Shown in pieces: positions 1 through 47,561 of a stretch of 47,561 nt of DNA (the first letter of the stretch is position 1; every line of letters begins with the position of its first letter). This stretch comes from Planktothrix sp. PCC 11201 (GTDB taxonomy: Bacteria; Cyanobacteriota; Cyanobacteriia; Cyanobacteriales; Microcoleaceae), in NCBI RefSeq assembly GCF_900009135.1, contig NZ_LT797688.1:373178-420738 (forward strand). Direction: 5' to 3'. The notes under the pieces are model-generated. The model was not told the DNA's origin, did no database searches, and was given only the letters and a program-made list of their open reading frames with translations. Position numbers and translations under genes: made by a program.

Positions 1-82
1 CAACCGCGTCTGGTGGTTGGGACAAGATTTATAGGTGTCATTCGGTACCCCACCCCCGCTTTCGCGAGGTCATACTTTCGTG

Positions 83-131
83 AGGGCAAATTGGCAGGGG
101 ATCGGGTACCAAATCCATGTCAATTTGCCCT
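83..131. repeat. Imperfect inverted repeat (hairpin)
   Basis: A 14-base arm (83-96) pairs with 118-131 with one G-T wobble across a 21-base loop. It lies downstream of ssuE. The first 221 bases hold no convincing gene. No T-run follows, so a terminator role is only possible. Confidence 0.45.
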
Positions 132-221
132 AAAGCTTATGGCTACTGCCATAAAATAAATTGTAGTTCCCATGTTGCGACACATCAACAGTGGAATTAT
201 CAAAAGAAATAGAAAAATGTG

Positions 222-755
222 TTAAATAATCTTTATGGCTTGTTCTAAATCTTGAATTGATTTTTGTAAACGTTGTTGAATTTCTTCATCGAATAAAAAG
301 CTGTTATCCTCTTGACGTTGAATTTGTTTATCAACTACATAAACCCCATTTAATAAATATTCCGCGCCTAATTCTGATAAAACCGGTTTTAGGGTATAAT
401 CAATACTTAATAAATGGGCAATTGTTCCCCCAGTTGCGATCGGTAAAATCACTTTACCCGATAGAAACTTAGGCGGTAATAAATCTAAAAAAGATTTTAA
501 TACCCCAGTATAGGCTGCTTTATAAACTGGTGTAGCAATAATTAACCCCGATGCGGCTTGAATTAATGCTTTTGCAGGTTCTAAAGCGGGACTATTATAG
601 CGTCCAAAGATTAAATCTTCCGAAGGCAGATCCCGAACCGAAATTATATCGATTTCAAATCCATTTTCAGCCAATAAATTCAAGGCATATTCGACAATTC
701 CATAAGTCCGAGAGGGATGGGAAGGACTACCTACAATCGCCACAATTTTTGTCAT
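222..755 (-). CDS. ssuE: NAD(P)H-dependent FMN reductase SsuE
   Basis: This is a flavodoxin-fold FMN reductase that supplies reduced FMN to the monooxygenase SsuD in the cytoplasm. The 177 residues show the N-terminal flavin-binding motif GSPSHPSRT, then ATPVYKAAYTGVLKS and LPIATGGTIAHLL, all hallmark stretches of SsuE. It is slightly shorter at the C-terminus than the enterobacterial protein. It is the last gene of the ssu operon, 45 bases after ssuB. In enterobacteria ssuE comes first, so the gene order here is rearranged. It is the only flavin reductase visible nearby, which supports SsuE over a general FMN reductase. Confidence 0.9.
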   Translation of the reverse strand: MTKIVAIVGSPSHPSRTYGIVEYALNLLAENGFEIDIISVRDLPSEDLIFGRYNSPALEPAKALIQAASGLIIATPVYKAAYTGVLKSFLDLLPPKFLSGKVILPIATGGTIAHLLSIDYTLKPVLSELGAEYLLNGVYVVDKQIQRQEDNSFLFDEEIQQRLQKSIQDLEQAIKII

Positions 756-800
756 TTGAAAAACTCCTATTTGTGAATTAAAAAAGTAAATTAATTCAGT

Positions 801-1586
801 TTAGCGATATCTTTGTGAACCTGACTCTGCCAATTGGAATTGATTTTTAACAGAAGAATGACTCTTTAAAACCTGTGCTAAAATTTGTTCAACTAATCTT
901 CCAAAAGTAGGATCACCGCGATGGCGAGGACGAGAAAGGGGAATATCTACATCCATCGTGACTTGTCCTGCTTCTAATAACAAAACTCGATCCGCTAAAA
1001 CCACAGATTCTTCCACATCATGGGTAATTAATAAAGTCGTAAACTGCTTTTCTAACCACAATTGTTCAATCAAAGATTGCATTTCAATTCGAGTTAAAGC
1101 ATCTAACGCCCCCAAAGGTTCATCGAGAAGCAGTAAACGGGGCTGACTGACCAACGCCCTGGCTAACGCCACCCGTTGCCGTTGTCCCCCCGATAACACC
1201 GCGATCCAGTCCTGGGATCGATCCCCTAACCCCACCTGTGCCAGCATCTCTAAGGCTTTAGGCTTCCAGTCCCCCCGCAGTCCTAAACCGACATTTTCCA
1301 ATACCCGCCGCCACAGTAATAGACGGGAATCTTGGAACATGACTCTGGCGGAGGGATTTAGTTGATGTAGGGGTTCTCCATCGACCAATACCCCCCCAGA
1401 AGTGGGACGATCTAACCCCGAAATTAATCGTAATAAGGTACTTTTTCCGCAGCCACTACGCCCGACAATGGCAACAAATTCTCCGGGTTTAATATCTAAG
1501 TCTAAATGGGATAAAACAGAGGTTTGACCAAAGGATTTACTTAATCCTAAAAGTTTCAGATCTGCCCCTCTAATTTCTGTGTTCAT
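801..1586 (-). CDS. ssuB: Aliphatic sulfonate ABC transporter ATP-binding protein SsuB
   Basis: ATPase subunit of the sulfonate importer, acting at the inner face of the membrane with SsuC. The 261 residues carry Walker [10 protein letters not shown] (about 42-50), the signature LSGGQRQR (131-138), Walker B LLLLDEP (151-157) and the H-loop histidine near 189. The segment [18 protein letters not shown] is typical of SsuB-type ATPases in the nitrate/sulfonate/taurine class. The gene lies 22 bases after ssuC in the same operon, which decides sulfonate rather than nitrate or taurine. Confidence 0.93.
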
Positions 1587-1608
1587 AATGTATATTCTCC
1601 TCGTATTT

Positions 1609-2388
1609 CTATTGATAACTCGGATGCCATTGCAATAATTTGGCTTCTAATCCACAGGCGATCGCATCGGCTAATTTTCCGAGTAAGGCGTACATTAAAA
1701 TACTTAAAACCACAACATCGGTACGCATAAATTCCCGGGCATTCATCGCCATATAACCAATGCCAGAATTAGCGGCAATGGTTTCAGCCACAATTAAGGT
1801 TAACCACATAATTCCTAATCCATAGCGCACCCCAACTAAAATTGAAGGTAAAGCCCCGGGTAGAATTACTTGCCAAAATAAACCCCAAGAGCTTAATCCA
1901 TAGACTTTTCCCATTTCAATTAATCCCGCATCTACGGTTTTAATCCCGTAAAAAGTATTAATATAAAGGGGAAAAAACACCCCAAAAGAAACCAAAAAAA
2001 GTTTAGCTTCTTCCCCAATACCAAACCAAAGAATCACTAAAGGAATTAAGGCTAGGTGGGGAATATTCCTGATCATTTGTAAAGAAGTATCGAGAACTTT
2101 TTCAGCCCGGAGGGAAATACCATTCAGCAGGCCCAAACCGACCCCAATAATCCCACCAACAATAAAGCCAGCGATCGCCCGTTGGGTACTAATCAAAATA
2201 TGTTTGAATAGTTCACCACTTAAGGTTAATTTAATCGCGGCTTGTAGCACATCTGTCGGGGCAGGTAAAACCCGATTTGATAACCAACCTATTTGAGATA
2301 AAAATTGCCAAATCAACAAGAATCCCACGGGTACAAGCCAAGGAATAATCGGATGATTCAAAGATTTTTTTAACCCTTTTGTAGCCAT
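1609..2388 (-). CDS. ssuC: Aliphatic sulfonate ABC transporter permease SsuC
   Basis: Membrane subunit of the sulfonate importer. The 259-residue protein has about six hydrophobic segments and a BPD-type permease core, with an EAA-like cytoplasmic loop around [20 protein letters not shown] that should contact SsuB. Length is normal for the family. Only three bases separate it from the stop codon of ssuD, so the two are probably translated from one mRNA. Confidence 0.92.
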
Positions 2389-2391
2389 AAT

Positions 2392-3549
2392 TTAGGAAGC
2401 CGTAGGAGTGGGAATTTTTTGTGAACTAGGATGACGATCATTAGCAATAATTTCCCCAAAAGGACTCATCATATTAGTCTCTAAAGAAGGCGCTTGATAA
2501 TCCAAAGGCAGATGGGGAAATAACAATTCTGCAACCCGATAGGCTTCTTCTAGATGGGGATAACCGGAGCAAATAAAGGTTTCAATTCCCAATGCTTGAT
2601 ATTCCAACATCCGTTTAACCACGGTATCGGCATCCCCGACTAAAGCCGTACCCGCTCCGCCCCGGACTAACCCCACACCCGCCCACAAATTCGGGCTAAT
2701 TTCCAGGGCGGTTTTTGAGCCCCCATGGAGTTCGCTCATCCGTCGTTGTCCCTCGGAGTCGGTGCGAGATAGGGCTTTTTGGGCATCTGCGATCGCCTGA
2801 TCATCGACATATTCAATTAATTCATTCGCCGCATCCCAGGCTTGATTTAAGGTACGGCGGACAATGACGTGGAGACGAATACCAAACTTGAGGGTACGAC
2901 CTTGGGCTTCTGCTAATTGACGCATCTGGGCAATTTTTGCCGCTACCTGGGCCGGGGGTTCTCCCCAGGTCAAATACACATCAATTTGTTTGGCCGCGAC
3001 CTGCATGGCTGCCGGGGATGAACCCCCAAACCACAAAGGCGGATGGGGGTTTTGCACGGGCGGAAATAGCAATTTTGCCCCCTGAATATCCAGATATTTC
3101 CCCTTAAAATCAACGGTTTTCCCCGCCATTACCCCGCGCCAAACCTGAAGAAATTCATCGGTTAACTCATAACGATCATCATGGGACAAATACAGGCCTT
3201 CCCCCGCCATTTCCACGGGATCGCCTCCGGTGACGACATTCACCAGTAACCGCCCTCCCGATAGGCGATCAAAAGTAGCGGCCATTCTCGCTACGGTGCT
3301 AGGGGTGGTCATCCCGGGACGCAGGGCGACTAAGAATTTCATCCGTTGGGTGACGGAAATTAGGGACGACGCCGCAATCCAAGCATCTTCACAGGAGCGT
3401 CCCGTGGGTATCAGCGCCCCGGTGTAGCCCAGGTGATCAACGGCTTGGGCAATTTGTTGTAAATAGTCCAGATTAACGGCCCGTCCGCCATAGCTGGTTC
3501 CTAAATAACGTCCGTCTCCATGGGTGGGAAAAAACCAAAGAATTTGCAT
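2392..3549 (-). CDS. ssuD: FMNH2-dependent alkanesulfonate monooxygenase SsuD
   Basis: Cleaves alkanesulfonates to aldehyde and sulfite using reduced FMN from SsuE, so that sulfonates can serve as a sulfur source. The 385 residues are of normal length (about 380) and belong to the bacterial luciferase-like TIM-barrel family. Signature stretches are [18 protein letters not shown] at the N-terminus, [24 protein letters not shown] and [19 protein letters not shown]. It sits between ssuA and ssuC. Confidence 0.95.
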
Positions 3550-3603
3550 TTTTTTATTCCTAAAATTGTCGATTTCGAGAAACAGTAATTAAGAATTAAG
3601 ACC

Positions 3604-3634
3604 TGTTAACTGATAAGTGATAACTGTTAACTGA
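3604..3634. repeat. Short heptamer-type repeat (STRR)
   Basis: Degenerate tandem heptamers based on aactgat/taactgt lie between ssuA and ssuD and run up to the ssuA stop codon. The same motif recurs near 10.4 kb. Such STRR sequences are common in filamentous cyanobacteria. Confidence 0.6.
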
Positions 3635-4708
3635 TTAGGACAGATTTTTAACCACCGATTGAATACTGATTTCTTTAGGAATGAGTTTTAATCGGTAAAA
3701 GGTATCGGCAATTTTTTGTTGACCAGAAATTGTTTCTGGAGTTAAGGGATCAACACCATAATTGCGTCTTTTTTCGGCTAATAACAGGGAATCAATATCA
3801 ATTCCGGTTTCTTTAGATAGAAACTCTGCTACTTTTTGGGGGTTAGTTTGTGCCCATTGGCTGGTGGTTTTCAGTTCTTCTAATATGGCGGTAACAACCT
3901 GGGGATTTTGATCAACAAACTGTTGAGATGCCAAGAAAAAGCCTCGGTTTTCCACTAATCCTGTACCATCGGTTAAAATTCTTGCCCCAATAGCAGTTTC
4001 AGCAACGGCTGCATAAGGATCCCAAATCACCCAAGCATCAACGCTTCCTTGTTCAAAGGCTGCCCGAGCATCGGCTGGAGGTAGAAAAACCGGAGTAATA
4101 TCGGTATATTGCAACCCGGCATTTTCTAAGGCTGCTACCAGTAAATAATGCACATTTGAACCTTTATTTAAGGCAACTTTTTTCCCTTTTAAATCCACCA
4201 CACTTTGAATAGGTGAATCCTTGGGAATTAAAATGGCTTCGGCTTTAGGCCCTAATGGTTCATAGCCAACATAAACTAAGGGAGCATTCGCTGCTTGAGC
4301 AAAAATTGGCGGGGTTTCTCCGGTATAACCAAAGTCAATTTGTCCGACATTTAAGCCTTCTAAAATTGCTGGGCCAGCCGAAAATTCCGACCATTGAACT
4401 GTTATCCCTTGGGGTTGTAAACGCTTTTCTAAAGCTCCTTGGGATTTTAAGGTGTTGAGGAGGGTGGCGGATTTTTGATAGCCAATTCTAACTACTGCAC
4501 TGGAGGGTGTGGCCGTGTTAGCTGCTACAGGGGTTGGAGTTGAGGTACTGGCAGAATTTCCGCTACTGCAAGCAGCTAAAGCCAAACTTAAGCACAAACT
4601 CCCAGCGAATAAACCCATAAAACGTAGAATAGAACGGCGTTTCACGGCTTTTGAGAGAAGTTGCAGCCAAGAAGGGATGTTTAACCGTGCAGACCATTTA
4701 GTGATCAA
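3635..4708 (-). CDS. ssuA: Aliphatic sulfonate-binding lipoprotein SsuA
   Basis: Substrate-binding component of the sulfonate importer, anchored outside the inner membrane. The signal region ends in the lipobox LAAC, with Cys at about residue 47. An upstream KRRSILRF stretch resembles a twin-arginine motif, which would fit the long n-region. A Ser/Thr/Pro-rich spacer follows, then a type 2 periplasmic-binding fold with VRIGYQKSATL, DFGYTGETPPIFAQAA, LKGKKVALNKGSN and VDAWVIWDPYAA, typical of SsuA/TauA proteins. The chosen start is TTG at 4708 because agagg lies just upstream. A GTG at 4645 would give a shorter signal peptide and cannot be excluded. It is the first gene of the operon. Confidence 0.9.
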   Translation of the reverse strand: MITKWSARLNIPSWLQLLSKAVKRRSILRFMGLFAGSLCLSLALAACSSGNSASTSTPTPVAANTATPSSAVVRIGYQKSATLLNTLKSQGALEKRLQPQGITVQWSEFSAGPAILEGLNVGQIDFGYTGETPPIFAQAANAPLVYVGYEPLGPKAEAILIPKDSPIQSVVDLKGKKVALNKGSNVHYLLVAALENAGLQYTDITPVFLPPADARAAFEQGSVDAWVIWDPYAAVAETAIGARILTDGTGLVENRGFFLASQQFVDQNPQVVTAILEELKTTSQWAQTNPQKVAEFLSKETGIDIDSLLLAEKRRNYGVDPLTPETISGQQKIADTFYRLKLIPKEISIQSVVKNLS

Positions 4709-4756
4709 GATTCTTACCTCTGTACAGAATTTATCATAAATTGATAGGGAAAGTGT

Positions 4757-4781
4757 ATTATACTTTCAATTGAATTTCAAT
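4757..4781 (-). promoter_or_regulatory. Candidate ssu promoter and operator
   Basis: On the minus strand a perfect -10 hexamer TATAAT (4757-4762) lies about 50 bases upstream of the ssuA start. An inverted repeat attgaa-t-ttcaat (4769-4781) lies just upstream of it, where an activator could bind. No good -35 is seen at 16-18 bases, which would fit an activator-dependent promoter. A LysR-type regulator is a guess. Confidence 0.35.
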
Positions 4782-4962
4782 ACATTTGTAAATTAATTTA
4801 TTTTCAGATTGATTTAGCCACCACTGCCCGACCCCAGATGGCCACTGGAATCGGTTTAGAATCAGGCCCAACGCTGGCATATTCCCTGAATGAACTTAAT
4901 TCAAGGTACAATCAAATCAAAAGCACATCTTTAAATAAAGCCTAAAACCGAAAGCGTTAATC

Positions 4963-6720
4963 ATGACATCTACAGTAGAACTTCTCAAGATTAAATTTAA
5001 TCAAGCATTAGTAGCGGCATTTGGTGAAGATTTTGCCACAATTGATCCGATGGTGGTGGCGTCAACTAATCCCAAATTTGGTGATTATCAATGTAATTTG
5101 GCAATGTCTTTAACTAAATCCTTAAAAAGTAATCCCAGAGCGATCGCCACTCAAATTATAGACAATTTAATTATTGATGAAATTTGTGAAACTCCTGAAA
5201 TTGCTGGCCCTGGTTTTATTAATTTACGCTTAAAAACCGACTATTTACAAATACAGTTACAAAAAATGTTAGGGAATGAACGGTTAAACATTCCTAAAGT
5301 TAACCCTAACCAAAAAATGATTGTAGATTTTTCTAGTCCGAATATTGCCAAAGAAATGCACGTCGGACATCTGCGGTCTACCATTATTGGAGATAGTATT
5401 GCTAGGGTTTTAGAATTTCAAGGACATGAGGTTTTACGTCTCAACCACGTTGGGGACTGGGGAACTCAATTTGGAATGTTAATTACCTATTTAAGAGAAG
5501 TTTCTCCCGATGCGTTAACTACAGCAGATGCCTTAGATTTAGGGGATTTAGTAGAGTTTTATCGTCAAGCTAAAGTTAGATTTGATCAGGATGAAACCTT
5601 CAAAGAAACCTCGCGCCAAGAAGTTGTACGGCTACAAGCCGGGGCAGAAGATAGCCGTCGGGCGTGGCAATTATTATGTGAACAATCTCGGCGGGAATTT
5701 CAGTTAATTTATGATGATTTAGGAATTAAATTAACTGAAAGAGGAGAATCTTTTTATAATCAATTTTTACCCCAAATTCTTGAAGAATTAGACAAAATTG
5801 GATTATTAGTTGAAAATCAAGGAGCAAAATGTGTCTTTTTAGAAGGGTTTACTAACAAAGAAGGAGAACCCTTACCCTTAATTGTACAGAAATCCGATGG
5901 TGGTTATAATTATGCTACAACGGATTTAGCGGCGTTAAGACATCGGATTGAAACTGAGACAGCGACTCGAATTATTTACGTTACCGACGCTGGACAAACC
6001 AATCATTTTATGCAGGTTTGGCAAGTTGCAAAACGGGCAGGTTGGATACCAGAAAATGTCGAATTAGTTCATGTTGCTTTTGGAATTGTTAAAGGAGAAG
6101 ATGGCAAAAAATTAAAAACTCGTTCTGGGGAAACCGTGCGTTTAAGGGAGTTATTAGATGAAGCGGTCAGTCATGCTAAAAAGGATTTAGAAACCCGCAT
6201 CAAAGCAGAAGGACGCACGGAAAACCAAGAGTTTATTGATCATGTGGCGGAAGTCGTGGGTTTGAGTGCGGTTAAATACGCAGATTTAAGCCAAAATCGC
6301 ACCAGTGATTATATTTTTAGTTTTGATAAAATGTTATCATTACAAGGAAATACGGCTCCCTATATGCTTTATGCCTATGTCAGAATTCAAGGTATTAGTC
6401 GTAAGGGCAATATTGATTGGCAAAAGTTAGAAACGGATATTCAAGTGGTTTTAGAAGCAGAGGAAGAAATAGTTTTAGCGAAACATTTGTTGCAATTGCC
6501 GGGAATTTTAGAGGAAGTTGCTCAAGATTTACTCCCTAACCGTTTATGTCAATATTTATTTGAATTAAGCCAAAAATTCAATCAATTTTACGAACAGTGT
6601 GCCGTGGTCAAAGCCGAAGAACCTCAACGAACTTCCCGTTTAGCATTATGTGATTTAACCGCAAAAACCTTAAAATTAGGGTTATCTCTATTAGGAATTT
6701 CTGTCTTAGAACGAATGTAA
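4963..6720 (+). CDS. argS: Arginyl-tRNA synthetase
   Basis: Class I aminoacyl-tRNA synthetase charging tRNA-Arg. The 585 residues show the N-terminal additional domain with GDYQCNLAM, the HIGH-type motif as HVGH within [14 protein letters not shown], and the divergent KMSKS region [13 protein letters not shown]. The C-terminal DALR anticodon-binding domain ends the protein ([22 protein letters not shown]). Length is normal. It is monocistronic and converges on the EamA gene across a bidirectional terminator. Confidence 0.97.
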
Positions 6721-6747
6721 TCTGAAATGCTTAAATGTTTGCTACAT

Positions 6748-6787
6748 CCCCCTGTAGAGACGTTGCATGCAACGTCTCTACAGGGGG
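6748..6787. repeat. 40-bp perfect palindrome
   Basis: The two 20-base halves are exact reverse complements centred on gcatgc. The outer part contains gtagagacg, the same core as the elements at 19747 and 24037, so it belongs to a dispersed palindromic repeat family. Confidence 0.85.
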
Positions 6788-6849
6788 GGTTAGAGGGATA
6801 ATCTGTAGCATCCATCTATAATTGGATTTCATATAACCTGAATACACCG

Positions 6850-6891
6850 AAAACACCGAAACCCAAAATCATTTGAAACTTTCGGTGTTTT
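6850..6891. terminator. Bidirectional hairpin terminator between argS and the EamA gene
   Basis: A perfect 12-bp stem (6850-6861 with 6880-6891) begins with AAAA and ends with TTTT, with an 18-base loop. It can therefore end transcription from either side, as suits two convergent genes. Confidence 0.7.
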
Positions 6892-6901
6892 TCTAGGATT
6901 T

Positions 6902-7945
6902 TCAGTAATTTTTGTCAGACTCTGGATAGGAAATTGAATTCACCAATACAGGTATTGTTTCTAAACTATTTTTCTCGATATTGACTTCATGGTTATGCAG
7001 AGAAAAATCTAAATAGATTTCATCACTCAAAATCAAGGGTTCAATAGCAGTAATTAGGATGTTTTCTTGAGTGCTAATTTCACCATTGAGTCCCGTAGAA
7101 TTGGTTTGTTGTTGACTAATGAACATGGCTCCTAAAATCAGCGCACCCCCAACCCAACCCCGTATTCCTAAAGTTTCACCCAGTAACCAAAAGGAAAATA
7201 GGGAGGCAAATACAGGTTCAAAGGTATAGATAACGGCGGTTTCAGAGGCGGAAACCCAATGTTGAGCGATCGCCGGGAGCCAAGTGGTTACGGCCGTTAC
7301 CAAAGCCAGGTACAATAGGGGTAAATAATTGCTGCAAATGCCCTCCCACTGTCCCATCAGGTCGGGTATGGCCCATAAAGTCCCCAACACCGTCATCACT
7401 ACAAGCTGAATGGCGGTTAGGGGTAGGGGCGCGTGGTTGCAGGTAACAGCCTCCAACAGCAGAATATAACTGGTATAGAGTAGAACATCTAACAACATCC
7501 AGAAGTCCCCAGCAGTTAGCATTCCGCCTTCCCAGGACATCACCCCCACCCCAACCAAGGCGAGTCCGGCGGCTAAAAACATTCCTCGTCGCACTCGTTG
7601 ACCGAATAATTGGCCTAATAATGGGACTAAAATTACATTTAAACTGGCAATAAAAGCGGCCCGGTTTGCTGAGAGAGTTTCTAAAGCGATCGCTTGAATT
7701 GCTAAAGAGGCAAATAATATAATTCCTAATAGAAAGCCATCTCGAACTAACTTAAAATTTAAAGTCCGTAAATGCAGGGAAAAAGCGATCGCTGCTAAAG
7801 CAGATCGAATGGCAATTAATACACCAGGGGATAAATTATCAATCGTTTCTTTAACTAAGGGAAATGTTGTTCCCCAAAGCAGGGTAACAGCTACCAGTAA
7901 AATAATACCCTGGATATGTTGTACTTTTGGTTGTGAAAGAGTCAT
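6902..7945 (-). CDS. EamA/DMT-family transporter
   Basis: Probable metabolite or amino acid exporter of the drug/metabolite transporter superfamily, an inner membrane protein with about ten transmembrane segments in two EamA halves (roughly residues 12-140 and 150-285). Typical stretches are LLWGTTFPLVKETI in the first half and TYTFEPVFASLFSFWLLGE-like sequence in the second. A polar tail of about 60 residues after the last helix is not part of the usual fold. Substrate cannot be told from sequence. Confidence 0.85.
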   Translation of the reverse strand: MTLSQPKVQHIQGIILLVAVTLLWGTTFPLVKETIDNLSPGVLIAIRSALAAIAFSLHLRTLNFKLVRDGFLLGIILFASLAIQAIALETLSANRAAFIASLNVILVPLLGQLFGQRVRRGMFLAAGLALVGVGVMSWEGGMLTAGDFWMLLDVLLYTSYILLLEAVTCNHAPLPLTAIQLVVMTVLGTLWAIPDLMGQWEGICSNYLPLLYLALVTAVTTWLPAIAQHWVSASETAVIYTFEPVFASLFSFWLLGETLGIRGWVGGALILGAMFISQQQTNSTGLNGEISTQENILITAIEPLILSDEIYLDFSLHNHEVNIEKNSLETIPVLVNSISYPESDKNY

Positions 7946-8074
7946 TATAGATATTTAGATTCTAAAACTATTTTAGAACAAATAGACTATTTTTGAGTAA
8001 GATTTTTGCTCTCCTACATAAATTATTACATAATTCCCTGGACGGGTTAGCTTCATCCTATAAACCAAATCGGA

Positions 8075-8752
8075 TCAATGGGTAATAAATAAAGTTTTTA
8101 CCCAGTTTTCTAATCCACTTAATATTAATTGTACTCCCAAAGCTAAAATAAATAAACCCAAAAGACGAGTAAAGGCAATAATGCCATTTTCTCCCAAAAG
8201 ATTGAGTAAATGATTGGATAGGATTAAACAGCCATAAACTGTAATTCCAATTATAATAATAGCAACAATAATAGCGCCTAAATGTAATAAAGTTTCTGTC
8301 GAAAATGCTTCTCTAGCTTGGGCTGCTAATCCTAATGTGACTGTGATCGCCCCTGGCCCTGCTAATAAAGGAACAGTTAAGGGAATAAAGGAAATATCCT
8401 TATGTTCTTCTAGTTGAGTAGTTAAGGCTTCTTCTTCGGTAGCAGTTAATTTTGGTTCAGCCTTTAACGCTTCCCATCCAGCCTCAAAAATTATAATTCC
8501 GCCTGCAACTTTTACCCCGGACATCCCTAACCCAAAAAATCCCATAATACTTTCCCCAATTAATAGAAAAAATACTAAAACCGCCACAAAACTAAGAGTA
8601 GTTTTAAGCGCACATTTTTGTTTTAATTCTATAGAATAGCCCGATGCTAATATTAAAAATATTGGCACAGCCCCCAAGGGATCAACAATGGGAAACAAGG
8701 AGGCAAAACTGGCTAAAACAAAAGTCAAGAAATCTGCTATCATATTTGTCAT
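8075..8752 (-). CDS. MarC family membrane protein
   Basis: Integral membrane protein of 225 residues with about six hydrophobic segments and the family hallmarks FPIVDPLGAVPIFL near the N-terminus and PLLAGPGAITVTLGLA in the middle. Some relatives transport neutral amino acids; most have no known role, and the old link to multiple antibiotic resistance was not upheld. It follows the cupin gene by 35 bases on the same strand. ATG at 8752 or a second ATG three codons later are both possible starts. Confidence 0.87.
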   Translation of the reverse strand: MTNMIADFLTFVLASFASLFPIVDPLGAVPIFLILASGYSIELKQKCALKTTLSFVAVLVFFLLIGESIMGFFGLGMSGVKVAGGIIIFEAGWEALKAEPKLTATEEEALTTQLEEHKDISFIPLTVPLLAGPGAITVTLGLAAQAREAFSTETLLHLGAIIVAIIIIGITVYGCLILSNHLLNLLGENGIIAFTRLLGLFILALGVQLILSGLENWVKTLFITH

Positions 8753-8787
8753 TTATTCGGCTGGAATCCGGCATTTTTTCTGGGATA

Positions 8788-9294
8788 TTAAAGCTCAGAA
8801 GTTAGTTTTAAAATTAGATCTTCTGACTCTGGAAATCTCGACAGTAGGTGAGTCCGATTTGCTAATTCAAAGTCGGCAAAGTCAAACCCGGGTGCAACAG
8901 TACAACCGACAAAACTATAGGGACTTTCCGTATTAGGATAACCCCCAAACCACCATCCCGCCGGAACCACAAACTGTACTTGTTCTCCCGCTAAAATATT
9001 AGACCCCAGAATAATATTTTGTACTCCATAGTCTTCGTGGATTAAGATCAGAGTCATGGAACCCCCTAAATAAAAATGCCACATTTCATCGGATTGAATT
9101 CGATGTAAACAGGATTTTGTTCCCTGGGGTAATAAAAAATAAATTCCTGTACAATAGTTGCGATCGCCCTTAAATTTTTCGGATAAAACCTGCTGGGAAA
9201 TTACACCCTGAGAACGATAGGTTTCTCGAAAATATCCTCCTTCTGGGTGAGGAATAAGCTGATATTTTTCAATTAATTCTTCTACACTAATCAT
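8788..9294 (-). CDS. Cupin superfamily protein (DUF985)
   Basis: Small cytoplasmic beta-barrel protein of 168 residues. It opens with the family hallmark LIPHPEGGYFRETYRS and contains YFLLPQGTKSCLHRI, MWHFYLGGS, VPAGWWFGGYP and SFVGCTVAPGFDFADFEL. These mark the Cupin_5/DUF985 family of unknown substrate. Potential metal-binding histidines are in the LHRI and MWHFY stretches. It probably shares a transcript with the downstream marC-like gene. Confidence 0.87.
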   Translation of the reverse strand: MISVEELIEKYQLIPHPEGGYFRETYRSQGVISQQVLSEKFKGDRNYCTGIYFLLPQGTKSCLHRIQSDEMWHFYLGGSMTLILIHEDYGVQNIILGSNILAGEQVQFVVPAGWWFGGYPNTESPYSFVGCTVAPGFDFADFELANRTHLLSRFPESEDLILKLTSEL

Positions 9295-9313
9295 AAATTT
9301 AATTAAATTTTAG

Positions 9314-9339
9314 GGTGCGTAAGTCCCAACCCACGCACC
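9314..9339. repeat. Small inverted repeat
   Basis: ggtgcgt (9314-9320) pairs with acgcacc (9333-9339) across 12 bases, between cpcS and the cupin gene. The ggtgcgt/acgcacc pairing is a common dispersed hairpin in cyanobacteria and could attenuate readthrough from cpcS. Confidence 0.5.
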
Positions 9340-9393
9340 AAGGATAAATAACGATTAGGTGAGTTAGCAGTTTGCACCCACCCAACACAGAAA

Positions 9394-9984
9394 TTACCAA
9401 CCGAAAGCTGAATAGAATTGACTTTCCTCCGAGGGAGATTCCAATACGGTTTCCGCATCGGGATTAACCCGAATTTCCGTACAAAAGGTGGAGGTATTGA
9501 ACCCACCAAACCGCTTAACTGCACTAGTTCGCATCCGAACATCCGAACCCATAAACCAGAAACGCTCAATCGCACTCATGGTTTCATATTCAGTAATTAA
9601 AATTAAAGCATCGTCCTCATCCATCTCAAATTGACCCGCCACGGGCATAATTTCTGCATAACCCCGTTCTCGCAACATTTGACCTTTACGGGGATTTTCC
9701 GGGTCAGGAACAATGGCAAATACCGTTTCTCCCTTATGGTTTTCATCGTCCTTATCCCAGGCCATTTCCCCCGCCCAGGTGACATAGGCTCCCCCGGCGG
9801 ATAAACTGGGGTCAACATTGTGCATCTGACAAATTTCGATCACTCTGGGATCATCCGCATCTAAGCTGGTGACTTGAATATCTGAAAATCCTTTCTCAGC
9901 TTGTCTAAAGGCTAAATGGTGGGTTGTTCGTTGCGATCGCCATGTTCCAGCACTTTTCCGAAAAAATTCTATTGCATCCATCAC
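9394..9984 (-). CDS. cpcS: Phycobiliprotein lyase, CpcS/CpeS type
   Basis: Attaches a bilin chromophore to a cysteine of phycobiliproteins (S-type lyase, lipocalin-like barrel). The 196 residues begin with MDAIEFFRKSAGTWRSQRTT and HHLAFRQAE, the N-terminal hallmark of the family. Later come ERFWFMGSDVRMRTS and FCTEIR, also conserved. Length is normal. Whether it serves allophycocyanin and phycocyanin (CpcS) or phycoerythrin (CpeS) cannot be settled from sequence. ATG at 9984 is followed directly by a second ATG that may be the real start. It stands apart from any phycobilisome operon but next to nblA. Confidence 0.88.
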   Translation of the reverse strand: MMDAIEFFRKSAGTWRSQRTTHHLAFRQAEKGFSDIQVTSLDADDPRVIEICQMHNVDPSLSAGGAYVTWAGEMAWDKDDENHKGETVFAIVPDPENPRKGQMLRERGYAEIMPVAGQFEMDEDDALILITEYETMSAIERFWFMGSDVRMRTSAVKRFGGFNTSTFCTEIRVNPDAETVLESPSEESQFYSAFGW

Positions 9985-10204
9985 GCTTAAAATTCCTTGA
10001 CTGACTATGATTTATGGGTTTGACCTCTATCATAAGTCGATTCTGAGTCCATTTTGAATTTCTGTAACAGAGATTAGTTTCAAAATGTGCATTATGGACA
10101 GATTGTCAAGGACTTGTTACGATAATTTACATTCAGTGTGATATAGATAAACTTAGTCAGTCCGAATCCATCGTGATTTGTACAACTCAGTAGGAGGAGT
10201 GAAC

Positions 10205-10372
10205 ATGGAAACGTCTGCAAACCTCAGTCTTGAACAACAATTCAAATTACAAATTCTACGCGAACAAGTCAAAAACTTAAATTTAGAAGAAGCCCAAGAC
10301 TACCTACTCGAACTATTACGCCAAAGTATGGTTAAAGATAATCTCCTGCGTCAATGGATTAAAAACCCATAA
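10205..10372 (+). CDS. nblA: Phycobilisome degradation protein NblA
   Basis: Small adaptor protein that brings phycobilisomes to Clp protease during nutrient starvation. The 55 residues contain LSLEQQFKLQILREQV, LNLEEAQDYLLELLRQ and MVKDNLLRQWIKN, the helix-loop-helix pattern of NblA. The start is ATG 10205 because taggaggag lies 5-13 bases upstream; an in-frame upstream ATG at 10178 has no such site. A near-consensus NtcA-like box (TTA-N8-TAC, 10117-10130) and a TATAGAT stretch at 10142 lie upstream, consistent with starvation control but weak. It converges on pstB. Confidence 0.93.
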   Translation: METSANLSLEQQFKLQILREQVKNLNLEEAQDYLLELLRQSMVKDNLLRQWIKNP

Positions 10373-10373
10373 A

Positions 10374-10627
10374 TCAGTCATCAGTTATCAATTATCAGTT
10401 AACAGTTGAGAGTTGAGAATTAATAGTTAACAGTTAATAGTCATTATTTCCCGATGATCTATTTAGATGCGTGAGCAGCTTAGTGATTAGTGGGGAGTTT
10501 TGATTTCTTAGCCAACCACTATGAATCAATAGCCATAAACTATAAACTCCCAACTGATGACTCTCAACTGACGACTATAAACTGTTAACTCTCAACTGTT
10601 GACTGATGACTGATAACTGATAACTGA
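10374..10627. repeat. Pair of inverted heptamer (STRR) arrays
   Basis: Degenerate heptamers (cagttat/cagttaa) run rightward from 10374 to about 10446 and, in reverse complement (ataactg/ttaactg), from about 10550 to 10627, ending at the pstB stop codon. The two arrays can pair into a long imperfect hairpin between the convergent genes nblA and pstB. The roughly 100 bases between them show no gene. Confidence 0.7.
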
Positions 10628-11446
10628 TTAACCAAATCGACCACTAACATATTGTTGAGTGGATTCTTCTTTAGGGTTTTGAAAAATACTTTGGGTATCA
10701 TCATACTCCACCAAATAGCCAAAACGTTTACCCCCTTCAATTGCTTTAGCATTAAAAAATGCCGTCATATCTGCAACCCGTGTTGCTTGTTGCATATTGT
10801 GGGTGACAATAATAATGGTGTACTTTTGTTTGAGTTCGTGGAGTAATTCTTCGACCGATAAAGTCGAAATCGGGTCAAGGGAAGCACAGGGTTCATCCAT
10901 TAACACAACATCGGGATTAATTGCGATCGCCCGGGCAATACAAAGCCGTTGTTGTTGACCTCCAGACAGGGCAAAACCGCTTTGACCCAGTTTATCTTTA
11001 ACCTCATCCCATAATACCGCTTGACGCAGGGATTTCTCGACAATTTCATCTAATTCGGCTTTATTTTTAGCTAATTTATTTACCCGTACCCCGTAGGCAA
11101 TGTTATCATAAATCGACTTAGGGAAAGGGTTAGGTTTTTGAAAGACCATCCCGATGCGGCGACGAACTTCTACGGGATCAACATTAGGTGCATACAAATT
11201 TTGATTATGATAGAAAATATTCCCCTTGAGTTTGAATCCTTGAACTAAATCATTTAAACGATTAAAACAGCGCAGAATTGTACTTTTACCGCAACCAGAA
11301 GGCCCAATAAAAGCCGTAACTCTATTTTTGGGAATTTCCAAACAAACCCCCCGAACTGCCTTAAAATCACCGTAATAGATATCAATATTTTCCGTTTGGA
11401 TTACCGTTTCCATCTGCGTAGAGTGACAGTCATAAACACCAGACAT
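10628..11446 (-). CDS. pstB: Phosphate ABC transporter ATP-binding protein PstB
   Basis: ATPase of the high-affinity phosphate importer. The 272 residues carry Walker [10 protein letters not shown], the signature [14 protein letters not shown] and Walker [14 protein letters not shown], plus the PstB-specific stretches [20 protein letters not shown] and ITHNMQQA-type H-loop, ending YVSGRFG. An internal ATG twelve codons in may be the true start, because the first residues are not conserved. It is the last gene of pstSCAB, 160 bases after pstA. Confidence 0.95.
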
Positions 11447-11606
11447 AAAAATTAACTCCTGAAAGTATACAATATCAAAAAAATCAACATCAAAATAGAG
11501 TATTTTATTTAGTTAATACTAAATTATGATGACCGTTAGATACAGCTAAAAGTCAGACAGAACCAACTAACCCATAGACAAGAATTCACCGGTTAAAAGC
11601 TCAGAC

Positions 11607-12506
11607 TTAAAACTGTTTTTGCCGAGTCGCCAAACGAGCAATTATGCTAGTTAATAAAACTAAAACCACAATTACTAAGGACGCAGCCCAGGCAAATTCC
11701 TGTAAAACTTGATCAAATCCTCTAGCAAATTCAAAAACCAAATAGGCCAGGGATGGGAGAGTTTGAGAAAAAAGACCTCCGGGCCAATTATTGGTATAAA
11801 CAACCGTAAATAATAGCGGTGCCGTTTCTCCAGCGGCTCGGGCGACGGCTAAGGTAACTCCGGTTAAAATTGCAGGTAAGCAGGCTGGAAGTACCACTTG
11901 CAAAACCGTTTGATAATTAGAAGCGCCCACCCCCACCGAAGCCCAGCGAATCTCCTGGGGAACAATTTGTAACGCTTCATCGGTAGTACGGATAATCGTC
12001 GGTAACATCAAAACCGAGAGGGCAATTGCCCCCGCCAGAACTGAAAACGAACCCATTTTCAAGACAATAAAACTGTAAGCAAACACCCCCGCAATAATAG
12101 AAGGAACACCACTTAAAACATTAGTGGTAAATCGAATCCAACGCACAACTTGACCATTTCCTCCAAATTCAGAGAGGAAAATAGCCGCCAAAATCCCAAA
12201 GGGAACCGCAATTAAAGTCGCAGTCGAAACCACTTGAATCGTGCCTAGAATCGCACTGGCAATGCCTCCAGAGATTTGTCCCGCAGCCGGGGGAAGTTTG
12301 GTGAATAAATCTAAATTTAAACGGGCAGACCCCTTGAGGAAAATATAATACAAAACCGCCACCAACGGGATCAAGGTAATCACAATACAAGCGGATGCAA
12401 TCCCGGTCATTAACAATTCAAAAATATGCCTGGAACTTTTATTGTTGCGAATTAAACTAAAGTCATTAACTTCAGAATAATTTGGATCTTTTGTCGGATT
12501 TGACAT
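11607..12506 (-). CDS. pstA: Phosphate ABC transporter permease PstA
   Basis: One of two membrane subunits of the phosphate importer. The 299 residues hold about six transmembrane segments and the PstA-typical stretches GGIASAILGTIQVV, LSGVPSIIAGVFAY, MLPTIIRTTDEALQ and ARAAGETAPLLFT. It follows pstC by 69 bases and pairs with it in the channel. Confidence 0.94.
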   Translation of the reverse strand: MSNPTKDPNYSEVNDFSLIRNNKSSRHIFELLMTGIASACIVITLIPLVAVLYYIFLKGSARLNLDLFTKLPPAAGQISGGIASAILGTIQVVSTATLIAVPFGILAAIFLSEFGGNGQVVRWIRFTTNVLSGVPSIIAGVFAYSFIVLKMGSFSVLAGAIALSVLMLPTIIRTTDEALQIVPQEIRWASVGVGASNYQTVLQVVLPACLPAILTGVTLAVARAAGETAPLLFTVVYTNNWPGGLFSQTLPSLAYLVFEFARGFDQVLQEFAWAASLVIVVLVLLTSIIARLATRQKQF

Positions 12507-12575
12507 ACAGAAAAAATACTAAATTTTTCAAGATTATCAGATTTTTAAAACCGGATTAATTACTCCTGATTCAGA

Positions 12576-13532
12576 TTATTGATATTTCGCTTTAACTTGA
12601 TTAACAATCCACTCCGCCGCAATATTCACCAATAAGGTGAGGGCGAACAAAACTAATCCTGCATACATTAAAGCTGAAACCTGTAAACCCGAAGCTTCTG
12701 GGAATTGATTTGCCATCAAAGAGGCAATCGTATTCGCCGGAGCAAATATGGAAGTTTTCAGATTATTCGAGTTACCAATAATCATTGTAGCTGCCATGGT
12801 TTCTCCCATGGCCCGTCCTAATCCCAACATCACTCCTCCGACAATCCCAGAAAAAGCCGCAGGAATTAAAACCCGAAAGATAGTCACCCAACGGGTTGCT
12901 CCCAAACCCAAAGAAGCTTGACGTAAATCAGGCGGTAAACTGGCTAGGGAATCCCTGGAAATTGCTGTGATAATCGGCAGAGTCATCACGGCTAAAACCA
13001 CCCCGGCTGGAAACAATCCTGGCCCAGCCGGGGGGGTACTAAATAAAGGAATCCAGCCGAAATTTTTATACATGAACATCCCAAAGGGTCTTAAAAAAGG
13101 AATTAAAACAAAAATTCCCCAAAGACCATAAACCACACTGGGAATTGCGGCTAATAATTCGACCAGAAAGGTTAAAGCGGTGCGAATCGAAGGGGGAATA
13201 AAATCTTCACTCAAGAAAATTGCCGTTCCCACACCCAAAGGCACTGCCAATAATAGGGCGATTAACGAACTCATTAACGTCCCCGAAATCATGGGAAAGA
13301 CGCCATATTGATTCGTCACAGGGTTCCAATCACTACCAAATAAAAACCCTAACCCAAACTGTTGAATAGCGGGAATTGCTTGTTGAGCAATGGGAAAACC
13401 CAGTAATAATAAGACAACAATAACCCCCCAGGCAAAAATTTGTGTTAGCCAAATAAACCCTTGATCAAGTTTTTTTTCTATTGGGGAACGAGATTGGGGA
13501 ATTCCTTGTACATTTTGACGGGGTATAGCCAT
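12576..13532 (-). CDS. pstC: Phosphate ABC transporter permease PstC
   Basis: Second membrane subunit of the phosphate importer. The 318 residues show about six transmembrane segments and PstC hallmarks: FGSDWNPVTNQYGVFPMISG, LAAIPSVVYGLWG, MTLPIITAISRDSL and GLGRAMGETMAATMIIGNS. It lies downstream of pstS across a 247-base gap with two small hairpins. Confidence 0.95.
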   Translation of the reverse strand: MAIPRQNVQGIPQSRSPIEKKLDQGFIWLTQIFAWGVIVVLLLLGFPIAQQAIPAIQQFGLGFLFGSDWNPVTNQYGVFPMISGTLMSSLIALLLAVPLGVGTAIFLSEDFIPPSIRTALTFLVELLAAIPSVVYGLWGIFVLIPFLRPFGMFMYKNFGWIPLFSTPPAGPGLFPAGVVLAVMTLPIITAISRDSLASLPPDLRQASLGLGATRWVTIFRVLIPAAFSGIVGGVMLGLGRAMGETMAATMIIGNSNNLKTSIFAPANTIASLMANQFPEASGLQVSALMYAGLVLFALTLLVNIAAEWIVNQVKAKYQ

Positions 13533-13660
13533 ATATCAAAGATTATACACGATTAATCACAATAATTGAAATTTAAGGTTACTTAATTTTAACCTTGATT
13601 ACCATTGTAAAAGATGAAAATTAGCATCTTTATTTTGGGGGAAAAGAAGCAATTTAAAGT

Positions 13661-13754
13661 TTAACCGCAACCGGTTAAAATCTCTCAAATGCTGTCTTTT
13701 CCTTTGGTTTTTTAGTTGAGTTCCCTACAGGTTCTCTCGCAACTTACAAGTTGC
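13661..13754. other. Two hairpins in the pstS-pstC gap
   Basis: ttaaccg pairs with cggttaa around caac (13661-13678), and gcaactt pairs with aagttgc around ac (13739-13754). They lie between the highly expressed binding-protein gene and pstC, where partial termination or mRNA stabilisation is common. No T-run follows either stem, so the role is inferred. Confidence 0.45.
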
Positions 13755-13779
13755 AAGTTCAGCTAAAGGGATGACCCCG

Positions 13780-14973
13780 TTACTCCACTTTAATTGTAAA
13801 GTCTGGGCTGATTTGATCCGCTTTTGCTGCCACTTTTTTTACAACCGCCGCAGGTAAGGGAATATAACCTAGTTGGGCACTGGTTTTTTGGCCTTCAGTT
13901 AGTCCATATTGAATCATGGCTTCAACAGACTTAGCGATTTCTGGTTTATCGTACTTTTGATAAGCCATAATCCAAGAGTAGGTGACAATCGGATAGGATT
14001 GGGCACCTTCAGGATTAGTAATAAAAGCGCGTAAATTTTCGGGTAATTCTACGGATTCAAGGGTTTTTGCCGCCGATTCATCGGTAGCTTTGACAAAACT
14101 GCCCGCTTTATTTTGCAAAGAGGCTGTTTTTAAGTTAGCATTTTTGGCAAAACCATATTCAACATAACCAATCCCACCAGGAGTTTGACCGATTTGGGCC
14201 GTAACCCCCTCATTGCCCTTACCACCAATACCTACGGGCCACTGAACGGTTTTACCCTCGCCCACACTATTTTTCCAGTCCTCACTCATCGCACTTAAAT
14301 TTTTAGTGAAAACTCCCGTGGTTCCGCTACCATCGGAACGATAGATGACCTGAATGGGTAAGTCAGGGAAGGTGACACCCGGATTATCTGTGGCTAGGGC
14401 TGGATCATTCCAATTAGTAATTTTACCTAAAAAGATATCAATTAGGTTTTGTTGAGATAATTTGACTTCTGCTACATCGGGGATGTTATAGGCTAAAACA
14501 ATACTTCCGGCGGTCATGGGTAATAGTAAAACGCCGTTGGGAACTTTAGCAATTTCTTCATCGGTCATGGCGACATCGCTGGCACCAAATTGAACTAACC
14601 CTTGTACAAAACGTTCTACCCCAGCACCACTACCGACGGATTGATAATCAATTTGTAGATTTTTGGTGCTGCTACTAATATCACTGGCCCAGCGTTGATA
14701 TAAGGGAGCCGGGAATGAAGCCCCCGCACCGATTAATGCTACGGGTTGTTCCAAACTAATTAATTGGGCTGCTGCTGTATTCGGGGTTGTGGTAGCGCCC
14801 GTTGTGTTATTAGTTGCTGTAGATGTCCCCTCAGTCCCGGTCGCCGGAGTGGGAGCCGTAGTAGTTGTGGTATTACTCCCGCCACAAGCGGCTAAACTCA
14901 AACTCAGAGCTAAGGCTGAAAATCTAGCTACAAACCGACTAGAAGGATTAATCGCATTCAGACGAAACAGCAT
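13780..14973 (-). CDS. pstS: Phosphate-binding lipoprotein PstS
   Basis: Captures phosphate outside the inner membrane and hands it to PstCA. The 397 residues have a signal peptide with the lipobox LAAC and a Thr/Pro-rich spacer of about 45 residues, then the binding fold with LIGAGASFPAPLYQRW, QSVGSGAGVERF, GASDVAMTDEEI, YRSDGSGTTGVFTKNL and GNEGVTAQI. These are the phosphate-contacting loops of PstS. It is the first gene of pstSCAB, downstream of a Pho box. The spacer is longer than in enterobacterial PstS. Confidence 0.95.
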   Translation of the reverse strand: MLFRLNAINPSSRFVARFSALALSLSLAACGGSNTTTTTAPTPATGTEGTSTATNNTTGATTTPNTAAAQLISLEQPVALIGAGASFPAPLYQRWASDISSSTKNLQIDYQSVGSGAGVERFVQGLVQFGASDVAMTDEEIAKVPNGVLLLPMTAGSIVLAYNIPDVAEVKLSQQNLIDIFLGKITNWNDPALATDNPGVTFPDLPIQVIYRSDGSGTTGVFTKNLSAMSEDWKNSVGEGKTVQWPVGIGGKGNEGVTAQIGQTPGGIGYVEYGFAKNANLKTASLQNKAGSFVKATDESAAKTLESVELPENLRAFITNPEGAQSYPIVTYSWIMAYQKYDKPEIAKSVEAMIQYGLTEGQKTSAQLGYIPLPAAVVKKVAAKADQISPDFTIKVE

Positions 14974-15022
14974 AAAAAATCAATATTTTGTTAGGGTCGA
15001 TACCGTAGAGAATACCGTCTCT

Positions 15023-15052
15023 GTAACAAGTTAAGGTTAAGGGAAGGTTAAC
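15023..15052 (-). promoter_or_regulatory. Pho box (three 8-bp repeats) upstream of pstS
   Basis: On the minus strand three direct octamers with 3-base spacers occur in phase: GTTAACCT, CTTAACCT and the weaker CTTGTTAC. This matches the cyanobacterial SphR/PhoB binding pattern. A TATTCT -10 candidate (15009-15014) follows on the pstS side, about 36 bases before its ATG. The same box lies 78 bases upstream of bioB on the other strand. Confidence 0.85.
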
Positions 15053-15130
15053 GGTTGCAGAAAGTACGAAACAGTCTTATGTGTGCTTTGGTGATAAAAT
15101 AACTCAGTTTGGATAATTGAAAATTCCGAC

Positions 15131-16249
15131 ATGATCAATGTAGTTCCAGTACGACCCGCCCTTAATAGTTTGTCTTCGGTTAGCAATTCCCCATTGGAAG
15201 TTCCTGAAGATTGGGAAACCCAAGAAGACCTACAAGTCTGGCTGAATAAATTAGTTGAAAGGATTATATCTGGCGATCGCATTAGTCGAGAAGCAGCCTT
15301 AGCTCTAGGCCAGATTGAAGACCAAGAAAAAATTTTATTACTCTGTCAAGCCGCCGATCAAGTTCGTCAAGCCTGCTGTGGTAATACCGTTGATCTCTGT
15401 AGTATTGTTAACATTAAATCGGGTAATTGTTCAGAAAACTGTGGTTTTTGTTCTCAATCTGTTCATCATCCGGGGGAAGCATCTCCGATTTATGGATTAA
15501 AGTCTAGTGATGAAATTTTAGACCATGCTAAAGCCGCAGAAACTGCCGGAGCCGCTAGATTTTGTTTAGTTTCTCAGGGACGAGGGATTAAATATAATAG
15601 CCCGAAATCCTCGGAATTTGAACAGGTTTTAGCCACGGTTAAACGAATTATTCAAGAAACAAAAGTTAAACCCTGTTGTGCTTTAGGGGAATTAACCTTA
15701 GAACAAGCTCAGGCTTTAGCCGATGCGGGAGTTACTCGCTATAACCATAATTTAGAAGCCTCAAAAGCCTTTTATCCGCAAGTGGTAACCACCCATACCT
15801 GGGAAGATCGGGTACAAACTGTTAAAAACCTGAAAGCGGCGGGAATTCAAGCCTGTACAGGGGGGATTATTGGCATGGGAGAAACCTGGGAAGATCGGAT
15901 AGATTTGGCTTTCTCCTTAGCTGAATTAGAGGTGGAGTCCGTCCCAATTAATTTATTAAACCCGCGATCGGGAACGCCTTTATCAGAACAATCTAAACTC
16001 GATCCTTATGAAGCATTAAAAGCGATCGCCATTTTTCGTTTAATTCTTCCGACTCAAATTCTCCGTTATGCTGGAGGACGGGAAGCAATCATGGGAGAAC
16101 TGCAAGGAAAGGGGTTAAGATCGGGAATTAATGCCATGTTAATTGGTAATTATTTAACTACTTTGGGTCAACCTCCCGAACAGGATCAGGCGATGTTAAA
16201 ATCCTTGGGACTCGAAGGGGGTGAAGCTCAAGCCCCTCATTTTTCCTAA
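15131..16249 (+). CDS. bioB: Biotin synthase
   Basis: Radical SAM enzyme that inserts sulfur into dethiobiotin, the last step of biotin synthesis. The 372 residues carry the SAM-cluster motif C-x3-C-x2-C within CSENCGFCSQS (Cys 100, 104, 107). Downstream conserved stretches include GAARFCLVSQGRG, CCALGELT, RYNHNLEA, CTGGIIGMGE, INLLNPRSGTPL and RYAGGREA. The N-terminus is somewhat longer than usual. bioY begins 20 bases after its stop, so uptake and synthesis of biotin are linked. It is divergent from pstS. Confidence 0.96.
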   Translation: MINVVPVRPALNSLSSVSNSPLEVPEDWETQEDLQVWLNKLVERIISGDRISREAALALGQIEDQEKILLLCQAADQVRQACCGNTVDLCSIVNIKSGNCSENCGFCSQSVHHPGEASPIYGLKSSDEILDHAKAAETAGAARFCLVSQGRGIKYNSPKSSEFEQVLATVKRIIQETKVKPCCALGELTLEQAQALADAGVTRYNHNLEASKAFYPQVVTTHTWEDRVQTVKNLKAAGIQACTGGIIGMGETWEDRIDLAFSLAELEVESVPINLLNPRSGTPLSEQSKLDPYEALKAIAIFRLILPTQILRYAGGREAIMGELQGKGLRSGINAMLIGNYLTTLGQPPEQDQAMLKSLGLEGGEAQAPHFS

Positions 16250-16268
16250 TGGTTAATATTTCTCTATT

Positions 16269-16853
16269 GTGACAGCGACCTCCGAGTTTTTTTGGGCAAT
16301 TATTGGTGTTTTATTAACGATTGGTGGCACTTTTTTAGAAGCCTTTGTCACCGATCCTTCTTGGCTTTGGCAACAAGAAAATGTTGAAGTTCACTCTTTG
16401 GGTGTCACCTATCAAATTGGGGCGGTTTTGTTAGTGGGTTGTTTAGGGGGGAAAAATGCCGCCGCCATGTCCCAAATTGCTTATCTAGCTTTGGGATTAA
16501 CTATATTACCAGTTTTTTCAGAAGGGGGGGGACTGGATTATGTAAGACAACCCACTTTTGGCTATTTATTAGGGTTTATTCCCGGGGGATGGGTCTGTGG
16601 ATTTTTAGCTTTTAAAGCCTTACCTAAATTAGAATTATTAGCCTTTAGTTGTTTATGTGGATTACTTACCGTTCACAGTGTAGGGTTAATTTATTTAAGT
16701 TTAAGTCACGTTTTTAATGGCGTTGCTACCCAAGGAATTATTCTTGGAGATGCGTTTGAAAAATATTCCCTCCAACCTTTCCCGGGACAATTAGCTGTCA
16801 GTTGTGCGGTAGCTGTTTTATCTTATCTTTTAAGGGGATTACTATTTTATTAA
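16269..16853 (+). CDS. bioY: BioY-family biotin transporter
   Basis: Membrane substrate-binding (S) component of an ECF-type biotin importer, which can also work alone in some bacteria. The 194 residues have about six transmembrane segments and BioY features such as TYQIGAVLLVGCLGG, the PTFGYLLGFIPGGWVCG stretch and a C-terminal FPGQLAV helix. The start is GTG at 16269. It follows bioB closely, which supports biotin as substrate. Confidence 0.85.
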   Translation: MTATSEFFWAIIGVLLTIGGTFLEAFVTDPSWLWQQENVEVHSLGVTYQIGAVLLVGCLGGKNAAAMSQIAYLALGLTILPVFSEGGGLDYVRQPTFGYLLGFIPGGWVCGFLAFKALPKLELLAFSCLCGLLTVHSVGLIYLSLSHVFNGVATQGIILGDAFEKYSLQPFPGQLAVSCAVAVLSYLLRGLLFY

Positions 16854-16900
16854 AGTAGTTTGTTGACCGTTGATTGGTAGGGTCATGATAACCCCGCCCC

Positions 16901-16928
16901 ATTCCCCATTCCCTATTCCCTATTCCCT
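16901..16928. repeat. Heptamer tandem repeat (STRR)
   Basis: Four imperfect tandem heptamers of the type attccct lie just before lspA. This is a typical cyanobacterial STRR; a related ctgttcc array lies at 47143. Confidence 0.7.
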
Positions 16929-16933
16929 GATTT

Positions 16934-17404
16934 ATGCGATTTAAGAAAAATTCTGATTTTTGGATAGTTGCTCTGGTGAGTTTAATTGCGGATCACCTGA
17001 CTAAATTGTGGGTGGTACAAAATTTTGAACTAGGAGAAACTTTACCTCTGTGGCGTGATGTGTTCCATCTAACCTATGTTACAAATACAGGAGCAGCCTT
17101 TAGTTTATTTAGTAATGGGGGTATCTTGTGGTTGCGTTGGCTATCATTATTGGTCAGTCTAGGATTAATGGCAATGGCTTGGTTTGGCCCTCGTCTCCAC
17201 CGTTGGGAACAAGTGGGATATGGTTTAATATTGGGGGGTGCATTAGGGAATGGAATTGATCGGTTTATTTCCGGTCACGTCGTTGATTTCCTAGATTTTC
17301 GACTAATTAATTTTCCCGTATTCAATTTGGCAGATATTTCGATTAACATTGGAATCTGGTGTTTAATTATTGCCATGTTTACCCAATTAAAACCTGAGTC
17401 CTGA
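16934..17404 (+). CDS. lspA: Lipoprotein signal peptidase (signal peptidase II)
   Basis: Membrane aspartic protease that removes signal peptides from lipoproteins such as SsuA and PstS. The 156 residues have four transmembrane segments and the catalytic pair in GALGNGIDRF (Asp 109) and VFNLADISINIG (Asp 134). NTGAAFSLFS is the other conserved stretch. It is co-oriented with bioB-bioY and with the downstream penicillin-binding protein gene. Confidence 0.96.
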   Translation: MRFKKNSDFWIVALVSLIADHLTKLWVVQNFELGETLPLWRDVFHLTYVTNTGAAFSLFSNGGILWLRWLSLLVSLGLMAMAWFGPRLHRWEQVGYGLILGGALGNGIDRFISGHVVDFLDFRLINFPVFNLADISINIGIWCLIIAMFTQLKPES

Positions 17405-17453
17405 AACGAAACGGTACAATAGATACAGACCCATGCAAGTCTGAGTGCTGAAA

Positions 17454-19724
17454 ATGTCCACCCCCTTGCCCCCTCAGAAACCCCAAACTCTCCTGAACAC
17501 AATCACACAGGTTGTCCAGACACTTCACGCTAAAGTTAATTTTTCGCGACTGATCCTCAAACCGAATGCTAAAGTCCCGGAACTGATAGTACATCAGGCT
17601 GATACTAACAAAGCAGAAGTTTATCCCCTATTAGGCGATCGCTATGTGGTGGGACGTTCTTCCCGAACCTGTGATATCGTAGTCCGAAACCCCCTGGTCA
17701 GCACAATTCATGTCAGTGTTGTCCGAGATCCCAAACGGACGGGGTTATTCTCGGGTCGTACCGGGTTTATGATTCAGGATGAAGACTCCACCAATGGCTT
17801 ATATTGGGGACGACGACGGGTTAAAGAATTGCCGTTGCACCATGGGGATAGTTTAACCTTGGGGCCACCGGAACTGGCTTCTGTGGTTCGGGTCGAATAT
17901 CGAAATCCGCCTCCTTGGTATCTTCAAACCCTCCGTTATGGATTTTATGGAATCTGTGGTTTAACGGCTGCGGTGGGGATAGTGGTGTTATTCCAGTGGC
18001 AGAAATTTGAAGTTGATCCCCTACCGAAAACCGTAACTGGGCCAGTAATTATTCATGCCGCCGATGGTCGCCCCCTCCGACAAGCAAATACCATCGCCCA
18101 TTTAGAAGCGGATAAGTTATCGGATTTTGGCCCCTATTTACCTAAAGCCGTTGTTGCTTCTGAGGATGCTCGGTTTTATTGGCATTTGGGCATTGATCCA
18201 TTAGGAACATTACGCGCATTATTAACCAATGTCCGGGATGGGGAAATTCGAGAAGGAGGCAGTACCCTTTCCCAACAGTTAGCCCGGAGTTTATATCGGG
18301 ATTATGTAGGTACGGAAGATTCTGCTGGACGGAAATTTAGGGAAGCGGTTGTGGCCCTGAAATTAGAAGCGGTTTATGGTAAAAATCAGATTCTAAAAAC
18401 CTATTTGAATCGGGTTTATTTAGGAATTAATTTATATGGTTTTGAGGATGCGGCTAAGTTCTATTTTAACAAATCTGCCAAGGATTTAAACCTGTCAGAA
18501 GCAGCTACTTTAGTAGGAATTTTACCCGCCCCCAATAGTTTTAATCCGATTCAAAATTATCAATTAGCAGTACAATACCGCGATCGCGTGATTAGTCGGA
18601 TGTTAGAACTGGGCATGGTTAGTGAAGATGAAGCCGATCGCGCTCGCCGTTCTCGGATTGAAATTAATCCTAAAGCTCAGGAGTTTTTAGAAAGTACCAT
18701 TGCTCCCTATTTTTACGATTATATTTTTGCTGAATTACAGGAATTATTAGGAGAACAATTGGCACGGGAAGGCAATTTTATTGTAGAAACAGCATTAAAT
18801 CCTTCGATGCAAACGATCGCCGAATCTTCTCTCAAAAGTTCAATTCAGACCACAGGAGCAACTAATGGGTTTTCCCAAGGAGGTCTGGTAACATTAGATT
18901 CTAATACTGGGGAAATTTTAGCAATGACGGGGGGTGCAGATTATAAAGAAAGTCAGTTTAACCGTGTTACCCAAGCTCAACGTCAGCCGGGATCAACGTT
19001 TAAATTGTTTACCTATTTAGCGGCGCTCGCTCAAGGTATTCCGCCGGGTCAAATCTATTCCTGTGAACCCTTAACTTGGAAAGGACAAAGTTATCAAGGG
19101 TGTGAACGCAGTGGGGGTGATATTGATATGTATAGAGGGTTAGCGTTATCAGAAAATGTGATCGCCCTGAGAATTGCTCAAGATGTTGGATTAGACCAAG
19201 TTATTGACATGGCAAAACGCTTAGGAATTAAGTCAAAACTTGATCCAGTTCCGGGCTTAGTAATCGGTCAAAGTGAGGTGAATCTGTTAGAAATTACTGG
19301 AGCTTATAACACCGTTGCCAATGATGGTTTTCGTAATTCTCCCCATGCAATTAAACGAATTTTAGATAGTAGTGATTGTACGGATTTTAATGATATTAAT
19401 ACCTGTCGGGTGATTTATGCTTATGATCGAGACAATCCCAAGATCCCATCGGTTTTATCTGCTTCTGTGGCGGAAACAATGACAACTTTATTGCAAGGAG
19501 CAATTCGTCGGGGAACGGCTAAAAGTGCCTATATCGGATTAGGAGAAGCGGGTAAAACCGGAACAACAAATGATAATGTTGATTTGTGGTTTATTGGTTA
19601 TCTTCCTGATTCTAAATTAACCACGGGAGTTTGGTTAGGGAATGATGATAATTCTCCTACCAATGGAAGTAGTGCAAATGCGGCTCAATTATGGCGAGAT
19701 TATATGAGTCAAATTGCTAGATAA
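17454..19724 (+). CDS. FHA-domain class A penicillin-binding protein (PBP1A-like)
   Basis: Bifunctional peptidoglycan synthase with an added N-terminal phosphothreonine-reading domain. Rough order: FHA domain (60-135; VVGRSSRTCDIVV and QDEDSTNGLYWGRRR), one transmembrane segment (168-186), glycosyltransferase GT51 (205-390; ASEDARFYWH with the catalytic Glu near 240, and GGSTLSQQLAR), and transpeptidase (460-750; active-site STFK near 517, SEN near 569, KTG near 704). All catalytic motifs are intact. The FHA domain lies on the cytoplasmic side, so regulation through a Ser/Thr kinase is likely; one such kinase gene is 2.3 kb downstream. ATG 17454 was chosen over a GTG at 17445; neither has a strong ribosome site. 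Confidence 0.93.
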   Translation: MSTPLPPQKPQTLLNTITQVVQTLHAKVNFSRLILKPNAKVPELIVHQADTNKAEVYPLLGDRYVVGRSSRTCDIVVRNPLVSTIHVSVVRDPKRTGLFSGRTGFMIQDEDSTNGLYWGRRRVKELPLHHGDSLTLGPPELASVVRVEYRNPPPWYLQTLRYGFYGICGLTAAVGIVVLFQWQKFEVDPLPKTVTGPVIIHAADGRPLRQANTIAHLEADKLSDFGPYLPKAVVASEDARFYWHLGIDPLGTLRALLTNVRDGEIREGGSTLSQQLARSLYRDYVGTEDSAGRKFREAVVALKLEAVYGKNQILKTYLNRVYLGINLYGFEDAAKFYFNKSAKDLNLSEAATLVGILPAPNSFNPIQNYQLAVQYRDRVISRMLELGMVSEDEADRARRSRIEINPKAQEFLESTIAPYFYDYIFAELQELLGEQLAREGNFIVETALNPSMQTIAESSLKSSIQTTGATNGFSQGGLVTLDSNTGEILAMTGGADYKESQFNRVTQAQRQPGSTFKLFTYLAALAQGIPPGQIYSCEPLTWKGQSYQGCERSGGDIDMYRGLALSENVIALRIAQDVGLDQVIDMAKRLGIKSKLDPVPGLVIGQSEVNLLEITGAYNTVANDGFRNSPHAIKRILDSSDCTDFNDINTCRVIYAYDRDNPKIPSVLSASVAETMTTLLQGAIRRGTAKSAYIGLGEAGKTGTTNDNVDLWFIGYLPDSKLTTGVWLGNDDNSPTNGSSANAAQLWRDYMSQIAR

Positions 19725-19746
19725 TTTTTTAGAAATTAAGAGAAAG

Positions 19747-19770
19747 AGAGACGCGCCGTGGCTCGTCTCT
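19747..19770. repeat. Dispersed 24-bp palindromic repeat, copy A
   Basis: agagacg and cgtctct enclose a gcc-gt-ggc core. Its reverse complement differs by one base from the element at 24039-24062. The pair forms inverted copies on either side of the Uma2, TnpB and kinase genes. Confidence 0.8.
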
Positions 19771-19778
19771 ACGGGGAA

Positions 19779-20396
19779 TTATGATTGAAAGATTTGTGTT
19801 GGGGTTAAATTTAATTCGGGGAATATAGCCGATTCCATTCTATCATTTTCTCTAAATAAATTTACCATATATTCCCCATCGATCATTTGATAAACTGAAA
19901 TCGTAGGTTGTTTGGGATTTCCAATATATCGCCGACCGCCTAACCCTAAATAATCAATAATCCAATATTCTTTAATTCCTAATTTTTCATATTCTGATAA
20001 TTTCATTAAATAATCATCTTGCCAATTGGTACTGACCACTTCTATAACTAAAGGTAAACTTTCACCTTGAGTAATAGTTGATCGCTTTTTCCACATTGGT
20101 TCATTTTCTAGCGCATTTTTATCAATAATAGTCAGATCGGGATTAAAACCAGATTGATCAGAATCAATGGCTTTGATAATACACTGTCGAGCGACAAAAT
20201 AGTTCAGTCCCAAGGATTCTATCTGAATGCCTAATTTAAGGGTAAGAAAACTAGCGACTTGTTCATGAGTTCCTGTAGGCTGCATTTCTTTAATAACTCC
20301 TTGATGTAATTCATACCGTCCGTAACCATCGGGAACCCAGTCCAAAAATTCCTCCAAGGTGATTAATTTAGCTTCCGATTCTAAGTAAATAGTCAT
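19779..20396 (-). CDS. Uma2 family endonuclease-like protein (DUF820)
   Basis: Member of the Uma2 family, a PD-(D/E)xK nuclease-fold family greatly expanded in cyanobacteria; cellular roles are mostly unknown. Visible hallmarks are TLEEFLDWVPDGYGRYELHQ, KEMQPTGTHEQV, SGFNPDLTIID, LPLVIEVVSTNWQDDY and EYEKLGIKEYWIIDY. Asp in NPDLT and Glu in VIEVVS are the probable catalytic residues. The open frame extends upstream to 20609, but that part is not family-like and runs into transposon-end sequence, so the ATG at 20396 is used. Confidence 0.85.
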   Translation of the reverse strand: MTIYLESEAKLITLEEFLDWVPDGYGRYELHQGVIKEMQPTGTHEQVASFLTLKLGIQIESLGLNYFVARQCIIKAIDSDQSGFNPDLTIIDKNALENEPMWKKRSTITQGESLPLVIEVVSTNWQDDYLMKLSEYEKLGIKEYWIIDYLGLGGRRYIGNPKQPTISVYQMIDGEYMVNLFRENDRMESAIFPELNLTPTQIFQS

Positions 20397-20678
20397 AAAT
20401 AAAATAACAATAAGAAGACAGTTTGTTGTTGCGCTTAAGCGCATCTTGTCGTTGCTGTTTATAGCTAAGAGTAGGAGCGCCACATCGCAACAACGAATTA
20501 TTTTTTTATAGTATAACAATTTATAGAACCCGGCTTTCTCAGAAAAACGGTTTCTTCCGGTTATCAGAAAAATGGGTTTAAAACCCCGTCGTTCTAGGCC
20601 TGCCCTCATGAAAATGGGGGACGGCTTTTTATTCTATTTTAGAGTATACTAAAGAACTGATTGTGAGCAACAAAAACA

Positions 20679-21905
20679 ATGAAAGCCAGGTATCGGTACA
20701 GAATCTACCCAACTAATCAACAAAAGAGGCTGATGTCTCAATTGTTTGGTTGTTGTCGTGTAGTGTTTAACGATGCTTTAGCTTACTGTCAAGAGCAACA
20801 CCGTGCGGGTAATAAAAAACCTTCTAGCAGTGAACTCTCTAAAAGACTTACAGAACTCAAAAAAACCGAGGAAAAAGAATGGTTAACAGAAGTTTCCTCG
20901 GTTCCCTTGCAACAGTCTTTGAGAGATTTAGAGCAGGCTTATTCTAACTTTTTCAAATCCTCCAAAGGACAAAGAAAAGGCAAAAAAGTTAAACCGCCTA
21001 GATTGAAGAAACGTAAATCCAAGCAATCAGCTAGATTTACTGATAACAGTTTTAAACTCTATCCTAATTCTGATTACATTTGCCTAGCTAAAATAGGTGA
21101 TATTCAAGTAATCTGGAGTAGGGAATTACCCGCAGTTCCTTCTAGTGTCACCTTAATTAAAGATAGTGCTGATAGATATTTTGTCAGCTTTGTAGTTGAG
21201 TTTAATCCTCAACAATTACCAAAAAATGGACAAAGTGTTGGCATTGACTTAGGAATCACTGATTTTGCTACACTAAGTAACGGTGAAAAAATCAAATCAC
21301 CTAAACCTTTAAAGAAACAGTTAAAGCGTTTAAGGAAATTACAACGGAATTTGTCAAGGAAACAGAAAGGGAGTAAAAGAAGGGAAGTTGCTAGAAAAAA
21401 ACTAGCTAAACTTCATGCTAAAATTTCTGATACCCGAAACGATTTTTTACACAAACTGTCAACTCAGATTATTCGTGAAAATCAAACAATAGTCTTAGAA
21501 GATTTGAATGTGTCAGGGATGATGAAAAACCGCAAACTATCCCGTGCAATTAGCGATTTGGGCTGGCGTAGTTTTAGAACCATGTTAGAGGCTAAGTCAG
21601 TCATGTACGGGCGGGATTTTCAAGTAATTGATAGATGGATTCCCACTTCTCAAACTTGCTCTTGTTGCGGTTTTCACAGTGGCAAAAAAGAGTTAAATAT
21701 TAGAGAGTGGATTTGTCTTAATTGTGGAACTTCTCATGATCGAGATGTTAACGCTGCAATTAATATCAAGGTCGCCGGAGGGCATTCGGAGACTTTAAAC
21801 GGACGTGGAGAGAAGGTCAGTCTTTCTGTAAAGAAAGCACATCTCGGCGAAGCGTCAACCCATCCAGCATTTGAGCAGCTATCAATTTTTGATCTGCTTA
21901 AATAG
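20679..21905 (+). CDS. tnpB: RNA-guided nuclease TnpB (IS200/IS605 family)
   Basis: The 408 residues show the N-terminal YRYRIYPTNQQKRLM, then a split RuvC domain: VGIDLGITDFATLS (Asp 190), VLEDLNVSGM (Glu 274) and SHDRDVNAAINI (Asp near 354-356). A four-cysteine zinc finger (Cys 327, 330, 346, 349) lies between the last two motifs. All catalytic residues are present, so the protein could be an active omega-RNA-guided DNA nuclease, as shown for other TnpB proteins. Length is normal. No frameshift or stop interrupts it, which suggests recent arrival or selection. Confidence 0.93.
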   Translation: MKARYRYRIYPTNQQKRLMSQLFGCCRVVFNDALAYCQEQHRAGNKKPSSSELSKRLTELKKTEEKEWLTEVSSVPLQQSLRDLEQAYSNFFKSSKGQRKGKKVKPPRLKKRKSKQSARFTDNSFKLYPNSDYICLAKIGDIQVIWSRELPAVPSSVTLIKDSADRYFVSFVVEFNPQQLPKNGQSVGIDLGITDFATLSNGEKIKSPKPLKKQLKRLRKLQRNLSRKQKGSKRREVARKKLAKLHAKISDTRNDFLHKLSTQIIRENQTIVLEDLNVSGMMKNRKLSRAISDLGWRSFRTMLEAKSVMYGRDFQVIDRWIPTSQTCSCCGFHSGKKELNIREWICLNCGTSHDRDVNAAINIKVAGGHSETLNGRGEKVSLSVKKAHLGEASTHPAFEQLSIFDLLK

Positions 21906-21943
21906 ATAGAATCCCCGTCCGTTCACGGCGAGGCGGATGTCAA
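21800..21943 (+). ncRNA. Probable omega-RNA (reRNA) of TnpB
   Basis: In this family the guide RNA spans the 3' end of tnpB and the right end of the element, and its guide is the flanking host DNA. Here the region ends in a hairpin at 21915-21928 and ggatgtcaa. The guide would then read from about 21944 onward into the upstream region of the kinase gene. The 5' limit is a guess. Confidence 0.45.
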
Positions 21944-21986
21944 CTTAGGGTAAAATAAACTTAGGCTCGTTTGAGTTAGATCATCT

Positions 21987-24011
21987 ATGAGTTATTGCCT
22001 AAATCCCCAGTGTCCTCAACCCCAGAACACCCCAGAGGCTAAATTCTGTTTAACCTGTGGGGCAAAATTGTTATTAAGAGAACGGTATCGCGCCGTTAAA
22101 GTGATTGGTCATGGGGGTTTTGGTAAGACATTTTTAGCCGTAGATGAAGATAAACCCTCCCGTCCCGCTTGCGTAATTAAACAATTTCGCCCCCAAATGC
22201 AGGGCAATTCTCAAAAAGCCATTGAGTTATTTCATCGAGAAGCAGAACGTTTAGATGAGTTAGGAAAACACCCTCAAATTCCTGAATTATTAGCCCATTT
22301 TGAACAAGAGAATCATCAATATTTAGTCCAAGAATTTATTAATGGGCCGAATTTGGAAGCGGAAATTTTGGATCACGGGATTTTTAATGAAGCCCAAATT
22401 CGTCAAGTCTTAGATGACTTATTACCCGTTTTACAATTTATTCATCATCATCGGGTAATTCACCGAGATATTAAACCCGCGAATATTATTCTGAGAGAGG
22501 GATCTTTATCGGCACAATTGCCCTTAGTTCGTCCTGAATTTTTACAACAATTGCGGGGAGAATCTTCGCCTCAAAATGCCCCTGGGGGTTCTCAACCTCA
22601 AGGTCAGTTAGTATTAGTAGATTTTGGAGCGGCAAAGGTCGTTACTGATACTGAAGTTCCAATTATGGGAACAGTAATTGGTAGTCCCGAATATGTGGCT
22701 CCTGAACAAACCAGAGGACAGGCAATTTATAGCAGTGATATTTATAGTTTAGGGGTAACTTGTATTTATTTAATGACGCAAATTTCACCTTTTGATTTGT
22801 ATGATATTCATGAGGATCGGTGGATTTGGCGAGATTATTTAAAACAAAATTCTGTGAGTTCGGAATTAGGAAAAATATTAGATAAAATGTTAGCCGTATT
22901 ACCCAGTCAACGTTATGATTCTGCTTTAAAAGTCCTCAAAGATCTACATCCGAGTGGCATACCTGTCGCGATCACCCGCCATTTACAAACCCCATCCCCC
23001 CCAACTCCTGCACCACCAACCGTTAGAACTCCCGCCCCATCTCCCTCCCAGACCTTACCCCCCCGCACCCTCCAACAACCCCCACCCCCTCAACAGCAGC
23101 GTGTTCAACCCTTGCACCCGCCCTCTTGGAAGTGTGTGCACACCCTTAGTGGTCATCGCAACGCTATTACGGGAGTGGCTTTCAGTCCCGATGGCCAGAC
23201 CTTGGCGAGTGGGAGTCAGGATCAGACGATTGAAATTTGGCGGCTGGACTCGGGGAAACGGTGGTATACCTTGGTGGGTCATAGTAATTGGATCACGACC
23301 ATTGCTTTTAGTCCTGATAGCAAGACTTTGGCGAGTGGGAGTCGGGATCAAACCATTGAAATTTGGGATATGACTAAGGGTAAAAGGTGGTATACCCTCA
23401 CGGGTCATCAAGACGGGGTGGAGGCGGTGGCGTTTAGTCCCAATGGTCAATTCTTAGCCAGTGGAAGTCGAGATAAAAGTATTGAAATTTGGAATATGAA
23501 TAAGGGAAAACGGGGGTTTACCTTAACAGGTCATCAGGATCGAGTTTATAGTGTGGCGTTTAGTTTGGATAGTCAAAAATTGGCAAGTGGGAGTCGAGAT
23601 CAAACGATAAAAATTTGGGATTTGAACACAGCAAAGGAAGTCCAAACTTTAACAGGTCATGGGGACTGGGTGCGAAGTATGGCGTTTAGTTTAAACGGTC
23701 AATTATTGGCTTCGGCGTCTAAAAATGGCATGATTAGAATATGGCACAATCAACAGGAAAAATGGGTATTATTAAGAACATTAAGAGCCGATGTTCAAGA
23801 GATATTTAATATTGTTTTTAGCCCAGATAATCAGTTTTTAGTGAGTGGGGGAGGACAGGGAATAATTGATATTTGGGATGTACAAAAAGGGATATTATTA
23901 GAAACCATTAAAGCCCATGATAGTGATGTTTTTACGGTGGCATTTAGTGGGGATGGTCAATGGTTAGCAACGGGAAGTTATGACTGGACGGTGAAGTTGT
24001 GGAAACAATAA
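21987..24011 (+). CDS. Zinc-ribbon Ser/Thr protein kinase with WD40 propeller
   Basis: Eukaryotic-type kinase of a cyanobacterial kind. Order over 674 residues: four-cysteine zinc ribbon (Cys 4, 9, 21, 24); kinase domain (34-315) with glycine loop GHGGFGKTF, Lys 65, HRDIKPANI (159-167), DFGAAK (212-217) and SPEYVAPEQ; proline-rich linker (335-380); and a C-terminal WD40 propeller of about seven blades (385-674) with repeated LTGH, FSPD, LASGS and IEIW motifs. An insertion of about 35 residues separates the catalytic loop from DFG. All catalytic residues are present. No membrane segment is seen, so it acts in the cytoplasm. Substrates are unknown; FHA proteins such as the nearby PBP are natural candidates by inference. 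Confidence 0.93.
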   Translation: MSYCLNPQCPQPQNTPEAKFCLTCGAKLLLRERYRAVKVIGHGGFGKTFLAVDEDKPSRPACVIKQFRPQMQGNSQKAIELFHREAERLDELGKHPQIPELLAHFEQENHQYLVQEFINGPNLEAEILDHGIFNEAQIRQVLDDLLPVLQFIHHHRVIHRDIKPANIILREGSLSAQLPLVRPEFLQQLRGESSPQNAPGGSQPQGQLVLVDFGAAKVVTDTEVPIMGTVIGSPEYVAPEQTRGQAIYSSDIYSLGVTCIYLMTQISPFDLYDIHEDRWIWRDYLKQNSVSSELGKILDKMLAVLPSQRYDSALKVLKDLHPSGIPVAITRHLQTPSPPTPAPPTVRTPAPSPSQTLPPRTLQQPPPPQQQRVQPLHPPSWKCVHTLSGHRNAITGVAFSPDGQTLASGSQDQTIEIWRLDSGKRWYTLVGHSNWITTIAFSPDSKTLASGSRDQTIEIWDMTKGKRWYTLTGHQDGVEAVAFSPNGQFLASGSRDKSIEIWNMNKGKRGFTLTGHQDRVYSVAFSLDSQKLASGSRDQTIKIWDLNTAKEVQTLTGHGDWVRSMAFSLNGQLLASASKNGMIRIWHNQQEKWVLLRTLRADVQEIFNIVFSPDNQFLVSGGGQGIIDIWDVQKGILLETIKAHDSDVFTVAFSGDGQWLATGSYDWTVKLWKQ

Positions 24012-24036
24012 CCGCCCTGAACGCTCATTTCGGGCT

Positions 24037-24063
24037 GTAGAGACGTGCCACGGCGCGTCTCTC
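24037..24063. repeat. Dispersed 24-bp palindromic repeat, copy B
   Basis: The core at 24039-24062 has agagacg and cgtctct around a gcc-ac-ggc centre. It is the inverted partner of the copy at 19747-19770, with one mismatch, and shares its outer core with the palindrome at 6748. Confidence 0.8.
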
Positions 24064-24097
24064 GATGTTATCTAAAGATAACCTGTTTTAAATAGGA

Positions 24098-24194
24098 GCG
24101 ATCGCAACCCCAATCAAATTAACACCCACCATCTTACTAAAATTGATATTCATATAAGAATGTGCGATCGCAAATACAATAATATTAAAACAAT
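24098..24194. repeat. 97-bp direct repeat, copy 1
   Basis: Ungapped match to 24926-25022 with seven differences by eye (about 93% identity). It starts with the HIP1 octamer gcgatcgc and has another near its 3' side. It lies just downstream of the DUF5615 gene. The remaining bases between the kinase stop and this repeat hold only palindrome copy B. Confidence 0.9.
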
Positions 24195-24204
24195 AATTTT
24201 ATTG

Positions 24205-24552
24205 TTAAAAAGGTAAGTATTGAACTTGGTTCACTAAATCTTCTGGTTCACTTGCTTTGGCAATTATTTCTAAGTCCCGCACACATTCTCCAACGGTGAC
24301 AGACTGTTGATGTGCGTAAATAACCCCACTAAACTTTACCCCCTCTTGCTGGCGACGGTTAGCTATTACTAAAAAATCATCATCTTGGGTAAAGATAACA
24401 CGATCGAGTTCTGTGGCGCGATCAAGTAAAATTGGATCAGGCGTGCCAGTTCGTCCATCTTCTTGTACTGTGAGAACGTCTATACCGCGCAATTTTAAAC
24501 CATTTGTAATTACTCGGCGAATGTGTTCATCCATGTAAAGGGCTAGGGTCAT
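24205..24552 (-). CDS. DUF5615 PIN-like toxin of a type II-like pair
   Basis: Small protein of 115 residues with a PIN-like nuclease pattern: LYMDEHIRRVITNGLKLRGI at the N-terminus, then a central LDRVIFTQDDDFL acidic motif. DUF5615 proteins are regularly paired with DUF433 proteins in cyanobacteria and are thought to be toxins. The start overlaps the stop of the DUF433 gene by four bases, so the two are translationally coupled. RNase activity is inferred from the fold family. Confidence 0.85.
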   Translation of the reverse strand: MTLALYMDEHIRRVITNGLKLRGIDVLTVQEDGRTGTPDPILLDRATELDRVIFTQDDDFLVIANRRQQEGVKFSGVIYAHQQSVTVGECVRDLEIIAKASEPEDLVNQVQYLPF

Positions 24553-24866
24553 TTAATGAGTCCCTGGGTGCGAAGTTTTTTAACTAAAGCAGATTCACCT
24601 GCTTGTTGACGTAACGTTTCAACATTCTCAAATCGTCGCTGTATATCGGCATCTAGTTCTTCTTTATTATCCCAGTAGTAAGCTAAGGTAGAATAAATTT
24701 GACTCATGCTTAAATAGGGATGTTGAAATTTAATTTCTTCGGGACTCCAACCAAAAGCAAGATGACCGGAAACTAATTCAATTACTTTCATGGTTGTTCC
24801 GCCAATGTAGGGAACGTTGTTTTCATTCAGTTCTATATACTTGTGTTGTGTCGTAGTCAAGTTCAT
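24549..24866 (-). CDS. DUF433 antitoxin-like protein
   Basis: 105 residues counted from ATG 24866, with YIGGTTMKVIELVSGHLAFG, WSPEEIKFQHPYLSMSQIYS and TLAYYWDNKEELD. This is the DUF433 helix-turn-helix-like fold typical of antitoxins paired with PIN-like toxins. The open frame runs back to 24941, but ATG 24866 fits the family's usual start and a TATAAT -10 candidate on this strand lies at 24892-24897. It precedes and overlaps the DUF5615 gene. Confidence 0.83.
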   Translation of the reverse strand: MNLTTTQHKYIELNENNVPYIGGTTMKVIELVSGHLAFGWSPEEIKFQHPYLSMSQIYSTLAYYWDNKEELDADIQRRFENVETLRQQAGESALVKKLRTQGLIK

Positions 24867-24925
24867 AGAGTTTGCCTCGTTACTGAATTTAATTATAGTA
24901 TATTTTTGGCAATTTCTTCTGAAGT

Positions 24926-25022
24926 GCGATCGCCACCCCAATCAAATTAACACGCACCATCTTAATAAAATTGATATTAATACAAGAATAGGCGATCGCA
25001 AATACAATAATATTAAAACAAT
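24926..25022. repeat. 97-bp direct repeat, copy 2
   Basis: Second copy of the 24098-24194 repeat, same orientation, upstream of the DUF433 gene and about 55 bases beyond the end of the sigma-fusion gene. With copy 1 it brackets the toxin-antitoxin pair exactly. Confidence 0.9.
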
Positions 25023-25076
25023 TAATTGGTAGATGTTGGGGTGTAGCAAGTGAGGATGATCGCACTGCTTTAGATT

Positions 25077-28000
25077 CTAAAATAACAATAGATATTCTTT
25101 CAAGATACTATTGCGGTTAGGATGACGTAACTTTCTGAGAGCTTTCGCCTCTATTTGACGAATGCGTTCACGGGTGAGATTAAAAATCTGACCAATTTCT
25201 TCTAATGTCTTCATCCGACCATCATCTAACCCATAACGCAATCTTAGTACATCTCTTTCCCTGGGACTGAGACTATCTAATACATATTCTAAGTCTTCTC
25301 GTAATAGATTCATAGACACTTGATCTTCAGGAGTTTCGCCATCGGATTCAATAAAATCTCCTAAACGAGAATCTTCCTCTTTCCCAATCGGTGTTTCTAA
25401 AGAAATCGGAAGTTGAGCCGATTTAACAATAAACCGTAACTTCTCGATGGTCATTTCCATGCGAGTTGCTATTTCTACTTCGGTGGGTTTGCAACCCATT
25501 TCTTGAGACAGTAACTTGGTAGTTTTTTTAATCCGAGAAATGCTTTCATACAGGTGAACTGGAAGCCGAATAGTCCGAGATTGATCGGCGATCGCTCTAG
25601 TAATTGCCTGACGAATCCACCAGGTCGCATAAGTAGAAAATTTGTAACCTTTTTCGTGATCAAATTTCTCGGCGGCGCGAATTAATCCTAAACTACCTTC
25701 TTGAATCAAATCTTGGAAGGAAAGACCCCGATTCATGTATTTTTTGGCAATCGAAACCACCAGTCGTAAATTAGACTGTACCAGTTTATCTTTTGCCCGG
25801 CGGCCAATATAAAGACGGCGGCGGAATTCTGGCAACCTCATCTCAACGGCGCTCGCCCATTCCTGCTCATTGGGTTCGCGATCGTAATGTTCGATCAGTA
25901 TTTCCCGAATTCGCTCTAGTTCGAGTAAGTCGGCAATTTTACGAGCGAGTTCAATTTCTTCATCCGCGCGTAATAATCGAATCCGACCAATTTCTTGGAG
26001 ATAGAGACGAATCGAATCTTCTGTAAAGTGTTTTTTCTTCGTCTGAGTTCGACGCCGGGATCTAACCCATTTACCAGATGGCATCTGGTAATAACCATAC
26101 AAATGACCATACAATAATCTAAATTCATCCAAATCTCGGAAGATATAAGATCGAATATGCCAACGAGTGAATACTCCTATTGCCATTTTAGAATAGCTTT
26201 CAGGGTTTTCCTTGGGTTCGGGAGTTGGAGTCGGAGTTGGAGTCGGAGTTGGAGTCGGAGTTGGAGTCGGAGTTGGGGTTGGACTTGGGGTTGGACATGG
26301 TGTTGGACTCGGTGTTGGACGTGGTGTTGGACTCGGTGTTGGACTCGGTGTTGGACATGGTGCTGGACGTGGAGTTGGTTCGGGGTTAGGATTATTTTTG
26401 GAATGATCTAATTTTTCTATTGTTTCACCGACCGTTTTAATCACTTCATCTATGAAAGAAGGTTTAACCGGATTTCTATTGCTAAAATCAGATGAAACAT
26501 AAACATCTTTTATCTTGGGAACAGGAATAACTTTACACTCAGCTAAATCGCTAATATTCTCTGGGATAGCTTTAGCATAAACTTCATAACTTCCATCAGC
26601 ATCCTCTAATGGAATAAAATAACCATTCTGATTAATTGTTCCCCCTGTAGCCGTCCAAGTGACTTGTCCGATGGGAATAGGTTGATTATATTGATCAAAA
26701 CCTTGAACATTAAATTGTTGGGATTTACCACAATATAGACTTGTTTCTGAAGGGTTAATTTTTAACAATGTTAGTTTAGGTTTTTCAATAATTGTTATTA
26801 AAACTTGACAACTAACTGAGTTAACCTGTGCTTGTATTTTAAAGTTAGAACCTGATATATTTCCGGCTTGGAATAGTCCGTCTTCGACCTCTCCTCCTGT
26901 AGCAGTCCAAGTTATATTTTCAATTTTAATCGGTTTATTATATTGATCAAAACCTTGAATAGTAAACTCTTGATAGTCACCACAATATAAAGTTTTTCCT
27001 GGGGAATTAATTTTTAACGATGTTAGTTTAGGAGACTCACCTTCTAAAACCTCTAAAATTTCTCCTTTTTGCAAATCCCAAAGTTTAATCCAATCCCGAC
27101 TCCCACTAACAAATAATTTACTATTAGAACTAACAGCAATAGAACTAATAAATCCAGTATGACCTGTGATTCTACGAGATGGATTAGGGTATTGATTAAG
27201 GTTTTGAATATAAATACTGCCATTATTGGTTCCTATGACTTGAATATTACCATTAGAAGTAATATCAAAATCACTGATTGTTTGAAATTTGCCTGTAATA
27301 GTCTTAACACATTTTAAACTATTGACAAGTAATTGAAATGGGGGTTCATTATTACTCTTTCCAAAAAAGAAACTCAAAACATCAGTTACAAAAGGAATAT
27401 TAAAATTTTCATTTTTACCTTGAGTTTTGGGATCTTTTTGCCAAATTTTAACAGTTCCATCTCGACTACCTGTAACTAAAGATTGATCATCAGAACTAAT
27501 GGCGACATTTTGAATCCAATCTGAATGTTCTTCAATAGTTCTTAATAATTGTTTTTTTGTCAAATCCCATAATTTTATCGTTTTATCTGTACTTCCACTG
27601 ACTAAAAATTTACTGTCTGAACTAATTGCTAAACAAGAAATCCATCCGGTATGATCATTAAAAGTATGGACAAGTTGTTTCTTTTCTAAATTCCAGACTT
27701 TAATGGTTTTATCTGCACTTCCACTAATTAAGGTTTGATTATCTGGGGTAATTTTAACGACATTAACCCAACTTGTATGACCTGTAAAAGTATGCAAATT
27801 AATTGTAGTTTTTAAATTCCATAACTTAACAGTTTTGTCAATACTACTACTGACTAAATATTGACCATTGGAACTAATTGCAACGGATAAAACCCAATGG
27901 GAATGAGCATCAAGGGTATCAACTAATTGTCCTGTCTCTAAATTCCAAATTCTGATGATTTTCCAACCGCCACCGACGATAATTTTATGTTCTGAACTAA

Positions 28001-28271
28001 TAGCTACACAAGAAATTGTATCTTGAGGTATAATATTAGGCGATCGCAAATTAACATTTTCAGTTAAATAAGGATTATCACCATACAGCACCCAATACGC
28101 CGATTGTTTAACCTGTTCTGAAGGGTTGATTAATGCCTGTTGCGCTAGTAAATCTAAACCTTGATCAAATTTCAGACAGTCTGAAAGGGCTGTAAGTCGT
28201 TGTTGCAGGTCTGGACTGGTGAATTTACCCCGAAGATTCTCAATAGCTGGCCGTTCAGAGGGTTCGGTCAT
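25077..28271 (-). CDS. WD40 / Ig-like / Pro-Thr / SigA-like sigma-70 fusion protein
   Basis: One uninterrupted frame of 1064 residues. N-terminal helical, HEAT-like segment (15-64); seven WD40 blades (about 85-410), five then a spacer then two; two Ig-like (Big_2-type) repeats (about 415-497 and 499-580), each with LYCG, GFDQYN and TWTATGG; Pro-Thr tract (627-695); short junction (696-740); and a full primary-type sigma factor (745-1064). Sigma regions: 1.2 ([18 protein letters not shown]), 2.3-2.4 ([28 protein letters not shown]), 3 ([13 protein letters not shown]), 4.2 ([20 protein letters not shown]). These regions appear intact and very close to cyanobacterial SigA, so normal promoter recognition is likely. 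The acidic region 1.1 is absent. No signal or membrane segment. An internal start at Met 696 or Met 730 could give a free sigma. Function of the propeller is unknown. Confidence 0.9.
26214..26393 (-). repeat. Tandem repeat coding the Pro-Thr spacer
   Basis: About 180 bases of 6- and 12-base repeats (ggagtt, ggagtc, and variants with ggac) encode alternating Pro with Thr, Ser, Arg or Cys in the sigma-fusion protein. Units are multiples of three, so slippage would change spacer length without breaking the frame. The part nearest the sigma domain is the most regular and so probably the youngest. Confidence 0.9.
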
Positions 28272-28358
28272 GGTCTTAACTATTACAGGTTATCTATCCA
28301 TTTTAAACTCATAACCCCATTAAATAACAAAGGTTTAATTAAGAAAAATGATCACACT

Positions 28359-28386
28359 TTATCAAGGGCTTTGCTTCTGCTATAGT
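28359..28386 (+). promoter_or_regulatory. Candidate promoter of the 302-residue gene
   Basis: TTATCA (28359-28364), a 16-base spacer and TATAGT (28381-28386) precede the ATG at 28418. A GTG at 28385 would lie within the -10, so the ATG is the better start. On the other strand TTGATA with TAATTA at 18 bases could serve the sigma-fusion gene from the same 146-base gap. Confidence 0.45.
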
Positions 28387-28417
28387 GAGAATAATTAACT
28401 CGGCAAACCGGATCAAT

Positions 28418-29326
28418 ATGGAAATTAACCCTAATCCCCTCGAATTTCTATCTGCCAAGGTTCAAGAAACGGTTAACGATACCCAAAATTTGGCTAACCA
28501 AATAGCTGCCAATGTTCAGGACAGTGCCAAGGCCGTAACCGCATGGGTAGAATCCGCCCCCGGTTCCATGGTTGGTGTTGGGGTCGTTGTGACTCAAGAA
28601 GCCTTTAAAGTCGCCCATAATATCCGGTTTGAAAACCTACCTACAGGGTTACAATTAAAATTCGCTCGGGCGGGTGTGCGCCAGGGAATGCGAAATGTTC
28701 AAGAAGCCACAAAAGTCTTTGAATCCATACCCGCCCAAATTCGCGCCCAAGGGCCAGAAGCCATTCGTAACTTCTGTCAGGATAAGGATTGGAGTCACAT
28801 CAAAGCCCACGTCAATGGCGGCGGAAGCGAAGCCCATAACGGGATTTTTGAATATTTTAAGGTGAATCGTAAGCGCGGTGGGGTGGACATGACCCGCAAA
28901 GAATTAGCCGCGGCGAAGAAGGTTTTAGCGGATGCCGCCTTTAAAACAGCAGTTGTCGAAATCGTTGGGGCAACTCTTAAAGGTGCGATTGTTGCAGGAG
29001 TTATTGAGTTAGTATTTTCTATTTTAGAAAACTCTTTATTGTACGTTGAAGGCAAAATTACCAAGTCGGAGTTAGTGAAAAAAGTCGCCACCGCCACGGC
29101 AAAAGCCGCTATTGCGGGGGGTGTAATTACGGCCATCCTGTTAACACTTTGTATGATATTTCCCTCCATTGCCACGCTTTTAGGTGCTGTCGCCATACCC
29201 TTGGGGGTTGCCGGGATTGGTTTTATGGGAATTCGCGCCTGGGAAATCTTTTGTCATGCCGATCACTTATTTGGTATTACTGAACAAACACAACAACTTA
29301 TGGGACTCACTGAAGGGGCAATTTAA
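28418..29326 (+). CDS. Protein of unknown function with HNH-like motif and membrane segments
   Basis: 302 residues, not recognised as a named family. The N-terminal 100 residues are helical and polar. A central motif FCQDKDWSHIKAHVNGGGSE then AHNGIFE resembles the His-Gly-Gly-Asn pattern of HNH-type folds, but no activity is shown. The C-terminal third has two or three hydrophobic Gly/Ala-rich stretches (IVGATLKGAIVAGVIELVF; GGVITAILLTLCMIFPS; LGAVAIPLGVAGIGFMG) that probably span the membrane. It is divergent from the sigma-fusion gene, and its stop codon overlaps the stop of the convergent methyltransferase gene by four bases. A link to the sigma fusion is suggested only by position. Confidence 0.7.
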   Translation: MEINPNPLEFLSAKVQETVNDTQNLANQIAANVQDSAKAVTAWVESAPGSMVGVGVVVTQEAFKVAHNIRFENLPTGLQLKFARAGVRQGMRNVQEATKVFESIPAQIRAQGPEAIRNFCQDKDWSHIKAHVNGGGSEAHNGIFEYFKVNRKRGGVDMTRKELAAAKKVLADAAFKTAVVEIVGATLKGAIVAGVIELVFSILENSLLYVEGKITKSELVKKVATATAKAAIAGGVITAILLTLCMIFPSIATLLGAVAIPLGVAGIGFMGIRAWEIFCHADHLFGITEQTQQLMGLTEGAI

Positions 29327-30516
29327 TTGAAGTTAAACCCTTTTTGAACAGTATAAGCCGGGGCTTCTATAATCATGATGTGATCGGGAATATCTATCAC
29401 GTCAAGATCAAAAAGATCATCTGATGTTTTGACTAAAATGGATTTTAAAGCCCCTTTAATTTGAGATGCTTTATGCAATAAAGCGAGTGCTTTGTGTAAA
29501 CTTTCTCCCTGACGCTGTACCCGAACAGGAACGGGCTTTCCTTGATAATTCTGTTTTAAAATAGCATCAATTCCTTGATTTCTTTGAACCGGAATAATAT
29601 CTAAACTAGCAATAATATTAAGTGCATCTTCATTGGCATTAAGATAGGCTTTGCGACCTTTCTGAAGGAGCAAAGATTCAGATTTCATTGGTGTTTTTAA
29701 TCTATCTTTAGAAATTTGAACAGCATCGGGAGAAATATCAATTCCCCAGGCTGAACGATTTAATAATTTTGCCGCAATAATTGTTGTCCCACTTCCACAA
29801 AAAGGGTCTAATATAATATCCCCAGGATTAGAGGCTAACTCAATAATTTGTTCTAGGAGCAAAATCGGTTTTTGAGTTGGATAACCCACACGCTCTTTAG
29901 CTTTAGGGTTTAAATAGGGAATCTCCCAAACATCACTTAATGGGACTCCTTTTTTGGGATCAGCCGGAATAATTTCCCCCTGCTCATCCCTCGCATAAAT
30001 GGCTTTACCATGCTGATCTCGGGTACGTTTCTGTAAGATTTGATCAATATTGGTAGACTCTGAATAATCACAATAAATACGATTAAAAATAAATTGATTG
30101 GTCTTAGAATAAAAGAATATTGTTTGATGGGCGGGTAATAATCCTTTTCTGGAATTTGACCATCGTTTGTAACTCCAAATAATTTCTGATCTAAAATTTT
30201 CTTGTCCAAAAATATGATCTAAAATTGCTCTAATGATATAATTAGCATGGGTATCACAATGCACAAAAATTGACCCATCTTCCCTTAAAACCTTATGTAG
30301 AACAACTAACCTCTCATGAATAAATTTTGCATAGTCTTGATGACTTTCCCATAAATCATCATAGCTAAATTCAGATTGTCTATCTCTCGTTTTTAAAGAA
30401 TGGTGTTTTTGGGTAAAAAAAGGAGGATCTAAATAAATCAGATTAACGAAATTTTGCTGCATTCCTTGGACTATCTCAAGACAGTCTCCTTGAATAATAT
30501 TGTAAGTATTGTTCAT
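29323..30516 (-). CDS. DNA methyltransferase (N6-adenine or N4-cytosine) of an ApaLI-like system
   Basis: The 397 residues hold motif IV as DPPF (30-33) and motif I as DPFCGSGTTIIAA (237-249), with GYPTQKP (211-217) between. This order marks the N6_N4 methyltransferase family. About 85 residues after the core (310-397) form an extra C-terminal region of unknown role. The protein looks intact. It is 24 bases downstream of the broken endonuclease gene on the same strand, so it probably protects the same site. If the partner is truly ApaLI-like the site would be GTGCAC, which is inferred from the family. Protein sequence alone does not decide the methylated base. Confidence 0.88.
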   Translation of the reverse strand: MNNTYNIIQGDCLEIVQGMQQNFVNLIYLDPPFFTQKHHSLKTRDRQSEFSYDDLWESHQDYAKFIHERLVVLHKVLREDGSIFVHCDTHANYIIRAILDHIFGQENFRSEIIWSYKRWSNSRKGLLPAHQTIFFYSKTNQFIFNRIYCDYSESTNIDQILQKRTRDQHGKAIYARDEQGEIIPADPKKGVPLSDVWEIPYLNPKAKERVGYPTQKPILLLEQIIELASNPGDIILDPFCGSGTTIIAAKLLNRSAWGIDISPDAVQISKDRLKTPMKSESLLLQKGRKAYLNANEDALNIIASLDIIPVQRNQGIDAILKQNYQGKPVPVRVQRQGESLHKALALLHKASQIKGALKSILVKTSDDLFDLDVIDIPDHIMIIEAPAYTVQKGFNFN

Positions 30517-30540
30517 AATTTTTCATGGGTTAATCAATTA

Positions 30541-31311
30541 TCATTCATCTGAAGCCGTATTTTGATCCGCAATTCTTTGTAAGATTGCTTTTAAATCTAC
30601 ACCTGTTCGTTTCGTTACATAGTTCCAGGCACTCTCTCCATAGTAATATTCACCGCCAATGCCCTTATAAAGTGTCTCTAAAGTTTGTTGAATTCTGATA
30701 GCTTGTTGCCTATTGGGGTAATAAAACATAATACGAATGGGTTTATAACCTGCGGTTGATATATAGCAATCCTAAATAGGTTGTAACATTTTATTGTAGG
30801 GGTTTGGTCTCCAAACCCAGGCGAAAAGAGGGTTTGGAGACCAAACCCCTACGGAATTTTGTCACAAATTATTTAGGATTGCTATAGCTTTGATTCTAGT
30901 ATGTTCTTTTGTGATATGATCTCCATCTGTTGTTGCATCTCTCCACTTAATTTCAATGGCATTATTTCCTTCTAAACAATCAATTTCAAATGTTTTCGGT
31001 CTTGAACCCAGAGTATTAGTAATTTTGACTGCTTTTGAATCAGGGTATTTTTCCAGGAAAGATAATTGAGTAGCCTTCTCTAAAAATGAACCTGCATAAT
31101 TATATAAAAAACGACCTTTATTTTGATAAGTATCTATTAATCTTCCTTCTTCCTCAGTGATATGCAAAACTCTATAGATTAAAAAATGAGAAGTATCATC
31201 AGCTTCCATTTCTTTTAAACTAAAGTTAATTTGTTTCAGTAGAGCTTCGGAAGATTTTTGTGCTAAATTGTGGATTTTTTCTTCTAAACTTGAAGGCGTG
31301 AGAGATGCCAT
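30541..31311 (-). pseudogene. ApaLI-like restriction endonuclease, split by a MITE
   Basis: The N-terminal part (31311 to about 30885) encodes residues 1-143 and holds the PD-(D/E)xK pattern as EID (Asp 111) and IEIKWRD (Glu 120, Lys 122) followed by ATTDGDHITKEHTRIKAI. Translation then runs into the MITE and stops after six further residues, AILNNL, at 30862. The C-terminal part begins STAGYKPIRIMFYYPNRQQA and continues to 30541 (GGEYYYGESAWNYV, GVDLKAILQ). Removing the 121-bp element and one TA copy joins KAI to STAG in frame and gives 215 residues, close to what is expected for this family. As it stands no full enzyme can be made. The C-terminal fragment also has an open frame from an internal ATG (62 residues) but is not a separate gene. 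Confidence 0.9.
30762..30886. mobile_element. MITE with TA target duplication, inside the endonuclease gene
   Basis: The 121-bp element (30764-30884) begins tagcaatcctaaat and ends atttaggattgcta, perfect 14-base inverted ends flanked by TA on both sides. Its centre is a second inverted repeat (gtaggggtttggtct with agaccaaacccctac). TA duplication and small size fit an IS630/Tc1-mariner-type MITE. No protein is encoded. It disrupts the restriction gene. Confidence 0.92.
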
Positions 31312-31347
31312 AAATTAAATACTATTTTTATAGAAAAGTATAAGTTA

Positions 31348-31472
31348 TATAGCAATTCTAAATGATTTGTGATCAAAACCCGTAGGGGTTGGGTCTCCCA
31401 ACCCTCTTTGCGCCTGGGTTGGGAGACCCAACCCCTACAATAAAATGTTACAACTTATTTAGAATTACTATA
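31348..31472. mobile_element. Second MITE copy, inverted
   Basis: The same 121-bp element (31350-31470) in opposite orientation, flanked by TA, with ends tagcaattctaaat and atttagaattacta and the central gtaggggttgggtct repeat. The centre is conserved in layout but differs at many bases, so the two copies are not a recent duplication. It lies 37 bases upstream of the endonuclease start, where it may affect its promoter. Confidence 0.9.
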
Positions 31473-31568
31473 TACAATTAACATTACAGTAAAGCACTCT
31501 AATTATAGCTTTAAATTGTTCATCATGTCAATATTATATTTAACACTATATTCTCTATTTTTGATTTC

Positions 31569-34433
31569 CTATTCTTTACTCTCCAAAATCTCAACAGTCC
31601 CCTGATAACCATCAACGCGCACCCGTTGACCATCTTTTAAATAAGTAGTCGCTCCTTGAATATTCATCACCGCCGGGATGCCATATTCCCGGGCGATAAT
31701 TGCACCGTGAGAAAGTTGTCCACCGACTTCAGAAATAATCGCTTTTGCGGTTAAGAGAATCGGCGACCATCCGGCATCGGTGTAGGGAACTACGAGAATT
31801 ATATCCTCAGTTTGATCAATAATATTGGTTAAACTACGGCAGATTTTAACGGTTCCTTCCACACAGCCAATACTAGCAGGAATCCCTTGTAAAATAGCTG
31901 AATTTATAATCGTTTTTAATCGAGGTTCAGGTAATAAGTTACCATAGACAACAGGGGGAACTGTGCGATCGCTATCTTCCCTGAAAACTTGCCGCCGTTG
32001 ACTGACTTTAGGAATAAAATCAGGCTCAATTTTCCGTTCTATCCAATCTTTAATTTCATCCCATTCTAAATAGAAAATATCCCCCGAAGTTTCTAAGATT
32101 CCTTGATGAATAGCTTGGGATTCTATGGCTAATATTGTCCATCGTAAATGAGCTAAAAGTTTACCGTAAATTTCAGCAATTTGGCTTTTGGTTAAAGTGC
32201 GTTGATAACATTGAGCTTGTCGCCATCTTTCCCATCGGGTTAAGGTAGAAACCGTTGAATTTTCCGTCCGGTAGTTGCTATTTTGAACAATTTTAAAGAG
32301 CATTTCTTTTAAAATCTCCGGTTGTTCTAACCAATTCGGCACAGAAATATCCGTTCCGACTTCACTTAAATAGCCGTAGGTTTGTAACCAATCTTCAAAT
32401 TGTTGATTAAACTGGGGATTTTCTGCTAGAATCTGATCAAAGTATTGGTCGCTTATTAGTTCGGGTTCTTCCGAGGTTTCTCTAATCCGATCAGCCAGGG
32501 TTTGTAAGGCTTCCATCGAAGCAATTTCTGGGGCAGTATAGGTAGGTATCCAACTATCAGAAACTTTAAATAAAGTTCGTCGAATCGCTAACCCTATAGG
32601 GGCTAGAATATTATAATAAGTCGCTGATTTTAACAGGTTTTGAATGGTTTCAGATCGTTCTAAAAGTTGAGTTAAACTTAGGGATTTCATGGATAATTCT
32701 GCTTCTAGTTGTTGTAATATGGGTAAAAATAGCTGTTCTAAATCCTGTTGAAAATCCCGATCCAAATGTCGCTCCCGTTGAACTAATCGCCATAAACCAG
32801 GTAAGGAGGGTAAGAGTTTCCCAAGGGGGGGTTTTCCCATTTTTTGTCCTCGAACTAAAAATTCTAATCCCTGTTCAGGTAATCCCATCATTGAAAAGAT
32901 TTCCCCTAATAAGGTAGCGTTAAAATAGGCGTGGGAACCGAATAATGTCGCGGTTTGATTAAAGTCTAATGGTGCTGCTTTTTCCCCTAAAACTAAAGTA
33001 AAGATTTCTCCCCAAACCCCACAGGTTAAGGGGCGATTAATTGACCAAGTTAAGGGAGGAATTACCCCGGGAATGACTTCTGCGGCGATGGTTCGCGTCC
33101 AGATAGGATGTAAATTGGTAATGGGGCGACTTTGCAAAATCCAGACTTTTGCTCCATCCCAACACCACTCAATATCCTGGGGTAAACCATGATAAAAGGT
33201 TTCTATTTCTTGAGCGAGTTTAACTAATTCTAAAATAACGGTTTTGGGTAAAATAGACGGGGGTTCTAAATCCTCAAAGGAGGTATTAATTTCTATTTCT
33301 AAATTCACCGGAGTGACTTGACCTCCGACAACGGATTCTGCCCCCCCGGGTAAGGCTTCAATAATGATTTGTGAACCGCCATCTAGGGGGTTACGGGTAA
33401 ACATAACCCCAGCGACTTCACTGGCTAAATAGGGTTGAATTAATACCGCTATTCCCGTATCAGGAATTTGTTGATTTTGACGATAGGAAATGGCTTCAGA
33501 AGTCCAATAGGATTGACGACATTGAATAATTGCCTCGTGTAATTCTGAAGTGGAATAAACCGGGCCAATGGTTTGATATTGTCCTGCTGCTGAAGCGTAG
33601 TTACTATCTTCTCCCACCGCAGACGAACGAACAATTAAGGGAAAATTAATCGGGTCAATTTCTTTTTTTAAAGTAATATTTACGTCTTCTAAACGGTTAA
33701 TAGCAGGTAAAATCCATCCTAAAGTAACTTCAAATCCTGCCCGTTTTAATTCACTTAATCGGGTGGCTTTTTCCCCACATTGTTGAAGATTGAGTTTATC
33801 TTCCAGATTTAAAAATTGTTGTTTCATATAATATCCGAGATCATCTTTTTGAGATAAGTTAATTAAAACTAATTGAAAGGCTATTCCTAGGGCTGCGACG
33901 AATTCCCAAGCAGATAAGGGGGAATATTCAGGGGTTTGATGCCAAAACCAGACCCAAAACGGCCCACTTAAACAGCCTAAACGGGATGCCCAAAGTCGGG
34001 ATGAATATTTAGAAATGGGTAATAATAAATCACTGAATCGCCAGATGAATAATCCAGTTATTCCGCTACTGATGGCAACAATAGGAGAATAGACTAATAT
34101 TCCCCAGGTGGCATTAGTAACTCCCCCACCTTTAGCAACAAAATATCGTCCCGTAACCAATACCATTAAACTCACTAATTGCCAAGCTGGATCATTTGGG
34201 AATAAAATTTTAGCAGCAATTACTGGAATTATCCCTCGGGTTATTTCCAGGAGAACTGCAACAATTCCTGCGGGTTTTCCTCCTTGATAAAAAGCGGCGG
34301 AAACACTAATATTACCTGTTCCTAATCTTGATAACTTTTTGCCCGATAGAAGTTGAACAACCCAATCGGTTAGGGGTAATGTTCCTAAAATAAAGCTGCC
34401 CACTAATAGTAATCCGATCATCCAAAAAGACAT
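31569..34433 (-). CDS. PlsY-like membrane domain fused to a PEP-synthase/rifampicin-phosphotransferase-like enzyme
   Basis: A single 954-residue frame. Residues 1-200 are a multi-pass membrane domain like the glycerol-3-phosphate acyltransferase PlsY: LGTGNISVSAAFYQGGKPAG matches its second motif but lacks the usual Arg, and AKGGGVTNATWGI its third. Residues 205-470 form an ATP-grasp PPDK_N-type domain (LIVRSSAVGEDS, GVMFTRNPLDG, QDIEWCWDG, WILQSRPI). A middle region (470-850) is poorly conserved. The C-terminal swivelling domain has GGQLSHGAIIARE with His 909 as phosphocarrier. The final TIM barrel of PEP synthase is missing, as in rifampicin phosphotransferase. The likely reaction is phosphotransfer to an unknown acceptor at the membrane. 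It is divergent from the small photosystem II-type gene. Confidence 0.85.
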   Translation of the reverse strand: MSFWMIGLLLVGSFILGTLPLTDWVVQLLSGKKLSRLGTGNISVSAAFYQGGKPAGIVAVLLEITRGIIPVIAAKILFPNDPAWQLVSLMVLVTGRYFVAKGGGVTNATWGILVYSPIVAISSGITGLFIWRFSDLLLPISKYSSRLWASRLGCLSGPFWVWFWHQTPEYSPLSAWEFVAALGIAFQLVLINLSQKDDLGYYMKQQFLNLEDKLNLQQCGEKATRLSELKRAGFEVTLGWILPAINRLEDVNITLKKEIDPINFPLIVRSSAVGEDSNYASAAGQYQTIGPVYSTSELHEAIIQCRQSYWTSEAISYRQNQQIPDTGIAVLIQPYLASEVAGVMFTRNPLDGGSQIIIEALPGGAESVVGGQVTPVNLEIEINTSFEDLEPPSILPKTVILELVKLAQEIETFYHGLPQDIEWCWDGAKVWILQSRPITNLHPIWTRTIAAEVIPGVIPPLTWSINRPLTCGVWGEIFTLVLGEKAAPLDFNQTATLFGSHAYFNATLLGEIFSMMGLPEQGLEFLVRGQKMGKPPLGKLLPSLPGLWRLVQRERHLDRDFQQDLEQLFLPILQQLEAELSMKSLSLTQLLERSETIQNLLKSATYYNILAPIGLAIRRTLFKVSDSWIPTYTAPEIASMEALQTLADRIRETSEEPELISDQYFDQILAENPQFNQQFEDWLQTYGYLSEVGTDISVPNWLEQPEILKEMLFKIVQNSNYRTENSTVSTLTRWERWRQAQCYQRTLTKSQIAEIYGKLLAHLRWTILAIESQAIHQGILETSGDIFYLEWDEIKDWIERKIEPDFIPKVSQRRQVFREDSDRTVPPVVYGNLLPEPRLKTIINSAILQGIPASIGCVEGTVKICRSLTNIIDQTEDIILVVPYTDAGWSPILLTAKAIISEVGGQLSHGAIIAREYGIPAVMNIQGATTYLKDGQRVRVDGYQGTVEILESKE

Positions 34434-34584
34434 GAGAAATATTCTCCGGTAATTAGCAAGATCTCAAGCATCAGATCCTAGGGTTAATTGGGTTAGGATG
34501 TCGTCGATAGAATCTTTAACGTTTAGTTAACCAAAAATGAGATAATGGTCAGGGTATCATTATAATTAAGGAAAAATCAACATT

Positions 34585-34758
34585 ATGGCAAGTAGTAATA
34601 CTCTATGGATTCCGATTGCAGTGCTGATTGTCGGATTTGTGGCGGCGGTGAGTATTGGATCAATTGCTTGGTATAACTCTAAGCGTCCCCCGGGTTGGGA
34701 AGATAAAGAAAGACCGGATTATATTCCTAAAGTGAATCAGGAAGATGAGAATAAATAG
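34585..34758 (+). CDS. Small single-pass protein, probably photosystem II assembly protein Psb35-like
   Basis: 57 residues from ATG 34585 to TAG 34758: one transmembrane helix (about 8-29; IPIAVLIVGFVAAVSIGSIA), then WYNSKRPPGWEDKERPDYIP and an acidic tail. The WYNSKRP-GWE-RPD pattern is conserved in small cyanobacterial proteins that I associate with Psb35 (Ssl2148 type); this identification is from memory and moderately sure. A TATAAT lies at 34561-34566, 19 bases before the ATG. That the gene is real is well supported by its helix, motif and promoter. Confidence 0.75.
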   Translation: MASSNTLWIPIAVLIVGFVAAVSIGSIAWYNSKRPPGWEDKERPDYIPKVNQEDENK

Positions 34759-34844
34759 GGGTTAAGATTAATTTAACCACAAAGACACGAAGATACAGAG
34801 AGGTTGTCAATATCCTCGGTGCTTATTGCTTTACTTTCAAGATG

Positions 34845-34878
34845 AAAGTCGGGAAGAACACTTGCTTTTCCCGACTTT
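34845..34878. terminator. Hairpin between convergent genes
   Basis: A perfect 11-bp stem, aaagtcgggaa with ttcccgacttt, and a 12-base loop separate the small photosystem II-type gene from the convergent DUF2993 gene. The stem has A/T at its base, so it may act in both directions. Confidence 0.6.
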
Positions 34879-34946
34879 AAACTAAAAGTAATGGTCTTGA
34901 ACAATTCTCCTCCAGCAATCAAATTTAACGGTAAATTAACAACGTT

Positions 34947-35705
34947 TTAGCTTTTCTTTCCTTTGGGAAATTGATTGATTTGGGCTGACCCATAAAAAAT
35001 CAGGGAATTGTTTTGAATTCGCAGTCTATCTACCTTTAATTGGGTTCCATCTAAAGCAAATTTGTCCAGATCTAATAAATCATTTACATGGTTTACTAAA
35101 GCTTGACTCAGGTTAATTTCCTCCTGATTTCCCTGATATTGAACATCAACAAATCGGATTTTCTGACGGTCTTCCACCTCCACCTGAGTTGTGAAATCAA
35201 CTTGGACGGGTGCTTGTGAATTTCCTAGTAGAATTCCCGATTGAATTCTAAGGTTTTTCTCAGGAGTAACCGTCATCAGGGTTTTTGTAAAGGTTAAGGA
35301 TTCTCCCTGATATTGCAGGCGCTGGAGTTTTTCTACCACAAAGGGGGTGTTAAAAGAGTCAGTCAAGTCTTCCTCCGTTAATACCACCCGCAAACTGGCT
35401 TGAGTCGGTTGTCGTAACTTGACTTGGCCTGTGAAAATCGCGCTGAAATCAATGGACACCGCCTGCACATAGAGTTCCATGACGGCAATGCGGAGGCCAT
35501 TGTACATCAGCATCCCGTTGCCAATAAAATCGAAACCATCGACGCTTCCCTGCAAAAGCTTGGCTACAGGTTCCGCCCGAACGTTGGCTTCAATTTTTTC
35601 AGAACGCTTGAATAAAGCTGCGATCGCAGCCCCAACCGCCTTGCTGACAAGGCGATCGCCACTTTGATTCTGAAAAGAAGTGCTTCCAAACAAAGCCTGT
35701 ACCAT
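34947..35705 (-). CDS. DUF2993 (LmeA-like) lipid-binding domain protein
   Basis: 252 residues of the DUF2993 family, a beta-rich tubular fold related to the mycobacterial phospholipid-binding protein LmeA. Visible hallmarks are GSVDGFDFIGNGMLMYNGLR, MELYVQAVSIDF, TQASLRVVLTEEDL and a Val/Asp-rich C-terminal half. No signal peptide is obvious. Binding of membrane lipid is inferred from the family. Role in cyanobacteria is unknown. Confidence 0.8.
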   Translation of the reverse strand: MVQALFGSTSFQNQSGDRLVSKAVGAAIAALFKRSEKIEANVRAEPVAKLLQGSVDGFDFIGNGMLMYNGLRIAVMELYVQAVSIDFSAIFTGQVKLRQPTQASLRVVLTEEDLTDSFNTPFVVEKLQRLQYQGESLTFTKTLMTVTPEKNLRIQSGILLGNSQAPVQVDFTTQVEVEDRQKIRFVDVQYQGNQEEINLSQALVNHVNDLLDLDKFALDGTQLKVDRLRIQNNSLIFYGSAQINQFPKGKKS

Positions 35706-35827
35706 TCCTATTGCTCGTTAGCTGACTTGCCTATTATAACTTTTTATAAAGTTTTGTAACAATCAGTAATGCTTATCAAGAGAATAAGAGGGGGTGGGGG
35801 TGCGGTGGGAGAAGAACGGAGAACAGC

Positions 35828-36115
35828 TTAATAAACCTCATCATGGCTTCCAATATCAATTAAAAAAATTACTCTCTCTACTAATTCCTTGTCCTCGGAA
35901 AATTCAAAAACAATCCGGCAATTATAAGTCACCCAACAAGCCCATAACCCATCCAAATTTCCGGTTAACTTATGAGACTTTAAAGAAAAAGTAAACGGGT
36001 CATCAGCCAAAATTTCTAAAACATCAATAATTTTTTGCTGTAACTGCGGATTCTTTTTGATCAGCTTTTTAACTCCTCGCTTAAACCCATTACTCCAGAC
36101 CAGTTTCATCCTCAT
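35828..36115 (-). CDS. RelE/YafQ-type toxin
   Basis: 95 residues of the RelE superfamily, mRNA interferases that act at the ribosome. Shown by FKRGVKKLIKKNPQLQQKI, LKSHKLTGNLDGLWACWVTY, CRIVFEF and the C-terminal IDIGSHDEVY, which holds the YafQ-type catalytic His. The start overlaps the antitoxin gene by 26 bases, which ties the two together in translation. It looks intact. Confidence 0.88.
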   Translation of the reverse strand: MRMKLVWSNGFKRGVKKLIKKNPQLQQKIIDVLEILADDPFTFSLKSHKLTGNLDGLWACWVTYNCRIVFEFSEDKELVERVIFLIDIGSHDEVY

Positions 36116-36320
36116 CCTCTAATAAATCAGCCATCAGATCATCAACTGTTCCTTGCTTGGCTTTCCCTTCCCGAAACGCCAATTTAACCGCCTCAGCATT
36201 CGCCAATATTTCTCCTCGTCGTTGTTCAATTCGTCGCTTACGAATCAACTCCCACAAATAATCCTGTTCCTCAAATGATAATGCCTCAATCGACTCAATC
36301 AGGTCTTGAAATATCATCAT
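36090..36320 (-). CDS. Antitoxin of the RelE-type pair
   Basis: 76 residues, helical N-terminus (ALSFEEQDYLWELIRKRRIE) and an acidic C-terminal tail (DDLMADLLEDEDE), the usual build of a small antitoxin that binds its toxin through the tail. It lies upstream of and overlaps the toxin gene. The protein family has no clear name that I recognise. Confidence 0.8.
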   Translation of the reverse strand: MMIFQDLIESIEALSFEEQDYLWELIRKRRIEQRRGEILANAEAVKLAFREGKAKQGTVDDLMADLLEDEDETGLE

Positions 36321-36420
36321 GATTACCTCACTTTCACTGATTAATTAACTCTATCCTAGCTAATTACAAGCTGATTTTTAAAACAACCCTGCACCCATCT
36401 TCTTTCACACTGTACAACCG

Positions 36421-37035
36421 TTAACAATTCCCTAACTCTGTTCCTTCGAGACAAGCACCTTCTAAAACCACACCTAAAAATAAGGTTTGTTCCAGAATAG
36501 CGCATAGTAAATTAGCCCGTTCTAAATTCGTTCCCCGCAACACCGCACCGGATAAATTAGCTTCTTCTAAATCAGCTTGAGATAAATCAGCACCGGATAA
36601 ATTAGTATTTCTTAAATCCGCTTGATATAAAATTCCTTGGGATAAATTCACGCCGCGTAAATCAGCACCCCTTAAATCAATCCCACTTAAATCCAAATTT
36701 CCACAGGTGGCTCCAGTTAAAAAAGCTCCAGCAAAACTCGCTTCTTTTACCTCCGCATCGAATAGAATTGCCCCCCTTAAATCAGCATTTCTCAAGTCAG
36801 CCCCTTGCAAATTTGCTCCCGATAAATCAGCCCCTCTTAAATTAGCTCGGAGTTGCGCTCCTTGTAAATTAGCCCCGGATAAATTAGCTCCCGACAAATT
36901 AGAACCCGATAAATTCACCTGTGCCAAATTAGCCCCGGATAGATCAATACCGGATAAATTCATATTAGTCAAATCTTTAATAGCTCCTTGTTTGAGGGCA
37001 TTAAAATCAACCGATAGAGTGCGAGTCATGGTCAT
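36421..37035 (-). CDS. Pentapeptide-repeat protein
   Basis: About 204 residues, nearly all A(D/N)LSG-type pentapeptides from residue 20 on, which fold as a right-handed quadrilateral beta-helix. A run [20 protein letters not shown] is typical. An N-terminal 20 residues ([17 protein letters not shown]) precede it. ATG 37035 is used; a TTG at 37056 is less likely and an ATG at 37029 is possible. Function is unknown for most such cyanobacterial proteins. It lies 34 bases downstream of the DICT gene and may share its transcript. Confidence 0.88.
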
Positions 37036-37069
37036 AATTAGGGATAATTGAAACAACTTAAAGTTCAGA

Positions 37070-38479
37070 TTATTTTTGCAGTTTAGATTGAGGATTTAAC
37101 TCCTCCTCTAACCACACGTTCGGCAATTGACTAGGCTTTTCAGGTAACTGCATTAAGCCGATTTCAGTTAATTTTACAACGGTTTTTAATGATTCAACTA
37201 AAGTTGGATCAAATCTCGTGCCACTCAACTCCTGACATTTTTCTAACGCCTCTGTTAAACTTAAAGCCGGACGTTTACCTCGGGGTTGAATAAAGGCTTG
37301 AAAATAAGCCACCACCGCTAAAATTCGGGATTTAATATCAATTTCTTCTCCTTTTAAACCATTGGGTTTGCCCGTGCCGTCCCAATGTTCTAAATAGTGA
37401 TACACAACCTCCCGAACTTCCGATAATTCTGGCATAGATTCTAATAATCTAGCCCCAATTAATGTCCGTTCTGACCAAAACTTTCTCGTGGCATCATCCA
37501 TTTCTTCCGGTGTTTGATTAAACACCTCATCTGGTGCCGATGCTAACCCAATTCTATATAATAATCCCGCTAACCGTAACCGTCTCAAGGTCACCGTTGG
37601 CAGATCTAAAATTTGACCAATGGTTTCCGATAAAGCCGCGACTTGTAAGGAAGCACAGGGGTTATCGCGATCCCGTTCATCCACCCGTTGTGCCATTCTT
37701 AAAAATGCCTGTAATTTATTGGCACTAATATTACGGCTGACTCGTTTTGCTTGCCCTTCTAATTCCCATAATTCTCGGGTTTGACGGTTAACCGTAATTA
37801 ATTCCTGTTGAGAAGATTGTAGATAACTCACAATCCGAGAAACCACGCTGGTTAAATCAGGAACTTGATGATAAGGTGTCGCTACAATTTGCTGATGTTG
37901 TGCCAATAAACTATCCGCTAATTCAGGATTATAGGGTCGAAACCGCTCAATTAAAATTTCAGCAGATTTACGAACCAACTTTTGATCAAATGTCCATAAT
38001 CCATAAAATTTTCGTTCGCTATCAATCGTAGGTTTACTATGATGGGCATATTCATTTGCCATCAATTCATGGCACAATAGCATTGTCGTATAACCGGGAG
38101 CCAAAATAATTAAATTCCACTCCATCACCAAACTATCAGAACGGTCTAAATTAATTAAAGAAACATTCTCTAATTGTCCGGTGCGATGGGTCAAAAATCC
38201 ACCATCCCCAACGGCACTAATCACAACATGGCGACAAGATTGAACCAGATCAAAATACCGTTCAGCCTCTTGAAGATACCATTTTCCCTCCTGAAATGTG
38301 ACTAATACTAGAGGTTGTTGATCCGTTGTCGCATCACTATTTTGCAAAATGTGATCTTCGAGGGCATGACACAAGGCAACTAGGGTATTTTTGAAGTAGA
38401 CACCATAACTAGAGGGCAGTTGACCATCAGGAAGGGAGGCTTTAAGCTGATTGAGCGTGGATTCTGGATTCATTTGCAA
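37070..38479 (-). CDS. DICT sensory domain plus degenerate HD-GYP-type protein
   Basis: 469 residues. The N-terminal 190 resemble the DICT sensory domain of cyanobacterial two-component and cyclic-di-GMP proteins ([53 protein letters not shown]). The C-terminal half (about 270-440) has an HD-GYP-like pattern with [20 protein letters not shown] and [13 protein letters not shown]. The usual HD pair appears replaced (LLYRIG where LLHDIG is expected). It is therefore more likely a signal-binding protein than an active phosphodiesterase; this is inferred. Confidence 0.8.
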
Positions 38480-38826
38480 ACGCGAGTCCCGACTATTCCT
38501 TAAATCTTAACTGTTATGGGCAGAATTTCAGGGTCAATCATCAAAAATTTTCATTTTCTCGTCGAGATTGCTCCGAATTCAGGGTAGGATCATTCCCCGT
38601 AAGATATTATTGCTTTTGAAACCCTCTGCATTTTTTGTTGAATTTTTCCCTGAACCTAACTAACAAGAACAAAAAGAAATCATACATGATTCATGAGTTT
38701 ATCCCAAAAATTTCTCAAGCGGAATTGCCTATAGCAATCCTATTTTACTGATTTTATAGTAAAATAATTTATACTATTTAAACCCAGTGATTTCCTTTGC
38801 CTTAATGTTTTCGGGAGAGTCGATTT
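38480..38826. other. 347-base intergenic region with MITE end and hairpin
   Basis: No gene is visible. tatagcaatcctat (38730-38743) matches one end of the MITEs at 30.8 and 31.4 kb, with no opposite end. attttact (38742-38749) pairs with agtaaaat (38758-38765). Both the DICT gene and the RTX gene must have their promoters here. Confidence 0.5.
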
Positions 38827-39609
38827 ATGACAATGCAACCAGATTTTTCATCTCTATCTGTTCCACAACCTGTGCCAATGTCCACAGGAACTACAACTTC
38901 TTTGGTGGGGGTTAATATTATTACGATTACCCAAAAAGATGTCAATAGAAAGGGTCAATATATTGGAACAACTGGCCCAGATTATATTGAGGTCTCTCCC
39001 TTTCTCGCCCCCTTTAACTTTGCCATTTATGGTTTAGAAGAACCCGATACCCTATCGGGGGGGGCTGGAGATGATAGTTTATTTGGGGGAAAAGGAAACG
39101 ATTCTTTAATTGGTTTAAATGGCAATGATATTATCCAAGGAAATTTAGGTGCAGATTATATTAATGGAGGAGATGGGAATGATTCTGTTTATGGAGGACA
39201 GGGAAATGATACCCTTTTGGGTTCGGCGGGAAATGATTATCTGGCCGGAGATAAAGGGATAAATCAGTTAACCGGAGGATTTGGGGTTGACAACTTTTCG
39301 ATTCGCGCTTTTCCTCCCGAAAATACAGGATCTTCATCCAGTTTTATTCCCACTAATGCAGATATAATCACGGATTTTACCCCCGGAGAAGATGTAATTA
39401 TTGTTAATGGAGTTCCTTCTTTTGCTCAGTTGCGTTTGACCTCCATTCCCCCAGAAGCCGTGCGAGGAGTATTTCCCAGTATTGAACGTACCCTCGGTGG
39501 TGGAACTTTAATTGAAGTTCAAGCCACAGGTCAAATTATTGGCTTTTTAGAAAATATTCAACCCCAACAATTATTAACATCTTCTTTTCTCTTTTTCCAG
39601 ACTCCTTGA
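38827..39609 (+). CDS. RTX-type calcium-binding repeat protein
   Basis: 260 residues with a central run of glycine-aspartate nonapeptides (GGAGDDSLFGGKGNDSL, GLNGNDIIQG, GGDGNDSVYGGQGNDTLLG) that bind calcium in a parallel beta-roll. It has a short N-terminal region without a signal peptide and a C-terminal region (about 170-260) with DIITDFTPGEDVIIV and GQIIGFLENI, common in secreted cyanobacterial RTX proteins. Such proteins usually leave by type I secretion; no exporter gene is in the window. gggaga lies nine bases before ATG. Confidence 0.87.
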   Translation: MTMQPDFSSLSVPQPVPMSTGTTTSLVGVNIITITQKDVNRKGQYIGTTGPDYIEVSPFLAPFNFAIYGLEEPDTLSGGAGDDSLFGGKGNDSLIGLNGNDIIQGNLGADYINGGDGNDSVYGGQGNDTLLGSAGNDYLAGDKGINQLTGGFGVDNFSIRAFPPENTGSSSSFIPTNADIITDFTPGEDVIIVNGVPSFAQLRLTSIPPEAVRGVFPSIERTLGGGTLIEVQATGQIIGFLENIQPQQLLTSSFLFFQTP

Positions 39610-39619
39610 GGTTAGTTTA

Positions 39620-40711
39620 TTAGGTTAAATCTGAATTGTAGGTTTCTCCATCACTTAAGGGTAAAAAGATTTCAACCAGAGTTCCTTGATTCTTCCCTGG
39701 ACTGACTAATTGAATTCTACCTCCCATCATTTCGACTAAATTTTTGGAAATCGCTAATCCCAATCCGGTACTTCCTAGGGCATTAATTCGGGATTCATCT
39801 TCCACAACAAAGGGTTGAAATAGTTTTTCTTGGATTTGAGGTGAAATCCCAATTCCCGTATCTTTAATCGTAATCACAGCCATTTCTTCACTCTCTTGTG
39901 TTTGAGGATGATTACCGTGACGAATTTCTGTGCTAATTGAAATACTCCCCCGGTCTGTAAATTTAATCGCATTCCCAATAATATTAATGAAAATTTGTTT
40001 AAGTTTTGTCGGGTCAGCTTTGACTTTAATTCGGTGAGAATAGTCCTGTTTATAGAGTCGTAATCCTTTTTGACGAATATTAGAAAATTGTAGGTAAATA
40101 GCAGCCGTTAAACAGGCTTGTAAATCAATAGTTTTAATATCAAAAGAAATTCGACCTTCTTCAATTCGAGCTAAGTCTAAAACCTGATTAATTAACGTTA
40201 ATAGATGGAGGGAAGAATCATGAGCTTGTTTTAAAAGCTCCAGTTCTTCATCTCGATCATCACATAAATCATCCAATAGGAGTTGTAAGGAACCAATAAT
40301 CCCATTCATCGGTGTTCTTAACTCATGGGATGTTTGCCTAAGAAAATCATCTTTTCGATGATTCATCTCCTCCAAAACTTTATTTTTAGATTCCACCCTG
40401 TCATATTTTTCAACCGTTGTTTTCAGTTGTTTTTCCAGATCATCTTTTTCTAGTAGAAACCTTTCTTTCGTGTTTTGCAATAGCGCCTCTAAGGAAGCAT
40501 TTTTCTGTTTTAAATGTTGGAGATTTTGATAATAAATTAACGCCATTAGAGAACTGAAAAAAGCCACTAACACGGAAACAATCGGTATAAATGCAGTCAA
40601 TACCGAAAAACTGTGAGCAAGATAAGCCATAACTCCCAATGCTATCAAAGCTATTATAGCAATTGGCACTCTCCACTTTAGCTCCATTGATTGTCTGAGC
40701 TTTTGCCCCAT
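39620..40711 (-). CDS. Membrane-anchored sensor histidine kinase
   Basis: 363 residues: two transmembrane helices (about 14-32 and 38-60), a coiled coil (63-120), HisKA with phospho-acceptor His 129 in SHELRTPMNG, and HATPase with NAIKFTDRG (N box), DTGIGI (G1), FQPF (F box) and GSTGLGLAIS (G2). All motifs are intact. There is no receiver domain and no adjacent response-regulator gene, so the partner is elsewhere. With no periplasmic domain, it may sense membrane or cytoplasmic signals. Its stop is ten bases from that of the convergent RTX gene. Confidence 0.92.
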   Translation of the reverse strand: MGQKLRQSMELKWRVPIAIIALIALGVMAYLAHSFSVLTAFIPIVSVLVAFFSSLMALIYYQNLQHLKQKNASLEALLQNTKERFLLEKDDLEKQLKTTVEKYDRVESKNKVLEEMNHRKDDFLRQTSHELRTPMNGIIGSLQLLLDDLCDDRDEELELLKQAHDSSLHLLTLINQVLDLARIEEGRISFDIKTIDLQACLTAAIYLQFSNIRQKGLRLYKQDYSHRIKVKADPTKLKQIFINIIGNAIKFTDRGSISISTEIRHGNHPQTQESEEMAVITIKDTGIGISPQIQEKLFQPFVVEDESRINALGSTGLGLAISKNLVEMMGGRIQLVSPGKNQGTLVEIFLPLSDGETYNSDLT

Positions 40712-40854
40712 ATATTACACCCGTCAGTCGCTCCAAAGGTTTAATTTTAACGATGTTAAAACTTCCCTTTCTATGCTATCTTGCAAAGTTGATTTTGAAA
40801 TCCCCCCTTTTTGCTAGGACGGAAATCTTAATAACTGAGTATCAAATCAGAATT

Positions 40855-40876
40855 AAGCCCTGAAGGGCTTACTACA
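40855..40876. repeat. Repeated palindromic sequence, copy 1
   Basis: aagccct and agggctt surround ga, followed by actaca. The 22 bases recur in perfect inverted form at 42178-42199, upstream of fbaA, and as a degenerate direct copy near 42244-42266. Confidence 0.8.
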
Positions 40877-40878
40877 AG

Positions 40879-40910
40879 GAAAAACCTGGCTTCTTTTTTA
40901 AGAAACCAGG
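40879..40910 (-). terminator. fbaA terminator
   Basis: On the minus strand an 11-bp stem with one mismatch (cctggtttctt with aagaagccagg) is followed directly by a run of five T. It lies about 50 bases after the fbaA stop codon. Confidence 0.75.
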
Positions 40911-40961
40911 CTTTCAATTCATCAACTTAGACGCTTTAAAACTAAAATCAGGGTCTATTAA

Positions 40962-42041
40962 TTAAACCGCAACAGCCTTTTTAGTAGTAGCACTCAATTC
41001 ACCTTTAGCGTACTTAGCTGCAAACTCATCTAAAGTTTGAACTTTGATCTTATCTGCATTACCCGCAGAACCGAATTGATTATAACGATCCGCACAAACT
41101 TTCTTCATATATTTGATAGAAGGTTTCAGGAAGTGACGGGGATCAAAGTTAGAAGGATCTTTAAAGGCTGCTTCCCGGAAGGCTGCGGTAATGGCTAAAC
41201 GGTTGTCAGTATCAATATTTACTTTCCGAACACCGCTCTTAATTCCTTTTTGGATTTCTTCCACAGGAACCCCGTAGGTTTCAGGGATCTGACCACCGTA
41301 TTTGTTGATGATTTCCAACAAATCTTCAGGAACGGAGGAAGAACCGTGCATGACTAAGTGAGTATTCGGTAAGCGACGGTGAATTTCTTCAATGCGGCTA
41401 ATGGCCAGAATCTCACCAGTCGGTTTCCGGGTGAATTTGTAAGCCCCGTGACTGGTACCAATGGCGATCGCTAAAGCGTCTACTTGGGTTCTTTCCACGA
41501 ACTCAACGGCTTGGTCGGGGTCAGTTAACAACTGTTCCATCGTCAATTTCCCTTCTGCACCGTGACCATCTTCTTTGTCACCTTGCATGGTTTCCAGAGA
41601 ACCCAAACAACCCAGTTCTCCTTCAACACTAACCCCAATGGAATGAGCCACTTTCACCACTTCTAAGGTGACAGCCACGTTATATTCAAAGCTGGCAGGG
41701 GTTTTACCATCGGCTTCGAGGGAACCATCCATCATCACGCTAGTAAAGCCATGACGCATGGCAGAATAGCAGGTGGCGGGAGAGTTGCCGTGATCTTGGT
41801 GCATGGCAATGGGGATGTGGGGATAGGTTTCCACCGCCGCTAAAATCAGGTGGCGCAGGAAGCTTTCACCAGCATATTGACGAGCACCGCGAGAAGCTTG
41901 CAAAATCACAGGGCTATTGGTTTCTTCAGCAGCCTGCATAATGGCTTGGATCTGCTCCATGTTATTCACATTGTATGCAGGAAGTCCATAATCATTTTCA
42001 GCCGCATGATCCAGCAAAAGCCGCATGGGTACGAGCGCCAT
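40962..42041 (-). CDS. fbaA: Fructose-bisphosphate aldolase, class II
   Basis: Zinc-dependent aldolase of the Calvin cycle and glycolysis; it also makes sedoheptulose bisphosphate in cyanobacteria. The 359 residues carry [12 protein letters not shown] (catalytic Asp 83, zinc His 84), [24 protein letters not shown] (zinc His), [10 protein letters not shown] (zinc His) and [12 protein letters not shown]. Length is normal for the CbbA/FbaA type. A strong ribosome site, taggaggc, lies six bases before ATG. It is monocistronic with its own terminator. Confidence 0.96.
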
Positions 42042-42475
42042 AAAATTGCCTCCTAAGTCGTTGTTTTGTAAATTGGTTCCGAGATCGTCCTAATTAAAAT
42101 AATATTAAGACAATTTGGTCATTTGCGGTGGATCTGATCAGAAATTTGTTGTTTTTTTAGGGGCAGGGCTTCAAAATTGTAGTAAGCCCTTCAGGGCTTC
42201 AATCTCATGGCTACAGGTAAGGAACTTCAAAATCACTCTAAGTTAAGCCCAGAAAAGCTTACAACAATTGATCTTGTTGGCTCGTATCGGTTTTGCACTT
42301 TCCTATATGACATAATGTTACTTTTGTCAAGTATCACTGTTGGCTTTTGGGAATTCTGCGATCGCTCGTCATCAGCGTTTAAATGCCCTCTATAGAAAAG
42401 AGGAGGAGCCTTTGAACTCTCAAAGGCTAATATGTCAAGCCCCAGATTTTGATGCTCACAATCAATTTACTTACA
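42042..42475. other. 434-base intergenic region upstream of fbaA
   Basis: It holds the inverted repeat copy at 42178-42199 and a degenerate direct copy near 42244-42266 (taagcccagaaaagcttac). A 62-codon open frame spans these repeats and is not family-like. The fbaA promoter should lie near 42070-42120 but is not obvious. Confidence 0.5.
42178..42199. repeat. Repeated palindromic sequence, copy 2 (inverted)
   Basis: Exact reverse complement of 40855-40876. The two copies flank fbaA at a distance of about 1.3 kb. Confidence 0.85.
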
Positions 42476-43744
42476 TTACTTACAGTTAGCTATAGCCCAT
42501 TCTTGTAAGTTTCCTGTAACTATTTTACCAATTTGATAGCCACCATAAACAGCTGCACCTGTCCCTCCAACTAATATCAATCCCATGACAGCCGGGCCAC
42601 CTACGGCTGAAGTAACAACTGCTGTAGCAGCGGCTCCAGTTACATTACTACCCAACCAACCTGCAACTATCTGAGTTAAGCCACCTAATCCCAACTGGGA
42701 AACAGCAGAAGCTATCCCTGCATAACCTGATAAGGTTCCTGCACCAGCAGCAGAAGCACTTGTTACAGATTGAACTAATACCAAGGTTGCAACTGCACCT
42801 TTTTTAATAGCCATCCAACTGGAACTATCACCTCCTTGAACTTTATCCAGATAAGCTTGACACATTGTTTCTGGTGTTGATTGTAGAAAAACTTTCATAT
42901 CTTTTCGGAGTTGTTTGTTCTTTCCAAGCACTTGTTCACCCGCAAAAGATATAGAGTCCAAAACCAGTTGATTGACCGGAATATTAATGTTAGCTAAAAA
43001 TGAGTTAGTTTTGTTGGAAATATCTGCGTAGTCAATGGCTTGAAGGTTGTTTCCAAAGTCTTGAACAAGCTGTTGACCGTACTTTAATTGATCCCCACTA
43101 ACTTTACTTGCATCTTTCAAGATTTGATTCGATGAAATCAAAGTATTTCCTAATGTAGTTTGGGTGTTGGCAAGAATCTGTTTTCCTAATTCAGCCTTGG
43201 CATAAAGTAGTTGAGCCGTTTCTTCTAAAACCTGGTCTTTAGCAATGTTTTGCTGTTCTAAAACATTCTTAGTAGTTTCGACAAACTGACTGCTACCCAC
43301 AAAATTACTTAGGTCTTGCATAGCTTGTTTGCTAAGAGCAACATCTCCCTCGATTGCACCACTAACATCGGTAATTATCTGTGATAGATTGATCTGATTT
43401 AATAAAGATTTTGCTTCAGCACTTAAATGGCTTCCAATTTCAAGCTGCTTTCTTGTAAGCTCATTGACTTTTTGGGAAAGTTCTGATCCGTGTTGAAGTT
43501 GTTCTCCGATAAAACCTTGTGATCCTTTTATCAGATTGAAAGATCCTTTTTTCGTATCCTCGAAGACTTGACCCATATTACTGAGTAGAGTTGGGTCACT
43601 AGCTAAAATTACAGCAGGTGAGTTAGCATTTATTGGCGTTATCGGATTTGCTAAAGCTGTGGCTGTTTCTATAAATCCTGAATGAATAAGTAGAAACAAA
43701 CTTGAGATCAGAATCACTAATTGTTTCCGACAAAACTTAAACAT
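42476..43744 (-). CDS. Exported helical protein of unknown function
   Basis: 422 residues, no family recognised. A signal peptide (1 to about 32; KQLVILISSLFLLIHSGFI then ATALA) is followed by a long Gln/Ser/Leu-rich helical region (50-290) with weak repeats of the type GxxLxxxxxLxxxxL, consistent with coiled coils. The last 110 residues are rich in Gly/Ala and strongly hydrophobic (GGPAVMGLILVGGTGAAVYG), resembling a membrane-inserting hairpin. Two Cys in the mature part could form a disulfide. It stands alone between tRNA-Lys and fbaA. Confidence 0.7.
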   Translation of the reverse strand: MFKFCRKQLVILISSLFLLIHSGFIETATALANPITPINANSPAVILASDPTLLSNMGQVFEDTKKGSFNLIKGSQGFIGEQLQHGSELSQKVNELTRKQLEIGSHLSAEAKSLLNQINLSQIITDVSGAIEGDVALSKQAMQDLSNFVGSSQFVETTKNVLEQQNIAKDQVLEETAQLLYAKAELGKQILANTQTTLGNTLISSNQILKDASKVSGDQLKYGQQLVQDFGNNLQAIDYADISNKTNSFLANINIPVNQLVLDSISFAGEQVLGKNKQLRKDMKVFLQSTPETMCQAYLDKVQGGDSSSWMAIKKGAVATLVLVQSVTSASAAGAGTLSGYAGIASAVSQLGLGGLTQIVAGWLGSNVTGAAATAVVTSAVGGPAVMGLILVGGTGAAVYGGYQIGKIVTGNLQEWAIANCK

Positions 43745-43810
43745 TATTAAATCTCCCTACAAACACATAATTCAATGATGAGTAACTCACCTTTGATCAT
43801 GCCTTAAAAT

Positions 43811-43881
<71 letters not shown>

Positions 43882-43951
43882 GCGCGTTTTTCTTTTTCTC
43901 ACGCACAGTTTCTAATAGTAACACAACACTTTAGGGTTGACAAGGGGTTTC

Positions 43952-44845
43952 TTAAAAAAATGTTGCGCTCAGGTGGACGAGCATCTCACAACTGGCTCCG
44001 GGCTTGAGATAGGTCAATAATTTTCCCGTATTCATCGCATTGCGAGGGGCTGTCCAAGGTTCCAAACAATAGTAATCTTTGCCCTTGAGTGTCCAATACA
44101 CCACACTGGAATAGGCAGAACTATAGCCAAGGATAATTTTAGACCGACGACTGTGGTCAATGGTGGTGGTGGCTAACCCGGTTAATGGATTAAACAGTCC
44201 ATCGATTTCCTCCTCCAAGGGATCAAACCGTCCCGTAAACACATGGGTTTTCTGGCTACGTTGATCTCGGTACTGCATCGCCGGAATCTCAAACGCCAAC
44301 TGCTCCTTATCCCCGGCTAAAAAATAAGGATGTAACCCCGTGGAGAAGGGCATGGTCTGGGCGGGTAGACTATCCATTGTCCCGCAGAGGTTCGTATAAC
44401 GTTGGAAAATCTGTAGAGAGTTACCCTTGAGGGTATAGGTAAACTCCACTTCAAAATCAAAGGGATAAACTGAACGGGTTTGGGGATTACTTTGCAAGAC
44501 CAGGGTAATCGATGCCCCCTGATTTGTCGCCTGTTGTGCTACTGTCCAGGGCAAATTTCGAGCAAAACCATGTTGTTTGAGGGTATAGCGTTGACCCTGA
44601 TAGGTGTAGGTATCATCGGGTAAATTCCCACAAATGGGGAATAAAATCGGGATTCCGCCCCGCACCGTTAACTCAGGGTTAGCAAACCGTTCACTGTCCA
44701 AATACAGTAAGTCCTTACCCTCGACTTGCCAACGGGTAATAATTCCGCCCCTTTCGGGCACAACTTCTAGGCTCGACTGGGTAGTCGGGTCAGACAGGAC
44801 GTAGGTTTTATATTGTTGATGGGGCTTTAGTGCGATCGCAAACAC
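43952..44845 (-). CDS. Aldose 1-epimerase family protein
   Basis: Galactose-mutarotase-like beta-sandwich of 297 residues. Visible: SLEVVPERGGIITRW, RGGIPILFPICGNL, KQHGFARNLPW (conserved His), STGLHPYFLAGD (second His) and the catalytic Glu region YYCLEPWTAPRNAMNTG. It interconverts sugar anomers or hexose-6-phosphate anomers. The cyanobacterial substrate is not known. All catalytic residues seem present. Confidence 0.87.
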   Translation of the reverse strand: MFAIALKPHQQYKTYVLSDPTTQSSLEVVPERGGIITRWQVEGKDLLYLDSERFANPELTVRGGIPILFPICGNLPDDTYTYQGQRYTLKQHGFARNLPWTVAQQATNQGASITLVLQSNPQTRSVYPFDFEVEFTYTLKGNSLQIFQRYTNLCGTMDSLPAQTMPFSTGLHPYFLAGDKEQLAFEIPAMQYRDQRSQKTHVFTGRFDPLEEEIDGLFNPLTGLATTTIDHSRRSKIILGYSSAYSSVVYWTLKGKDYYCLEPWTAPRNAMNTGKLLTYLKPGASCEMLVHLSATFF

Positions 44846-44912
44846 AGTAATAGTTAGGAATAAATAAACTTTGGACAGGCAAACAAATTCACCAGGGGTA
44901 ACCGTTAGGATC

Positions 44913-46943
44913 TTAGCCTATGGCTTGATCAAACTCTCGATTTTTCAAAGGAAGATCAATTTCAGCGTGAGATCCCCTTTCCATTTTCGAGACAGAAACT
45001 TCTGATTCCGTTGTTACAGATTGCTGCTTAGGAATGGCAATTTGAAACGAGATTGGGAAATCAGAACCCCGGTAACTTTGGGTGCTAGGGACGGGTGCTT
45101 GGGGAAAAGAAGGCAGGGAGATAAACGGATCTTTAATAAAAGGTTGATCAATATAGGGTTTGAGATCATCCTGGGTTGCCGTTTTAGTTTCCAATTTAGG
45201 AGGTAAGGGGGATTCGGTCTGTGATATAGATCCTGACTGCTTAATAACTGGAGACTGCATGGGTTCGGAGAACAAGGTTTTCGGCGGTTCCGATGGGAGC
45301 ATCTCCGTCGCTGTCGATGGACTTTCTGGTTTAGGTTCCGTCACTAGGGGCAAAGTCGGTTCTGCCGTTGGGGTTAAGGCGGCATCCACCCGTTTAATCT
45401 GTCGTTGCGGGGTGTCTAACACGACGGAGGACTGCATGGGCTGATCAAAAATTTGGGAGAGTCGCCCCACCCGCTTAATAATATCCTCGCCCTTTGGGGT
45501 TGAAATCACCTTAGCTTGATATTGGGTGACTTCCACAGGTAAAAACTCGACCTTCATTTGATGGTTAGCGTTTAGGGCAACTCTGAGCACGGCCGTTTCA
45601 TAATCCGCACGACTATTCCCCCCAAAAATAAAATTCCCCAAGGAGTAAACAATCGGCCGACCTTTATAAATTTCCGCACCCTGTAAGGTATGGGGATGAT
45701 GACCAATCACCACATCGGCTCCTTGATCGATCGTAAATCGGGCTAAGTCAATTTGCCAGTCCCCCGGATATTCCGCCAGTTCTACACCCCAATGGTAGTT
45801 AACCACCACCCAATCCACTTGATCTCGGATGGCTTTAATATCGGCGGCTACCTGCTGATCATAACGGGGATTGGTTCCCGCTAAAGTTTCGGTGGCTGCA
45901 TGAAAGTCGGCATCATAATAGCCTAAATAGGCAATCCGTTGACCTTTAACTTCAATAATCGAGGGCCGACGGGCTTCTTTCATATCTCGACCTGCTCCCA
46001 CGGTCTTAATCCCCGCTTGGTCTAAAGTTGCGATGGTTTCCATTAGCCCAGGTTCCCCATAGTCCATCGTATGATTATTGGCAAGATTGACAATATCAAT
46101 TCCCCCTTCTGTTAATACCTTGACAGCTTCTGGATCGGCTTTAAAATTAAACTGTTTGTTGGGACGGCGTAGGGTAGAACGGGTGAGGGGATTTTCTAAG
46201 TTCACCATCGCCAGATCGGCATCCTGATATTCCGGGAGTTGGGCAAAGGGTAGGGAGTAGTTCGTCCCAATCACATCTTCAAAGTGGTCGGACAGGGTGA
46301 CGTCTCCCCCAAATACTAAAGTCACCGTCGGATCTTGGGGATTTTTGACTTGTTCCTGTTGCACCACCGGAACCACTTCTAGGGCGGCTTGGACGGTATC
46401 AGACCGTTTGGGTGGCGGTGCGACCAGGGCTATATTTTCTTGAGCCGGATTTTTCGGTAGGGGGAATACCTCGGCTCTGACTTCGTAATAACTCACCCAA
46501 CAGCCCAAGACAAAGGCAGAAACGGCCGAACCCATGAGAAACATCAGCCGCAGGGTTTTAAATTTAATCCCATCCAGATTTAACCACCGTCGGTGTCCTT
46601 GTCCTCGATAAACTCGATTGGCCGGAGTCACCAGTCGCACCGATTGTTTCCAGAGAATCTCCCCATCTCCTTGATACCTGGCGGCAATTTTTACCCCTTC
46701 TAGGTTAGGGGCGTTGAGTTTCCACAGCAGGTGACAGATAAACTTAACAATGCCCTCGGCCATGGGTTCTTGCTGGAACTCGACGAGGACGGGTAAACAG
46801 CCTTTACGGTCGGGGGGCGCGACCCTGGCCGAGATCCCCTCGGGTCTGAGATAGGTGTTAATTAAATCGCTAATTGCCCTTAAATCTCCAGTACGGGCTA
46901 ATTCAAAAATAGAAGGTTGACCTAAATATTCTGCATAAACCAT
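44913..46943 (-). CDS. CapA-family protein with transmembrane anchor and proline-rich tail
   Basis: 676 residues. N-terminal domain (1-110) of unknown role, then a transmembrane helix (131-152), then a CapA/PGA_cap metallophosphatase-like domain (about 205-450): VTLVFGGDVTLSDHF, MVNLENPLTR, IVNLANNHTMDYGEPGL, WVVVNYHWGVE, DVVIGHHPHTLQG and RPIVYSLGNFIFGG. The His/Asp/Asn residues match a dimetal phosphoesterase-like centre. The last 200 residues are Pro/Ser/Thr-rich. CapA proteins take part in poly-gamma-glutamate synthesis in Bacillus, but no capBC genes are near, so the role here is open. The N-terminal extension is unusual. Confidence 0.85.
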   Translation of the reverse strand: MVYAEYLGQPSIFELARTGDLRAISDLINTYLRPEGISARVAPPDRKGCLPVLVEFQQEPMAEGIVKFICHLLWKLNAPNLEGVKIAARYQGDGEILWKQSVRLVTPANRVYRGQGHRRWLNLDGIKFKTLRLMFLMGSAVSAFVLGCWVSYYEVRAEVFPLPKNPAQENIALVAPPPKRSDTVQAALEVVPVVQQEQVKNPQDPTVTLVFGGDVTLSDHFEDVIGTNYSLPFAQLPEYQDADLAMVNLENPLTRSTLRRPNKQFNFKADPEAVKVLTEGGIDIVNLANNHTMDYGEPGLMETIATLDQAGIKTVGAGRDMKEARRPSIIEVKGQRIAYLGYYDADFHAATETLAGTNPRYDQQVAADIKAIRDQVDWVVVNYHWGVELAEYPGDWQIDLARFTIDQGADVVIGHHPHTLQGAEIYKGRPIVYSLGNFIFGGNSRADYETAVLRVALNANHQMKVEFLPVEVTQYQAKVISTPKGEDIIKRVGRLSQIFDQPMQSSVVLDTPQRQIKRVDAALTPTAEPTLPLVTEPKPESPSTATEMLPSEPPKTLFSEPMQSPVIKQSGSISQTESPLPPKLETKTATQDDLKPYIDQPFIKDPFISLPSFPQAPVPSTQSYRGSDFPISFQIAIPKQQSVTTESEVSVSKMERGSHAEIDLPLKNREFDQAIG

Positions 46944-47142
46944 AAAAATACTATCTTCTCCCTTAGAAATTTTGCTTGCAGTTCAGTCTAAATAGTAAAA
47001 ATAACCCTAACCGCCGACCATAGCGAGTGATTGATGATTAGATTTAACGGTTCTAACATAATGCCTCTGCATAACGCTATAGCGCTACCAATTAAGGTTA
47101 GGACAATACTAAACCTAAACCTTGTAACCTGTTCATAACCTA

Positions 47143-47165
47143 CTGTTCCCTGTTCCCTGTTCCCT
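47143..47165. repeat. Heptamer tandem repeat (STRR)
   Basis: Three exact copies of ctgttcc followed by ct. Same class as the array at 16901. Confidence 0.85.
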
Positions 47166-47343
47166 AGCGCGTAGCACTATAGAACTTTCTGGTGAAAAGT
47201 TTAACAGGTATCCTGAGCTATGGAAAAATCTTTCTGGAAAGGGAATGGGGGAACAGGTAATTACGAATTGAGAATTGAGAATTACGAATGGGGAATACTT
47301 CGACTTCGCTCAGTAACATTGGGATTGCTATATTTCTATTTTA

Positions 47344-47458
47344 GCGATTAGAAATCGCGTCTACACAGACCAAACCCACCTTCGTGGGTTCAGAAGCCTT
47401 AATTTTTCATTAGTCCACGCAGGTGAACTTCGCTTGTGTAGTAGCGAATTATATTCGC
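47344..47458. other. Multi-hairpin repeat-like region
   Basis: Three compact stems in a row: gcgatt/aatcgc (47344-47358), aacccac/gtgggtt around cttc (47373-47390) and gcgaat/attcgc (47444-47458). No gene is visible from 46944 to the window end. A MITE-like end, ggattgctata, lies at 47322-47332, and a short palindrome cgctatagcg at 47075-47084. Confidence 0.5.
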
Positions 47459-47561
47459 CGAAAACTTTTCTTAGTATTTTTAAACAGAATAAGTTGCTCA
47501 AGCCAATTTCCTCAAGTAAGAAATAGAGCCCAATGTATAATCCTGATTTATCAGGAGTTTT

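Follow-up and report, generated by a model that had tools for sequence, protein, structure and literature searches.

Sigma factors joined to WD40 repeats have been described before. Some ECF57 sigma factors bear C-terminal WD40-like repeats, with control via protein interaction suggested for them (PMC8999054, available part), and WD40 makes up 8.39% of the accessory domains on cyanobacterial sigma-70 proteins across 361 genomes (PMC11119718, available part). ECF-like domains occur in conflict-system proteins (PMC8195603, available part), and mzaA is mentioned as a sigma factor (PMC9523054, available part). Among defence-associated models, MzaA of the MZA anti-phage system contains a sigma domain and PglW, the BREX kinase, an alpha-CTD-like stretch. 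Here we analyze a sigma fusion found in the window, by which we mean the whole stretch of 47,561 nucleotides from Planktothrix sp. PCC 11201; cyanobacteria of this genus form blooms. An earlier note on this DNA had held WD40 to be unusual on sigma-70 factors, which does not stand in so far as the cases cited above are on record. Comparison of sequences from ten Planktothrix genomes indicates that the locus is one gene with exchanged C-terminal modules, in which a HEAT-WD40-Ig scaffold is constant and the polymerase part is exchangeable. WD40 on sigma being already recorded, the new part is that sigma and alpha serve as exchangeable ends of one gene. Among the matches listed for the open-licence full-text literature, none reported such an exchange at one gene's end. 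RpoA exchange is not mentioned in the available part of PMC8999054; the WD40-sigma set of PMC11119718 may include the Planktothrix family itself, and the available main text of that article leaves Planktothrix unnamed and mentions no alpha-subunit exchange.

The fusion gene (P0001) occupies 25077 to 28271 on the minus strand, from ATG to stop, and encodes 1064 residues. The earlier note had described a single frame of this length, strand not given, in which seven WD40 blades, two Ig-like repeats and a Pro-Thr tether precede a sigma factor with regions 1.2 to 4.2, and each of these elements was recovered. An additional one, absent from that description, is an N-terminal four-helix bundle (residues 7 to 62, 28086 to 28253) in the predicted model, which we call HEAT-like from its helix pattern; no HEAT match was seen for it among the best 25 of 58 families in a Pfam scan. 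The propeller follows at residues 85 to 420 approximately (27012 to 28019), its WD40 repeats matching PF00400 with an E value of 1.4e-56 among the same 25 families. Two predicted beta-sandwich domains at about 425 to 582 correspond to the Ig-like repeats, the first at about 425 to 495 (26787 to 26999; the label is taken from the strand pattern of the model) and the second at about 500 to 582 (26526 to 26774); both recur as repeats in relatives. Next come the Pro-Thr/Ser tether (26214 to 26378), encoded by a 6-base repeat array at 26221 to 26378, an aromatic-rich linker of about 45 residues joining tether to sigma (26061 to 26204) and the SigA module (25077 to 26060), all on the minus strand. 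The predicted structure had a mean pLDDT of 58.5 and was mostly good up to residue 582, except at 66 to 80 and 282 to 317. Residues 584 to 777 were predicted with low confidence, as was much of the sigma part, from which nothing is therefore concluded. In Foldseek the per-target best matches were designed seven-bladed WD40 propellers (7bie, target TM 0.93, rmsd 1.9, 329 columns), and since eight-bladed propellers fitted worse (0.73, rmsd 8.5), a predicted propeller of seven blades is supported. The fusion thus has the N-terminal helical segment, propeller and Ig repeats of what we name here the HEAT-WD40-Ig scaffold family.

The C-terminal module closely resembles SigA/RpoD. Pfam recognized sigma-70 regions 2, 3 and 4 at very small E values (best 25 of 58 families), fusion residues 736 to 1061 cover positions 71 to 396 of the 397 in the cyanobacterial RpoD model NF005643, and TIGR02997 is covered over its full length, so that regions 1.2, 2, 3 and 4 are intact and in order. 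Unlike SigA, the fusion has the linker, the tether and a scaffold of roughly 690 residues in place of the acidic N-terminus; only this segment, where region 1.1 would lie, is absent, in agreement with the earlier claim that a large module has replaced region 1.1. The protein shares with ECF57 the combination of sigma and WD40 within one polypeptide. However, ECF57 proteins, as described in the available part of PMC8999054, are of the ECF type (sigma2 and sigma4) with C-terminal WD40, whereas the fusion has SigA-type regions and N-terminal WD40, and assignment to ECF57 was rejected. The canonical SigA of the same genome is a separate 404-residue frame on contig C29, 95% identical to the fused sigma. 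Four further sigma matches at 43–51% identity, one at 30% and a single RpoA match were also found in this genome.

We consider misassembly of the sigma fusion unlikely, because two further Planktothrix genomes have the Ig-tether-linker-sigma junction, each on a single contig, and because the fused sigma, at 95% identity, is not an exact copy of the SigA of its own genome. With three assemblies in agreement misassembly was rejected. The earlier note had said that halves always encoded separately in relatives would speak against the fusion; this is not the case, as the two genomes with the junction show. The three sigma alleles are nearly identical from the end of the last Ig domain through tether and linker: upstream of the linker they differ mostly by 0–1 bases per 60, and over 171 bp of linker DNA by 0, 3 and 3. 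Their sigma cores differ at 51, 64 and 74 of 969 bases. No good match to the 45-residue linker was found in the 10 genus genomes outside these alleles, and its alignment with SigA N-terminal DNA was unconvincing.

We searched the window's genome and 58 relatives for related fusions, reading nine frames and scanning two. The named genomes with relatives (Planktothrix rubescens PCC7821, P. paucivesiculata PCC 9631 and two Oscillatoriales MAGs) are all among the genus genomes compared, designated G000 for the window's genome and G001 to G009 for nine other Planktothrix genomes. Out of these 10 genomes, 3 carry a sigma module (G000, G005 and G007), 4 an alpha module and 1 an alpha CTD, and in 2 the gene was not found. 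Alleles of RpoA type have three CTDs each in G001 and G009 and two in G003, and the allele of G006 has a single alpha CTD and nothing else of polymerase. In G008 the WD40-Ig frame stops in the tether. A second contig has at its end an RpoA half with one full CTD, which begins in the same Pro-Thr tether and has the usual neighbor genes. We infer that the two belong to one gene; the assembly is likely at fault here, since the Pro-Thr repeat is where one contig breaks off and where, on the other, the scaffold frame continues into the kinase region. The N-terminal piece of the fusion had no match in G002 or G004, whose completeness is 99% and 73%, respectively. The reading frame is open through the polymerase module in G000, G001, G003, G005, G006 and G009. 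A DDE transposase gene (L039:8000-9082) interrupts the WD40 half of the G007 sigma allele, and the alpha N-terminal domain (NTD) of G009 has other sequence in place of its first strand. G003 also has a second scaffold gene (L045:5432-9433, 1333 residues), which has a Tyr-rich tail, lacks a polymerase part and may represent an older form of the C-terminal end.

Homologous DNA delimits the exchange on both sides. When the window from 17000 to 31500 was compared with the loci of relatives by blastn, the scaffold side was homologous (for example 27139 to 28398, 93.5% identical to G001), and so was the 3' side, from 24544 to 25034 in G001 and G009 (92.4%), 24545 to 25025 in G006, 24198 to 25039 in G003 and 24083 to 25028 in G008. 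The homologous 3' flank ends roughly 40 bases beyond the stop codon of sigma, and only the stretch from about 25040 to 26221 (minus strand) differs, carrying RpoA (NTD and CTDs) or one alpha CTD instead of sigma in relatives. This 3' flank holds, whole or in part in several alleles, a pair of minus-strand genes identified by Pfam and blastn, DUF5615 (PIN-like, 24205 to 24552) and DUF433 (24549 to 24941), which together span 24205 to 24941 and which we take to be toxin-antitoxin-like. Beyond them lies a frequent neighbor, a kinase-WD40 gene (21987 to 24011, plus strand; blastn and profile search), which adjoins the fusion locus in G000, G001, G005, G006, G007, G008 and G009. It was rejected as an obligate partner: in G002, G003 and G004 it is present with no fusion beside it, the two genes of G003 being on different contigs.

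The earlier reading of a sigma factor governed by the propeller was supported in three respects: the two halves are fused, a tether joins them and the N-terminus of sigma is replaced. It is too narrow as a sigma-only account, because relatives carry RpoA or an alpha CTD in the same gene instead of sigma. By sequence comparison and trees the fused modules derive from SigA and RpoA of the genus. Sigma binds the core enzyme and the promoter; alpha builds the core, and its CTD touches DNA, activators and sigma region 4. The property common to the three modules is the transcription-initiation surface. A scaffold gene with swappable polymerase parts points to a product that either handles the transcription machinery or mimics it, and the best reading is a scaffold whose polymerase-derived module docks onto RNA polymerase or promoter partners, to which we assign a probability of roughly 0.42. 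The HEAT-like bundle, propeller and Ig array would form a cytoplasmic scaffold, which the C-terminal module on its flexible Pro-Thr tether would dock onto RNA polymerase or, alternatively, onto the regulators and promoter DNA normally contacted by sigma region 4 and the alpha CTD. The propeller may then recruit a partner to the transcription machinery or keep some polymerase near that partner. We infer polymerase binding by the module, protein binding by the propeller, the cytoplasmic location and the direction of regulation. That all modules at this gene are RNA polymerase parts, swapped between homologous flanks, favors docking, as do the complete set of regions 1.2 to 4.2 and the frames that stay open through the module in six genomes. 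Points against it are that the gene is accessory, not being found in G002 and G004, that it is interrupted in G007 and that a strand of the alpha NTD is replaced in G009.

The constraint on the fused sigma bears both on docking and on the very unlikely case of a working second primary sigma factor with activity set by the propeller. Sigma activity can persist when the acidic N-terminus (region 1.1) is lost, and its absence is compatible with a second sigma factor, as are complete regions 1.2 to 4.2 and the 95–96% identity of the fused sigmas to SigA. However, a normal SigA is present elsewhere in the genome, the alpha alleles would be left unexplained, and the sigma allele, rather than occurring in every genome like a primary sigma, is confined to 3 of the 10. 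Over the core compared (residues 738 to 1060; 323 codons, 969 bases), pairwise omega was 0.06–0.11 in the three fused-fused pairs versus 0.01–0.02 in three within-genus canonical pairs, and these values are flattered by what appears to be recombination of the fused sigma with canonical SigA. Indeed, the fused sigma has tracts in common with different canonical alleles: a runs test for mosaicism fell below 0.05 (uncorrected) in 33 of 54 overlapping triplets, at the lowest with 0 of 5000 shuffles, versus 1 of 6 hand-chosen canonical control triplets (0.041; another gave 0.056). The fused sigma therefore appears, from these patterns, to recombine with SigA, and mosaicism is probably the reason why the fused copies are unsupported in the sigma-core tree (UFBoot 24, 36 and 50 at the surrounding nodes).

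We also counted private changes, defined as bases absent from the nine canonical SigA copies of the genus, with changes common to fused copies counted in each. The three fused sigmas had 23 nonsynonymous and 28 synonymous private changes (omega about 0.24), distributed as 12:7 in G000, 3:11 in G005 and 8:10 in G007. Four of the nine canonical copies, each set against the other eight, had 1:53 (omega 0.006). The difference is pronounced (Fisher p 4e-8) and places the fused sigma short of housekeeping-level constraint. Nevertheless, nonsynonymous changes in the pooled fused copies lie below the neutral expectation (binomial p 7e-7), in favor of docking, and the G005 copy alone rejects neutrality (p 1.6e-5). 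In the window copy, with an omega of 0.51, neutrality was not rejected (p 0.12), which counts against docking. The freer evolution of the fused sigma and its apparent recombination with SigA speak against its being an ordinary additional primary sigma. Different polymerase parts on one scaffold would be accounted for by a role in docking or baiting, but not by an extra sigma factor.

Fused alpha copies form their own supported clade (UFBoot 98), with pairwise omega of 0.27–0.50. In the NTD their pN/pS was 0.38, compared with 0.13 in canonical RpoA, and in the first CTD it was 0.48, compared with 0 (6 fused and 36 canonical pairs). As the first fused CTD varies at the amino-acid level and the canonical one shows no amino-acid change in 36 pairs, normal alpha function is not maintained, a further point against docking. 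By these rates the modules persist as open and partly constrained domains rather than as housekeeping subunits. We regard as unlikely a near-neutral capture, whereby recombination in the Pro-Thr repeat twice joined available coding DNA and the modules have no polymerase-related job. The private changes of the window copy fit it, the alpha values differ little from the 0.33 measured over the first 290 scaffold residues in seven alleles, and the interruption in G007 and the two genomes in which the gene was not found agree with it. Yet both captured genes being polymerase parts would be an odd coincidence, one allele retains the alpha CTD alone, CTDs occur as tandem pairs or triplets in three alpha alleles, and the pooled sigma changes and the G005 copy reject neutrality. 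Nine other frames with Pro-Thr runs in the window's genome, from 5 of 10 stretches examined (two of these overlapping), are by eye of RTX or Ig/cadherin type and not housekeeping enzymes, so polymerase parts are not merely what such repeats pick up.

Among the host polymerase parts targeted by proteins of T4-type phages are sigma region 4 and the alpha CTD. The module might accordingly be an integrated decoy or guard, imitating polymerase parts attacked by phage proteins that the scaffold senses or soaks up, with module swaps tracking which part local phages hit; we consider this somewhat unlikely. It would fit modules that copy host housekeeping targets, are exchanged at one gene and evolve under weaker constraint than the originals. 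Tracts shared by the fused sigma with SigA lineages would keep bait and target alike; for fused alpha, a separate clade, no recombination with RpoA was seen. WD40 relatives on cyanobacterial plasmids include some with the annotation NB-ARC, NACHT or caspase. In the fusion itself no effector domain was recognized. Polymerase-like domains occur in the defence models MzaA and PglW, although alignment to these is limited to the polymerase-like domain. Only residues 824 to 1059 align to MzaA, a domain-only match on which MZA membership was rejected, and Pfam named none of mzaBCDE among eight window neighbors. The kinase matches defence models only as a generic kinase and also occurs away from the fusion. 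A restriction-modification-like pair lies within 3 kb in the window, yet its restriction enzyme-like and methylase genes are the only defence-like ones among the eight Pfam-scanned neighbors and are absent beside the G006 and G007 alleles. It is an even bet that the locus serves as decoy or dock, SigA and RpoA being interchangeable on one scaffold and swapped between species like immune-receptor baits or polymorphic-toxin tips. If the modules bind polymerase, as in the preferred docking reading, the gene would naturally tether transcription to a hub of protein interactions; if they act as baits, it would be the bacterial equivalent of an integrated decoy, directed against phage take-over of host transcription. 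On either reading the alleles offer a clean comparison of the same scaffold with different polymerase parts.

Beyond the genus, we surveyed 140 genomes of the class, in which Planktothrix was represented by the window's genome alone. SigA matches (E limit 1e-125) were found in 138, with listed frames of 270–514 residues except for the window's fusion, and alpha NTD matches (E limit 1e-20) in 137, with frames of 274–393 residues. No long sigma or alpha fusion beyond the window's own was found at these limits. Of 108 genomes searched with the alpha CTD piece, 106 had a match, with frames above 1000 residues only in G001, G003, G006 and G009. A search with the N-terminal piece detected the scaffold in 20 genomes among 291 of the order. 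Sixteen scaffold relatives from this taxonomic order, outside the fusion gene (L045, L078-L081 and L129-L139, of which L132 reaches a contig end and may be cut), have the N-terminal helical segment, propeller and Ig array. Unlike the fusion, they end by eye in a second propeller or other tails, and at a blastp E value of 0.01 none had a sigma or alpha match, which five fused frames in the same set did. Giant sigma fusions of another architecture are encoded in two genomes of the same family (L046:7838-13486, plus strand, 1882 residues; L047:9048-16367, plus strand, 2439 residues). They combine sigma regions 1.2, 2, 3 and 4 near the N-terminus with an AAA-type domain, weak in L047, and in PADLOC only their sigma part matches, to MzaA.

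Some other features of the window were also noted. Pfam identified an N6/N4 DNA methylase (29323 to 30516) near an ApaLI-like restriction endonuclease (30862 to 31311) of 149 residues, the profile having 189. A TnpB-like gene, an IS605-type OrfB with a Cas12f-like domain (20679 to 21905), lies between a penicillin-binding protein gene and the kinase-WD40 gene. Finally, tandem repeats of 15, 30 and 45 bases are found at 36545 to 36960, presumably as in pentapeptide-repeat proteins.
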